Assembly (NCBI GenBank): GCA_038087015.1
Contig: JASBNA010000057.1
Coordinates: forward strand, 226,130 to 290,129
Reading direction: 5' to 3'
Origin: Cerrena zonata
Lineage: Eukaryota; Basidiomycota; Agaricomycetes; Polyporales; Cerrenaceae
Length of the DNA stretch: 64,000 nt
Below the pieces are notes generated by a model. That model was given only the letters and a program-made list of their open reading frames with translations, searched no databases and was not told the DNA's origin. Made by a program: the position numbers and the translations under genes. How positions within the stretch are numbered: the stretch's first letter is position 1; each line of letters opens with the position of its first letter. This document shows positions 1 to 64,000 of the stretch, in pieces.

Positions 1-621
1 ACCCCAATTTCTACTGGGATGGTCCTTATTACTTATTGTTCACGCATCATATATATTTGCTCGATACTCAGGGGCCAGAGAAGAAAGGTTGTAACATTTA
101 AATAAGATTCTTGCAATGCCCTTCAACTCCGTTGCTAGGGATGGGCGCTAGCCGTATGAACATCGACCTGAATTTGATATTCGACTTTCAAGTTGCATCT
201 TACACGCAGTACGAGTGTTCTGAAGATATTCGAGAGCTCTTTACTGTAATCATATCCTCGAATTGCCTACTATCTGGTGCTATTGACCTCTGGATTTATG
301 GAGACAACGCTGGAGGTCTAACCCGCCGCCGGGCCTTCCACCCCTGGATCTTCGGAATGTCATTTAGAGTTTTGGCTCGCAGAGTATACACCTCTCTTAT
401 TGTTTAGTGCACTCAGCTACAACAGCGTTCACTTATTTTATCGTCGTCGATCGGATATCAGCATAATAGGATATTGTGCATCGCTTCCTTGTCAATGGAA
501 CCCTCAAAGCAGTGCAAGATAGAAATCCTTATACACCTGTGCTATAAATTGTGGCCATCCTAAGCGTCTGGTCCTACTCATCATTCTGCCACAAACCATT
601 GTCATACCCCCACACCTCGAT
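1..621. other. No supported gene
   Basis: No frame here gives a protein I recognise. A 98-codon open frame at 111-407 has no family features and no convincing splice signals. The last 100 bases may be the promoter and leader of the kinase gene that follows. Confidence 0.5.
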
Positions 622-3056
622 ATGAGCCTCGTCTCAGTGTCGATACCACCAACTCATCACTCCAATCAGGGCCATGTGAAACCTCGAAGCTTCCTTCTAT
701 CTGTCGTCGATTTCATCGACGCGATTCCTCCCGCGCTTTTGCGTGCATTGCGCCCCCTTTTCCCTAGGAGCTTACATCTCATCATCCTACGCCTCGTTCT
801 TTGGCTTCCCGAATTACGGGAAGACTCCCCTCATCTCGCTGATGACATTACTCGCTACATTGCTGGCCACAACAAGGCAGGACAACTTACCCCTCGTCTT
901 TCTCAGAGTCACGGCAGCCTTGCATCATCCATCGGGATTCGCAAGGTGTCTTTCGGCATACAAACCCCAATACCCAGCTCTATATCCACTTCTAGACGTC
1001 ATGACCGCGTCCATTCGCTCAGCCGCTTCTCGGATAATACAACGTCTACGTCCTTCAACAGCGATGGACCCCTTCTCAATCCTGATGTCTCGACTCGGCC
1101 TACTAATGTCTCGTCTGCTCTGTCTACCTCTTCCACCACCTCTATTCTACGTCAATGTCAACGATATGAACAATCAAGCATCGTTGAACGTCGCGAATCG
1201 GTCACAACAATAGCTCACTCGCTCCCTACTCCCCCGACGATCATACCGGCCACGTATTTCGTAGGAACCCTGCTCCCCACCCACAACACTCGGTTGACAC
1301 GCTTGGTCATGCATCGCCCCTTGGGCGGCGGCAAGCTACTCCTACTGTCGATCTAAACTCAGGATCTACAGCGACGAACTACGATACTTCTATACAGCAT
1401 TACTCACCATCCAGGTCTCGGATTCAACCGTTGTCTATCGAGGATACCCCTGCTGAGCCTACTACTCCTCTTCTACGTGAGTCTCTCCGTGGAAAAGCAA
1501 ATGGAATTTGGCTACATAGAGCCAAGCATACTCAGCCGAGACAAGTTGAGTGGAAGGACTCGGTCGCAGCAGACTCTGGCAGCTCGGTTGTTGCAGATAA
1601 TAGCTCGGACGTTGAGCTTGCACTCTCAGGCTCTCCCGGACAATCACCTAGAAACACTATGTCTTCGTCGGCTCCCTTTTCACCCGCTCCTATCACACCC
1701 TGTTCGTCCCACACACCTCCCGCAAGTGACTTGTCAATACCTCCTGTTAAGGTTACTCGTCTTGGGTGCGGTCTTCCTAAGATGCTATGCTTTGATCGCT
1801 ACTCGTTTGTAGTTGGTGGCCTGATTGGTGAAGGCGGGTTTGGCCGTGTTATCAGTGCCTTGCTCGAAGGGACAAACAAATGGTATGCAATCAAGATCAT
1901 TTGCAAGAGAAGACAGTATGGGACATCGGGTCCTGGACGAATAGGCATTTTTTACGAGCGAGATGTAATGCGTCAAGCCGACTGTTACAACCTCCCGTTT
2001 GTCAACAGATTATTGGCGTCCTGGGATGACAGCGAACATGTTTACTTGGTGATGGTCAGTACAATATTCTCTCGAGATTGAAATGTACATGTGGTTGATG
2101 TATCATCTAGCCTTTGTACCAACGAAACTTAATCAGTTGGATAAGGGAGCGTGAGTTGTATACAATTGAGTGTTACGATAATATATTACAGGTAGCAACT
2201 GTGGAATTGGTAAGTCGTGATACATAAACCTAGAATCCATATTCTCATGTTACATTTGGGTAGATCCAGAGCTTGGAAGCGTTATGGTCAACCGGCTATA
2301 TCCATCGTGATATCAAGCCCGATAACATCATGCAAGACCGAAACGGACATCTCATTCTGTGTGATTTCGGTCTTGCTATCCCCATTACGCATCCTCCAAG
2401 TCCTCTCGTTGGTACATTATGTTACATGGCTCCCGAGATTCAAAGCTCGGATCCTGTGAGGTACACGCACAAATCGGATATCTGGAGTCTGGGAGTGGTG
2501 CTACTTGAGATGCACCTTCGCCGGAGCATGTCATACTTTGGGTCATGTATTGATTGTACCGACAACGAAATTTTACAGCAAGTTCAACATAGGACAATCA
2601 ACTTCAATGCAATCCACGACGATCTGGCCAGAGATCTAATACGTTCGGTAAATGGCATATTCGTCGCTCGTTTAACTTTAACCAATACTTACCATGATCT
2701 CGATATTTAGATGCTTCAACGAGATCCTGAGCGACGGTGTACCCTGAATGAAATCAAACAGCATCCATACTTCGAGATTAAGTGTTGGGATAGTTCTCGT
2801 CGACAGCGAATGAGTGATGAGGGTGAGTATCATCTACCTGAATTACATTCCCGTTTAACGGAATGCTCCTTCAGACGTTAGCAGCCCCATGAGGTTTCCA
2901 AAGGCGGTTGAGTTGAAACCTAGCTGTCCTCCTGTTTATTCATCGCTGAATTATGAATCAATATGCCAAGGGCTGACAGAAGACGCTGAGAATACACATA
3001 TGTATTCCCATATTTCAGTCAGATTTCTAGATCAGGGCGTAATTCCGAGGTTTTGA
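622..3056 (+). CDS. Ser/Thr protein kinase with Ser-rich N-terminal region
   Basis: Predicted eukaryotic protein kinase. The long N-terminal part is rich in Ser, Thr and Pro and probably disordered. The kinase domain starts near 1800: glycine loop GEGGFGRV, a YAIKII lysine strand, hinge HVYLVM (about 2040), catalytic loop HRDIKPDN (about 2305), DFG (about 2365) and GTLCYMAPE activation segment (about 2420). The C-lobe ends with a DPERR-containing helix after the intron at 2649-2710. Short introns interrupt it at about 2055-2110, 2150-2191, 2209-2264, 2649-2710 and 2822-2875; the final exon stops at 3054-3056. All key catalytic residues are present, so it is probably active. The GTLCYMAPE segment and tail suggest an AGC/CAMK-like kinase, but I cannot place the family. 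The open frame starting at 622 switches to another frame around 1190-1215 within low-complexity sequence, by an intron I could not define or by a frameshift, so the N-terminus is uncertain. Confidence 0.7.
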
Positions 3057-3299
3057 TAGAAGGCGGTAGCCTTCATGATCCGTATCCCATGTATTTTTAT
3101 ACCCTTCCCCTTTCTGTGATGAGCCTGTATAATAATATTATCAATTTCGTTTTGCTGTGATTGCAGTTGGACGTCTTCTTGAGCTACACCAGATAATATC
3201 CGGAAATATGGTCGAAAGTGCTGCACCGCCAAAAAAAACCATTGAATTCCCTTGATCATCAAGTTAGTGTCCTTAGTCTTCCTCTAATATAGATATAGA

Positions 3300-4544
3300 T
3301 CAATATGTTTTACACTTCAAGAATGACTGTGCAGTGTAACGCCAAGCTACTTCCCACTCTTTACTCAGAATTCTCTCTAATTCTTCGATAACGAAGCCAA
3401 TGCGAGGGCGATCGTGAGGGTTATGCACCCAGCACTTCTGAGCCAGGTTCCACAGTTCTAACGGCATAGCTCCATTTTCCGGTCGTCTCGGTCGATCACC
3501 TCGTAGTACTGCTGTTACGACACGAACATCGGAACTGATGTGTTGATAAGGTGCATCCTGAGTAAAGATCTTGAGAAAAGGGATATTTCAGTGAGCTGAA
3601 AGGAATGTATAATAAAAATACTGACTTCGATACACAGACATCCAAATGAGAAAATGTCGGAACAGTAATCAGGCCAACGAAATGTGACTTCATCTTCCGG
3701 CTCAAGTAGTTCAGGAGCTGCCCATCGTGCGTTCCATGTGTGGGAGCTGAGAGTGCTCATGTTTCCATCTTCTGTGACAGATGCTAGCCCAAAGTCAGAG
3801 AGCCGAACGTGAAACTCATTATCTATCAGGATGTTCGGCTGAGATACTTGGTTATTAGAAGAAGTCAACTTCGATGTAGACGAAACTTACTCCTCGTAAA
3901 TCACCGTGAACGATTCCCTGGGAATGGAGGTAGTCCATTCCTACTGCTACCTCAAAAATCTGAATGGATTTACCACGTTACTATTGTCCGAGTTCTCCAT
4001 TCCCGCACGACTCACCCATGGCATAAAATAGATCATCATGCTCTCTGTCCCGAACGATGCAATGGTCTTGTGAATATTTCCATACTCTATCCAAGGGAGA
4101 ACAAGGCAAGGTGCAGGTTCGAAGGACCAGAGATCGATCCCATATAATGGGAGAATATGTGGGTGATCCAACTGTCGCCAGATCATCGCCTCTCTATAAA
4201 GAGACTAGTATATTCAAGTTAGTGGTACACATATACTAGAGCAAAATCTTACTTACCCGACATCGACGAGTTTTTTGCTGTTCTGAGAAAGTTTGAAAGA
4301 TGCGGACACGCTTTAGAGCTACACTCTCTCCTTGATATTTAGCTAGGTGAACGTCAGCAAAGGAACCCCCAGCAACAGGGACAGGTTGGATATTTTCGAC
4401 GCCATTTCTGACGAGCAACTGATTCGGCAGCATACCGGTGGCTCGAGAAAGCCATAGCAATGTTAACTGCATAGCCGTAATTTGACGAGAATTCCATTTG
4501 TGGGGCGCACATAGTTTCTGTGATGACGTAGAGTCACTAATCAG
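3300..4544 (-). CDS. Tyrosine-kinase-like (TKL) protein kinase
   Basis: Minus-strand kinase read through several exons. In order: a glycine-rich loop in degenerate form (AGGSFADV) and VALKRV lysine strand (about 4300-4380), a helix-C exon (LDHPHILPLYG, about 4130-4190), catalytic loop HGDLRGPNILI (about 3840-3930, interrupted by an intron), DFGLAS, WAAPELL and SDIFSFGCLCIE (about 3600-3800), and a last exon with CWVHNPHDRPRI ending at 3300. HRD is replaced by HGD with LRG after it, a form common in basidiomycete TKL kinases; the catalytic Asp and the DFG are kept, so activity is likely. Exons are joined by canonical GTAAGT/GTGAGT introns. The first exon appears to begin after an acceptor near 4545, so the true start is unknown. 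The F-box-like frame just upstream ends there, and one fused F-box/kinase gene cannot be excluded. Confidence 0.75.
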
Positions 4545-4950
4545 CTATAGACTGAGGAACAATTAGAACGTGACTTGCTTCGTGAAGCGCATCAAGGGCG
4601 TTTTGAACGTATTCACCATTGAGTATAAGATTACAATCCGGTATGGTATGGTGCAGTTGATACAACGGGATGGGTACGATAATCCCTTTGTTAGGGTTGC
4701 TCGCATAGAGGGGTAAGGGTGTTCGACAAGAACATTCTGCCTCGTAGAGAATATCCATGGTGAATGCATTGACATCGAACTTGAACATAAATTGTCGCAT
4801 TAGGCAACGTGGATGCCATGCATGGCAGACGAGAGAACAGGCATGAAGATCGCGAAGGTAAGCAAGAGCACCGTCCGATACGTCCCATAGACAATCAATG
4901 ATTTCTTCGCAAATCTCAATAGGAAGACTTGATATTCGATGTGATCGATC
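4537..4950 (-). CDS. F-box-like protein, fragment
   Basis: On the minus strand a frame contains an F-box-like start (LPIEICEEIIDCLWD, then CSLVCHAWHPRCL) near 4790-4930, continuing to a stop at 4537-4539. Basidiomycetes carry hundreds of such short F-box-like proteins, thought to be SCF ubiquitin-ligase adaptors. Here the product would be only about 130 residues, without the usual C-terminal repeats. No ATG precedes the F-box in frame, so an upstream exon is probably missing from my model. It abuts the TKL kinase on the same strand and may be its 5' part. Confidence 0.5.
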   Translation of the reverse strand, partial: DRSHRISSLPIEICEEIIDCLWDVSDGALAYLRDLHACSLVCHAWHPRCLMRQFMFKFDVNAFTMDILYEAECSCRTPLPLYASNPNKGIIVPIPLYQLHHTIPDCNLILNGEYVQNALDALHEASHVLIVPQSIAD

Positions 4951-5693
4951 AACATTGAAAACATATATAGTGGGGGAGGTGGTGTACGTACAAGATCAAG
5001 GGCAATGGAGAACTGGACGTGGTTGGTTGGAAGAATGTTATAGTCGTGGGCAGACTCACGACCGCATACGGTATATATGTGTTCCTAATATACCGTGACT
5101 TAACTCCGTAAGGATGTCAGACTGCCGCCAAACTGCCAAACAAATTGATGTCACCACATCATGAGATTTATCACAGCGGTACTACTGCAATGCATTGTGC
5201 GATACCAGTTTCTAATAGCGAAGAACAGCGGCATCAAATGGGAAATATGAAATCCGTAGGGACACGTACTTAGCTTTATGTGAATTACTGTTTAGAATAA
5301 AACATATAGTGACAGGCCTTCAGAAGCACGCTGGCCTCAGGCTTCGAGCGCCGGCTTGGAAGCAAGCTGAGTGCTCAGTTCGGATTTGGAATCTTAAGAC
5401 AATTTCCCTGAGTAGCACCAGGCTAGAAAAACATGCAAAGCTATACGTTGAAAATATTGAGTGGCCAAGTAACTGTTCAAATCCAAGCGATAAACCAAAA
5501 ATTCAAGTTCGGTATCGAATTGGATCAAACTCCGATCCGCCCTCCGCCGAGGAGATCGTAATCTCTGGCTCCTCCTGGTTCCTCCCATATCCAATTGTTT
5601 ATCTGCACTTCAACTCCTCAAGAGTCTGGTAGGTAATTTCTCGGGAACAAGCTGATAATTACCGATGAACCGTTAGTAGATACCAAGCTAAAT
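4951..5693. other. Intergenic, no supported gene
   Basis: A 107-codon open frame at 5309-5632 has no recognisable features. The stretch probably holds the promoters of the flanking minus-strand and plus-strand F-box-like genes. Confidence 0.4.
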
Positions 5694-6873
5694 ATGCCGA
5701 CCCCCCTTCGCCTTAAGAGGCGCATTTCTTGATATTCTCCCGACCATCGTCGACCATCTACATACCTTTCCACATATCGGTGCTTGTACTTTAGCTTGCA
5801 CCTCTTGGAGGTCTGTTTTGCAACATCGTATGTTTGCACATATTCGCATCAAGTCCGATTCGCGTATTGCGTCTTTCCTTGCCATTCTACGAGAGAATCC
5901 TAAAATTGCTGCATGGGTTAGCAGTGCAAGAATCGATATGCAGCTAGCGACCCTGCATCCCCCCCGAGCTTGTGATCGCGCTCTCATCCTTACAAAGACT
6001 CCAGATATCTCGTCACACAGCTAAGGAAGTTATCCCTACCGAATTGGCGTTGCTTGATGCGTTCCGCACCTTTACTACCGTACGCCAGGTTGATATCGTG
6101 GTTGCCATGATGCCTCTATGGCTAGTCACGCAGGTCCTGATGGCTTTCCCGAACATGTCACACTGTAGGATTAGTGTTGTCTTGACAGGTGGTGCAAAAA
6201 TCAAGAATATCCACGAACCACCCCCTACTCTGACGTCTATCACGCTCTTGGTGGGCACTCTGTTTTGCATCGCACCACTCAATGAATGGTTTTCTCAGAC
6301 GAGAAACCTACAAAATTTGACCATTTCGTATGCGACCCGCAACCAAGACGGGAGCGAATGTCGACTTCTGAAACGAGCAACATCTCTGATTTCCTTGTCC
6401 ATCACCATCACCGACACTTATATCAGGGATGATGGTACCTGGGTAGAGTATGTCTATGATCGTGAAGACGATACAGGTAGGTCAACTCGATTTCACTAGC
6501 TCAAACTCCCCATAACTGACAGTTCGTCATAGAATTCCGAAACAATGTCGATCTGACTCAGAATCGTAACTTACGCACCCTTTGCCTTGACATCCCATCG
6601 TCCGTATCTCTTGCGACGTATTGGTTAAACCAACTTCCAGCTCCTAAACTTCTTGTCTCCTTACTTCTTAACTTATCATCTTGTGCGGTTCGTTCAGTGT
6701 TTGAGGGACCAAGCGATCTTGTCGATGAATTTGACTCTCTACTTGGGTCATCCAGCTTCTCCGGATTAAAGGAGATAAGCATAATCGATGCTAGGGAAGG
6801 TAGTCAAATGCTGGAGGTCGAAAGAAATAGATTGCCTTTATTGCGGGCCCGCAATCTCAAACCATTTCCTTAA
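5694..6873 (+). pseudogene. F-box/LRR-type gene with two C-run frame breaks
   Basis: An F-box-like N-terminus (DILPTIVDHLHTF, then GACTLACTSWRSVL, about 5735-5815) is followed by 'FAHIRIKSDSRIASFLAIL', a typical start for basidiomycete F-box/leucine-rich proteins. A long Leu-rich region continues to the stop at 6871-6873, with one canonical intron (about 6477-6530). The frame is broken twice, both times in a run of C: six Cs at 5701-5706, just after the only plausible ATG (5694), and seven Cs at about 5959-5965. Each run has one base too many for the flanking frames to join. So either the gene is dead or the sequence has homopolymer errors; everything else looks like an intact coding sequence. 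It would act as an SCF substrate adaptor by family analogy. Confidence 0.6.
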
Positions 6874-7071
6874 TCTTAGCGTAGCACACCTACATCTTGG
6901 TGACAAATCACATTAGTACTTACATCACTTTTGTGTATTCGATACTGGTCTCTACAACTGTAAATCTTCTTTCAAAGTACACTTGATTGTGGTGCACGCA
7001 GTATGCTAGTAAGACTGGGTATCGATACGAGCAATAGTACTATTCCTTAAGAACCTGTCTTAGGTAAGCAC

Positions 7072-9206
7072 ATGTATTCTGGGCGATCTTGCCATCGTCC
7101 TCTTTACTCTCAACCAATGAGGTGAGGTATGAAACTCTATATTGAAGGATACTATCTCTGAACTACACATAGGCGAACAAGGAAATCGATCCAAACAGCC
7201 CGGGATATATGGAGATCTCTGGAAAGCAAGGAGGATCTTCACAAATTGATTAGAGAAACTCCTGAACATGTAGCCGAGATCCTCCGGTTCATGCATGGAA
7301 GCGGTGACAACAAGATATTTGATCTTTTAGAGATTATTTCTGTCTGGGATAGAGCAGACATTCGCAACGTACCCCCATGGAGTGTATTTAAGACCTCCGA
7401 TCTCATCTCTGCTCTCCTGGATATAAGTTTGAACAATAGCTGGATCGCAAAACCATCGAATGTTCCTGTTATCTCTCAAGTGAGTATGTGCATACTCGGA
7501 CATCGTACAATCACATTTTTCTAATCATTACTATCATGGACCATTACGCGTTAGATCAACTTCTTATGCTTCATCTTGCATAATGTGCAAAGATGTGCCT
7601 CTGTCTTCGTTCTATCAGAGACCAAGGAACCTTACTTCAAGACATATCTCTCCAAAGCGAACACATTGATACACCGTATTTGGGCAAGAAAAAATGAGTT
7701 CTTGTGTGTCCCACCTGCTCAGGAAATCATTGATGAAATGGTTGATGCCCAGCTTGCGTCGTCTTTAATCTCATTTGTCATGACCTATGTCGAGCTCTTG
7801 AAAGGAACGAGGTCCGTTATGTATACTAGGGAATAGAATGGATAATGTTATTGACTCCTTTCTAGAGAAGGAGAGTTCCGTCTACGGAACGAGCGTCAGC
7901 TGTTTGGACAGGTCATTGTTCGTGCTTGGACACAAACCCAGCAATCTTTCCCGGACAGATTCTCTCATGTCCATGACATTATCTGCTCCCTCCAAGGAAC
8001 TAACCAGCTAGAACCATTTCTTCTCGGTGTTCTGGATTCGCAACCAACCTTCTCCGTGTTCCTCGATAAAATCCACCTTCTTTTGCTCGACGAATCTTTG
8101 ATTGACCAAGAGCTCTGTGACGTCATTGCCACGCTCGTTCAGGTGATGATAGCTCTCAAGGAATACGGGAACCAAGCACTTGGTCTTAATCCTCGGACAA
8201 CTGCTCTACTTAGCAGTATTACATCTGCATGTCAACGACAGATGTGTATGGGCTCTCGTGACCCGCAAGGAAAGAACATTCTCAATACACATATTCAGGA
8301 AACACTCCTGTGTATCAAGTGAGTCTTGTCCTACCCTCTATTTGTGATATTGAAGGATGGTAAATGAACCCGTAGCTTCATATTTACACGCTCATCGGAA
8401 GATGATATTGTTATTCTGAATGGGTTGATATCGACAGACCTGATCAGGCTGTTAGCCATAATTGCCATATATCATCCTCAAGCACAAGCAGTTAATGATT
8501 TCGGGTTTATGGGTGAGTGGGATTAGCATTCTCTCGATTTATATCTTTACATTTGTCATGCGTAGCAATCTTGAACGGGCTTCTATATCGTGTCAAGGAG
8601 TACCTTGCGAAAATGACTCCGACCTTCTTCGAGAAGACGATCATCCGTTATTATTTGGTTCAGGCAGTTTTGCCAGCTGTACAGGCACTAGACGCACTTC
8701 CTCCGCAACCTATGACCGAGCACCTGCTCCTCGGACGAATCCAGAGTCGAAAGCTCGCTACTGAGATCTGGCACGACTTGATATCCCAATTTATGATTAC
8801 GATCGACAGCGCTAAACCGGAGGAAAGCATGCAAGCCAATGTCGAGGAGTGGTCGATGGGCCAGGTTTTACTGGATATGCACTTCTCAAGCGCATGGTCG
8901 ATGAAGTGCCATTGGAGCGGATGCCTATGCTCATATGCGTTTTCGACCTATACTCGAGAGCAGTTATGCTTGCCGCATGCTCCATGGTATCCTGACCGAA
9001 TTCGTGTACCACATAGGATGAAAGTGTGTACCGGTTGTTGGAATGTCTGGTATTGCGGGAAGAATTGTCAAAAGAGGTCGGTGTCATTGCAAATCGCGAT
9101 TGACTGGCTTGCTGACAGGAATTCTGATTCTCGTTCTGGATTTAGTGATTGGTCGGAAGGTGGCCACCGAGAGGTATGTGCAGGTCGTCGAAGACGACAA
9201 TCCTAA
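7072..9206 (+). CDS. MYND-type zinc-finger protein
   Basis: Multi-exon gene with ATG at 7072. The first short exon joins in frame to the next across an intron ending at about 7173, and further short introns lie near 7481-7554, 7812-7865, 8321-8374, 8511-8565 and 9076-9144. The first 500 or so residues are helical and unrecognised (a long non-catalytic region is common in fungal MYND proteins). The C-terminus has a MYND zinc finger: CHWSGCLCSYA, then KVCTGCWNVWYCGKNCQ, then after the last intron DWSEGGHREVC, giving the C-C-C-C-C-C-H-C ligand set. MYND fingers bind proline-rich partner peptides; many basidiomycete members have no known function. No SET domain is visible. Stop at 9204-9206. Confidence 0.75.
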
Positions 9207-10917
9207 CGTGTGAACACTTCCTGGACGAATCGACGAAGATGGAGTCGTATGAGGAATAGTAAGAAGAGATTTTGAAGTCTATAACACCTGTACTATTTTG
9301 TATATTCCGATGTAACCAATAAGATTGCTTGGTTGGAACTTTTCTCGAAGTATAGGTACAAAGAGCGTCAAGGAATGGGATACGAGAAGCTACCTTGTAC
9401 GGAGGGCGGCGGTCGGGGAATTGGGGTAGTATGGCGTTATTAGACATCATGAACCGATCAATCATAACCCATCTAAAACGTTTCGCAATGGAAGAAAATA
9501 TGATGAATACTCACGATGATGCCTTCCATCAGCTCCTGATTCCCCTGAAGCAGGCGCAGTTTGAACGAATTGTTGCACATCGATTGTTTTGATGTGCTTT
9601 CCATTATCCTGAGACGTGGAGTGAATATGAGCATTGAATGCTCGGGTCATAGCGAGCCATTCGGAATCGCAGGCTAAGATGGGTCGCGAGGAGTACGTGT
9701 TGAATTATACAAAGTCTGGTGATGTTTCAACGTCGACGACCTGCAAACATTCTGATAAGATATAGATATAATGAAACAAATGGCTGTACATATAGGAAGT
9801 GTTAACAGGGAGACACTTGTCGACCGCAAGGAATTTGGTTTGAGATGGCGAAGGAAGTGGAGGTGAAGGAGCTCTCACCTCTTCCTATCCATCAAGAGGG
9901 ATCTCGTCAGGTTTAATCAAGGATCTGATGGTGGATGTTTCAGCCTTCGCCGATTTAGGAGAGTCCGTCGAAGACGATGGATATCTGGTCTGGGTTGGTT
10001 GCACCTGCGAGGGCTCCGCTCACAGTCTATTGGAATGTGCGGCATTCGCTTCAGATCGATAATGTGAACGTAAATGCGCGGAGTATTACTATTCCGGCTT
10101 GAGTGCTCCTAGTAGACCCATGAGAGGTGAAGAGCCTGGTTCGCCGGTTTGATTATCGCATTTGAAGAAAGGTATTCGACGTGTTAGGTTACGGGAGTCT
10201 CCGTGTCTTTCTATTGAAAGTGGCCAGTGGTGCGAGAGAAGAATGGTGAGACGGGGAGTGAGCTGACGAATGCGTAAATGGCAGGAGGTAGACAGCCTGT
10301 AAATTAAACGAACGGGCGAGAGTCGTCGGACATTGCACTCGCGGCTTCGTACCACGCCCGGAGTACAAGGCAAGCGTCCTGGGTGAGACACGCGTTGTGT
10401 AGACTAGCTCAAGAGATAGTTACACCTCGTCTTTCGGCGGAACCCGTCTTGAGAGAAGTCTTGAAACTTGAAGATACTGGGGGCACCAGCGATTCGGAGA
10501 CCGTTTGCTTGAATGTATCCTGGGGGTATCCTAGAAGTCTTAAAGGTAGTTTGGAGCTTCGTGATTACAGAGCACCCCGAGGTAGCGATATCTATCCGGA
10601 ACAGCTATGCATTGTGAATCAAGTTCGTTTCGCGTTTCCTGGAAGTCGCCACACATAAGAAAAAACGTCTACTTTATAGTCGTGTTTAGTTTTGAGGCGA
10701 GCAACCTCGGTGTAGATGTCATCGAGCACCAAGGCAGCATCCTTCTATCGCAATCTAGGGGGTACTAGAAGCCGGTTAGAACACATTCTGTAATAGAGAA
10801 TGTTTTTTCGTACCTCCATATTGAATGAACTTAACCCTGAGTCGTTTTCTGGTGTCGAGATGAAGGGAAGTAAAGAGCACTAAGAGCGCCTACCTTCATA
10901 CTTACTTCAATTTCACC
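9207..10917. other. Intergenic or decayed sequence, no supported gene
   Basis: Several open frames of 65-100 codons occur on both strands (for example 10089-10391 minus, 10383-10658 plus), but none has family features or consistent splice sites. Because a decayed RPF2 copy follows directly, some of this may be eroded coding sequence. Confidence 0.4.
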
Positions 10918-11990
10918 ATGTTGTGGACGGTGTAAGGAGGTCCTTCAAGGCAGCGAGTGTGCCAAATAGGAAACCCCTAACGTAATCTTAATAGGAAGCC
11001 CGAAATACTTCCCGTTCGAGTAGAGCTTGGATGTACGAGACCTCCTTGGAGGATGCACGGATCCGGATAGACATCTTCGTCGAGGGGTAACGTTCACGTA
11101 GTGGAGACACTGAAGAGAAAGTGAATCATGCAATGAAAGACCTGATCTACCTCTCATTGTGCTTCCACCTATTATCGATGACTTTGAAAAGGCCGGACGA
11201 GATCGTTCTGAAGAAAGGAAGTCGCCCGACCATTCGAGGATACTTCCCCACTCAGTTTCTGGTTATTTTGTTGTCTGCAAAAATACTAGGAAACATATGG
11301 ACGGAATGACTTTCGTTGAGATATTTGACTGACGAGGTTTCGACGTGTGCGAAGTCGGGATCGAAAGCTATAAAGCTACGAGTGAGCCAAGGTGTGTACC
11401 TAATGTCCTGCTGTTATTTTATTTGCTCAAAAACGTCATAGATACACAAACCTATAACATGACGCAAACTGCTGATGTATTTTGCATCCGAATTGCTTAT
11501 CCCCGACTCTCATTCGATGCTCGTGTCGCTCTTCAACGGTGAAGAAATTGATTCGATATGCATTCCCGGTCTCGGAGATGTCGTCAGTATCACCCTCGCA
11601 ACTACACCTTCTACCGTGAACGCAGCACGACCAAATTCAATCCCTCGTGTTCGAATACTTAAGTACCAAGTGGATACCAAAAATTCATATCCGGGTATAT
11701 ACAATGAGGCTCCGTGCGTCCGGAACCAGAATCCCGCGAGCGGAGCTTGTTCCTATAGGACCTTCTTTGGATCTCGTGCTACGGGGATATCAGGAAGCTG
11801 ATTCTCGGAAGTGATGAAGCAGGCAATGAAGCGGCCCAAGCAAGAGATGGAAAGGGGACTTGGGAAGAAGAGGAGGAATATGGATGTTGACGAGATGGGA
11901 GATCTTCGGGGTCGGATCCATGTTGCCAAACAGGATTTGAAGAAGCTCCAAACGCGGAAAATGAAGAGATTGAAGCCGAGGAGGGAGTAG
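10918..11990 (+). pseudogene. Decayed RPF2 (ribosome assembly factor) copy
   Basis: Rpf2 is an essential Brix-domain protein that, with Rrs1, brings the 5S RNP into the pre-60S ribosome. Fragments in family order lie in different frames: MLWTV (10918, then a stop), a stretch ending in IDIFVEG (about 11070), NHAMKDL (about 11125), TLKRPDEIVLKK (about 11180), CEVGIESYKA (about 11345), FASELL and SLFNGEEIDSICIPGLGDVVS (about 11478-11590), RIPRAELVPIGPSLDLVLR (about 11730-11785), and the conserved tail DEMGDLRGRIHVAKQDL, then KLQTRKMKRLK, to the stop at 11988-11990. The tail is the strongest identifier. There is a clear one-base frame break between the RIPRAEL block and the tail (about 11800) and in-frame stops near the start. 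The gene is essential in yeast, so a working copy is expected elsewhere. Introns explain some, but not all, of the frame changes. Confidence 0.75.
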
Positions 11991-12415
11991 GAGGTCAGAG
12001 ATGCGCAAGATGGAGAGTCACGATCGAGAAAACGACAAAAAGCGTTTAATTGTTGCTTGTTTATTCTTTTGTTTGCTTGGTACATGATAGTCGGGACATA
12101 TGTTATTTTTTGTTGAGCACATGGAGTTTTTCCGGGGAGCGGTCATGGGAATGGGAGGGATTAGGTAAGCGAGGAAGAGGAAGAGCGGGGTCTTGTGGTC
12201 TTGGTGTGTTAGTGTTACTGTACCCTGCATCACTCTCGTTCTCCCAGTTTGTGACCAGCACTGTCCTTCCTCTCCTACACCCTCTCTTTCCCCGGGATTC
12301 ACTTCCTCTGAGGCTTGTAGAAAGGTTCCCACCGACAGCCGTACTTTGGCTTGACCCTCACGCTCGTTTGATGACCACCTAAGCATCGAGATCGCCCTAG
12401 AAAACCTCAGTCAAT
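11991..12415. other. Probable promoter region
   Basis: Spacer between the RPF2 relic and the membrane-protein gene. Open frames of 110-122 codons occur on both strands but overlap each other and have no features; I treat them as chance. Confidence 0.4.
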
Positions 12416-14230
12416 ATGGCCACCAGTATTCGTATGTCCAGATCACCTGTTCCTCATATGCCTCTCTTGTACTGAACAACCCTAAAGCGACTTTTCCTCC
12501 TATTGGCTTCCCCACGACGACGTCGGCTCCCTCCACGTACGCTTCCATACTTTGTGCTTGCCCAACGTCGACACTAACCAATCATGTCCTCTAGCTCGTC
12601 TCCAGTTACAACACCTGTTCCTTCTACCTCACCCTCTAGCACTGAAGACCCTACGACTACACCGACTTCGTCTACCGAGACCACTTCCTCCACCGTCCCC
12701 ACAACCTCGGCGACCTCCGAATCCTCCAGCTCTAGCTCCAGCGTATCAGAAACCGCTACCTCTTCTTCTGAAACCCCTACCAGTACCTCCACTTCCAGCT
12801 CGATCACAGCTCCCCCGACCTCGTCAACCTCTTCCGTTAGTAGTACGCAGAGCGCATCCTTTAGCCTTTCCCAATCTACGTCTGGAACTCAAGTGGTCAC
12901 CGTCACCGTTCGCGCCTCCACAACTCCAACTTCCAGTGTCACTGGAACTGCAAATCAGGACAATGCAACATCCAAAGGGTAAGCATCTTCTAAATCCACC
13001 TTGTTTCCCTCTTGTGTACTGGTTATATCCGTACATGATCGATCGTTTATCCATGTACACTCCGTCACCGCCCACAATTCACTCATCACATTCCCAATTC
13101 TAGATTCTTTGGAAACAAAGGCGCTGTTGCAGGTGTCTTTACCGTTGTCGGTTTAATAGGTCTCGTTCTTCTATTCGCTATCATCACAAATGCTATCCGT
13201 CGACGAAAAGCCAAAAAGTTCGATAAAGAAGTCGAAGAGGCTGCTGCCGAAGCTTCTGCAACTGCCCATGTCCCACACTTTGACGATCTGGATGATAATC
13301 ATTACGGTTATGCCGATCCCCAGGCCCAGAGCATCTACACCGGATACTCTGGAGATAGTCACGGCACCTACGGCCAGCAACCTATGGCGATTCCTGAAGC
13401 TTACAACATGAGTGAGATGCGCTCCTTTGACCCCTACACGAACGCTGGTGTCGGTAGCGGTGCTGCAGGTGTAGGAGCTGCCGGTGTTAATCGTTCAAAG
13501 AGTGTCACCGCTCCTTACAACGCATTCGCCGGCCCTGTTAGCGATCCCTACGCACCCATGCCTCCGTCCCAAGCCATGTACGATACACCACCCCTTACTC
13601 CCGGTCAGAGTCTCCGATATAGACAACGCAACGCCGGAAGTGGAAACGAGCTCGACTTGCTCGACGCCGCAGGTATTGGAGCGGGTGCAGCCGGCTTGGC
13701 TCGTGGTCCATCGCAGCAAAACCCCTCGACGACGACTTCGCCTTCACCTCCTCCCGCCGACTTGGCCAGAAATAAGAGTCTTGGTGCGCAGACTCTTGGG
13801 AGCTCGTCTGGTTCGGGCGAAAACGAACAGTACAACGGAGGGTACTTCCCGAACCCTTATCCCCAACCGCAGCCTCAGCAATCGCAGCAGTACCTCAATA
13901 CTCCGTCTCGCCCCATAGCTGATGTAGATCCATATGACGGGATTGATGCTTCACCAATAGAATTGTCGAACCCTCACTCGCCCTCTGCTCAGCCACATTC
14001 ATCCGATCCACGACCGATGTCTGGGAATTATAGCTCCCCAGATGAGAGTGATCATGATGATGGGAATGGTGGTTATCCATTCCATGATGGCGGGGATAGT
14101 CGTGCGAGTCTGAGGGATGAAGAGGAGTACGGGTATGGTTCTGGTCAGCGGGTCTTGAAGGTACGTATCTTCGATGTCTACGAAATGCGATCGTCATTAC
14201 TAACATTCTATTCAGGTCGCCAATGAGTGA
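12416..14230 (+). CDS. Ser/Thr-rich single-pass membrane protein
   Basis: Five exons fit canonical splice sites and keep frame: 12416-12431, 12488-12536, 12595-12978, 13104-14160, 14216-14230 (stop TGA). Residues up to about 150 are nearly all Ser, Thr and Pro, a mucin-like segment likely to be O-mannosylated outside the cell. One hydrophobic helix follows (AVAGVFTVVGLIGLVLLFAI, about 13120-13185) and then the basic stop-transfer IRRRRAKK. The remaining 340 or so residues are a cytoplasmic tail rich in Gly, Pro, Gln and Ser. No classical signal peptide is visible; the transmembrane helix may act as a reverse signal anchor. The layout resembles fungal cell-wall sensors (Wsc/Mid2/Msb2 type), but I see no WSC cysteine domain, so a sensor role is inference only. 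Confidence 0.75.
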
Positions 14231-15312
14231 TGCACGTTGCAATCCACACTCAAGCCTTTGCCCGATAGGCTTTGTATACTTACATTTTATCTTGACATCT
14301 TTCTCCGGCTTGTTCCTGCTGGTTGTAGACTACACGACGTTGTGATTCACTCGCTGCTGTAACTGTTCTGGTACAACAACCACTCATTGTCATCGGCCTC
14401 TGTACACATCGTTACTCGAACGCCTATGCGCTCTGTTACCCGTTCTCATCCCCTTTTCGTCACGCTTTCTCCTCTGATGTCTCTTTCTTTGTTGCACTGA
14501 ACTTTTTTTTGTCTCGTTTCTCTCTCTTTTTGTCGCTCTTTTTTCTGAGGCTGCTGTTGCTGCCCTACTATCTTCTTTGACTTTTTTTCATTCTTTGTGT
14601 GTCGTAGTTTTAAGTATTATTGATATTTGTTTGTCGTAGCGTGTGGAATTTGATTGTTTACTAATCTATGCTATCTGTTACGAGTAGCCAATTGTTATTG
14701 GTAGGTTATTGTGCTCCCTATCTTGTCTTTTCAATGTTGACCTTGATGTTCCTCGGAACATTTTGTTGGAGCCATGATATTGGGCATTTATGTTAGTGTC
14801 AGTGGTAAGTCATAGTAGTATGCAGGGGGCGTCCAATCTCCGCTTTTGTCAGACTCGGAAATGCCTGCAACTTTGATTGTTGTGATTCCTTGCTGTATAT
14901 AACTTACTACTTGCTCCCGATACCATATCCGTCCTTTGTATACTGTACTTTTTCGACCAAAGAGGATTGCCCTGTGATATGTGACATGGTTTATCTGCAT
15001 TGTGAAACAAGATGAACCCTTAGTGTGATACACCTGGACAATAGGTAAAAGTTTGGATAATTAGCAGCAAAATTTAGATTGTAGGCTATAAAAGTCAATG
15101 CTTTATGAGAAGATTTGTATGTTACAAGCTGAAAAGTCAATTTATTATGATATTTTACCATTGTTGCTACATCAGGAAAAACCTACCTGTCTAATTAGAA
15201 AATATTTTACCTAAATATTGCTAGCTAGACCTAATCTGCACTAACTATATACCCCTACCATAGTTGAAAAATGGTCTGCTCTAGCTACTCCTAGATTATT
15301 GCTAAGGAGTTC
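14231..15312. other. 3' UTR and intergenic
   Basis: T-rich sequence after the membrane-protein gene, then AT-rich DNA. An 81-codon minus-strand frame at 14788-15033 has no features. No gene supported. Confidence 0.5.
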
Positions 15313-15314
15313 TA

Positions 15315-15868
15315 CAGCTGATTCAGAAAATGATGGCACCATGTCAATTTTTTTTTGCTATTTTTGGGCACCCTGCCACAATTGCAGCCACACATATTCT
15401 CGATGAATATATAATGTATTCAGACATATCCCTGTCTTGAAAATGGCTTGATTACGGGTCTGAATGAATGATAGTGCTGTACTTCATCAAGAATGGACAC
15501 CCTGGTCTCCCCAAAAATACATAACATAGGAATGTTTTCTTATCTATGTGTAATGACCTATTTGGGAAGACGTGCATGTGATTACCATATAAGGAGTAAG
15601 CTACTCTCCGCCGTTTTCAACACTTTACTAGAATCACCCCAGACGGTGGCAGTGGTCAATATCTCTCTTATATTTATCACTAGTATACATCACATAGAGA
15701 AATAATGCCACACTGAGGCAGATACTATCACTCAACAATGTATAAACCTAAGAATTTCGAGTCCCATCTTCAGCCCCTTCCAGCCACCGGCAGCCACAAT
15801 CTCAGCATTTACCGACCCAAGTGGGAAAAAAATTCCTGATGCAGTGCTATCATTTTCTGAATCAGCTG
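15315..15868. mobile_element. MITE-like non-autonomous DNA transposon
   Basis: About 26-bp terminal inverted repeats: left arm at 15315-15340 begins CAGCTGATTCAGAAAATGAT; the right arm at 15843-15868 is its reverse complement at about 23 of 26 positions. Each end is followed by TA (15313-15314 and 15869-15870), which fits a TA target-site duplication as in Tc1/mariner-type elements. The 554-bp body has no coding potential, so it would need a transposase supplied in trans. Family not recognised. Confidence 0.65.
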
Positions 15869-15870
15869 TA

Positions 15871-16936
15871 ATGTAATGCTATCTAAACCCTACCATTATA
15901 CCAGATTTCCCTAGCTAATGCCTAGCTAGCTTCTTACATGTCCCTTCCCAGACCTATTTCATGATCTAATTATGTCTAGTCTATTACTAGCTAGGGGATA
16001 TAAAGCTAACTCCAGTTCTCATTTATTTGGTTTCTTACAATCTGAATAGACTAGCTATGCTCAACATTAAGCCAACAGGTCTATTAAACTCAAGCTGATC
16101 ATAATTTGTACAAGATATATACCACTCAAACAAGAGGCCAGATATTGAAAATCAAGGAACTTAGCAAGGGATAAAGATTGGTAAGCAAAAAGAGTAAACT
16201 ATTAAAAAAAATACAAAAAATAAAGACAAGTACTATATAAGATACTAAGAAAAAGAGCTACATAGTCCAAGACAGCAAAGGTAGCAGAGATTAAGATAGA
16301 GTATTCAAGCAAAGATTTCAAACTAATCTAAATATAAGTAATGCATCAAATATTGAGAGTTAGAAGTAACTGACTTATCTAGTCTTTCACCTCTTCCACC
16401 TCCTCATCTACCTCCTCTTTTTCAGAGGCAGAGGTCCCTGAATCTTGAGGCATATTTCTAATATTAAGTACTTCCCTATACTCTGTCCTTGCAGCTGCAG
16501 CAACTTGGTAGATTTAGCCATTGCTATAAAGAAACAGACTAGTTATTGCAACTATTGAGAGATTAGTACTCACCTAGCCTGATAAAAAATCTGAGATATC
16601 ATATAATGATAACCTTGAGAGTTATCAGCCCTCATACTCTTGAGAAGTTTAATATATCATTTGTAGACAAGATTAGCAGTAGCTAAATTAAAAGGTCTGG
16701 GATCATAAACTCCTGTTTCTCAGTCAGAAAGAATGACCTTAATCTTAAGACAAATACAAGTTAGCAATTATATATTCAATAAAATAATAAACATACTATA
16801 GTTCAAATCAAAACTATTATAGATTCTGTTACTTCTAAAGTATACTTGTCTCTACCCCTTCTGACTTTGAAGTCATGGTAGTAGTTGGAGATGAAGGACT
16901 TGAGATCTATAAAGAAAACTGAGAAAATACTTATAT
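15871..16936. other. AT-rich spacer, no gene seen
   Basis: Very AT-rich, A-rich on the plus strand toward the right, with no open frame worth reporting. It leads straight into the left end of the first large element. Confidence 0.5.
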
Positions 16937-17481
16937 ATTTTATAAAGTTCACTTGGTTGAGGAAATATTAGAATAGTTGAAGCTATTGCAAAGGTCAAAT
17001 TGAAGATTTGAGACAGAAATAGACAACTGAAACTTATTATTTTGATATTAGTAAGTGACATTGACAGAGAAATGACAAATCAATGAGAAGATACAAGGTA
17101 TACAATACCTATGAATAAGTAGTCACAGTGAGAAATATATAGAAAACTTGCTTTGGACTTTGAGAGTGGTGCAGAAAAAATGAAATTGAAACAGTGAGTA
17201 TGTTTGATATTTTGATTGAATGGAAGAGTTGGAGACAGTACAGACATTCTATAATAACAAAAGTAGTAAGGTAACAGTAGATACACAGGTTGAAGACAGA
17301 GAAAAGAAAGTAACAGAGAAAAGTTACTATTTTAGGGAAACAGTGAGTATGACATCTGTAATAGTGTCAAAAAAAAAGATAAAATGAGGAGAGTTATTAG
17401 AATGGAGAGAGATGATGGGAGAGAAGTCACATGAGCTAGAAGGTGGTGCCCTAATTACTGGAGTAATGATAGACACTGGCA

Positions 17482-17546
17482 CAGCTTGAACCTAGGGCTC
17501 TGCCACGCCTCCATACACAAATTAACATGTTTAATTAACTGAGTTA
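17482..17546 (-). other. tRNA-like pol III boxes in TIR (copy 1, decayed)
   Basis: Counterpart of the tRNA-like sequence in the copy 2 inverted repeats. On the minus strand an A-box-like sequence (17535-17546) and a B-box-like sequence (17482-17492) are still visible but have lost bases through C-to-T changes. Not a functional tRNA gene. Confidence 0.45.
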
Positions 17547-18011
17547 TGCACACTTGCTATATTTCAGTGGTATCTGTCTCATATACTCTTTCTTAGATAA
17601 GATAAGACACATGTGCCTTCCTCTCCTTATCTTTCCTCTGATACTTTTCATCTTGGGTGATTATTTACACAGTTATTTGTTGATTTAATCATGCATTTCT
17701 TTCAACACTGTTTGAAAAATTGTTCATGCTGTTCCATACGTATTGTACACAAGTCATAAGGGGAGGCATATGCGGCAACCAAAAGACGATACGAGGAGTA
17801 CATAGTCGGCAAGAAAAAAAACAATGCCCAAGTGTCTGCAGGTCAAAAAATAAATTGACATCAACTCAGCTAAGTCAGTGTCTAGGCAAGAAAGCATCTA
17901 CAAAAACAAATCAAAGTCTGCAAAAACTAAACCAAATCAAAGTCTGTGCAAGAAAACATTTACAAAAACAAGTCCACATGCATAGTCCTACGAGTAAAAT
18001 TCAACCCCCAC

Positions 18012-20695
18012 CTAGTCGACTTCCAATGCCCTCATCAGCTTTGCAGTTTCCGGCTTATGCCACCGGAGACTCGTTCGCCATTCACTAGACCTTAGTGGCT
18101 GCACACCCCCTGTGAGAATCTTCAACAGGTGTTTCTGGAACCAGGTTTCACATTCCCTGGTCCAGTAACCTGTATTGAGGCCACAGGTTGACCATACGGT
18201 GGGCAACGGCCACCAAGATCGCAGCATGGTCTGGTTTTTGATGTCTAAAATACAATGTTAGCAATGTAAATAGAAAATGAGAGTGCTGTGGACTCACCGG
18301 TTTGGTCTGTATAGACTCTGCAGATGACATCGATCTCGTCGTCGGTGAGGATATTCTCCATAAACCTTCCAACTGGCAGCTGAAATGAGAAAGCATTGGA
18401 AATGTGCTCATTGAGTCCACCTGCGACTGAGCTGGGAGGTTGAGCTCCGACCTCAAATGACTCCAAAGCAAGGCGCCAGATAATTCCACCTTGACGAAGA
18501 GCAGTCTTGGCCAGGGGAAGATGTCTAAACAAATTGAGCCTCTGGTTGATGTAGGCCAGGTAGTCGCTTGCTGAGTAGACGAAGTTGGCGGGTCGCATTG
18601 TTGTCGAAAGAGGCGGGATAATGGGAATACGACGAGGGACCTTCTGGTCAGACCAGACAAGCATGAATGGGATACCGCGTCTCGTCATTTCCTTACCGAT
18701 CTCCTCAAGCGATGGCCCCCATTGCTCCCTAAATACCTGTTTGTAGGTGATGACGGAGTTGACGCCAATGTAGGGTTCGCCGTTCCGGTATTCATGGGGA
18801 AAAATAAACCAGATCTTGCGGTCGGCGTCACCATCTCTGCGAACAGGCTGGCCTCTTGTTATTGGAGGCTTCGGGATGACTTGGACAGGATTGGGTGGCA
18901 CAAAGAGACCCCGATTCACCTTCCTGACAAATACCTTGGTGGAAAATAGAATATCAGACAGCTTGGGGGTGACGATGTCGATATTCGTATTGTTCAAGCA
19001 CAAGATGTATGCAAATGCGCATACAACTTCGCTGAACTCAGCTGTCAGAGTCACCATCTCATCTTCTGACCGCTCAACAAAGGGGGTCAGGGCATCCTTG
19101 AGAGTGTAAGTCAAAGGAGCCTGCTCGTGGGGTTCAAGAGAAACAAACTGTTGAAGCCCGTATCGCCCTTGAAGAGTGGTTTGCAGGTTGGGGAGGTTAT
19201 GAATAGTCCACGCGAGTTGGAATTGGTTGTCGATGAGGACACCTTCAGCAGCTGGCTGAGTAAAGGTGAGTGCATTGTCAGGTGCGAGGCCTTCGGGGGG
19301 GTCGTAGTGGCCGATATCAAAAGCAGGACCCAAAGGTTGCATGCCATGATAGGTCTCGTCTTCCTCGTCGTTGTCGTCATCGTAAGCATTGAGCCCTGCA
19401 AGCGGCACCGCAGTGGGATCCAAGTCCTTGCAGAGATCGAAGCAGTCATCCCAAGCATTGTAGATGACTTGGCCGCCTGCAAAGCTATTAAAGACGTCGT
19501 CGGCGTCGGCCTCATGGATAATGGTGCGGAAATGATAGGGGGGGTAAGGGACCGGTTGCCACTCGTAGACGTTTGACCTGAGTCGGAGCCATGTACCGAG
19601 ATTTGAAGTGTGTGATTGAGTTCTATTCTGTCTCCTCTGGAGAGCAGAAGGTGGTTCATTCCAAGCCATTTTCTCCTGTGAGTCATGGCGCCGTTGGAGA
19701 AATTCGTGAATGGTTTCTGAGGGTTGCTGCTTGGAGAGTGCGTCAAACTTGACGTCACAGATGTCGTTGAATTGGACATATTTCTTGGTCACCTGCAGCC
19801 TTTGGATATCGCTAGGCCTTGGGAGGAGGACGTTCGCCAGTTGGTATGGATGACATTTGAACATGTTTTCTGTATGGTAAAAGTACCAGATAGGTACATT
19901 AGCGAACTCGAACATGTAGGACATGTTCCCTGCACAGAATGACCATTCGATGGCCATGTCGATAATCATCCCTTGGCGAACTGTAGTTCCTGAGAAGTCG
20001 GTAAAAAAGGGCGAGCGTCGCAAGGCATCGACTAAGTAGCGGGGAATATTGTAATCGGCAAGGGCCTTGATCCAGTTCTGGGTGTCAGGGTTGGGTTTAT
20101 TGTGGTCAATTTTAGCGAGAAACATGGTAACCTAGCATGCCATCGCTAAGAATTCACGCCGAGCTGCAAATATTCTGCCAGCAGCATCTCCTCTTGTTTC
20201 TGCGGGCTCCTGATATCCAATGTGGTTTGGTCTTCTAGGCGGCTTGCAAAGCAGGGGCATCCATTGCTCCCTGCCACGCTTGAGGGCCATGTACAGGTGG
20301 TGTAGATGGTTCTCGAGCTCTGTCCACTGTTTAACGTATGATTCCTGAAGGCGATATCCGCCTGGGACTTTCTCGATAATGGGCTGATATCGCCCCCTTG
20401 ATCCGATCCTGAACGCGTCACTGAGGCAGTGGAGGATAGGATCCGCATTCAGGTTTAGATTGCGGGGGAGGAATGAAAGATAAAAATAATCGTCCCGGCC
20501 CTACCAGATAGGCAAGAAGAAATGGTATCCGGGGTTGACGTCCGGAATATACGACCACAAAGCGTGATGCATAGACCAGTCCTCTCGAACATGGCTGTAG
20601 TTGTCGCTGTTGAATGGGTATGGACAGGGGGCATTCCACCTTGTCACCTGGAGGCCTAATTCGGTAAGGAAATGCTGACGTTGTAAGTTAGCCAT
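18012..20695 (-). pseudogene. Element gene A, copy 1 (two premature stops)
   Basis: Same gene as 29172-31855 minus and almost identical to it, starting at an ATG at 20693-20695. Two Trp codons have become TAG: plus-strand CTA at 20501-20503 and at 20132-20134, where copy 2 has CCA. This leaves a 64-codon start and a 626-codon downstream frame (18245-20125). The C-terminal exon (18012-18244) is kept. Both mutations are C-to-T on the plus strand. Translation would stop early, so the copy should not make gene A protein. Confidence 0.85.
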
Positions 20696-21040
20696 TGCAA
20701 TGTCTGTAAAATTAGAATATTAAAGGTGGGAGGTGTAAATTTTAGCAACGTAGGACATACTTGGAGAGTTGCCGAGGGGTAAGGGGGAGGGGTGGGCAGA
20801 GTTTACGCAGGCACGAGATATGGAGTCTATTGAATAATTGATAAAGTGAGAATAAAGAAAGGGAAATGAAAAAAAGAAATACGTACGGAGCTTTGCTTTA
20901 AAGACGGCTAGGAGAACTGAGAACGACCTGGAGAATGAGCAAGGCTAAGTGAGATTAAAGAAAGAAAAAAGAAAAAAGAAAGAACATACGGATGTTTGTT
21001 TCAGCGACAGCAAGGGCGACTGAATACGACAATGGAAGGC

Positions 21041-21480
21041 GACCGAGGTAACGGGTCCAACGACCAGCTTGAGGAAAGGAAACTGACAATGATAGGGCAA
21101 GGAATGTCCTCAGGCTATCAATGCCAGCGACCGGGGAATACGAGAAGACAACCGGGGACGAGGAGGAGAAAACGACGAGGGATGACCGAGAGGAAACGAC
21201 CGAGGTAACGGGTCCAACGACTAGCTTGAGGAAAGGAAACTGACAATGATAGGGCAAGGAATGTCCTCAGGCTATCAATGCCAGCGACCGGGGAATACGA
21301 GGAGAAAACGCGAGGGGAGGAGGAGAAAACGACGAGGGATGACCGAGAGGAAACGACCGAGGTAACGGGTCCGACGACCAGCTTGAGGATAGGAAACTGA
21401 CAATGATAGGGCAAGGAATGTCCTCAGGCTATCAATGCCAGCGACCGGGGAATACGAGGAGAAAACGCGAGGGGAGGCGG
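21041..21480. repeat. 157-bp tandem repeats upstream of gene A, copy 1
   Basis: Three units starting at 21041, 21198 and 21355 (157-bp spacing), the last partial. Each contains CGAGGTAACGGGTCC, then GACAATGATAGGGCAAGG, then GCCAGCGACCGGGGAATACG. They lie 350-780 bp upstream of the gene A start on the side facing gene B, so they may be promoter or transposase-binding repeats. Confidence 0.7.
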
Positions 21481-21954
21481 CCGAGAGAGAAGACGAGGTG
21501 AGAGGTAAGAAGACGAGGGTAGCGGTGAAATGGCGGCGGCGGCGAAATCGAGGAAGTCAGCGGCGAAATTGAGGAGAAAAATAACGGAAGGAAGATCCTT
21601 CAGTTACCAGGGGGGCAGTGGAAGAGACGATAACAGAAGGAAGATCCTTCGGTTACCGGTGGAGGTAGAGGTGGTGGTGGTGGTGGATGGAAAGAAAGAG
21701 CAAGATGGACGCAAGCGCGAGCCCGGTCCGAGTCCCCGATCACGATTGTGATCGATGTCAAAACGCAAATCCCGGGCCGGTCCGAGGAACGCAAATCTCG
21801 GAATCTTCCGAGAAGCGCAAATCTCGGAACATTCCGAGATCTGAATCGCGTTTTGATCCTTCGATCGAGGACTTAACGCTTTCTTCTTTCTCTCCACCAC
21901 CACCACCACCGTCCGTTGCCCGAGGTTCTACCTCGTGCAATGGGTCGATGGTCT

Positions 21955-23470
21955 CTGTAGTCGACGTTCCTAACGCTGCCTATACTGCTCGCTGTCGTTG
22001 GACTTGCTCTTCTCGCCGTCGGTGGACTCATTCTTGCTCTCGTTCTTGCTCCTCTCGTTCTCGGTGGACTCAGTGTAGTCGGCGTTTCTAACGCTGCCTA
22101 TTCTTCTTGTTCTTCTCGATCTCTCTCTCGCTCGACTCTCTCGTTTCTCTCTCTCGTCCCTCTCGTTTCTCCCTCTCGTCCCTCTCGTTTCTCTCTCTCG
22201 CTCCTCTCGTTCTCGGTGGACTCGACGTAGTCGGTGTTTATAACGCTGCCTATTCTTCTTGTTCTTCTCGATCTCTCTCTCGCTCGACTCTCTCGCTCGA
22301 CTCTCTCGTTTCTCTCTCTCGTCCCTCTCGTTCCTCTCGCTCGTCCCTCTCATTCCTCTCTCGTCCCTCTCGTTCTCGGTGGACTCGACGTAGTCGGTGT
22401 TTATAACACCTGCTATTATTCTCATTTCTCTCGTCCTCAATCTTCTCGATCTCGGTGGACTCGACATAGTCAGCATTTCTAACGCCTGCTATTCATCTTG
22501 CACTTGTTCGAATGTCCCTCGTTTGACTCTCTCGTTCCTCTCATTCCTCTCAATCTCTCCCTCGTTCGACATTCTCTCGCTCAACTTGACGTAGTAGGCG
22601 TTTCTAATGCCTGCTATTCTTCTTGCGGTCATTTGAATGTCCCTTGTCTCGTTCCTCTCAATCTCCCACCCATTCTCATTCTCGTTTCTTCTTGTAGTCG
22701 GTGTTTCTAATGCCTGCTATTCTTCTCATTCTTCTCGATCTCGGCCTCGTTTGACTCGTTCTCATTCTTGTTCCTCTCTATCTGCTCCTCGTTCTCATTC
22801 CTCTCGATCTCGGTGGACTCGACGTAGTAGGCGTTTCTAACGCCTACTATTCTACTCGATCTCGTTCAACTCTCTCTCATTCTCGCTCCTCTCGATCTCT
22901 CCCTGGTTTGACTTTCCCTCGCTCAACCTCAGTAGTAGGTGTTTCTAACACCTACTATTCTGCTCAATCTTATTCAATTTCATCTCACTGGACTCCGTTG
23001 TTGAGTGGTTTCCTGTAGTAGGCATTTCTAACACCTACTATTCTCCTCAATTCGGCTCAAGAGAACACCATGAGTTGACTAAACGCGATCAAACGCGTCG
23101 ATCAAACGCGTCGATCAAACGCGTCCCGGAACTCGGAGTTGCCACGTATCATTGCTTGAGGTCCTACCTCGCGTAATGCTGACATAAGGACGCTGGTTCA
23201 AAAAGAGAGGAGCATTGCTTCTCTCTTCCCTACATCCCTCTGTAGTTGACGTTTCTAACGTCCGCTATATTTGTGGTGTTCTCTGTGTAGCTAGCGTTTC
23301 TAACGCTTACTATTCTGCCGTCGTCGATAACTCTCGCATCCAAGGCCGTATCCGTCGTTCTCAAGACCGTTACCATCGTTCTCGAGACCGTATCCGTCGT
23401 TCTCAAGGCCATCCGCGTTGTTTGCCCTCCCCAATAGTCAGCGTTCCTAACGCTAACTACTGTTCGTCAC
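21955..23470. repeat. Hairpin repeat array between genes A and B, copy 1
   Basis: Pyrimidine-rich filler (CTCGTTCTCG, TCTCTCTCGTCC) alternates with about 13 small inverted repeats of the form N6-TTTCTAA-N6, such as GGCGTTTCTAACGCC. The longest, at 22825-22849, has 11-bp arms around a 3-base loop; others are at 22933-22957 and 23016-23040. Stems vary but often stay complementary (GGTG..CACC, GACG..CGTC, AGCG..CGCT). Three tandem CGATCAAACGCGT units lie at about 23087-23128. The array sits between two divergent genes. Confidence 0.8.
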
Positions 23471-23518
23471 CCTCCGTCTTCAACACCTCGTTATTCCTTT
23501 CATCAACGCGTCTATCCA

Positions 23519-25147
23519 ATGGGTACATGTCCAGAAACAAAGAGAAAGAGAATGGAACAGCGGCAGCGAGAGGCTATCTTAGCTAGATTAAGAGCACGAC
23601 GATTACATCTTGCACCTGGTACGTGTCGTTTATCTATCTTTGTATTTTATGTTCTTCGTGTATTGGTGGGGCGTGGTGTTTCGGTACGGCCCGTGGTCTC
23701 TTGACCACCACTGCATTTATCGCGGCGTTTGTCAGCGGACTTGCAATAGTGGTGGCTCAAGGGGCTCGGCAGCTATCGTTACTACTATTCTCTAACTCAC
23801 ATAACGTCGACTCGCCATTTTTTTTTTGGAGTATCTCTATAATATCGGATTGCAGCTAATGGTTGGTTTCTTCTTCTTTTCAGTCCCTATTCCCCGCGAA
23901 AGGCCTCAATACCTAAGAGACCCTGAAGACATGAGTTTGAATCCGAGAAAATACGGTCAAACGAGAGGTACGTTAAATTTATTTTATTACGATATTCCTA
24001 CCGATCTTAGTTTATGTTTTTTTAGAGAAAAAGGGGAAGAAGAGAACACGATCGGCAGCGAAACAATTAGAACGCCAGGAGAAATGGCAAGAGAAACTAG
24101 CCAAGAAGGGGCTCACTCTGCAGGATGCTCTCGACTTCAACACAGGTATGTACTCGCCTGATATTATTTAATGCTGGGTAACTAAAGTGATTCTGTTTTT
24201 TTTTATTTTGGTAGTCATCCATCGCATTCAGCACGACGCCCACTTGTACCTGACACGGCCAGGCAGGGACCAGGATACAGGGGCAGTTCTGACGGAGTGC
24301 CGGTTCCCAAATCTGGGGGTAACTGAGCTTCCATATGCGCCCGACACAGGACGGTTTCTGGTCCCCATGCCCAGCAATGTACATGGGCTGCCTGAGTACA
24401 TTGTCACCAGGCATGACAATGTCATCAACGCAGACACGCGGAGGATCCTGAAGGCGTCGTTCAAGGATTTTATGGATACTAAACCCACCGCTGGAGGAAA
24501 CCCTACACGCGAAGTCGCCCGCTCAGACACCAAGGTGTTCCCCACCTTCCATGTGGGCGGATGGTCCAAATACAGCAAAGATATATTCCTTACCGGGGAC
24601 TCTAAGAATCAAGACGCAGAGTCGACCAAGGCCCTCCACTCTCTCATGGGTACCTTAGGGAAACTGGTCATTCCCAAGGTAGAAAAAACCTTACGCTCCT
24701 TGCTGCCATCTCACTTTGAGACCACAGACAGGTATGTGCTCCTTATTTGTATGTTTCTGATAGGTTAACTAATTTTATTCCAGCGTCAGGAAACTGATCC
24801 AAGAAAAGTACCCCCAGATTTATGAAGCTGGCGATGGGGTGTTTGACTTCCACGGGCTGGGGAATGCTCTTGCATTCTGTTCTGGTTACTCAGACGGCAT
24901 GCATATCGACTTAGGGGACTCGAAGGAAACCGTCGCCGTCATTCTGGCTGCTGGAGAGGCCATAGTTCATTTTTGTATCCCCCAGCTTGATCTTAAAGTC
25001 CCTCTATACCCTGGACAGTGCCTGACGGTGTCTGCCCGCCTCCTCTCTCACTACGCCTACCTTTTTGAAGGCACAGGGGAGAGGCTTCTTTTCAATTTCT
25101 TCACCGACAAGGGTTCTGTGGCCAAGGCAAAACGCCATGCCTGCTAG
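23519..25147 (+). CDS. Element gene B, copy 1: 2OG-Fe(II) dioxygenase (TET/JBP-like)
   Basis: Same five-exon structure as the copy 2 gene at 35333-36959, with all donors and acceptors kept. The active-site pattern is intact: HID near 24905, distal His in LLSHYAY and Arg in GERLLFNFF near 25050-25095. It differs from copy 2 by a few amino-acid changes (for example Tyr for Cys in the central domain, Lys for Glu near the C-terminus). Unlike gene A in the same copy it has no premature stop, so it could still be expressed. Function as for copy 2. Confidence 0.75.
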
Positions 25148-25316
25148 TTAGTTTTCTTTTTTTTATCTCTTTATACATTTCTTATATGGCTCCAGTAGTT
25201 TACGATTCAATAAAATTAATGTGAGTTTCACTGAAAAAAAAGAGGGCGGGGATCTAAGTACCGGAGTACTGATGATCCCTGATCAATATGGTGCCTTTGA
25301 GTGATTGAACCCGGCC

Positions 25317-25381
25317 GGTATTCGAACCTCGCGCCCCAAGACTGACCTCCATACACATGAAGTGCTCAACCCATTAGACCA
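25317..25381 (-). other. tRNA-like pol III boxes between genes B and C, copy 1
   Basis: On the minus strand TGGTCTAATGGG (A-box-like, 25370-25381) and AGGTTCGAATACC (B-box-like, 25317-25329) are about 40 bases apart, as in tRNA genes. The arms do not pair well enough for a cloverleaf. This looks like a tRNA-derived (SINE-like) promoter relic, also present in copy 2. Confidence 0.5.
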
Positions 25382-25586
25382 CGTACACTTGCCTCACCTT
25401 GTGCACCTTAAGATGATATCCGGTTAGCTCCGCTGATCCCCATCTTAGCAACGTGGGGCCACTCTAGGCCATATTCCTTAGTCCATAAGTGCTAGTATGC
25501 CATCCCGGTTTTCCTCCCTCTTTCTCTCTCTCTCTCTCTTCTCTCTCTTGTGGATATCCTCTTTTTCTACTGACAACTCTGACAAG

Positions 25587-27170
25587 ATGGCCAGCAATGA
25601 CGCGTCTGGTTCCCAGGTAAGTCACACAATTTCCTTCCAACACGTGTTTATTCTGATAGATCCCAACATCGATTGGAAGTCCGCAGCGCCTGAGGGTGCT
25701 TCCAATGTGAGTTACACATTTAGACTTTAAGCTTCAAGTTTCCCATACTGACATCTTTCACATAGCTTACCTCCCCTCTAGTCAAGACTAGTGTACGTGT
25801 CTCTCTTTGCTGACTGGTGACAACTGGCGTGTCTCACGCCCGTTGCTGCCATGTCAAGCTTCTAGGGATCCTTGCTGATCCCTTGACTTAGCCTCCTCGT
25901 AGTTTCAAAGGTACCGGTCCTCCCAAGGTCACTGGTCCTCCCAAGGTCACTGGTCCTCCCAAGGGTACTGGCCCTCCCAAGAGGACTCCTTCTGGCCCTG
26001 CTGTAAGTATAACTCGTATCTTCTCCTTGCTAACTACGTACCTATATTTATCTTGTAGACTAATATATCCGACAATCTCGCCAAAGTTATTTCTCAAGTT
26101 CACGATGGCGTTCGCGTACTTAGGGTCAGTTTTTGATCTATATTGAATGTTTTATGTATTTTTATTTATTATCTACTTAGACTGCTGAAAAGAGAAAGGC
26201 GGGCGATCCCAGCCAAGGACGTGAACAGGAGAAGAGGCAGCGCGTTGAGCCATCTTCACGCGAGATCAGACGTCCTCAATGCCCTCCTGTGGTTCTATTA
26301 ACTTCACGTCACAGACACTCTGCTCACCCTGCTCCTCCTTCATCGCCTAGTGCACGTCCGGCACCTCCAACTACCACAAACCCAACACCAGACGCAGCTC
26401 CTTCTGGTTCAGGACGTGCCCAGGAGCCCACTGACTTTCAACGCGGGCTTGCAGCATACAAAGGAAGTGTCTCAAGTGCTATTAAGCATGATCGCCTACC
26501 TCAGGAGCTGCAAGATAAGATTGCGGATGTCGTGTCCAGTAGATCACTCAACTTCAAGAAGCCTCGCATTAATGTATGTAACTTAGTTATTTAACATATT
26601 TCTTAATATACTGAAATATATGATATATGATTTCTAGGATGTAAAAAAGCTAGAAGAAAGGGCTCAGTTTCACAAGGACACGCTCAAAGGGCTCCAGGAA
26701 GGGAAGTCGGGTAAAGAGCTTCATCTGGCACCCAAGAAAAACAGGAATCGGGAGCCCAAGAAGCTGCTTGCTGCCAAACAAGCCATTGATCAAGGCAAGA
26801 ATATGATCACGTATGCGAAGGCTCCTGAGGAGGCGGGGGAGGGGTGGCGGGTTCCATGTGGCGCCAGCATCTCTAGCTGTGTTCGAGGTATGTCAATTTG
26901 CTCATCGACATCTCCTAGCATTATATTAATATTTATTTAGGCGGGTATGTAAAGGCGGGTGAGCTGGTATTGGTGAGGGAGAAGTCTGGCAATGCATTGC
27001 CTGGGGTATGTGCTATCTGGCCCTATCATTACACCCTTCTAATGTATCCCTGTCACTGTAGAGTAGCACTCAGCATCGCCAGTGGTCGGGAGGTCAAATC
27101 CTGACTCACTGGGATTGTACTACAATGAACCAGCGAGTTCGCATGCGCAAGGGTAATCGCCGTGCCTAAC
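25587..27170 (+). pseudogene. Element gene C, copy 1 (truncated)
   Basis: Starts with the same ATG as the copy 2 gene (25587) and follows its exons: GPPK-repeat exon (about 25905-26005), KRKAGDPSQ exon, SRSLNFKKPRIN exon, KKLEERAQFHK exon. It then breaks at 27167 inside the exon encoding RMRKGNRRA, where foreign sequence brings an immediate stop. About the last 200 codons, including the acidic C-terminus, are missing. One intron acceptor near 25660 is TAG here but TGG in copy 2. Confidence 0.7.
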
Positions 27171-28080
27171 ACTATTACCGGTCCTACTCAGGTCCTGAGT
27201 AGGCGCCAACACAGCCAACCCATACACGGCAGTTCTGGTATGTCCCCTGCCTGCATATGTCCCAATCCCCCCAAATCCCCCCAAATCCCCATCAAATCCC
27301 CATCATGACATATATTGCAGTGGGAATTCTTGGCAGTTTCCTTTTTGGTCATGGGGATTGATGGGGGTTCTCATTTTGGCAAGGGGATTGATGGGGATTA
27401 TCTGGAGTTATCCCCTTACCATTTTGAATGCTGTGTCTCTATTCAAATCACTCCTGACTCACTTTTTTTTTTCTCATCTGTCATCTGTCATCATTATTTG
27501 TCATACTTAGGGTTTTCTGGGATGAGTTAGGGTTGCGTATCCAGCCCCTCCTGTCATGTGCCCCTCCTGTCATGTGCCTCTCCTGTCATGTGCCCCTCCT
27601 GTCATGTGCCCCTTCTGTCATATGCCTCACTGTGTCTTCCCTCACTGTATCCCCTCACTATGTCCCCTCACTGTGTTTCTCACCATGCCTCCTCACCATA
27701 TCCCCTCACTGTGTCCCCCTCTATCATATTCCCCCTCATTATATTTCCCACTATCATGTTTCCTTATATCATCACACCCACTCTCACCATCATATTTCCC
27801 TCACTATTATTATTTTTTGTATCTGTCTTTGCTTGCCCATTGGATGAGTTAGGGTTGCATATACCCCCTCACTCTATTCATTATCTTTGCCATCTTTTTT
27901 GTAAGTCACATTATTACCCCCTTGTAGATAAGTTAGGGTACAATAAATTATCTCTATTAATGCTTCTACAGTTTGTTGGTCACTGTCTGCAATCAAATAT
28001 TGTTCAGGGCAGCAAAATCTGCTATTAGATAGTTAGCAAGCAACAGATTCTATCAACAGAGGTAGAACTGCAGTATACAT
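27168..28080. other. Spacer between element copies, with tandem repeats
   Basis: Sequence not shared by the two copies. It includes a G-run/C-run pair of short inverted repeats around GGGGATTGATGGGG (about 27255-27400), five or so 16-bp tandem repeats of TCCTGTCATGTGCCCC (27545-27625), and CCCCTCACTGTGT-like repeats to about 27750. Open frames of 70-156 codons in all three forward frames are read-throughs of these repeats. No gene supported. Confidence 0.6.
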
Positions 28081-28790
28081 TTTACAAAGTTCACTTGGTT
28101 GAGGAAATATTAGAACAGTTGAAGCCATTGTAATGGTCAAATTGAAGATTGAAGATTTGAGAAAAAAAATACAGACAACTGAAACTTATCATTTTGACAT
28201 TGATGAGTGACATTGACAGAGAAATGACAAACCAATGAGAAGCTACAAGGTATACAACACTCATAAATAAGTAGTCACAGTGAGAAATATACAGAGAACT
28301 TGCTTTGGTGCAGAAAAAGTGAAATTGAAACAGTGAGTATGTTTGATATTTTGATTGAATGAAAGAGTTGGAGACAGTACAGACATTGTACAATGAGAAA
28401 AGTAGTGAGGTAACAGTAGATACACAGGTTGAAGAGAGAGAAAAGAAAGTAAGAGAGAAAAGTTACCATTTTAGGGAAACAGTGAGTACGACATCTGTAG
28501 CGGTGTCAAAAAAAAAGATAAAATGAGGAGAGTTATTAGAATGAAGAGAGATGATGGGAGAGAAGTCACATGAGCTAGAAGGCGGTGCCCTAATTACCGG
28601 AGTAACGATAGACACTGGCGCGGCTTGAACCTAGGGCTCTGCCACGCCTCCATGCACGAATTAACGCGTTCAACCAACTGAGCTATGCACACTTGCTATA
28701 TTTCAGTGGTACCTGCCCCATATACCCTTTCTTAGATAAGATAAGACACATCTGCCTTCCTCTCCTTATCTTTCCTCTGATACTTTTCAT
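28081..28790 (+). repeat. Left terminal inverted repeat, copy 2
   Basis: Reverse complement of 40105-40818 with high identity. The outer end reads ACAAAGTTCACTTGGTTGAG; the inner end fades out near ATTATTTACACAG. It contains a tRNA-like segment on the minus strand (28621-28685). Confidence 0.85.
28621..28685 (-). other. tRNA-like pol III boxes in left TIR, copy 2
   Basis: Minus strand carries TAGCTCAGTTGG (A-box consensus, 28674-28685) and GGTTCAAGCCG (B-box consensus, 28621-28631). Box spacing is tRNA-like, but the T-arm does not pair. A promoter for a pol III transcript reading outward toward 28081 is possible. Confidence 0.55.
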
Positions 28791-29171
28791 CTTGGGTGAT
28801 TATTTACACAGTTATTTGTTGATTTAATCATGCATTTCTTTCCACACTGTTTGAAAAATTGTTCACGCTATTTGAACAATTGTTCATGCTGTTCCATACG
28901 TATTGTACACGAGTTATAAGGGGAGGCATATGCGGCAACCAAAAGACGATACGAGGAGTACATAGTCGGCAAGAAAAAAAACAACGCCCAAGTGTCTGCA
29001 GGTCAAAAAACAAATCGACATCAACTCAGCTAAGTCAGTGTCTAGGCAAGAAAGCGTCTACAAAAACAAATCAAAGTCTGCAAAAACTAAACCAAATCAA
29101 AGTCTGCGCAAGAAAACGTTTACAAAAACAAGTCCACGTGCATAGTCCTACGAGTAAAATTCAACCCCCAC

Positions 29172-31855
29172 CTAGTCGACTTCCAATGCCCTCATCAGCT
29201 TTGCAGTTTCCGGCTTATGCCACCGGAGACTCGTTCGCCATTCACTAGACCTTAGTGGCTGCACACCCCCTGTGAGAATCTTCAACAGGTGTTTCTGGAA
29301 CCAGGTTTCACATTCCCTGGTCCAGTAACCTGTATTGAGGCCACAGGTTGACCATACGGTGGGCAACGGCCACCAAGATCGCAGCATGGTCTGGTTTTTG
29401 ATGTCTAAAATACAATGTTAGCAATGTAAATAGAAAATGAGAGTGCTATGGACTCACCGGTTTGGTCTGTATAGACTCCGCAGATGACATCGATCTCGTC
29501 GTCGGTGAGGATATTCTCCATAAACCTTCCAACTGGCAGCTGAAATGAGAAAGGGTTGGAAATATGCTCATTGAGTCCGCCTGCGACTGAGCTGGGAGGT
29601 TGAGCTCCGAGCTCAAATGACTCCAAAGCAAGGCGCCAGATAATTCCACCTTGACGAAGAGCAGTCTTGGCCAGGGGAAGATGTCTAAACAAATTGAGCC
29701 TCTGGTTGATGTAGGCCAGGTAGTCGCTCGCTGAGTAGATGAAGTTGGCGGGTCGCATTGTTGTCGAAAGAGGTGGGATAATGGGAATACGACGAGGGAC
29801 CTTCTGGTCAGACCAGACAAGCATGAATGGGATACCGCGTCTCGTCATTTCCTTGCCGATCTCCTCAAGCGATGGTCCCCATTGCTCCCTAAATACCTGT
29901 TTGTAGGTGATGACGGAGTTGACGCCAATGTAGGGTTCGCCGTTCCGGTATTCGTGGGGAAAAATAAACCAGATCTTGCGGTCGGCGTCACCATCTCTGC
30001 GAATAGGCTGGCCTCTTGTTATTGGAGGCTTCGGGATGACTTGGACAGGATTGGGTGGCACAAAGAGACCCCGATTCACCTTCCTGACAAATACCTTGGT
30101 GGAAAATAGAATATCGGACAGCTTGGGGGTGACGATGTCGATATTTGTATTGTTCGAGCACAAGATGTATGCAAATGCGCATACAACTTCGCTGAACTCA
30201 GCTGTCAGAGTCACCATCTCATCTTCTGACCGCTCAACAAAGGGGGTCAGGGCATCCTTGAGAGTGTATGTCGAAGGAGCCTGCTCGTGGGGTTCAAGAG
30301 AAACAAACTGTTGAAGCCCGTATCGCCCTTGAAGAGTGGTTTGCAGGTTGGGGAGGTTATGAATAGTCCACGCGAGTTGGAATTGGTTGTCGATGAGGAC
30401 ACCTTCAGCAGCTGGCTGAGTAAAGGTGAGTGCATTGTCAGGTGCGAGGCCTTCGGGGGGGTCGTAGTGGCCGATATCAAAAGCAGGACCCAAAGGTTGC
30501 ATGCCATGATAGGTCTCGTCTTCCTCGTCGTCGTCGTCATCGTAAGCATTGAGCCCTGCAAGCGGCACCGCAGTGGGATCCAAGTCCTTGCAGAGATCGA
30601 AGCAGTCATCCCAAGCATTGTAGATGACTTGGCCGCCTGCAAAGCTATTAAAGACGTCGTCGGCGTCGGCCTCATGGATAATGGTGCGGAAATGATAGGG
30701 GGGGTAAGGGACCGGTTGCCACTCGTAGACCTTTGACCTGAGTCGGAGCCATGTACCGAGATTTGAAGTGTGCGATTGAGTTCTATTCTGTCTCCTCTGG
30801 AGAGCAGAAGGTGGTTCATCCCGAGCCATTTTCTCCTGTGAGTCATGGCGCCGTTGGAGAAATTCGTGAATGGTTTCTGAGGGTTGCTGCTTGGAGAGTG
30901 CGTCAAACTTGACGTCGCAGATGTCGTTGAATTGGACATATTTCTTGGTCACCTGCAGCCTTTGGATATCGCTAGGCCTTGGGAGGAGGACGTTCGCCAG
31001 TTGGTATGGATGACGTTTGAACATGTTTTCTGTATGGTAAAAGTACCAGATAGGTACATTAGCGAACTCGAACATGTAGGACATGTTCCCTGCACAGAAT
31101 GACCATTCGATGGCCATGTCGATAATCATCCCTTGGCGAACTGTAGTTCCTGAGAAGTCGGTAAAAAAGGGCGAGCGTCGCAAGGCGTCGACTAAGTAGC
31201 GGGGAATATTGTAATCTGCAAGGGCCTTGATCCAGTTCTGGGTGTTGGGGTTGGGTTTATTGTGGTCGATTTTAGCGAGAAACATGGTAACCCAGCATGC
31301 CATCGCTAAGAATTCACGCCGAGCTGCAAATATTCTGCCAGCAGCATCTCCTCTTGTTTCTGCGGGCTCCTGATATCCGATGTGGTTTGGTCTTCTAGGC
31401 GGCTTGCAAAGCAGGGGCATCCATTGCTCCCTGCCACGCTTGAGGGCCATGTACAGGTGGTGTAGATGGTTCTCGAGCTCTGTCCACTGTTTAACGTATG
31501 ATTCCTGAAGGCGATATCCGCCTGGGACTTTCTCGATAATGGGCTGATATCGCCCCCTTGATCCGATCCTGAACGCGTCACTGAGGCAGTGGAGGATAGG
31601 ATCCGCATTCAGGTTTAGATTGCGGGGGAGGAATGAAAGATAAAAATAATCGTCCCGGCCCCACCAGATAGGCAAGAAGAAATGGTATCCGGGGTTGACG
31701 TCCGGAATATACGACCGCAAAGCGTGATGCATAGACCAGTCCTCTCGAACATGGCTGTAGTTGTCGCTGTTGAATGGGTATGGACAGGGGGCATTCCACC
31801 TTGTCACCTGGAGGCCTAATTCGGTAAGGAAATGCTGACGTTGTAAGTTAGCCAT
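29172..31855 (-). CDS. Element gene A: large protein of unknown function
   Basis: Two exons, 31855-29458 and 29404-29172, joined across a 53-nt GTGAGT...TTTTAG intron, giving 876 residues. ATG at 31853-31855; stop at 29172-29174. I do not recognise the family. Visible features: an N-terminal region rich in Trp, Tyr and Pro; an acidic Asp/Glu stretch near residue 440 (DDDDDEED); a GRFMENILTDDEIDVIC segment before the intron; a Trp-rich C-terminal exon (RSWWPLPTVWS). I see no zinc-cluster, chromodomain or helicase motif and no clear DDE triad by eye. It is the largest protein of the element and is divergently arranged with gene B around a shared repeat-rich promoter region. By position it is the best candidate for the transposition protein. 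Copy 1 carries the same gene with two nonsense mutations. Confidence 0.75.
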
Positions 31856-32207
31856 TGCGATGTCTGTAAAATTAGAATATTAAAGGTGGGAGGTGTAAAT
31901 TTTAGCAACGTAGGACATACTTGGAGAGTTGCCGAGGGGTGAGGGGGAGGGGTGGGCAGAGTTTACGCAGGCACGAGATATGGAGTCTATTGAATAATTG
32001 ATAAAGTGAGAATAAAGAAAGGGAAATGAAAAAAAGAAATACGTACGGAGCTTTGCTTTAAAGACGGCGAGGAGAACTGAGAACGACCTGGAGAATGAGC
32101 AAGGCTAAGTGAGATTAAAGAAAGAAAAAAGAAAAAAGAAAAAAGAAAGAACATACGGATGTTTATTTCGGCGACGGCGGGGGCGACCGAATACGACAAT
32201 GGAAGGC

Positions 32208-32640
32208 AACCGAGGTAACGGGTCCAACGACCAGCTTGAGGAAAGGAAACTGACAATGATAGGGCAAGGAATGTCCTCAGGCTATCAATGCCAGCGACCG
32301 GGGAATACGAGAAGACAACCGGGGACGAGGAGGAGAAAACGACGAGGGATGACCGAGAGGAAACGACCGAGGTAACGGGTCCAACGACTAGCTTGAGGAA
32401 AGGAAACTGACAATGATAGGGCAAGGAATGTCCTCAGGCTATCAATGCCAGCGACCGGGGAATACGAGGAGAAAACGCGAGGGGAGGAGGAGAAAACGAC
32501 GAGGGATGACCGAGAGGAAACGACCGAGGTAACGGGTCCGACGACCAGCTTGAGGATAGGAAACTGACAATGATAGGGCAAGGAATGTCCTCAGGCTATC
32601 AATGCCAGCGACCGGGGAATACGAGGAGAAAACGCGAGGG
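32208..32640. repeat. 157-bp tandem repeats upstream of gene A, copy 2
   Basis: Units start at 32208, 32365 and 32522, again at 157-bp spacing and matching the copy 1 units. Present in both copies at the same distance from gene A. Confidence 0.7.
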
Positions 32641-32957
32641 GAGGCGGCCGAGAGAGAAGACGAGGTGAGAGGTGAGAAGACGAGGGTAGCGGTGAAATGG
32701 CGGCGGCGGCGAAATCGAGGAAGTCAGCGGCGAAATCGAGGAGAAAAATAACGGAAGGAAGATCCTTCAGTTACCAGGGGGGCAGTGGAAGAGACGATAA
32801 CAGAAGGAAGATCCTTCGGTTACCGGTGGAGGTGGAGGTGGTGGTGGTGGTGGATGGAAAGAAAGAGCAAGATGGACGCAAGCGCGAGCCCGGTCCGAGT
32901 CCCCGATCACGATCGTGATCGACGTCAAAACGCAAATCCCGGGCCGGTCCGAGGAAC

Positions 32958-33008
32958 GCAAATCTCGGAATCTTCCGAGAAGCGCAAATCTCGGAAGATT
33001 CCGAGATC
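32958..33008. promoter_or_regulatory. Paired CTCGGAA palindromes near the array
   Basis: Two close palindromes, CTCGGAATCTTCCGAG and CTCGGAAGATTCCGAG, separated by AAGCGCAAAT. The same pair occurs in copy 1 (about 21797-21840), with one change in the second. Dyad symmetry and duplication suggest a dimeric regulator site; the regulator is unknown. Confidence 0.45.
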
Positions 33009-33117
33009 TGAATCGCGTTTTGATCCTTCGATCGAGGACTTAGCGCTTTCTTCTTTCTCTCCACCACCACCACCACCGTCCGTTGCCCGAGGTTCTACCT
33101 CGTGCAATGGGTCGATG

Positions 33118-35270
33118 GTCTCTGTAGTCGGCGTTCCTAACGCTGCCTATACTGCTCGCCGTCGTTGGACTTGCTCTTGTCGCCGTCGGTGGACTCATTC
33201 TTGCTCTCGTTCTCGCTCCTCTCGTTCTCGCTCCTCGTTCTCGCTCCTCTCGTTCTCGGTCCTCTCGTTCTCGCTCCTCTCGTTCTCGGTCCTCTCGTTC
33301 TCGGTGGACTCGGTGTAGTCGGCGTTTCTAACGCCTGCTATTCTTACCGTTTATCTCGTTCTCGCTCCTCTCGTTCTCGGTCCTCTCGTTCTCGGTGGAC
33401 TCGGTGTAGTCGGCGTTTCTAACGCCTGCTATTCTTACCGTTTATCTCGTTCTCGCTCCTCTCTCTCTCGTCCCTCTCGTTCTCGGTGGACTCGACGTAG
33501 TCGGTGTTTATAACACCTGCTATTCTTACCGTTTCTCTCGTTCTCGCTCCTCTCTCTCTCGTCCCTCTCATTCCTCTCTCGTCCCTCTCATTCCTCTCTC
33601 GTCCCTCTCGTTCTCGGTGGACTCGGTGTAGTCGGCGTTTCTAACGCCTGCTATTCTTACCGTTTATCTCGTTCTCGCTCCTCTCTCTCTCGTCCCTCTC
33701 GTTCTCGGTGGACTCGACGTAGTCGGTGTTTATAACACCTGCTATTCTTACCGTTTCTCTCGTTCTCGCTCCTCTCTCTCTCGTCCCTCTCATTCCTCTC
33801 TCGCTCCTCTCGTTCTCGCTCCTCTCGTTCTCGCTCCTCTCGTTCTCGCTCCTCTCGTTCTCGGTGGACTCGGTGTAGTCGGCGTTTCTAACGCCTGCTA
33901 TTCTTACCGTTTATCTCGTTCTCGCTCCTCTCTCTCTCGTCCCTCTCGTTCTCGCTCCTCTCTCTCTCGTCCCTCTCGTTCTCGGTGGACTCGGTGTAGT
34001 CGGCGTTTCTAACGCCTGCTATTCTTACCGTTTCTCTCGTTCTCGCTCCTCTCTCTCTCGTCCCTCTCGTTCTCGCTCCTCTCTCTCGTCCCTCTCGTTC
34101 TCGGTGGACTCGACGTAGTCGGTGTTTATAACACCTGCTATTCTTATCGTTTCTCCCGTTCTTATTCCTCTCGTTCTCGGTGGACTCGACGTAGTCGGTG
34201 TTTATAACACCTGCTATTATTCTCATTTCTCTCGTCCTCAATCTTCTCGATCTCGGTGGACTCGACATAGTCGGCGTTTCTAACGCCTGCTATTCATCTT
34301 GCACTTGTTCGAATGTCCCTCGTTTGACTCTCTTGTTCCTCTCATTCCTCTCAATCTCTCCCTCGTTCGACATTCTCTTGCTCAACTTGACGTAGTAGGC
34401 GTTTCTAATGCCTGCTATTCTTCTTGTGGTCATTTGAATGTCCCTTGTTCGACTGTCTCGTTCCTCTCAATCTCCCACTCATTCTCATTCTCGTTTCTTC
34501 TTGTAGTCGGCGTTTCTAACGCCTGCTATTCGTCTTGTACTTATTTGACTCTCCCTCGTTTGACTCTCCCTCGTTCTCGTTCCTCTCGATCTCGGTGGAC
34601 TCGACATAGTCGGCGTTTCTAACGCCTGCTATTCTTCTCATTCTTGTTCCTCTCTATCTGCCCCTCGTTCTCATTCCTCTCGATCTCATTCCTCTCGATC
34701 TCGGTGGACTCGACGTAGTAGGCGTTTCTAACGCCTACTATTCTACTCGATCTCGTTCAACTCTCTCATTCTCGCTCCTCTCGATCTCTCCCTGGTTTGA
34801 CTTTCCAATAGTAGGCGTTTCTAACGCCTACTATTCTCCTCAATTCGGCTCAAGAGAACACCATGCGTTGACTAAATGCGATCAAACGCGTCGATCAAAC
34901 GCGTCGATCAAACGCGTCCCGGAACTCGGAGTTGCCACGTATCGTTGCTTGAGGTCCTACCTCGCGTAATGCTGACATAAGGACGTTGGTTCAAAAAGAG
35001 AGGAGCGTTGCTTCTCTCTTCCCTACATCCCTCTGTAGTTGACGTTTCTAACGTCCGCTATATTTGTGGTGTTCTCTGTGTAGCTAGCGTTTCTAACGCT
35101 TACTATTCTGCCGTCGTCGACAACTCTCGCATCCAAGGCCGTATCCGTTGTTCTCAAGACCGTTACCATCGTTCTCGAGACCGTATCTGTCGTTCTCAAG
35201 ACCGTATCCGTCGTTCTCAAGGCCATCCGCGTTGTTTGCCCTCCCCAATAGTCAGCGTTCCTAACGCTAA
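33118..35270. repeat. Hairpin repeat array between genes A and B, copy 2
   Basis: Expanded version of the copy 1 array. Roughly 19 small inverted repeats lie in a CTCGTTCTCGCTCCTCTCTC-type filler, spaced mostly 80-130 bp apart. The dense part is 33118-34850; three more lie near 35042, 35087 and 35255, close to the gene B start. Stem variants GGCG/CGCC, GGTG/CACC, GACG/CGTC and AGCG/CGCT keep complementarity. Three CGATCAAACGCGT units are at about 34880-34917. Confidence 0.8.
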
Positions 35271-35332
35271 CTACTGTTCGTCACCCTCCGTCTTCAACAC
35301 CTCGTTATTCCTTTCATCAACGCGTCTATCCA

Positions 35333-36959
35333 ATGGGTACATGTCCAGAAACAAAGAGAAAGAGAATGGAACAGCGGCAGCGAGAGGCTATCTTAGCTAG
35401 ATTAAGAGCACGACGATTACATCTTGCACCTGGTACGTGTCGTTTATCTATCTTTGTATTTTATGTTCTTCGTGTATTGGTGGGGCGTGGTGTTTCGGTA
35501 CGGCCCGTGGTCTCTTGACCACCACTGCATTTATCGCGGCGTTTGTCAGCGGACTTGCAATAGTGGTGGCTCAAGGGGCTCGGCAGCTATCGTTACTACT
35601 ATTCTCTAACTCACATAACGTCGACTCGCCATTTTTTTTTGGAGTATCTCTATAATATCGGATTGCAGCTAATGGTTGGTTTCTTCTTCTTTTCAGTCCC
35701 TATTCCCCGCGAAAGGCCTCAATACCTAAGAGACCCTGAAGACATGAGTTTGAATCCGAGAAAATACGGTCAAACGAGAGGTACGTTAAATTAATTTTAT
35801 TACGATATTCCTACCGATCTTAGTTTATGTTCTTTTAGAGAAAAAGGGGAAGAAGAGAACACGATCGGCAGCGAAACAATTAGAACGCCAGGAGAAATGG
35901 CAAGAGAAACTAGCCAAGAAGGGGCTCACTCTGCAGGATGCTCTCGACTTCAACACAGGTATGTACTCGCCTGATATTATTTAATGCTGGGTAACTAAAG
36001 TGATTCTGTTTTTTTTATTTTGGTAGTCATCCATCGCATTCAGCACGACGCCCACTTGTACCTGACGCGGCCAGGCAGGGACCAGGATACAGGGGCAGTT
36101 CTGACGGAGTGCCGGTTCCCGAATCTGGGGGTAACTGAGCTTCCATGTGCGCCCGACACAGGACGGTTTCTGGTCCCCATGCCTAGCAATGTACATGGGC
36201 TGCCTGAGTACATTGTCACCAGGCATGACAATGTCATCAACGCAGACACGCGGAGGATCCTGAAGGCGTCGTTCAAGGATTTTATAGATACTAAACCCAC
36301 CGCTGGAGGAAACCCTACACGCGAAGTCGCCCGCTCAGACACCAAGGTGTTCCCCACCTTCCATGTGGGCGGATGGTCCAAATACAGCAAAGATATATTC
36401 CTTACCGGGGACTCTAAGAATCAAGACGCAGAGTCGACCAAGGCCCTCCACTCTCTCATGGGTACCTTAGGGAAACTGGTCATTCCCAAGGTAGAAAAAA
36501 CCTTACGCTCCTTGCTGCCATCTCACTTTGAGACCACAGACAGGTATGTGCTCCTTATTTGTATGTTTCTGATAGGTTAACTAATTTTATTCCAGCGTCA
36601 GGAAACTGATCCAAGAAAAGTACCCCCAGATTTATGAAGCTGGCGATGGGGTGTTTGACTTCCATGGGCTGGGGAATGCTCTTGCATTCTGTTCTGGTTA
36701 CTCAGACGGCATGCATATCGACTTAGGGGACTCGAAGGAAACCGTCGCCGTCATTCTGGCTGCTGGAGAGGCCGTAGTTCATTTTTGTATCCCCCAGCTT
36801 GATCTTAAAATCCCTCTATACCCTGGACAGTGCCTGACGGTGTCTGCCCGCCTCCTCTCTCACTACGCCTACCTTTTTGAAGGCACAGGGGAGAGGCTTC
36901 TTTTCAATTTCTTCACCGACGAGGGTTCTGTGGCCAAGGCAAAACGCCATGCCTGCTAG
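35333..36959 (+). CDS. Element gene B: 2OG-Fe(II) dioxygenase (TET/JBP-like)
   Basis: Five exons (35333-35432, 35697-35780, 35839-35958, 36027-36543, 36596-36959) with canonical introns give 394 residues in one frame. The N-terminus (1-90) is strongly basic (KRKR, KKGKKRTRSAAK), fitting a nuclear signal or nucleic-acid contact. The C-terminal third shows the double-stranded beta-helix signature: H314-x-D316 (MHIDLG), IPQLDLKIPLYPGQ, distal H363 (LLSHYAY) and 2OG-binding R374 (GERLLFNFFT). The spacing and the FFT ending resemble the TET/JBP family, whose fungal members oxidise 5-methylcytosine; a distant relative acting on another substrate is possible. The first exon lies right after the hairpin array, so the array probably holds its promoter. 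Confidence 0.75.
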
Positions 36960-37129
36960 TTAGTTTTCTTTTTTTTTATCTCTTTATACATTTCTTGTAT
37001 GGCTCCAGTAGTTTACGCTTCAATAAAATTAATGTGAGTTTCACTGAAAAAAAAGAGGGCGGGGATCTAAGTACCGGAGTACTGATGATCCCTGATCAAT
37101 ATGGTGCCTTTGAGTGATTGAACCCGGCC

Positions 37130-37194
37130 GGTATTCGAACCTCGCGCCCCAAGACTGACCTCCATACACATGAAGTGCTCAACCCATTAGACCA
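37130..37194 (-). other. tRNA-like pol III boxes between genes B and C, copy 2
   Basis: Minus strand A-box-like TGGTCTAATGGG (37183-37194) and B-box-like AGGTTCGAATACC (37130-37142). Same position as in copy 1. A different tRNA-like sequence from the one in the TIRs. Pairing is too poor for a functional tRNA. Confidence 0.5.
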
Positions 37195-37335
37195 CGTACA
37201 CTTGCCTCACCCTGTGCGCCTTAAGATGATATCCGGTTAGCTCCGCTGATCCCCGTCTTAGCAACGTGGGGCCACTCTAGGCCATATTCCTTAGTCCATA
37301 AGTGCTAGTACGCCATCCCGGTCTTTCTCCCTCTT

Positions 37336-37367
<32 letters not shown>

Positions 37368-37405
37368 TGTGGATATCCTCTTTTTCTACTGACAACTCTG
37401 ACAAG

Positions 37406-39799
37406 ATGGCTAGCAATGACGCGTCTGGTTCCCAGGTAAGTCACACAATTTCCTTCCAACACGTGTTTATTCTGATGGATCCCAACATCGATTGGAAGTC
37501 CGCAGCGCCTGAGGGTGCTTCCAATGTGAGTTACACATTTAGACTTTAAGCTTCAAGTTTCCCATACTGACATCTTTCACATAGCTTACCTCCCCTCTAG
37601 TCAAGACTGGTGTACGTGTCTCTCTTTGCTGACTGGTGACAACTGGCGTGTCTCACGCCCGTTGCTGCCATGTCAAGCTTCTAGGGATCCTTGCTGATCC
37701 CTTGACTTAGCCTCCTCGTAGTTTCAAAGGTACCGGTCCTCCCAAGGTCACTGGTCCTCCCAAGGTCACTGGTCCTCCCAAGGGTACTGGCCCTCCCAAG
37801 AGGACTCCTTCTGGCCCTGCTGTAAGTATAACTCGTATCTTCTCCTTGCTAACTACGTACCTATATTTATCTTGTAGACTAATGTATCCGACAATCTCGC
37901 CAAAGTTATTTCTCAAGTTCACGATGGCGTTCGCGTACTTAGGGTCAGTTTTTGATCTATATTGAATGTTTTATGTATTTATTATCTACTTAGACTGCTG
38001 AAAAGAGAAAGGCGGGTGATCCCAGCCAAGGACGTGAACAGGAGAAGAGGCAGCGCGTTGAGCCATCTTCACGCGAGATCAGACGTCCTCAATGCCCTCC
38101 TGTGGTTCTATTAACTTCACGTCACAGACACTCTGCTCACCCTGCTCCTCCTTCATCGCCTAGTGCACGTCCGGCACCTCCGACTACCACAAACCCAACA
38201 CCAGACGCAGCTCCTTCTGGTTCAGGACGTGCCCAGGAGCCCACTGACTTTCAATGCAGGCTTGCAGCATACAAAGGAAGTGTCTCAAGTGCTATTAAGC
38301 ATGATCGCCTACCTCAGGAGCTGCAAGATAAGATTGCGGATGTCATGTCCAGTAGATCACTCAACTTCAAGAAGCCTCGCATTAATGTATGTAACTTAGT
38401 TATTTAACATATTTCTTAATATACTGAAATATATGATATATGATTTCTAGGATGTAAAAAAGCTAGAAGAAAGGGCTCAGTTTCACAAGGACACGCTCAA
38501 AGGGCTCCAGGAAGGGAAGTCGGGTAAAGAGCTTCATCTGGCACCCAAGAAAAACAGGAATCGGGAGCCCAAGGAGCTGCTTGCTGCCAAACAAGCCATT
38601 GATCAAGGCAAGAATATGATCACGTATGCGAAGGCTCCTGAGGAGGCGGGGGAGGGGTGGCGGGTTCCATGTGGCGCCAGCATCTCTAGCTGTGTTCGAG
38701 GTATGTCAATTTGCTCATCGACATCTCCTAGCATTATATTAATATTTATTTAGGCGGGTATGTAAAGGCGGGTGAGCTGGTATTGGTGAGGGAGAAGTCT
38801 GGCAATGCATTGCCTGGGGTATGTGCTATCTGGCCCTATCATTACACCTTCTAATGTATCCCTGTCACTGTAGAGTAGCACTCAGCGTCGCCAGTGGTCG
38901 GGAGGTCAAATCCTGACTCACTGGGATTGTACTACAATGAACCAGCGAGTTCGCATGCGCAAGGGTAATCGCCGTGCCTTTGACAGCACCACAGTCGCTC
39001 TGGCCAAGGACGCTCAGCATCTGAAGGGTGCCCTCCTCAATGACATCAAGTCTGCCAAGTTTACTGAGACCACGCGCCTTCACGTCGTCAAGAAAGGCAG
39101 TGTGGAATTGAAGAATATGATTGCTGAACATGCGATGCTCAAGAACCAGAGGAAGGAGCGCAGGCAGGCGGTCAAGAGAAAGGCGCGTGAAGAAAGAACT
39201 CGGTCAAGCAAGGCTCGGTTGGAAGGCAAGTCAATTACCTGAATATTCAATATAGCATTTACAAGACGTGTTTTGTCTATTACAGCATGGCGAACAGAGA
39301 AGAGGAGGGAACTCCGCAAGAAAAAAATTGAGGACCGCAGCGATGAGGATGAAGAAGACGACTCGATCTCCTCTGAGGAGGATCTTGTTCCCACTCAGCG
39401 CGAGCACAGGAAAGAGGCAGAGAAAGAGGACGATCTGGATGAATGCATTAAAATACTCACCAGTAATTCTCTTAAGGAACATGAAGATACCATGGATGTC
39501 GACAAGGAGCGCGAGTTGCCTGATGATCATATGGAGATCAACAAGGGAGTGGCATCTCCAAATCCAGCTGGTACAAATAACATGGAGGTCCAGCCTCAGG
39601 CCTCTTCATCGGGTATGCAGGCAACTGCACCAGGTATGTATTCATAGTCTAACTTGCTTTATTTTTCTCAGTCTGACTTGTATTTTATTTAGCTGCTTCT
39701 GTAAATTCGGGTACCAATCAAAGTTCTCTTGCTGCCTTTGTCCAGCAGACTTTGGACAATATGAATGTGGAGTCTGAACAGGCAGCTGCCACAAACTAA
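37406..39799 (+). CDS. Element gene C: basic multi-exon protein, unknown
   Basis: ATG at 37406 (MASNDASGSQ), stop TAA at 39797-39799, with about ten exons joined by short canonical introns. Recognisable pieces in order: a GPPKVTG tandem exon (about 37725-37820); NLAKVISQVHDGVRV; a basic Pro/Ser-rich exon (EKRKAGDPSQ..); SRSLNFKKPRIN; KKLEERAQFHKDTLK; GYVKAGELVLVREKSG; a long basic helical exon (38875-39228, very Lys/Arg-rich, probably coiled coil); an acidic exon (RSDEDEEDDSISSEED); and a short C-terminal exon. Charge pattern suggests a nuclear, nucleic-acid or chromatin-binding protein. Family not recognised. The joins of the first three exons are uncertain: the acceptor near 37479 is TGG instead of TAG in copy 1, though the frame stays open through that intron. 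Confidence 0.6.
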
Positions 39800-40104
39800 A
39801 TATCTCAACATGGATAGATTTCTTGCTCTGTAAAGTTACATTTTATCTTGCTTTACTGTATATTTGTGGTCGTGAACATGGGATGGATTATATTTAGTTT
39901 AATTTATGCTAGTTTATCTTGGAAATTTGACCTTCTTATGTTACACACTTGTATCCAGAATATTGTAGATAGTTTTCTAGTTTGACAGCGCAATCTAATA
40001 CCTGTGGTTCCCTCTAATTTATTGCGTGAATAAGTGGGAAAACAACTCTGTAAATAATTATGGAAAAGCACTGGCGGTGGGAATTACCGGTGGAAATTAC
40101 CGGT

Positions 40105-40818
40105 GAGGCAAGATAATCAGAGGAAAGATAAGGAGAGGAAGGCAGATGTGTCTTATCTTATCTAAGAAAGGGTATATGGGGCAGGTACCACTGAAATATA
40201 GCAAGTGTGCATAGCTCAGTTGGTTGAACGCGTTAATTCGTGCATGGAGGCGTGGCAGAGCCCTAGGTTCAAGCCGCGCCAGTGTCTATCGTTACTCCGG
40301 TAATTAGGGCACCGCCTTCTAGCTCATGTGACTTCTCTCCCATCATCTCTCTTCATTCTAATAACTCTCCTCATTTTATCTTTTTTTTTGACACCGCTAC
40401 AGATGTCGTACTCACTGTTTTCCTAAAATGGTAACTTTTCTCTCTTACTTTCTTTTCTCTCTCTTCAACCTGTGTATCTACTGTTACCTCACTACTTTTC
40501 TCATTGTACAATGTCTGTACTGTCTCCAACTCTTCCATTCAATCAAAATATCAAACATACTCACTGTTTCAATTTTACTTTTTCTGCACCAAAGCAAGTT
40601 CTCTGTATATTTCTCACTGTGACTACTTGTTTATGAGTGTTGTATACCTTGTATCTTCTCATTGGTTTGTCATTTCTCTGTCAATGTCACTCATCAATGT
40701 CAAAATAACAAGTTTCAGTTGTCTGTATTTTTTTCTCAAATCTTCAATCTTCAATTTGACCATTACAATGGCTTCAACTGTTCTAATATTTCCTCAACCA
40801 AGTGAACTTTGTAAAATA
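40105..40818 (-). repeat. Right terminal inverted repeat, copy 2
   Basis: Inverted partner of 28081-28790, ending in CCAAGTGAACTTTGT at about 40798-40812. CpG sites match those of the left repeat of copy 2, while the copy 1 left repeat has lost many of them. Confidence 0.85.
40212..40276 (+). other. tRNA-like pol III boxes in right TIR, copy 2
   Basis: TAGCTCAGTTGG (40212-40223) and GGTTCAAGCCG (40266-40276) match A-box and B-box consensus. The D-arm pairs at three of four positions (GCTC/GAAC); the T-arm does not. It points outward toward the element end. Confidence 0.55.
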
Positions 40819-41256
40819 TATACTGCAGTCTATTTCTGCTGCCAGAAATACTAACTTTATCTAATTTTTTAATTTTCTTTTGTACTATTTACAACTAGAA
40901 CAGGCTTCAAAAATCTGTAATATTTAATATTTCTACAGTATCTCAACTAAACTTATTCAAATATTTTCTTACTTTATTGCATTGACCAATCTAGAACTAT
41001 ACTATGGCATCTAAAATTATCTAATCTAACTCAGTTTTATATTAGACCTGTAAAATCAAAGTCAAAATAGATAATACATAGAATGTTATATTTTTAGTAA
41101 TGCTTAATACCATCTGAGTTTTAATCTATAATCTCAGTTACAATTTAGCTCTGATATATAAGAGTGAATTTACCACGCATCTAAACTTAAACCTGAACCA
41201 TCATCATCTCCTCGAAGCTAGATTTTTTCCAGCCTTTTTTTTACAAACAATCCCAA
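40819..41256. other. AT-rich spacer, likely helicase promoter
   Basis: AT-rich DNA between the element end and the RecQ gene start. No open frame of note. Confidence 0.5.
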
Positions 41257-44200
41257 ATGTCTTCTACTGCTAACACAAATATGTACTTTTGTGATAAATG
41301 TTCTTATTCTCACAACAGTCCAAAGACACTTGCTGCTCACAAAAGTGACTATCACAGTATATATGTCACCTATGTCAACTACAAGTGTAAGTTTTTTCTT
41401 ATCTATGATTGATATCTCTTGTTCATTCTTATTTTAGCTGAAATGAAAAAGTTGACTCGCCAAAGTGATGGCACTTATGTCTGTCCCTATGGATGCGAAG
41501 TTGTTCTTAAAAGCAACAAGCGTGTCCCTGGACATATTAAAAAGCATCATGATGCTATGGATAAGAAACTAGAATCTTTCTATACTTCTAGTAAGTTTTG
41601 CTTAATATTATCTATTGAAATTAATCTAAGTTTCTCATTGTTGTATCAGATCAAAGCCAAGGAAGAACCTCACCTGCTCAATCTTCTTCTGGTGATGCCT
41701 TACAGTATATGCTACCAGATCCTACTCCCTGCCCTCCTCCTGGTGGCAGATATGGTGCAGATATTGCTAGTGCTGTTGCTGAAGATGATCAACGCATCAT
41801 TACTTCACACTATGATCCCTTATTATCTCCTGAGGGTGTTTCAAACCCACCTCCTAACTCTGCTATGCGTCAACCTCATCGAGTGCAGGCAGAGCCAGAT
41901 CACTTGGATGGTTATGGTGATTATGAGCAGTATCTCAGGCCTTACCTGGATGCCGATGGATCTTCCATTGTCATTCAAAGTATGTCACTTGATGATATTG
42001 ACTGCTGCGTACACCGCGATCTCAGAATCATCATCTGCAGATCTTGCAATACTGCTGTGGAGCCGCAATCCCTTAAAACCCATCTGCACAAGCATAACAT
42101 CAGACCCGATTCCTGCGATCAGCTCATTTCCATGATTTGTCGCTACTACAATCTTTGTACTGGCACCAACATTAACCCTCCGATGAACAAGCAACCTGTT
42201 CCATACATCGATATTCTCTCTGGACTCAAGTGCACTATATGTCACTATGTATGCATTGAGAAGACAACTATGGAGAAGCATATCTACGAGAAACACCCTC
42301 AGGCTCCGCGGCCTATTGTAAATTGCATGCAGGCTGCATTTTGCCAGTCTCTCTTTATGGTGCCGAAGAGATATTTCGAGGTCAACGCTCCAGCTCCCCA
42401 AGAGAAAAATGCATTCTCCGAGTATTTGCAACACAACCTTCGACCACTTATCACCACTACCACTATCCCTGTATTGCAACCTAATGATGTTCCCCCCTTA
42501 ATGGACTTCACTATGTGGCATATACATCTTACCAATTGGCGCTTAAGTGCAAGGTCTCGCAAGGAGCTTTTACAAGATGCTGAAATACCCACTGCAAAGA
42601 CACCTATTCTTTGTGGGGTTCAGTCTATTGTATTGGCCTATTACAAGAGGGTTCGAGATCTCATTCGTCCTTGTGAACATGGTATCCGACGAATGTTACT
42701 GCAATATCCACTGTAAGTCAGTTTCAATTATATTTATAGATAATATACTAAGTGTATTTGCTCTATAGTGATCCCAATACCTCCACAGGCTTTTCTGTTC
42801 TAGAGAACAATACTTCACTTACAAAATATGCCACAGTTGTCACCAAGTTCATTGCTTTTGCTCTCCGTACAGTCAAAGGAGTAGCAAAGTCAGACTACTC
42901 TTTACCTCTGTCAGACATTGCAAAGAGTAAAGCTCTTGAGCTATATGCAATTATGGAGAGAAACGAGAAGGAGATATCAGCTGTAGATGCTTTACATCAA
43001 TTTCTGTTAGCATCAGTGGCAACTCCAAACCCAGAGGCATGTTCTGATAGGTGGAAATGTCCTTTAACTTGCTGGATAGCAATATGGGCATTGCGAGAGG
43101 ATGGAGGATTCCGTGGACCAGACGACTACTCCCAAGTTATTGCTAAATGGCAATATAGCTTGCGCTGTATCTACTTCTATGAAGCTTATCAGCGACGTGA
43201 TAATTACAGCGATCAAAAGCTTTTTGGGTAAGTTTCTTTCTCTTTTTTTATTCTCTTATGTTTCTGACATATGTACAGAGCAGTGAAAGCTCATGCACAG
43301 AGATATCTCTCTGATGACAACTTTGGCCCTTTCATTATGCTGAAACATCACATGGCATATGTGTCAAGTCTGCTTATTCGATCTCCAGCAGCACCGACTA
43401 TTGTTTGGTCTCCTGACCGAAAGTCTTTGACGTATCAAGAAAGCACTCTTCATCTATCTGATCTGCGCAGTGGTTTAGCTAAACTACTTGGGGAGATTGA
43501 AAAGAGCATCCATGAGCTCACAGGGGGTCTCCATGCAGAGGTACCATCAGATTTTTCTGATAACTTTGCTCTCAAAAACCGCCAGCATTCATTCCTCAAT
43601 CAAGAATCGCTTTCTCAGCAACACCACCCTGTTCTCGAACGCCTCATGAATCCCCAGAACAAAAACTCGGTTGCAGATCTTGATGTCAATGGAAGGCTTC
43701 ACTGGAAGTTAGGAAATTGTCAAACTGTATTGCGCAAACTGTCAGCTATCAACCGATTGCTGTCAGTTGCTGCTTACATGATTCCTAGCCAGGCGCCGCG
43801 TGGGGAGGAATACATTGAAACTCGCATTCGCAATGCAGACCTTCTGCGAAATGTCTTTTATAGTTATGGTCTCTGGTTTGTTAACCAGCGACTTAAAACT
43901 ACCAAGATCAAGGATGCACTCGACTTTATTCCCATGCTTTGCCCTCACCGCCTTGAGAAAATTCTTTTGGATTATCTCATTTTGCTCCGACCTATTGAAA
44001 GCCTGCTTGCAGAACAAGGCACATGCAATATGCAGCTTGCTACTCTATATGAGGAGTATTTCTTTGTTGCTTATAATCAACATACCACTGCGGATGCCTT
44101 TGGGAGAGCTTTGGAGGAGATAAGCGAGAACTATTTTGGCTGCCGTCTGACCCGTCGTTCATGGCGTCACATGTGTATTGCTTTGAAGCGGGAATACCTC

Positions 44201-47200
44201 CCTTCCATCTATCAGCAGTATATTATCGATGAAGTTGGAGATTTGGCTTCTGGTCATGGGTCTCAGGAAGCTATTCGAACGTACGCGCGGGTTTTTGGAG
44301 AATTGGCCTTTCTTACTAGTGATCGGATGCGAGAGTTTCGCAAGTTTTGTGAGCTATGGCATGATTTGCTTGGTCTAGGACAGGGCCCTCTTCCTGCAGC
44401 ACAATCCCTTCTCAAAGAGCGCCGATGGAGTGGTCAAGGAAGTGGTTACTCAGGCAGTGGAAGTATGCCTCTACAGAGCTTTTTGGATGATCTTCAGAGT
44501 AGTATTGGGATTGTTATTCAAGACAGTCTTCAAACTATCTGTAAAGAACATTTCAACAAGGTTGACTCTACCATTCAGAATGCTATAGCTAATGGCATTT
44601 TGGAGATTCAAGCCAATCTTGGAGCTAGAACTCTTAATTCTAATGCTCAAGCTCCCAATCCTCATCAACCTTCTTCGCTACCTCTTTCCTATCCCACCCC
44701 AGCCCAACGACCTCCTCCTCTAGATCGGTCTCTACCTTGTCGGCCTGATTCACCAGCATCGCAGGACTATTGGGCTGATACTATACCTGATTCAGTTTTC
44801 ACAACTCCTGCATCAGATAATCAGAACACAGCTATTGATTCTTTTGTGCCCCCTGCTCAGCATGAAACTGCACCTATTCAACGCCCACTTACATCTTCAC
44901 ACACGGCACTCACTCTTCTTCGCCGAGCTCTCAAAGACCCTAATGCTATTTTTCGATCTGACATTCAAGAGCTCATGTGTCGGCATGCATTAGATCGCTA
45001 TGAAAACATTGTAGTTGTTCTGCCTACTGGAGGTGGCAAAAGTATGCTGTGGGATGTTCCTGTTCAAAGTGATGGGGAGAAGAATATGACTACCATTGTC
45101 CTTGCTCCCTATATCTCTCTACTCTATGATCAAGCACGGCGCTCGGAGGAGAAAGGAATCAAGCATGCTATTTGGAAGCAAAAGGGAAAAAATCGAGAAG
45201 AACAATATCAGCTCATGTTTGGATCTTATGAGAATATAGGCTCAACTGCCTTCCGGTCGTATGTGATACTTTATTTTTTTATCAGAAAGCTAAAACTAAC
45301 TCTAGATTTTTATTTTAGATATTTGCACCAAGATGAATCAGTCATTTCGCGAGTTGTTTTGGATGAGGCCCATACGATATTGACCGAAATCTCATTTCGC
45401 TCTAACTTCAAAAAGGCTAATATGTGGCAGCAATACACATTTCCCAAAATCTATGCAACTGGTACTCTTGCACCTCGGTCTGTGCCAGCCTTTCTTCAAG
45501 CAGCAGATCTTGCCCCAGATACTCTTATTCTACGCAGCCCCACTGTCCGTTGCGAACTTGCCTATCGAGTTGTATCTGTGAAAGCCAACTTGGAGCTGAT
45601 ACGCATCATCCCTCATGTAGCCAAAGGAATTACCAAGACAATCTTCAAGTCTAATTCACGTGGCATTATTTTCTGCTGCTCCAAAGATGATGCAGAGAAG
45701 ATGGGGAGTACACTAGGCTGTTTGATTTATCATGCAAGCTTAGGTGAAACAGAGCGGACAGAGGTGCAGAAGAAATGGAGAGAAGGAAAATACGCAAGTC
45801 ATCGATGGATTGCGGCGACCTCTGCATTTTGCCATGGTATTGATCAACCTTATGTGGATGCCATTCTATTTGCTGGTCGATTCCATGACTTTGTCAAGTT
45901 TGCTCAAGGAGGGGCTAGAGGTGGTCGAAAGGATAAGCGTCGATGTGAAGTTATCATGTTCACCACCCTACAAAAAGCTTCTGTTCATCCACCTGATCAT
46001 GGTCTTGCGGCGGAGCTTAATGCATGGGTGGATGCAAAGAACACATGTCGGCGCATTGGGTTATCTCTTGCATTTGATGGTGTATCCATCTGCTGTCGAG
46101 AGGTTGAAGGTGCTGAGCTTTGCGATGTCTGTGACAAATCTGAAGATCGAGCGATCAAGCAAGTGATTGACTATGCCTCCAAGGTCAAGAACGAGTCTCC
46201 GAAGCTTGATAGAGGAGAGATGGTTGAAGATGAATATGATGTATTCAACTCTGAACCATTGCCATCGGATATGTTGCAGAAATTTGAAGAAATTGATAAC
46301 AAGAGCTATCGAGCACCGAAGCGGCCATCTACTACCGATAATTTGCCTCCTGCAAAGCGACGTGCGATTGATAACTCGTCATTACCTCCTTCATCATCGC
46401 CAGTTGCATCGAGCAGCTTCTCTCAGGGCCGCAAGACTACTCATCTTCCTCCATCTCGTACTCCTGGTCATTCTTCTCGTCAAGCAAGTTCTCAAAACTT
46501 GAATACTAGCAAAAGTCAAGGAAATCGATCACAGAGAACTCGACAGTCATCGGAGCTATCATATGTGACACCACCTGTGAATGATATGCCAGTACAACAA
46601 ACCCAAGGTGGATCTTCGAATAACCAGCTTCGGGAGATCAGGTTTGGATCAGGTAGTAGCCAGCCATCCAGAGAACAAGTAGAGTTTCTGGATAGTGTTC
46701 AAAGACAGCAACAGCAAATGAATAGTAAGTTTAAGATATATGATTGCTGTGATATGAGATACTTATAATGGAATATTTTACTTAGGACCGAGGAATGATC
46801 AGATGACAAAGGAGGTCTCTCAGCATTCTACATCATCTGGGGGGCAGTCGAGTATGACAAAGGCAGCTGCACATGCTTCTAACTTTACGAAGTTGGAGCA
46901 GCGGAAGAAATCGTTTGCTGATATTCTGGACAAGATTGCGACTGAATTGCAAGGTGGCTGTCCATGTTGCTTTGCTCTAAGTGGGCAATTTCAATCTGGG
47001 AAACACATGCTTTTCAGAGACTGCCGACACTTTTGTGACCGAGATTATATTGATGGCATGGGGTGGATAGGATTGAAGCGAGATATGAAGTTGCCTGCAG
47101 GGTATTGCTGGAAGTGTGGACTACCGGTGCACAAGTATGCACCAAGCTTTCACAAGGAGTATGACTATCAGTCTGCAAGTTGTCCGTTTTCGGACTTCTT

Positions 47201-47411
47201 GGCTGTTACTTTTTGGTTAGTGCGGAATGATAGGATATTGTGGGGTCGGTTCCGTGAAGACTTTGGTGAAGCTAAAGGACTTGATGCTAATATGTCGATT
47301 GATGATTGGGCTGAGTGGCTTAGTTATGTAGGGAACAAGGACTTTAATAATCCATTTTATAGAGGTATTAATGTTTGGTTGTGGTTGTGTAAAGAGTATA
47401 ATATGTGGTAG
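41257..47411 (+). CDS. Telomere-linked-type RecQ helicase with zinc-finger/OrsD N-terminus
   Basis: Seven exons keep one frame (41257-41386, 41438-41590, 41650-42712, 42769-43227, 43279-45258, 45319-46724, 46786-47411), giving 1,938 residues. N-terminus: two C2H2 fingers (CDKCSYS..H..H and CPYGCEV..H..H). Then an OrsD/DUF3505-like part with two further Cys/His pairs (IICRSCNTAVE, LKCTICHYVCIEKTTMEKH). Helicase motifs: LPTGGGKSM (Walker A, about residue 1185), LDEAH (about 1277), YATGTLAP (III), FCHGIDQPYVD (V) and FAQGGARGGR (VI), so ATPase residues are intact. C-terminal exon: a Cys/His-rich domain (CPCCFAL, CRHFCD, CWKCGLPVHK). Fusions of this type recur at fungal subtelomeres; helicase action in end recombination is inference. 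It is the last intact gene before the palindrome zone. The intron at 45259-45318 is in frame but splits a RecQ motif region. Confidence 0.88.
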
Positions 47412-48100
47412 AGAAGGAGATTTGTAAATAGATTAGTGTAGACTTTGGAGGATATATTGAGTGAGAGTGTAAAGTGATATTTGAAGATAAATATAGAGTG
47501 AGATGATTATTAAAGTGGATAGAGAGAGAGTGGAAGTATTATGAGTTTTGAGAGTATATAGTGAAGTGTGAAGGAAGATAGAAGTTGAAATTAAGTATAG
47601 TTGTAGGTGTATTTATTTTAGGGTTAGCTGTGAGACTGGTAGTAATTAGGGTTAGCGGTTAAAACAGGAATATGTTTATAAGGTTAGCCGTTAAAACAAA
47701 GATGTGTTTATAGGATAAAGTTAAAGTGATGGATAGGGTTAACCATTAAAATGGATGTGTATTTAAAAAATGGGTTGAGGCCGCAGAAAAAGTTATTATA
47801 TAGTAGTATATTAATAGAATATTGTAATAGCAATAGAGTTAGTAATTAATATATATATAGATTTTAGTATATTGTTGATAGAAGTTATATATATATATAT
47901 ATATATATACAGGATTAAAAATATATATATATATAAAAACACAATATTTTGTTTAGGGTTATGAGTGTTGTTCTTTCTCTCCCAGGGAGATCCTAGGGAG
48001 ACCCTAGGGTTGGGCGCCTAGTGGGTAGGGCAGGGCGTGGAAGGGGCAAGGCGGGGTGGTAGAAAGTAGGTGGTTCAAAGGGTGTGAAAAATAGTGTGCT
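47412..48100. other. AT-rich spacer with telomere-like GGTTAGC units and (TA)n
   Basis: No gene. Repeated AGGGTTAGC and GTTAAAACA units occur between about 47615 and 47770, resembling degenerate telomeric repeats, followed by (TA)n tracts at 47887-47945. Confidence 0.6.
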
Positions 48101-48117
48101 TTGACGGACAGTGTGTA

Positions 48118-48855
48118 AGAATAGTATGCGTCTTGGACGAACATTGTGAAGGGGGAAATAAGTGGTACGAAGGGCGGAAGAGGTGCAGGTGCAAAGTGTG
48201 CTGTAGACAATGTGTGTAGACACCGAAATGTGCGTGTACAGAGGTATGTTAAACAGTATATGGCATGTGAAAATGGCACGTGAAAAAGATACCTCTTCGG
48301 GAAAAGAGAGCGTTGTACGGAAGTGCGCAAGTATGCGTCCTAGACGCACACTTGCAGCATAGGCTTACAGAGAGGAACAGATCGTGTTGTAGGGAAGTGT
48401 GCAGGTGTGCGTCCAAGACGCATGCCGGCAGCATGTGCTTACATTGCATCACAACCGAACCATTTTGCCGCAGGTGTGAGCATTCGAGGGAGCTTGTGAC
48501 CTGGCCATACATCTTCTCCCCAAACTTTGCACGTTCGTGCAATGTTTGGGACTGGGAGAAGATGTATGGTCAGGTCACAAGCTCCCTCGAATGCTCACAC
48601 CTGCGGCAAAATGGTTCGGTTGTGATGCAACGTAGCACATTGGTAGCGGGCGTGCGTCTTAGACGCACACCTGCACACTTACTCGATATCTTAGGGTTAG
48701 GGCTAGCTTAGGGTGACTATGGGGGGGGGATGCGTCCTGGACGCACGGGTGGTGATACATGTTGACTAGAAGTGATGGACTGAAATATGGCTTAGTTTGG
48801 AAGTAGAGACGCTCACTATCATGAGGGGCGTGCGCCGGTGTGCGTCCAGGACGCA
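48118..48855. repeat. Palindrome cluster 1 (six copies of TGCGTCCWGGACGCA-type)
   Basis: Copies at 48118 (degenerate), 48334 (CCTAG centre), 48408 (CCAAG), 48653 (CTTAG), 48731 and 48841 (both exact). They flank and overlap a large inverted repeat and an interstitial telomere-like tract (TTAGGGTTAGGG at 48691). Short frames encoding VRPGRTP or CVLDAH here are just the palindrome read in different frames. Confidence 0.9.
48444..48630. repeat. Near-perfect 187-bp palindrome
   Basis: Left arm 48444-48533 and right arm 48536-48630 are reverse complements almost without interruption, meeting at TTGCACGTTCGTGCAA. It could extrude as a cruciform. Arm differences are few, implying recent origin or ongoing conversion. 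Confidence 0.85.
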
Positions 48856-49066
48856 TGTCTAAGAGACTTCTACGGCATTTGACATGCGGATCACTGTGAA
48901 GATGGCTAAGACTGCTTAGTACGGGATTAGCTGATGGCACGAAGTTCAAGCGATGGCTAGGTGGGTCTATTAGGGTTCTAATTGGTTATGATTGATGTCA
49001 GGCCCGCCTCTAAGATTATAAGCGAGTGATCGGAGCGGGAAGAAATTCGCTCATAAAGCAGAGACA

Positions 49067-49128
49067 ATGCGGGGAAGGGCAGATCTCTCCTTCTCTCAAC
49101 TCTCATCACTTAACAACAGCAACAGCAG

Positions 49129-49161
<33 letters not shown>

Positions 49162-52100
49162 AATGCCTTCTCCTCCTATCGCCGTCGCTTTTCTGATGTT
49201 CACCGCAGATATGCGCCGCATCGTGGGCGTTGAGGATGCGCCTTGGTGCTGGCCTACGTGGCAGAGCCGTGTGAAGTCCCTAACGGCGCCTTGGGTAGAA
49301 CCGGCTGAAGGCGCGACTCACATTTTTGGCTGGACTCAGAATCAGATTCGCGATGCCAAGGCGTATGTGGACGAGTTCTGCAAAAAGCCGGTGAGCCAAC
49401 GTCTCACGTTTGCGCGCACGAAGGGGGACGACTATCACGAGGCGAGGGACCTCCTTCAAAGGTCATTGGTCAAGGCGTGGGACGAGACGTGGGGACTGCC
49501 TCATTTGATCCGGACAACTTTGACGGCGATGGGGAAGGGCCGGACAGCCCTCTTGTCTGAGCATGGAGATCGACAAGTAAGTGTCGAAACAAGGTCAATG
49601 TACAGGTGAGGCGCTGATAGCTTGTATGTAGCTGCCTCCGATCGAAATAGCCGATTTGATGGCGGTCAAAGAGCACATCGCCTTTGAGCTCTTCGGGGCT
49701 GAGGGTATGAAGAAGAATTCTCGCAACAAACCGATAATCCAGGTCCTGGAGCTTATGAATAATTGGTTCTATCAGATCTGGCGTGGAATTACGATGAAGG
49801 TCAAGCGGGACCGGGCTGCCATGGAAAAGCTGGAGGTAGAGACAGCGGCATTGCTTAAAAGTAAGTAATGTGTTAAATACATTAATTAGGCTACTAATGA
49901 CATGGTATACAGAGTTTGAAGGGGAGGGTCGTAACCCAGCGACATTCAGGGCGTACCTCAAGAAGTCTAAAATGTTGATGAGGTACTATCAGGACTTTGG
50001 CGACAAACCCAGCATTGAGGCGATCGAGGAGCACCGCACGAAATTGGACAACATTCGGAAGGCGTTGGCAATGAAGGAGGACGGGACGGCCGAGGAGGAC
50101 ATTAGTGAGTAGTGTTGTCAGAATGAGAGAACACACCTAATGTAACATATGCTTAGAACTGAGTAGTGCTTTGCGAGCGTCTTTGGTGTGGTTGAGCACC
50201 CAGGCTCAACATGATTCAATCTCGGATGAGGTCTGCGAGCAGATTCACTCGCTGGCAAACGACGAGTTTGAGTTGCCTGCACTTGACCTGGCATCGGTGA
50301 GCCTGAATGAATGGGAAAGCGGCGTCGAGGCATGGGAGAAGTTGCAGGTGTCGGAGCTGTATCGTTACTTGGGCCTGGATGAGGAGAAGCCTCTCCCGTT
50401 CTTCAACAAGTACATTGACTTGGCGGATAGCCGGGATGCATGGGCCCATCCTGCACTTGTGGAGGCGGATGAAGGGAACCCTAACCGAATTCTATTGCGT
50501 CCTCACTGGCATCAATTGGTGGGTATGTGTAAGATGTTGGACTGTCTGTTCGATGGGAAACCGGTGCTTCTAATGGATGGGGTGGGGTTGGGTAAGACGT
50601 TACAAGTCGTCGGGGTGATTGCGATCCTTGCGTATTATCGGACGGTGAAGAAGGAGAAGGGGGTATTCCCTGGGGCATTTGGTAAGTTAAAATGACTTTG
50701 TATTGAGAACCTACTGACATAGGTACTTTTCATAGCAGAGCGATTGTTCCAAGAGGGGGATAATATCCCGGAGCTGCCATCGATGATTGTGGTGCCACCG
50801 TCCCTGCGTCAGCAGGTTGAGACCGAGCTGCATCGGTATCTTACTCGGGGAGTGTTCGATATCATGCTCTATGAGGGCACGGTAGTGAGCAGGAGTGGGT
50901 ACTGGGAGCATACATGGGATCGGTCCGTTCTGAACGAATGTCACCGAATTCTCCTTGCTACTGCACCGGTGAGTGTTGGGACCGACTGCGAGATTATGGG
51001 TGGTGGGCTGACAGAATAATGCAGGCTATCACCAGCGATGGCTCCAATGCCTTGGTTTACAACACATTAAGCCCCCACATTCCCCCGACTAGGACTGGTA
51101 TGTTGATGGACACTATCTACCAGAAGGATTGGCTGCTGGCGGTTGTTGACGAGATGCACTGTGCGCGGAACATGAGTCGTACTTTCTGGTCTGTTTGGGG
51201 TCTGCAGATCCAGAGTCGGGGAGTGATTGGAATGACAGCGACACCAGTGATGTCGAAAATCCGGGTAAGTCAAAGTGATGTTGTAGCGAGAGTATGGATT
51301 GACTGATAGGGGATATTTAGGATCTGTGGCACATTGGCCGAATGTTGGGTATCGACGGGTTTGACGAGCAAGATGAGTATGTGGAGATGAACAAGGAATC
51401 GAGTCGTGCATTACGTGCCGATCGACGAGTGCGGGAGGTGAACATCGAGGCCTTTGTGCATGGAGAAGCTGATGGCAATGCGGTTGGAAATGTCGACGAG
51501 GTGAATCTGAAGTGGATGAGGAAGATGCGGAGGTTGTTCCAGGGATACATCGTGCGACGGAGCGAGGAGTCACGAAACTGCGACGGGAAGCCACTCATGG
51601 ACTTGAAGCAATACCAGCTTGTGATCCTGGAGCTTGAGCTCTCAGGTCGGGAGAAGGAGGAGGTTGAGGCTCGACTTGCTGGGCTAGGTGATCTGCACAC
51701 TGCACGAGCAGATGGGGAGGTAAGTGAATTGTCTATTGGGCGATGCGATCAAAGGCATGCGTCCTGGACGCACGCTGGGCACCCACCTACTCGTGGAAGG
51801 CGCGCGTAGGTGGGGGTGTGGTGTGCGTCCAGGACGCATGCCTTCCTGACATGGCTACTATGCCTTGGTCAATATGACCGTGTGCCCGGTGTGCGTCCTG
51901 GACGCACACCCTCCTGACACGGTCACGTTGCCTTGGTCAATATGGCCGTGTGCCCGGTGTGCGTCCAGGACGCATATAATCAATCGCAGTGGGGTGTATG
52001 CTAATTATTTTGTAGGCCTTCTACCTTGGTATCAGGCGAGCTGTTGTCCATCCAGATTTCTTCACCACTCGCGAAAACCAGCTTCGATTTGACACGCTCG

Positions 52101-53699
52101 AGGACTGGCAGAGCAACTCGTCGACCAAGCTCGATGTCATGGCTAAAGTGGTGCAGTGGCACCTCACCATGGACAAACGTTCCCCAATGAAGACCGTCGA
52201 TGGTGTGCTCGTCGATGGGGATGCTACTCTGCTTGACAACCCTGACGGTCTCCCTCGAGACAAAATCGTCGTCTTCTCGATGATGGTGGTCAACACGCGG
52301 ATAATATCTCAAGTAAGTTTGCTCTCAAATTACTAGCTCCTTGCTGATATCGGTCAGGTCCTCAACGTGCATGGTATCAAGCATGTTTCTATCCATGGGT
52401 CTCTCTCTCTCGCAAAGCGGACTGCTCTGATCGAGCAATTTAAAGCGAGTGACGAAAACGGTCCACGTGTGCTCATCATCTCGTCGGTAGGAACAACGGG
52501 GCTCAACTTGGCTTGGGCAAATATCTTGCTTTGTATCGTAAGTATATTCCCCTGTCTACATGGATGCGGAGCTAAAGTGTCCATATCTTTAGGATGTTCC
52601 CTGGTCGTGGCAGGAACTGGGACAGATGATCGGTCGTCTGTGGCGATTGCCGCAGAAGAAAGAGGTGATCGTGTACCAGCTCGTCGCTCTTGGTACGGCG
52701 GATGTCTTCCTCAGCGATAACTCATTTGGCAAGGGCCGGATGTTGGAGGCATTCCAAAAAGCGAGTCCCAAGCTCCTGGCATTGCTGGGCGGCGAGGATC
52801 AAGAACCGCTCGGGAACGAAGACGACGATTCGGAAGACGACGTCGAGGATACTTCTACGGTGAAGAAGAAAGGCAAGGGTAAGAGCCAGCCAAAGAAGGC
52901 GACGAGGACGAAGAAGGGCTCTTCAGTAGTGTCCAGCGTTGACAAAGGAGAAGGATCGTCGGCCATGACGAAAGCACCGGTCCCCCGCCCCAGGAAGAAG
53001 ACCACTGTCGTCAACAAACCAGAGGGATCGGCTACAGCTCAAGCCTCCACTCTGGCTGAAGCATCGACTACAGAGCAAGCACCGGTTCCCTCTCTGTCTG
53101 CCAAAGGGAAGGGCAAAGAGAAAGCGCGCGAGACTGAGGAGGACGAGGAGGATGAGGAGGATGAAGAAGAGGACCAGCCCCCAGCGGCGACTCACACTGG
53201 ATCGGAGGTGCAGGCTGGACAAGCGTCCCCTCAGCATCAACAGGAGCAGTCTCAGCGAGAGGAGGATCAGGATGGGGGTGTGCCTCAGGCTGAACAACCT
53301 GGACAAGCAGCGTCTCGTTCTGAGCGTGAGGATGAACCTGCCCCTTCCCCTTCTGAACCTCTTTCTTCCTCCCCTTCTTCAGAGGACGTCAATATGCAAT
53401 CCCCGTCTCCGCCACCAGCACCTCGTGCTCCCTTATCAACGTCAAGCAGTAAGTAGTGGCTTAACATTTATGTCATTTACCACTAACAAACAATGTTTTA
53501 GCTCGGAGCGATGGGCGTGTGGCCAGGGCTACTAGCAAGAACGTCAGATATCACGAGAGCAGTGAGTCCGACGTCCCTATGGCTCGCAGTAAGTGTGTGT
53601 ATATGTCAACGGTATGTATTTATTAATATAAAAGCAACAGAGCGTAGCCGAGGTCAGGGTAGGGGCCGCGCTGGACCAAAGGGTCGGGGCCGCCGTTGA
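49067..53699 (+). CDS. SNF2-family ATPase, subtelomeric (paralogue A)
   Basis: Twelve exons in one frame: 49067-49576, 49632-49860, 49913-50104, 50157-50681, 50739-50968, 51025-51264, 51321-51719, 52016-52312, 52358-52537, 52593-53448, 53502-53588, 53635-53699. Length is 1,269 residues from the first ATG, or 1,237 from the ATG at 49163, which follows a CAA-rich leader and has better context; a TATA-like TTATAAG lies near 49015. Motifs: DGVGLGKTLQ (Walker A, about residue 451), VVDEMH (motif II, DEAH variant, about 602), GMTATPV (III), SSVGTTGLNLAWA (V), QMIGRLWRLPQKKE (VI). The C-terminus has acidic runs and ends in an RGRGRAGPKGRGRR AT-hook-like tail. SNF2 ATPases move nucleosomes or translocate on DNA; this one's substrate is unknown. 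The 296-nt intron 7 is unusually long and holds four palindromes. A degraded paralogue lies at 58083-63070. Confidence 0.88.
51758..51974. repeat. Palindrome cluster 2, inside SNF2-A intron 7
   Basis: Four exact TGCGTCCWGGACGCA copies at 51758, 51824, 51892 and 51960 (spacings 66, 68, 68), embedded in 68-bp repeats that include TGCCTTGGTCAATATG. All lie within intron 51720-52015. Confidence 0.92.
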
Positions 53700-54631
53700 A
53701 CTCCTCCGCCTTTTTTTCGTACATTGTTGGAACCAGGACACTCGTCGGAAATTGTGCATCATGCATAGTTTCCATATCATTTGTAAGTAGCTACACTACG
53801 TAGTCTACTCGTATCTACTCGGACGTTGTTGATGATTTTCGGACATCTCTGCTTTATTGACGACTTTCGGACGTTTTTGCTTTTGCTTTATTGACGGCTT
53901 TCGGACGTTTTTGTTTACTTTCGGACATCTCTGCGTATTCACGGCTTCCAGACGTTTTTGATGATTTTCGGACATCTCTGCTTATTCACGACTTTCGGAC
54001 GTCTTTACTTTCTGCTCACTATGCGATCCCTTTCTATGCTTATCTTTTTGTTACTTCCTATGCTTTGCGCACAATTCTCTTTCGCCGGTCTCACATTTTC
54101 ATAAGATTCAGACGTTGTTACTTTCATGTTGTTCAAGCTGGTCTTAGGACGTTACATATGCAAGTACAAAAAGTACAAATTGATGATTAGTTATATGCCT
54201 TCAAGATGTGTAGAGTTGCTGTCGCTGATGAAGAGGTACATGAGAGAGATACAGCGAGGACTACAGTTCAATACAATAATCAAATTATAATGGCTACCAT
54301 ACACCAGATAAGTGCGGTGAGCGGTGTGCGTCCAGGACGCACACCTGTAGACAGGATAGGATTGAGATCATATAAATTTACGATGTCACTAAGTCTTCAT
54401 TTGTAGCGGAGGTTTTCTGAGAGTTGCAGATGATACGTGGTGTGGGGTGGGTATGCGTCCAAGACGCACAGGTGTCGTTATCGTCTGTGTATCATTTGCA
54501 AGTATATTTGTGAGTATAATTTCCAAGACTGACCACTCGGCAACCAACCACATGCATATTCTGCAATCTCAGAGTCACGCAAAAAGAAGCAGAGGGACTT
54601 GCGATATTGAAAGCATAGATGTACAGAAGGT
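53700..54631. other. Intergenic with TTCGGACGTTTTT repeats
   Basis: Irregular short tandem repeats of TTTCGGACGTTTTTG and TTTCGGACATCTCTGC fill about 53815-54010. Beyond them lie two palindrome copies. A 99-codon frame at 53891-54190 reads through the repeats and is not supported as a gene. Confidence 0.6.
54327..54468. repeat. Palindrome cluster 3 (two copies)
   Basis: Exact copy at 54327-54341, extended to GGTGTGCG..CGCACACC, and a CCAAG-centred variant at 54454-54468. Both lie downstream of gene X (minus strand) and downstream of SNF2-A. Confidence 0.9.
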
Positions 54632-55497
54632 TTACGTATACAAAACTACATTATTGTCAATGTCTTGAGCCCAGATCCAGACCAGCAGCTCGACGATATC
54701 AGGGCGCAGCCTGTCATATACCCACCTCAAGTGAGCGCTGCTACTCAGCACCTCAGCCAATAGTGAGTCCACTCCAGACACCTCGCGCATCATCCGTGTG
54801 GCCTCAAGCTCGAGAGCTGAGGCGAATTTGGCAGTCGCGAGAACTGCAGCGTAGTACAGGGCAAGAGACCTGTTACGCTCAGCGGTCTGGATGCCGCCAA
54901 AGTTCCGCTCTCGCAATGCTACCCAGTACCGTCTCCATCGCTCTACTCGTTCTACGACGTGCTGGGCTGCTTCGATGCAGAGCCGCAGGAAACTAGCGTG
55001 AGCCACTATTATGATGAGGCAGTTAGAATGTCAATTGCGATAGAAGATGGAGATATACTAAGTGCTGGAGGGCGCAAGTCGCCCAAATGTCTGGCTTCCT
55101 GAGTGTAATAGACGTTTCCTGAAGTACTGTTAGTGTGTAAACTAATACGTAAGGGTAAGAACATACCTATGAGGTTGGGCATTACCCTCCTGAAAGCAAA
55201 GGCCTCTTCGAGGCGTTGGATCCTTCCATTGTCTGCACAAATGAATAATTGTATAGGGCGAGTTTATCATGAGGCACTTACGTTGGAGAGTGGCGCCTTC
55301 CTCCACGATGAGGAGGAAATCGCCATGATCTCGGGCGAGGCATACGTTGTACACCAATGCCGGGCCCCATTGAACCCGGGCCGGAGTCTGGTATATATGA
55401 ATCAGACGATCGTCGACAATACGCAGGTGCGACTTACAGTGTAGTTGGTGACCAAGGGCAGAGCCCTGCATTCCTCGACGGTGGTTGGGTGTTGCAT
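54632..55497 (-). CDS. Gene X, unknown (divergent paralogue of X')
   Basis: Minus strand; ATG at 55495-55497 (MQHPTTVEECRALPLVTNYT), then exons separated by canonical introns: VQWGPALVYNVCLARDHGDF (about 55295-55390), NGRIQRLEEAFAFRR (about 55180-55245), GNVYYTQEARHLGDLR (about 55070-55125), and a long helical last exon (ASFLRLCIEAAQHVVERVERW.., 55006-54632). About 230-240 residues. No family recognised; the last exon is alpha-helical with Arg/Glu-rich amphipathic pattern. Exon order and several positions match X' at 56587-57462 (for example VERVERWRRYW against LERVLKWKEIW, and ERNRSLALYYA against EKNRAYLLFDA), so the two are diverged paralogues transcribed away from a shared inverted-repeat region. 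Confidence 0.6.
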
Positions 55498-55568
55498 ACT
55501 TGAAGCAGGGATATGATGAGAGGTGAGATGTGGAGGAGGTAAAATACGGTATTAGGGATCCCACCCAC

Positions 55569-56563
55569 CGTCTCTCAAATATATCTTTTGTGGTTGTAAA
55601 CTTACCATTGAGCTGGTCAAGAGCTCATTTCGTTATTGCGCAGGCCTCGATGCGTGTTGGTAAGCCTATGATCAATGAGTTATGAGTTCTAAGCTCTCCG
55701 TGAGTCAGGAAACGTACGGTCATCAGGATATTTGGGTCGAAGAATCCCGCTCGGGAGCCAAGTGGGGCTTCTAACTCTCGGGACCGTGCTAATTAGACTT
55801 TTGAGTGACTCCAATATGAAATGATGTTTGGCATAATCGAATACGTTCGGGAAGAAGTGTGATTGGATAAGGCCGAGACCGCGGGCTAGACAGAGGTCCG
55901 CATTTAGCCGAACGTCCGCCCTGGGGCAGGTGTGCGTCCTGGACGCACACCGCTCCCTGGTCCACTTGAATTTCTCGCAGATAGGGATCTGTGTGCCGCT
56001 GTGCGTCCTGGACGGATACCCGCCTGCACAGTACTATGTACCGATACCTCCTGGCCAGCTGATCTGCACCCCGCTGTGCGTCCAGGACGCACAGCGGCAC
56101 ACAGATCCCGATCTGCGAGAAATTCAGGTGGACCAGGGAGCGGTGTGCGTCCAGGACGCACACCTGCCCCAGGGCGGACGTTCGGCTAAATGCGGACCTC
56201 TGTCTAGCCCGCGGTCTCGGCCTTATCCAATCACACTTCTTCCCGAACGTATTCGATTATGCCAAACATCATTTCATATTGGAGTCACTCAAAAGTCTAA
56301 TTAGCACGGTCCCGAGAGTTAGAAGCCCCACTTGGCTCCCGAGCGGGATTCTTCGACCCAAATACCCTGATGACCGTACGTTTCCTGACTCACGGAGAGC
56401 TTAGGTTTCATAACTCATTGATTATAATCCAGTCGTGGCCTACCAACGCGCATCGAGGCCCACGCACTAAGGGCTCCTTAGTCTTGTCCGCAGGCTAGTC
56501 GAGATCAGCCCCTAACCAGCGCAATGGAAAGTTTACAACCACCAGAGATATATTTGAGACAGT
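55569..56563. repeat. About 1-kb inverted repeat between genes X and X'
   Basis: Main arms 55643-56016 and 56077-56460 are near-identical reverse complements; a shorter outer pair (about 55569-55600 and 56531-56563) extends it, with unequal insertions between. The 55-60 bp centre (about 56017-56072) is not symmetric. Four palindromes sit symmetrically in it (55933 with 56146, 56002 with 56077). Confidence 0.9.
55933..56160. repeat. Palindrome cluster 4 (four copies in the inverted repeat)
   Basis: Exact copies at 55933, 56077 and 56146; the copy at 56002-56016 is damaged at its last bases (GACGGA). T-centred copies lie in the left arm and A-centred ones in the right, as expected for mirrored arms. 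Confidence 0.92.
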
Positions 56564-56586
56564 GAGCAGTGTGTCGGCTTCAACTC

Positions 56587-57462
56587 ATGGAGCCTCCCTC
56601 AACAATCGACGAGTGTTACAGCTGCCCGCTTTTGTCCTATTACCCGGTAAGCAGCACCCATCATTCTCAGACGTGCATCCTACTGAACAGCTATCAGGCA
56701 CCAGATGAAGCAGTGCTTGGGGACTACCACACTGGCTTTATGGTGCGCTATCGCCATGTGTCTGACAGGCCTTGTGATCGAGTTATCGAATTCGAGGAAA
56801 GTATATGTATTATGAGTATGTTTCAATTGCATCTGATTTACCTATTCAGGCTAACGGTTGATCGATGATCTCTCACAGAAGATGGTGCCTGGTCTAGGTT
56901 GGAAGGCACCTTTACTCTTTGGAGGCGCATCGACCATGCCACAGGCGAGTCCTGTTTACTCAATAATCAAGTCTCATGTACTTATACTACGCTTAGCGAG
57001 GCAACGATACACCGATAGAGAAGCCGTAAGTTCTGACGATCCGCGTACCCCGGGACGAGGTATGTTTTTGTAACTATCTCCTTTGCCGGAGGTGACTTTG
57101 CTCCAGTTGCACATGCAGCTTATTTCAAGCTCATGCATGAGGCGGGGACAAATATGCTCGAGCGTGTACTCAAGTGGAAGGAGATCTGGAACCAGTGGGA
57201 AGCAGCCGACTTCGCCGGGGTTCGGAGGCAGGAGAAAAACAGGGCCTACCTCCTGTTTGACGCAAGCCTAGTCACCGCAGAGGCATATAGCGAGTTCCTC
57301 TTCAAGCAAGAGGACAAATGGAACCCAAAATACAGTGGGCTGGCCTCGGTGCTCGCCGACCTCACTGAGTTGGCCACTCGCCTCGTCTCAACGAAGGACG
57401 ATCTCCTTGATTTGCTGCGATCAGTGCAAGGCACATGTCCTCGCTCACAACTAGTTTGGTAG
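56587..57462 (+). CDS. Gene X', unknown (divergent paralogue of X)
   Basis: ATG at 56587 (MEPPSTIDECYSCPLLSYYP), intron to about 56697, exon APDEAVLGDYHTGFMVRYRH.., exon DGAWSRLEGTFTLWRRIDHA (about 56880-56945), an exon around RQRYTDREAVSSDD (about 57000-57060), and a helical last exon DFAPVAHAAYFKLMHEAG.. (57092-57462, stop TAG). About 240 residues. The intron after DHATG may use a GC donor (GCGAGT). Aligns by eye with gene X along its whole length. Function unknown. Possible further coding sequence downstream (about 57545-57660, KPKRSRRHINALCLG) may be a later exon. Confidence 0.55.
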
Positions 57463-58082
57463 TCCTGTAACTATGTCTTGCCGTATGTCTCTCTTACGAG
57501 ACTTTCTCAATATAATTGTAGCCGTTGTCTGAGATATATAGACCGAGTGTTATGCTGCTAAGCCTAAGAGATCACGCCGACATATCAATGCACTCTGTTT
57601 AGGAACATACGATCTTCCATCAGGAACATTGTGGTCCGATATTGAAACTGATGTGTACAAGGTACGGTTGCTAGGGTTCAGCAGCTTAAGTCGCATGGAA
57701 CAGCCAATACCCCATATTAGGTGCACCCGTTGTTCTCCATCCATGTGCTCGATATGCAGATGGCACCATACACCGGTGTGCGTCTTGGACGCACATCACG
57801 CACATCTTGGTAATATCATAACATTATCTGCAACCACGCAGGACGGGGAAATATTCAGGATATCCTGTCCCTGATGCTAGTTCAGGACGCGAAGGTGGCA
57901 AAACAATATCTCTCTTTGAGAAGCAAGTCATTGGGCATCCGCTAAGTGGTGCAAACAATTTGGCACTTGCTTGTCCGATCCTAGGCAATCCCTTAAAAGC
58001 TCGTGTAAATCATGACCATACAAATATTCTCCACACATCCTTTCCGACGCTGTCAACGTGTCTGCTATGCCTACCTTCAGCT
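57463..58082. other. Intergenic with one palindrome copy
   Basis: A CTTGG-centred variant palindrome lies at 57779-57793. An 81-codon frame at 57629-57874 reads through it. No independent gene supported; the first part may belong to X'. Confidence 0.5.
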
Positions 58083-61000
58083 ATGGATCAAGCTTGCTTA
58101 ATATCACTGCTGAATTCAAGGCAACGCACTGTCTCTGTAAATACTCCCGTTGATCCTAACACACCCTGGTCATGGCCCACCTGGCAAAAACGTACAGGTT
58201 TGCTGAACCCCCTTGGGAAGCTGTCCCTCCTACCCAGAAACATCCCTTTGGCTGGACAGAGCGAGAATGCAGTCTGGTCAAATGTTACGTTGACTCATTC
58301 TGCAAGATCCGTACACGTTCAGAACGCCTGGAGTTCAGCAGAGCTAAAGGTGATAACACCGCCGAAGGCAGAAAACTTTACACACCAAGCGATCAACCTC
58401 TCCTTCAAACGGGAAATGGAAACTCGTGGACGCTATGCATCGCTGTTTTCGGGACTCAAAAAAACCTTCGAGTCCATACTTGCAGATCACGGTAGTCGCA
58501 ACGTACGTTCGAATCCTGCATCATCATCGGATGCACACTTATACCCTCATCAGCTACCTGAGATATTCGAAGAAGACCTTGGTGAGGTCAAGGACCTGAT
58601 CGCGGGACAGCATATTTGGGGAGAGCGGCAAGAAGCCCGGATCGTCTAAATCTACCCCCGAGGTCAGGGAAAGCTATTGATTATTGGGTATCGAACTTAT
58701 GGCATGCCATGACCTCCAAATACCGTCGTGATGGCGTCAATATGGACAAGCTTGCGATTGAGGTCGCCGAGGACTCTGCATAGTGTGTATACAATCCTAC
58801 ACATCTCCTTGTTATGTTGTATTTGTTATTGATCATCTGGTTCTGTAGAATTCGAAACCACGGATCGCAACATGGCAACATTGCGTCTCTTTCTGCAGAA
58901 AAGTGGCAGATTGATGCAGTATTATCGGCAATTCGGTGATATTGAAATCTCAGGCGCAGATTCATGAGTATCGCGATAAGCTCACAGACATACGCCTCGC
59001 CCTCTCGATTGATATGCAAGGCAAAACAATCCACAGTACGTACATGTTATCACATCATCTTTCTCACATCTGACAGTTGTCGTTGTAACAGAGATAAGCC
59101 CCGCACTTCGGCAATCTCTGATGTTGTTAAGCAAACAAGAAGATGTCGATCGTATGGATGCTGAGATCGCGGAGGAGATTATCAATCTCTCCAAAGACTC
59201 GGTTGACATTCCCGTCTTGACACTCGACAGCATCGACTTGAAGGACTGGGAAAGTGGAGTGGAGAAATATCAGACCATGAATTCGGAGGCGATCTGTGCC
59301 CTTTTAGGTATCTCTCCGATGGGACTCTCCCTCACTTTAACAACTACATTGATGCTGTCAGGTATCCGCGATCCCTGGATTGATGATTCCCTTCACAATG
59401 AAGCACTCGATGACCCCGATCGGAAGCTTCTCCGTCCACATTGGCCACCAGCTCGTAGGCATGCTTCAGATGCGAGACAGTGCTTTTGCCCGGAGGACCC
59501 ATCCTCCTGATGGATGTGTGGGTCTTGGCAAGGACGTTGCAAGTCATCGGCGTAATTGCACTTACTGGCATACTACTGCAAAACTACACAGGATACCGGT
59601 CAATTTCCCGGCATAATTCAGTGTGTTTTTTTAGTTCAGTTACTGTGCCTAAGCTGATGGAGCTATCTTGTTCAATAGAGGGTAAAAAGTTCCAGGAACA
59701 TGACAACATTCCTGATGAGGCCTGTTTGCTGGTGGTTCCCCCCTGTCATTGAGGGCGCAGGTCGCAGTTGAACCTTCAACTGGTATCTGAAACGCGGGAA
59801 GCTTCGATGTGTTGCTGTATGACCGAGGGGCGCTGAAGATGCCAGATTACTGGCACACGACCTTCCACACTGTCCAAAGCATGCACACCCGGCCACGTAT
59901 CCGATGATGGCCACTATGACGGTTAAGCTTTTTTGGCCAGATCTCCATCAGATATCATCCATCTGACCATGTGAACCCAAGGCACTGACCAGCGACGCAA
60001 TTAATTGCCTGCAGTATGCATCCACCAAGCCCAAATAATGCTCCAAGGTCATTGAGAACTGTAGTCCACTCTCTTGAGCGGAGAAATGGCTCTTTACGGC
60101 CAGTGGACGAGGTGCATAATGCACGCAACGTTGGTCAAGAGCTACTGGGCAGTCTGGGGCTTGCGACAATGTAGCCAGCGGCTTTGTGGGCATGTCGGCA
60201 ACTCTTGTCCTCACCCGTCCCCACGTAAGCACCTTTACTTGAATCGTTGACTGTATATATGCTGATTATGCTGATAACGCTGATGACAGGATCTTTATCA
60301 TATTGGTCGCTTATGGAGATCAAGGGATTCGATACGCATTGGACTACAGACGATGATCCGTGACATGACCAAAGCGCAGTCGGTTGGATCGAACGAGCGG
60401 GATGAACGTGGCTGTCTGGAACGTGGACTTCTTCCGTGGGCAGGAGGAAGCACAACATCCCGGATCACGTTCGCCCAGTACAGTATGCATTGGGAGATGA
60501 ACAAGATAGCGAGCGATGTTCGAAGGCACATTATTCGCAGGGACTCCAACTCAGTGACGTACAACGGCAAGTCGATTATCGACATCAAACCTTACAAGTA
60601 TGTTGCTCTGGAGCTAGCGTTGACGCCCAACTGAGCAAGACGGGCTGGACGAAATCACGACAGCATTTGAGAAGAAGAGCCAGCAACAAACGAACCGAAG
60701 GCCAGGTATGTTATGATTTGTCATCTCCATATCTGAGTCGAGCATCGGTGTGCAGGAGCAGGTATGCGTCCAGGACGCACACCTGCTGCTGCCCCCGTGA
60801 TACGAAAGAGACAGCAACTTCTCTGTGCTCTCTGCACTCGGTGTGCGTCCTGGACGCACACCTGCTGCTGCCCCACACATACATCGCTCGTGTCCGTCAG
60901 GCCTCTGCGCCCGGTGTGCGTCCAGGACGCACGGTATTCTTATTCTCTTGCTTCTGCTCATCTCCTAATCAACAGCACTTCTACCTCGCTTTCCGCAGAC

Positions 61001-63070
61001 GGTGCCTGCATCCCGACTTGCACACCGGGCGTGAGACAACCCTCGCCTTCAATACGCTAGGAGATTGGGAGGCTAACCCTTCCACCAAACTCGCCGCCCT
61101 TGTGCGCGTCCTCACCTATCATCTCAAATCTGACGCTCGCAGCCCCATGACCACAGTTGACGGCGAACTCGTAGATGGACCGGATGAGCCTCTCACTACA
61201 GGGATAAACCTACCGTGTGACAAAGATTGTGGTCTACTCGCCTTTGTCATTAACACAAGGTATATCAAGCAAGTAAGTGCTGCTTCGTAGTCTCACGGTT
61301 CTATCGAGCAGTCTCATCCCGGTGTAGGTCTTTAAATGTCAACGAGATCCAGTATCTGTCGATCGACGGTGGAAGGACTGTTGCGAGACGCACCCAAGGT
61401 TATTCACCAGTTCCGTACTAGCGGGGTGGGTACGGTCCTCGCGTGCTCCTCGTTTCCATCGTTGGCACTACAGGGACTAAATTTACCATTCGCCATATCC
61501 TCGTGTCTTTGGTATGCCATTCCTTTCCTCTTGTGATCGCGCGCTGAACTTGATCGGCAGGACGTCAACTGGTCTGAACAAGATGAGAACCAGCTGCGGC
61601 GGTCGTTTTGTGGCGCCAGAACCAGCCCATGACTGTAGTCTTTTACCAACTCGTTGCCCGCGGTACCTCCGATGTCTTTCTCAACAACATTGCCTTCGGC
61701 AAAGGCGTGATGCTCAAAGCTTTTGTATCAGCCCCCAAAGGGCTTCAGAAGTGGTATCCATCCAGATTACATTGAGGACAACCTGCAGAAGACGACTTTG
61801 ATTACGCGCTAGCCAAGGATAACGATAAGGACGAGGATGAAGATGAGACCCCAAAGACCAAGGGAAAGAGGAAGGCCAAAGCGAAGAAAGCAGCTCAAAT
61901 ATGCGAGGATCAAGACAACACTCAGGCTTCAGAAGAGCAAGAAGAAAACCAAAGCGAAGGCTAGACCCACATCAACTGAGACAGCCGAGTCTTCAACAAA
62001 TGTGTCGACTGAGGCCGCCAAACAGCGACAGCTGATCCTTCCAGTCCAAAAATAAGGGTAAGCGGACCACACCAGCGCCACGCAAGAAAATCACCAAGAA
62101 AGCTCTCGCTGCTGCAGCTACTGCTGATACTGTGACCGCATTAGTCTCCGGCTGCTCCTGTTACAGCTGATCCATTACTGGTTCCCACTATTCCGACGCC
62201 CTCTCCATGGATCTACCCTTAGACACTCCATCCCTGCTTCGTGCCACAATATCTCAACCAGTCCATCTGCAACAATTGCAATAGTTGCTGCTGCCAGGTC
62301 TAGCTGCTCCTACATCAGATGAAGGACCTACCACAACGCCTTCTGCCCCCTTCTCCCTGCCTTAAATCCCCCCACATTCGGAATTTACCACAACACCCGC
62401 TGCCCCACCCGCTAGCTGTGCTGTCACAATATCCTGCTATCCAGCGTCCCTTTGGAAGAACAAACCACAGTTACACCCCCTCGTCCATGGGTCCGAATAC
62501 TGCTCTGGTGAACACATCCCCCCACGCTCCCCGCAGGGGCCTTCTTTCACCTCACCTGCTATACTCATCGAGCAATCACTGGATTCTCTGTCTGGGGCTG
62601 GCAAGCAAGAATTCCTCGAATGGAGGATGCCACAACCACAAGCCCGACCATCACCACCTTCCGGATGACCCGATAGCTGATAACGTAGCTATGTCTCTTG
62701 ATGACCATCGGATCCCACTCCGCCAATCTTTGATGATGAGTACGGTTTGACAGCCCTACTCTAATCACAGCCCCATTCGTAGTGGCCAGCCCTAGTACCA
62801 TAGGAGGTGTGTATCTAAGCCTATTATTCAAATATGTACACTGACTTTCTTATAGTGCCTACACCTACTGGGCCAAGCGGAAAAGCCCCATCAGACACAT
62901 TGTCCAGTGATGAAGATGAACGCGGTCGTTCCTCGACCGAGGGACAAGAGGAGAGACGCGCTTATGCCATTCTCAGTCAAGAGAAAAGCCAAGGACCCAC
63001 GATGTTGAAGCTGGCTCCGGACTCACACAGGAAGAGGACTAGGAAGGAAGCACTGAGTGCTGCCCATTAG
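58083..63070 (+). pseudogene. SNF2-family ATPase paralogue B (degraded)
   Basis: Collinear with SNF2-A but full of frame breaks. Matching blocks: PNTPWSWPTWQKR (58160, against APWCWPTWQSR), FGWTERECSLVKCYVDSFCK (58250, other frame), ISPALRQSLMLLSKQ and LKDWESGVEKYQ (59100-59280), DPDRKLLRPHW (59415), HFYLAFRRRCLHPDL (61000), MTTVDGELVDGP (61150) and LVARGTSDVFL (61650). The Walker A block at about 59505-59540 is split by indels, so the ATPase cannot be read in one frame. The acidic/basic C-terminal region and final exon (62860-63070) are still open. Its intron at about 60712-60998 holds three palindromes, at the same place as in SNF2-A. I infer a dead duplicate of the SNF2 gene, closer to the telomere than the intact one. 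Confidence 0.8.
60765..60931. repeat. Palindrome cluster 5, in the SNF2-B intron
   Basis: Three exact copies at 60765, 60844 and 60917, spaced 79 and 73 bp, separated by CACCTGCTGCTGCCCC-type sequence. The intron corresponds to SNF2-A intron 7. Confidence 0.9.
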
Positions 63071-63913
63071 AGACGTCTAAAATTGACTCTTTTGATTTAT
63101 ATGCCCCCCTATGTAATATGTCTTTTCTTATGATGTATGAAAATGATATGATTATGCACCGTGCTATTTAGACGAGAGGGGCAAGCGTAGTCCTCCATAT
63201 CCACCCTCACAGAGAGAATCATTTGTGGGTCTGCAATTGTGCATGCATGCTGCATAGCTACAGCTGGAACATCGTCATATATATCCAAGGTTAATCACAT
63301 GATTTTCATTCTGCCGTCTAGGATGACGATAATAACTCTCATGACGCACACTCACATTAATCAATCAACACGGGTTTGAATTAGATTGCCAACAGCAGGG
63401 ATTACACTGTGCTGACTGTCGAGCGCCTGTAATTAACATGTGAAAACATTCAAAAAATATAGGTCTTTGTGCATGTAGTTACGTCTGGTGCGCCAGGCAC
63501 ACCTGTGTGCGTCTTTGGACGCCACACTCACATACAATCTGCAACACGGCTGAATTATCGGTGTTGCGCTGGCGCCAGTGTGCGTCCAGGACGCCTACGC
63601 TCACCTCTCAATATCGGCTAAATCATGACACCCGTCGCATTCTAGGCCCCAACTGTGCGTCCGGGACGCATATGGAGCATCACTGTAACTCTAAGGCTAA
63701 TAATCTGTCCGTGCACCGCGGCATTTGAGACCACACGCATCAATATTCATGATATCAAAATCAATATGTTACCCTACAGCCAGTGTGCGTCCGAGACGCA
63801 TATATCGTAAATCCCTTGCTCTCAAGGTACATAATATATTTAATCAGCCCGCCCCTGGTCAGTACTGCACCCTTACAACTAAGATACAGGGGCCTCTATG
63901 GGCTCGTGTTTTT
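63071..63913. other. Telomere-adjacent region, no gene
   Basis: AT-rich sequence with no supported open frame; two frames of about 70 codons overlap palindromes. It contains the last palindrome cluster and ends in a T-run just before the telomere. Confidence 0.6.
63508..63800. repeat. Palindrome cluster 6 (four variant copies)
   Basis: Copies at 63508 (indel-bearing), 63581 (last base changed), 63656 (CCGGG centre) and 63786 (CCGAG centre), about 72-130 bp apart. All deviate from the exact 15-mer, unlike clusters 2, 4 and 5. Confidence 0.8.
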
Positions 63914-64000
63914 TTAGGGTTAGGGTTAGGGTTAGGTTAGGGTTAGGGTTAGGGTTAGGTTTAGGGTTAGGTTAGGGTTAGGGTTAGGTTAGGGTTAGGG
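63914..64000 (+). repeat. Telomere repeats (TTAGGG with TTAGG and TTTAGGG variants)
   Basis: Runs to the window end. Mostly TTAGGG with several TTAGG five-mers and one TTTAGGG. G-rich strand 5'->3' toward the end marks the right chromosome terminus. Confidence 0.97.

Follow-up and report, generated by a model that had tools for sequence, protein, structure and literature searches.

What keeps one short palindrome in some two dozen places near a chromosome end of Cerrena zonata? We addressed this question in a window of 64 kb (the whole stretch of DNA analysed), which is the end of contig C57 in a genome of 55.5 Mb. The first-pass annotation had reported about 24 copies of a 15-bp palindrome in the last 16 kb and none in the first 48 kb. 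We found 24 palindromes between 48127 and 63800: 13 exact copies of TGCGTCCWGGACGCA, all of them where the annotation had placed them, 10 near matches, and one with an extra base, at 63508, which an outer-arm scan added. If as many as three mismatches are allowed, TGCGTCCWGGACGCA matches 24 times in the 64 kb, against a mean of 1.21 and a maximum of 5 in 100 shuffles, which bears out the suspected enrichment. Of these matches, 23 lie inside 48127-63800. The other one, at 1927 (3 mismatches), is background, and the palindrome is at chance level in the rest of the window. The palindrome set is real and strongly non-random.

The consensus is TGCGTC-YNR-GACGCA, with CAG and CTG as the commonest middles. 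It can be read as two half-sites, RGACGCAYRCC, flanking one free base, and the neighbours of that centre base are Y..R in all 26 palindromes examined. Twenty of the 24 palindromes have perfect arms, three have one arm mismatch and one has the extra base; the outer-arm scan found none in the module described below with two arm mismatches. The edge of the core is sharp: mismatches occur at 4/324 core-arm positions as against 61/216 adjoining positions, a comparison in which the palindromes were ascertained by their core, yet the arm scan revealed no surplus of half-decayed palindromes. The annotation had also proposed an extension to GGTGTG..CACACC. A GGTG..CACC extension is real, but it is weaker and partial, with the consensus at the four extra-core bases in 65-78% of 54 half-sites (27 palindromes, part of them from other contigs). 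A text search of papers did not find the 15-mer in either form.

There are two ways in which such a pattern could be trivial, both raised by the first-pass annotation: an even spread through the genome at chance frequency, or duplication of one longer repeat. The first does not describe the genome. The exact 15-mer occurs 157 times, whereas its reversed control pattern occurs 0 times. When all centres are allowed, there are 259 arm-perfect palindromes (157 + 26 + 64 + 12), and the reversed controls of these centres gave 1 match, where about 3 are expected by arithmetic. The palindrome is confined to subtelomeres, as had been suggested: 257 of the 259 are at most 41 kb from a contig end, on 17 contigs. 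About 240 of the 259 are in copies of one subtelomeric module of about 16 kb, where membership on C92, C93, C141 and C146, of which short pieces were read, is taken from palindrome spacing and helicase matches. Another 17 are just past the outer end of the module, on C35, C92, C141 and C146, and 2 are elsewhere. One of these two, C2:2280117, has surroundings unlike the module and is probably a chance occurrence. The other, C9:1053701, is 82 kb from the contig end, inside a relic that is 93% identical to 47955-48679 of the window; three of the four palindromes in this relic carry an additional CpG transition in an arm relative to the window.

The second possibility is therefore half right. Duplication of the module accounts for the genome-wide count, but two dozen palindrome positions lie inside one module, and duplication of the module explains neither their persistence nor their placement. 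The module and its palindromes outside the introns are as follows.

47953..63912, no strand: subtelomeric Y'-like module, which begins at a telomere-repeat remnant and ends with the terminal TTAGGG array (BLAST against 12 other contig ends, junctions, unrelated flanks)
48127..48667, no strand: innermost module piece with palindromes 48127, 48334, 48408 and 48653 (window scans)
48731..48855, no strand: palindromes 48731 and 48841, upstream of gene 1 (window scans)
54327..54468, no strand: palindromes 54327 and 54454, downstream of gene 1 (window scans)
55667..56426, no strand: inverted repeat with 362-nt arms and palindromes 55933, 56002, 56077 and 56146 (repeat and arm scans)
57779..57793, no strand: palindrome upstream of gene 2 (window scans)
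63508..63800, no strand: palindromes 63508 (extra base), 63581, 63656 and 63786, downstream of gene 2 (window scans)

All 12 other contig ends that were compared with the window end carry the module, in six cases just its inner part of about 2 kb, and palindrome positions extend this near-identical repeat to 17 contigs. The long aligned blocks are 97.0-99.8% identical, apart from the outermost block of C8 and C35 (94.2%). When the seven long copies (C57, C5, C8, C11, C35, C37 and C51) are aligned as a whole, C11 is 93-95% identical to the others and the remaining six are 98.5-99.8% identical among themselves. A telomere-like repeat joins the module to the chromosome: the inner boundary reads AGG(G)TTATGAG with TTAGGG-like bases and was met next to 7 flanks that are unrelated to one another; over the 492 bases on its left side, the seven long copies and the C9 relic are unrelated. 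One further flank, which reads CAGGTTATGAG, is common to C16, C22, C38, C50, C88 and C129. At the outer end the module passes into TTAGGG repeats in C57 and C51, while C8 and C35 run on into other sequence; telomere repeats were observed at the contig ends of C57, C51 and C11 only. The innermost piece is the sole part that survives as the relic on C9. Searches of 47900-64000 found no tRNA and no Rfam match. Divergent ORFs at 54.6-57.5 kb do not enter the argument. The annotation had described the flanks of the palindromes as unrelated, which is true of many positions but not of the neighbouring pairs 51824/51892 and 55933/56146, which resemble each other in their flanks and are duplicated in tandem or inverted orientation.

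Y' elements of S. cerevisiae carry a helicase gene. The Cerrena module resembles Y' together with the STARs in that it is a subtelomeric repeat adjoining telomere repeats and holds many copies of a short motif, and it differs in that its helicase genes are of the SNF2 type and have introns, its motif is palindromic and the binder of that motif is putative. Passages in PMC3060084 describe Tbf1 and Reb1 sites in the STARs. The tlh/TLH subtelomeres of S. pombe, Ustilago, Magnaporthe and Agaricus share with the module a helicase family present on many chromosome ends. According to parts of two further papers, the S. pombe tlh genes carry dg/dh heterochromatin elements (PMC8466458), and the subtelomeric helicases of Agaricus and other fungi cited in the second are RecQ-like (PMC7473861). 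Gene 1 of the Cerrena module instead has SNF2-rel_dom and Helicase_C, and Pfam found no RecQ family in it at E 0.001; because the Cerrena helicases are of the SNF2 type, we do not place them in the RecQ-like telomere-linked helicase family. Literature searches on subtelomeric helicases, on palindromes and on the Cerrena zonata genome listed no paper whose title or displayed abstract appears to describe the motif or the element. What is described here, in a polypore, is a Y'-like, helicase-carrying chromosome-end element with a pair of SNF2-type helicases.

This pair allows the age of the palindromes to be considered, as the longest intron of gene 1 has a counterpart in gene 2.

49163..53699, + strand: gene 1, 12 exons, 1235 aa, SNF2-rel_dom and Helicase_C (gene model, Pfam)
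51720..52015, + strand: intron 7 of gene 1, 296 nt, with palindromes 51758, 51824, 51892 and 51960 (gene model, arm scan)
58067..63070, + strand: gene 2, a second SNF2-type helicase gene, frame-broken in the window, ends approximate (tblastn, protein record P0002)
60706..60975, + strand: gene 2 intron homologous to intron 7 of gene 1, about 270 nt, with palindromes 60765, 60844 and 60917 (tblastn, alignment)

The model of gene 1 has no breaks, and its protein matches QCA50_014658 of Cerrena zonata at 100%. The gene 2 protein record, P0002, has 1386 aa and comes from a contig of 124,866 bp, which is the length of C93. The two proteins are 43-45% identical. In gene 1 the other ten introns are 45-57 nt long as against 296 nt for intron 7. 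The picture is similar in gene 2 of C35, where the homologous intron measures about 259 nt and the other gaps about 49-68 nt, as taken between tblastn blocks and excluding the insides of the first and last large blocks. The gene 2 intron holds three palindromes in both the window copy and the C93 copy. Unmasked, the two homologous introns give a local alignment score of 72. When the palindrome 23-mers are masked the score falls to 15, against a shuffle mean of 17.5. When the 15-mers alone are masked it is 24, a score that 2% of shuffles equal or exceed, which indicates that the two introns have part of the extension in common as well. To judge from these alignments, the palindromes are all the detectable similarity between the two introns. 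The correspondence continues outside the introns: for each gene, a palindrome precedes the start codon by about 0.3 kb, and further ones follow the gene at about 0.4-0.8 kb.

The simplest reading of these sequences is that the palindromes predate the split of gene 1 and gene 2 and have survived longer than the surrounding noncoding DNA. The absence of shared intron sequence beyond the palindromes points to long-term maintenance of the motif, as does the sharp edge of the core, and this agrees with the suggestion of the first-pass annotation that the motif itself seems selected or spread. Two old paralogs would then have retained one short palindrome at corresponding positions, even as the adjoining noncoding DNA became unrecognisable.

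What would maintain it? Our leading explanation, which we hold tentatively and at slightly less than even confidence, is that the palindrome serves as the recognition site of a DNA-binding factor that is symmetric and probably a dimer; the factor itself we infer. A site for a dimeric DNA-binding protein was also among the candidate roles named by the first-pass annotation. The presence of palindromes at matching places in and around both helicase genes counts for this reading, as do the excess over chance in window and genome, the sharp core and the constant Y..R. Under such a scheme, the palindrome would belong to the Y'-like, helicase-carrying element, and selection would keep the palindromes upstream of the helicase genes, in one intron and downstream while spacer DNA drifts. 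Its likely role would be in determining the chromatin state or the expression of the element, as Tbf1/Reb1 sites may do in yeast subtelomeres. If a factor does bind the palindrome, it would provide an entry point for studying the marking of mushroom subtelomeres. Against a general factor of this kind is the expectation that its sites would also be found elsewhere in the genome, where the palindrome is absent.

Comparison of near-identical copies does not favour the recognition-site reading either. Among the seven copies, the motif shows 16 changes in 300 positions as against 146 in 6163 positions of other noncoding DNA, so by this test of selection it is no less variable than other noncoding DNA and in fact more so. 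The changes are CpG transitions, centre flips and changes at the neighbours of the centre. CpGs inside the motif changed about as often (9/40) as other CpGs (56/286), which lends no specific support to the idea, put forward by the first-pass annotation, that the palindrome nucleates methylation. The eight remaining motif positions had 0 substitutions in 20 palindromes, where only two or three are expected by arithmetic. The C37 copy has three one-base indels in the palindromes of its gene 2 intron. There is no compensation between the strengths of the two half-sites (correlation 0.06), and the arms do not covary outside the core, where 92 pairs were found at extension positions 1-8 against 91.9 expected. 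By position, pairs are high at 4 and 8 and low at 1; the core arms hardly vary. An A..T at the first outer pair is seen in 0/26 palindromes where about 2.5 are expected by arithmetic, a weak signal. The variability among the seven copies and the lack of compensation and covariation count against a recognition site.

The same data bear on two readings in which the hairpin itself matters. As a single strand, the palindrome forms a stable hairpin (28-mer, -12.8 kcal/mol, z -5.1), and 51753-51844 folds as DNA at -44.2 kcal/mol (z -11.1). It could be a transcript hairpin, or fold-back arrays could feed small-RNA silencing. The intronic and flanking positions of palindromes fit this structured-RNA reading, as do the long fold-backs of the module, with arms of 362 and 81 nt. 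However, the extra-core arms do not covary overall, the core arms are too constant to show pairing, the Y..R beside the centre base requires no hairpin, and Rfam offers no match; we regard it as very improbable. Alternatively, as the first-pass annotation proposed, the palindrome could be a tiny mobile hairpin that inserts at new places, which would suit both its stable fold and its many positions with unrelated flanks. Such an element would be expected to show empty sites in some copies, but at 23 positions in 7 copies no palindrome is missing from otherwise intact flanks. Almost none lies away from chromosome ends, and one of the two that do is in a module relic. This makes a mobile hairpin more improbable still.

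A further challenge to the recognition-site reading comes from rearrangements, which we describe as read in the assembled contigs. When module copies are cut at their palindromes, the resulting spacers behave as units, and 11 of 17 are 51-64 nt long. They are mostly unrelated to one another, except that S12 and S16 are two versions of one spacer; the next clearest likeness is that of S11 with S12/S16, in the same intron. One segment is inverted as a whole.

51758..51838, no strand: 81-bp palindrome-spacer-palindrome segment, inverted in C11 and C51 (comparison of copies)

Compared with C57 and C5, this segment has 22 mismatches in C11 and 21 in C51 before re-inversion and 1 and 0 after it, while its flanks are almost unaltered (1 mismatch in 80). 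It is a spacer inverted between perfect inverted repeats with flanks unchanged. Unit numbers also differ: C57, C11 and C51 have one S9 unit, C5, C37 and C8 have two, and in C35 the unit is doubled on both sides; S7 units are absent from C8 and from an inner C93 copy. Within palindromes, the core at 48408 is exactly inverted in C51, where CAA becomes TTG, and A<->T flips of the centre are found in 5/20 palindromes as against 19/6759 other A/T columns, although four of the five are common to C11 and C51 and hence not all independent. Centre triplets are more alike within clusters of palindromes than between clusters (p = 0.006), and CWG centres make up 14/15 in the clusters in and around genes and 1/10 in other clusters. 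Because the triplets cluster by place, local homogenisation does occur, which counts against the recognition-site reading.

These observations are what would be expected of concerted evolution without function, in which template switching and short-tract conversion keep the arms and the dispersed palindromes alike and spacers drift for want of a homologous partner. In yeast, according to passages in PMC8604942, template switching at short inverted repeats homogenises their arms and inverts the spacer, with flanks constant; what sets the Cerrena module apart is that one arm sequence is common to many separate palindromes. We treat this explanation as a serious rival, second to a recognition site, though on balance rather unlikely. 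It leaves unexplained why palindromes occupy corresponding positions within and beside two old paralogs, the extra-core arms lack covariation, and the palindrome-specific centres CTA (48334) and TTA (48653) are stable across the seven long copies, which indicates that conversion between palindromes is infrequent. If nothing binds the palindrome, the module would be a natural case of palindromes staying alike through replication errors.

A recognition site could itself give rise to these rearrangements as a side effect. Each palindrome would be homologous to every other in both orientations and able to form a hairpin, and hence short segments between palindromes, and the palindrome centres, would be inverted, duplicated or deleted, whether by template switching or by short-homology recombination. 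A dedicated recombinase that flips or multiplies the cassettes between palindromes would also account for symmetric palindromes bounding an inverted segment as well as units that have been duplicated or lost. Yet the hairpin within 48440-48634 (81-nt arms) shows the same behaviour, its loop flipping with no palindrome at its ends, so ordinary inverted-repeat template switching is sufficient; a non-exhaustive search of the module found no recombinase gene. We consider a recombinase site the least probable of these readings. A broader proposal, improbable but less so than the recombinase, the structured RNA or the mobile hairpin, is that the palindrome acts as the operative part of a system of micro-rearrangements specific to subtelomeres, perhaps with participation of the SNF2-type helicases of the element or of a dedicated recombinase. 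In such a system the two-way symmetry of the palindrome would allow short cassettes to be flipped, multiplied or removed between chromosome ends, while the palindrome is kept at fixed places.

Two other contigs show related arrangements. In C92, the segment 56002-56091 is inverted (97.8%); we dropped it as an inversion ending at palindromes, since the inverted piece is the loop of the 362-nt inverted repeat and its ends cannot be placed. On C141, six palindromes stand in tandem with similar spacers.

The inner end of the module, the Y'-like subtelomeric element copied onto many contig ends of this assembly, carries two telomere-like repeats, with a hairpin between them. The features considered here, in window positions except for the last, are as follows:

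47953-47966, telomere-like repeat on the inner boundary of the module
48440-48634, hairpin in the inner part of the module, its 81-nt arms pairing almost perfectly
48691-48714, second telomere-like repeat, 0.7 kb inside the module from the inner boundary
54600-57500, pair of divergent ORF regions whose starts are similar, arranged around a 362-nt inverted repeat
2746-8041 of L013 (a piece of contig C35), distal segment outside the module, with more palindromes and ORFs

Because the two telomere-like repeats bracket an inner piece, and because a relic on contig C9 consists of only that piece, the module looks as if it had grown stepwise, by successive additions at a telomere. Comparison of module copies showed that the loop of the hairpin is inverted in C37, C51, C22, and C16, and cutting the copies at the palindromes revealed the same inversion in C38, C50, C88, and C129. 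Six contigs (C16, C22, C38, C50, C88, and C129) share a single inner flank and all end at one identical base within gene 1, the first helicase gene (about window 49939), possibly because the assembly broke within a repeat.

Among seven module copies, C>T and G>A together account for 49 of the 57 exon changes in gene 1 (49163-53699, + strand), and many of these lie at CpG, a pattern that would be expected from cytosine methylation at these chromosome ends. The reading frame of gene 2, the second helicase gene (58067-63070), is broken in the window copy; a full-length protein of this gene is on record for a contig of C93's length. Between the two genes, the inverted repeat is centered near 56047, and past it the similarity of the divergent ORF regions is distant (tblastx).

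Within the distal segment of C35, a 274-aa ORF scores weakly for a DUF3716-like cysteine cluster, at E 0.0039, which falls short of the Pfam cut-off. At about 20414 and 31574 the window has two identical 59-base stretches, which hint at a larger duplication in its inner part.
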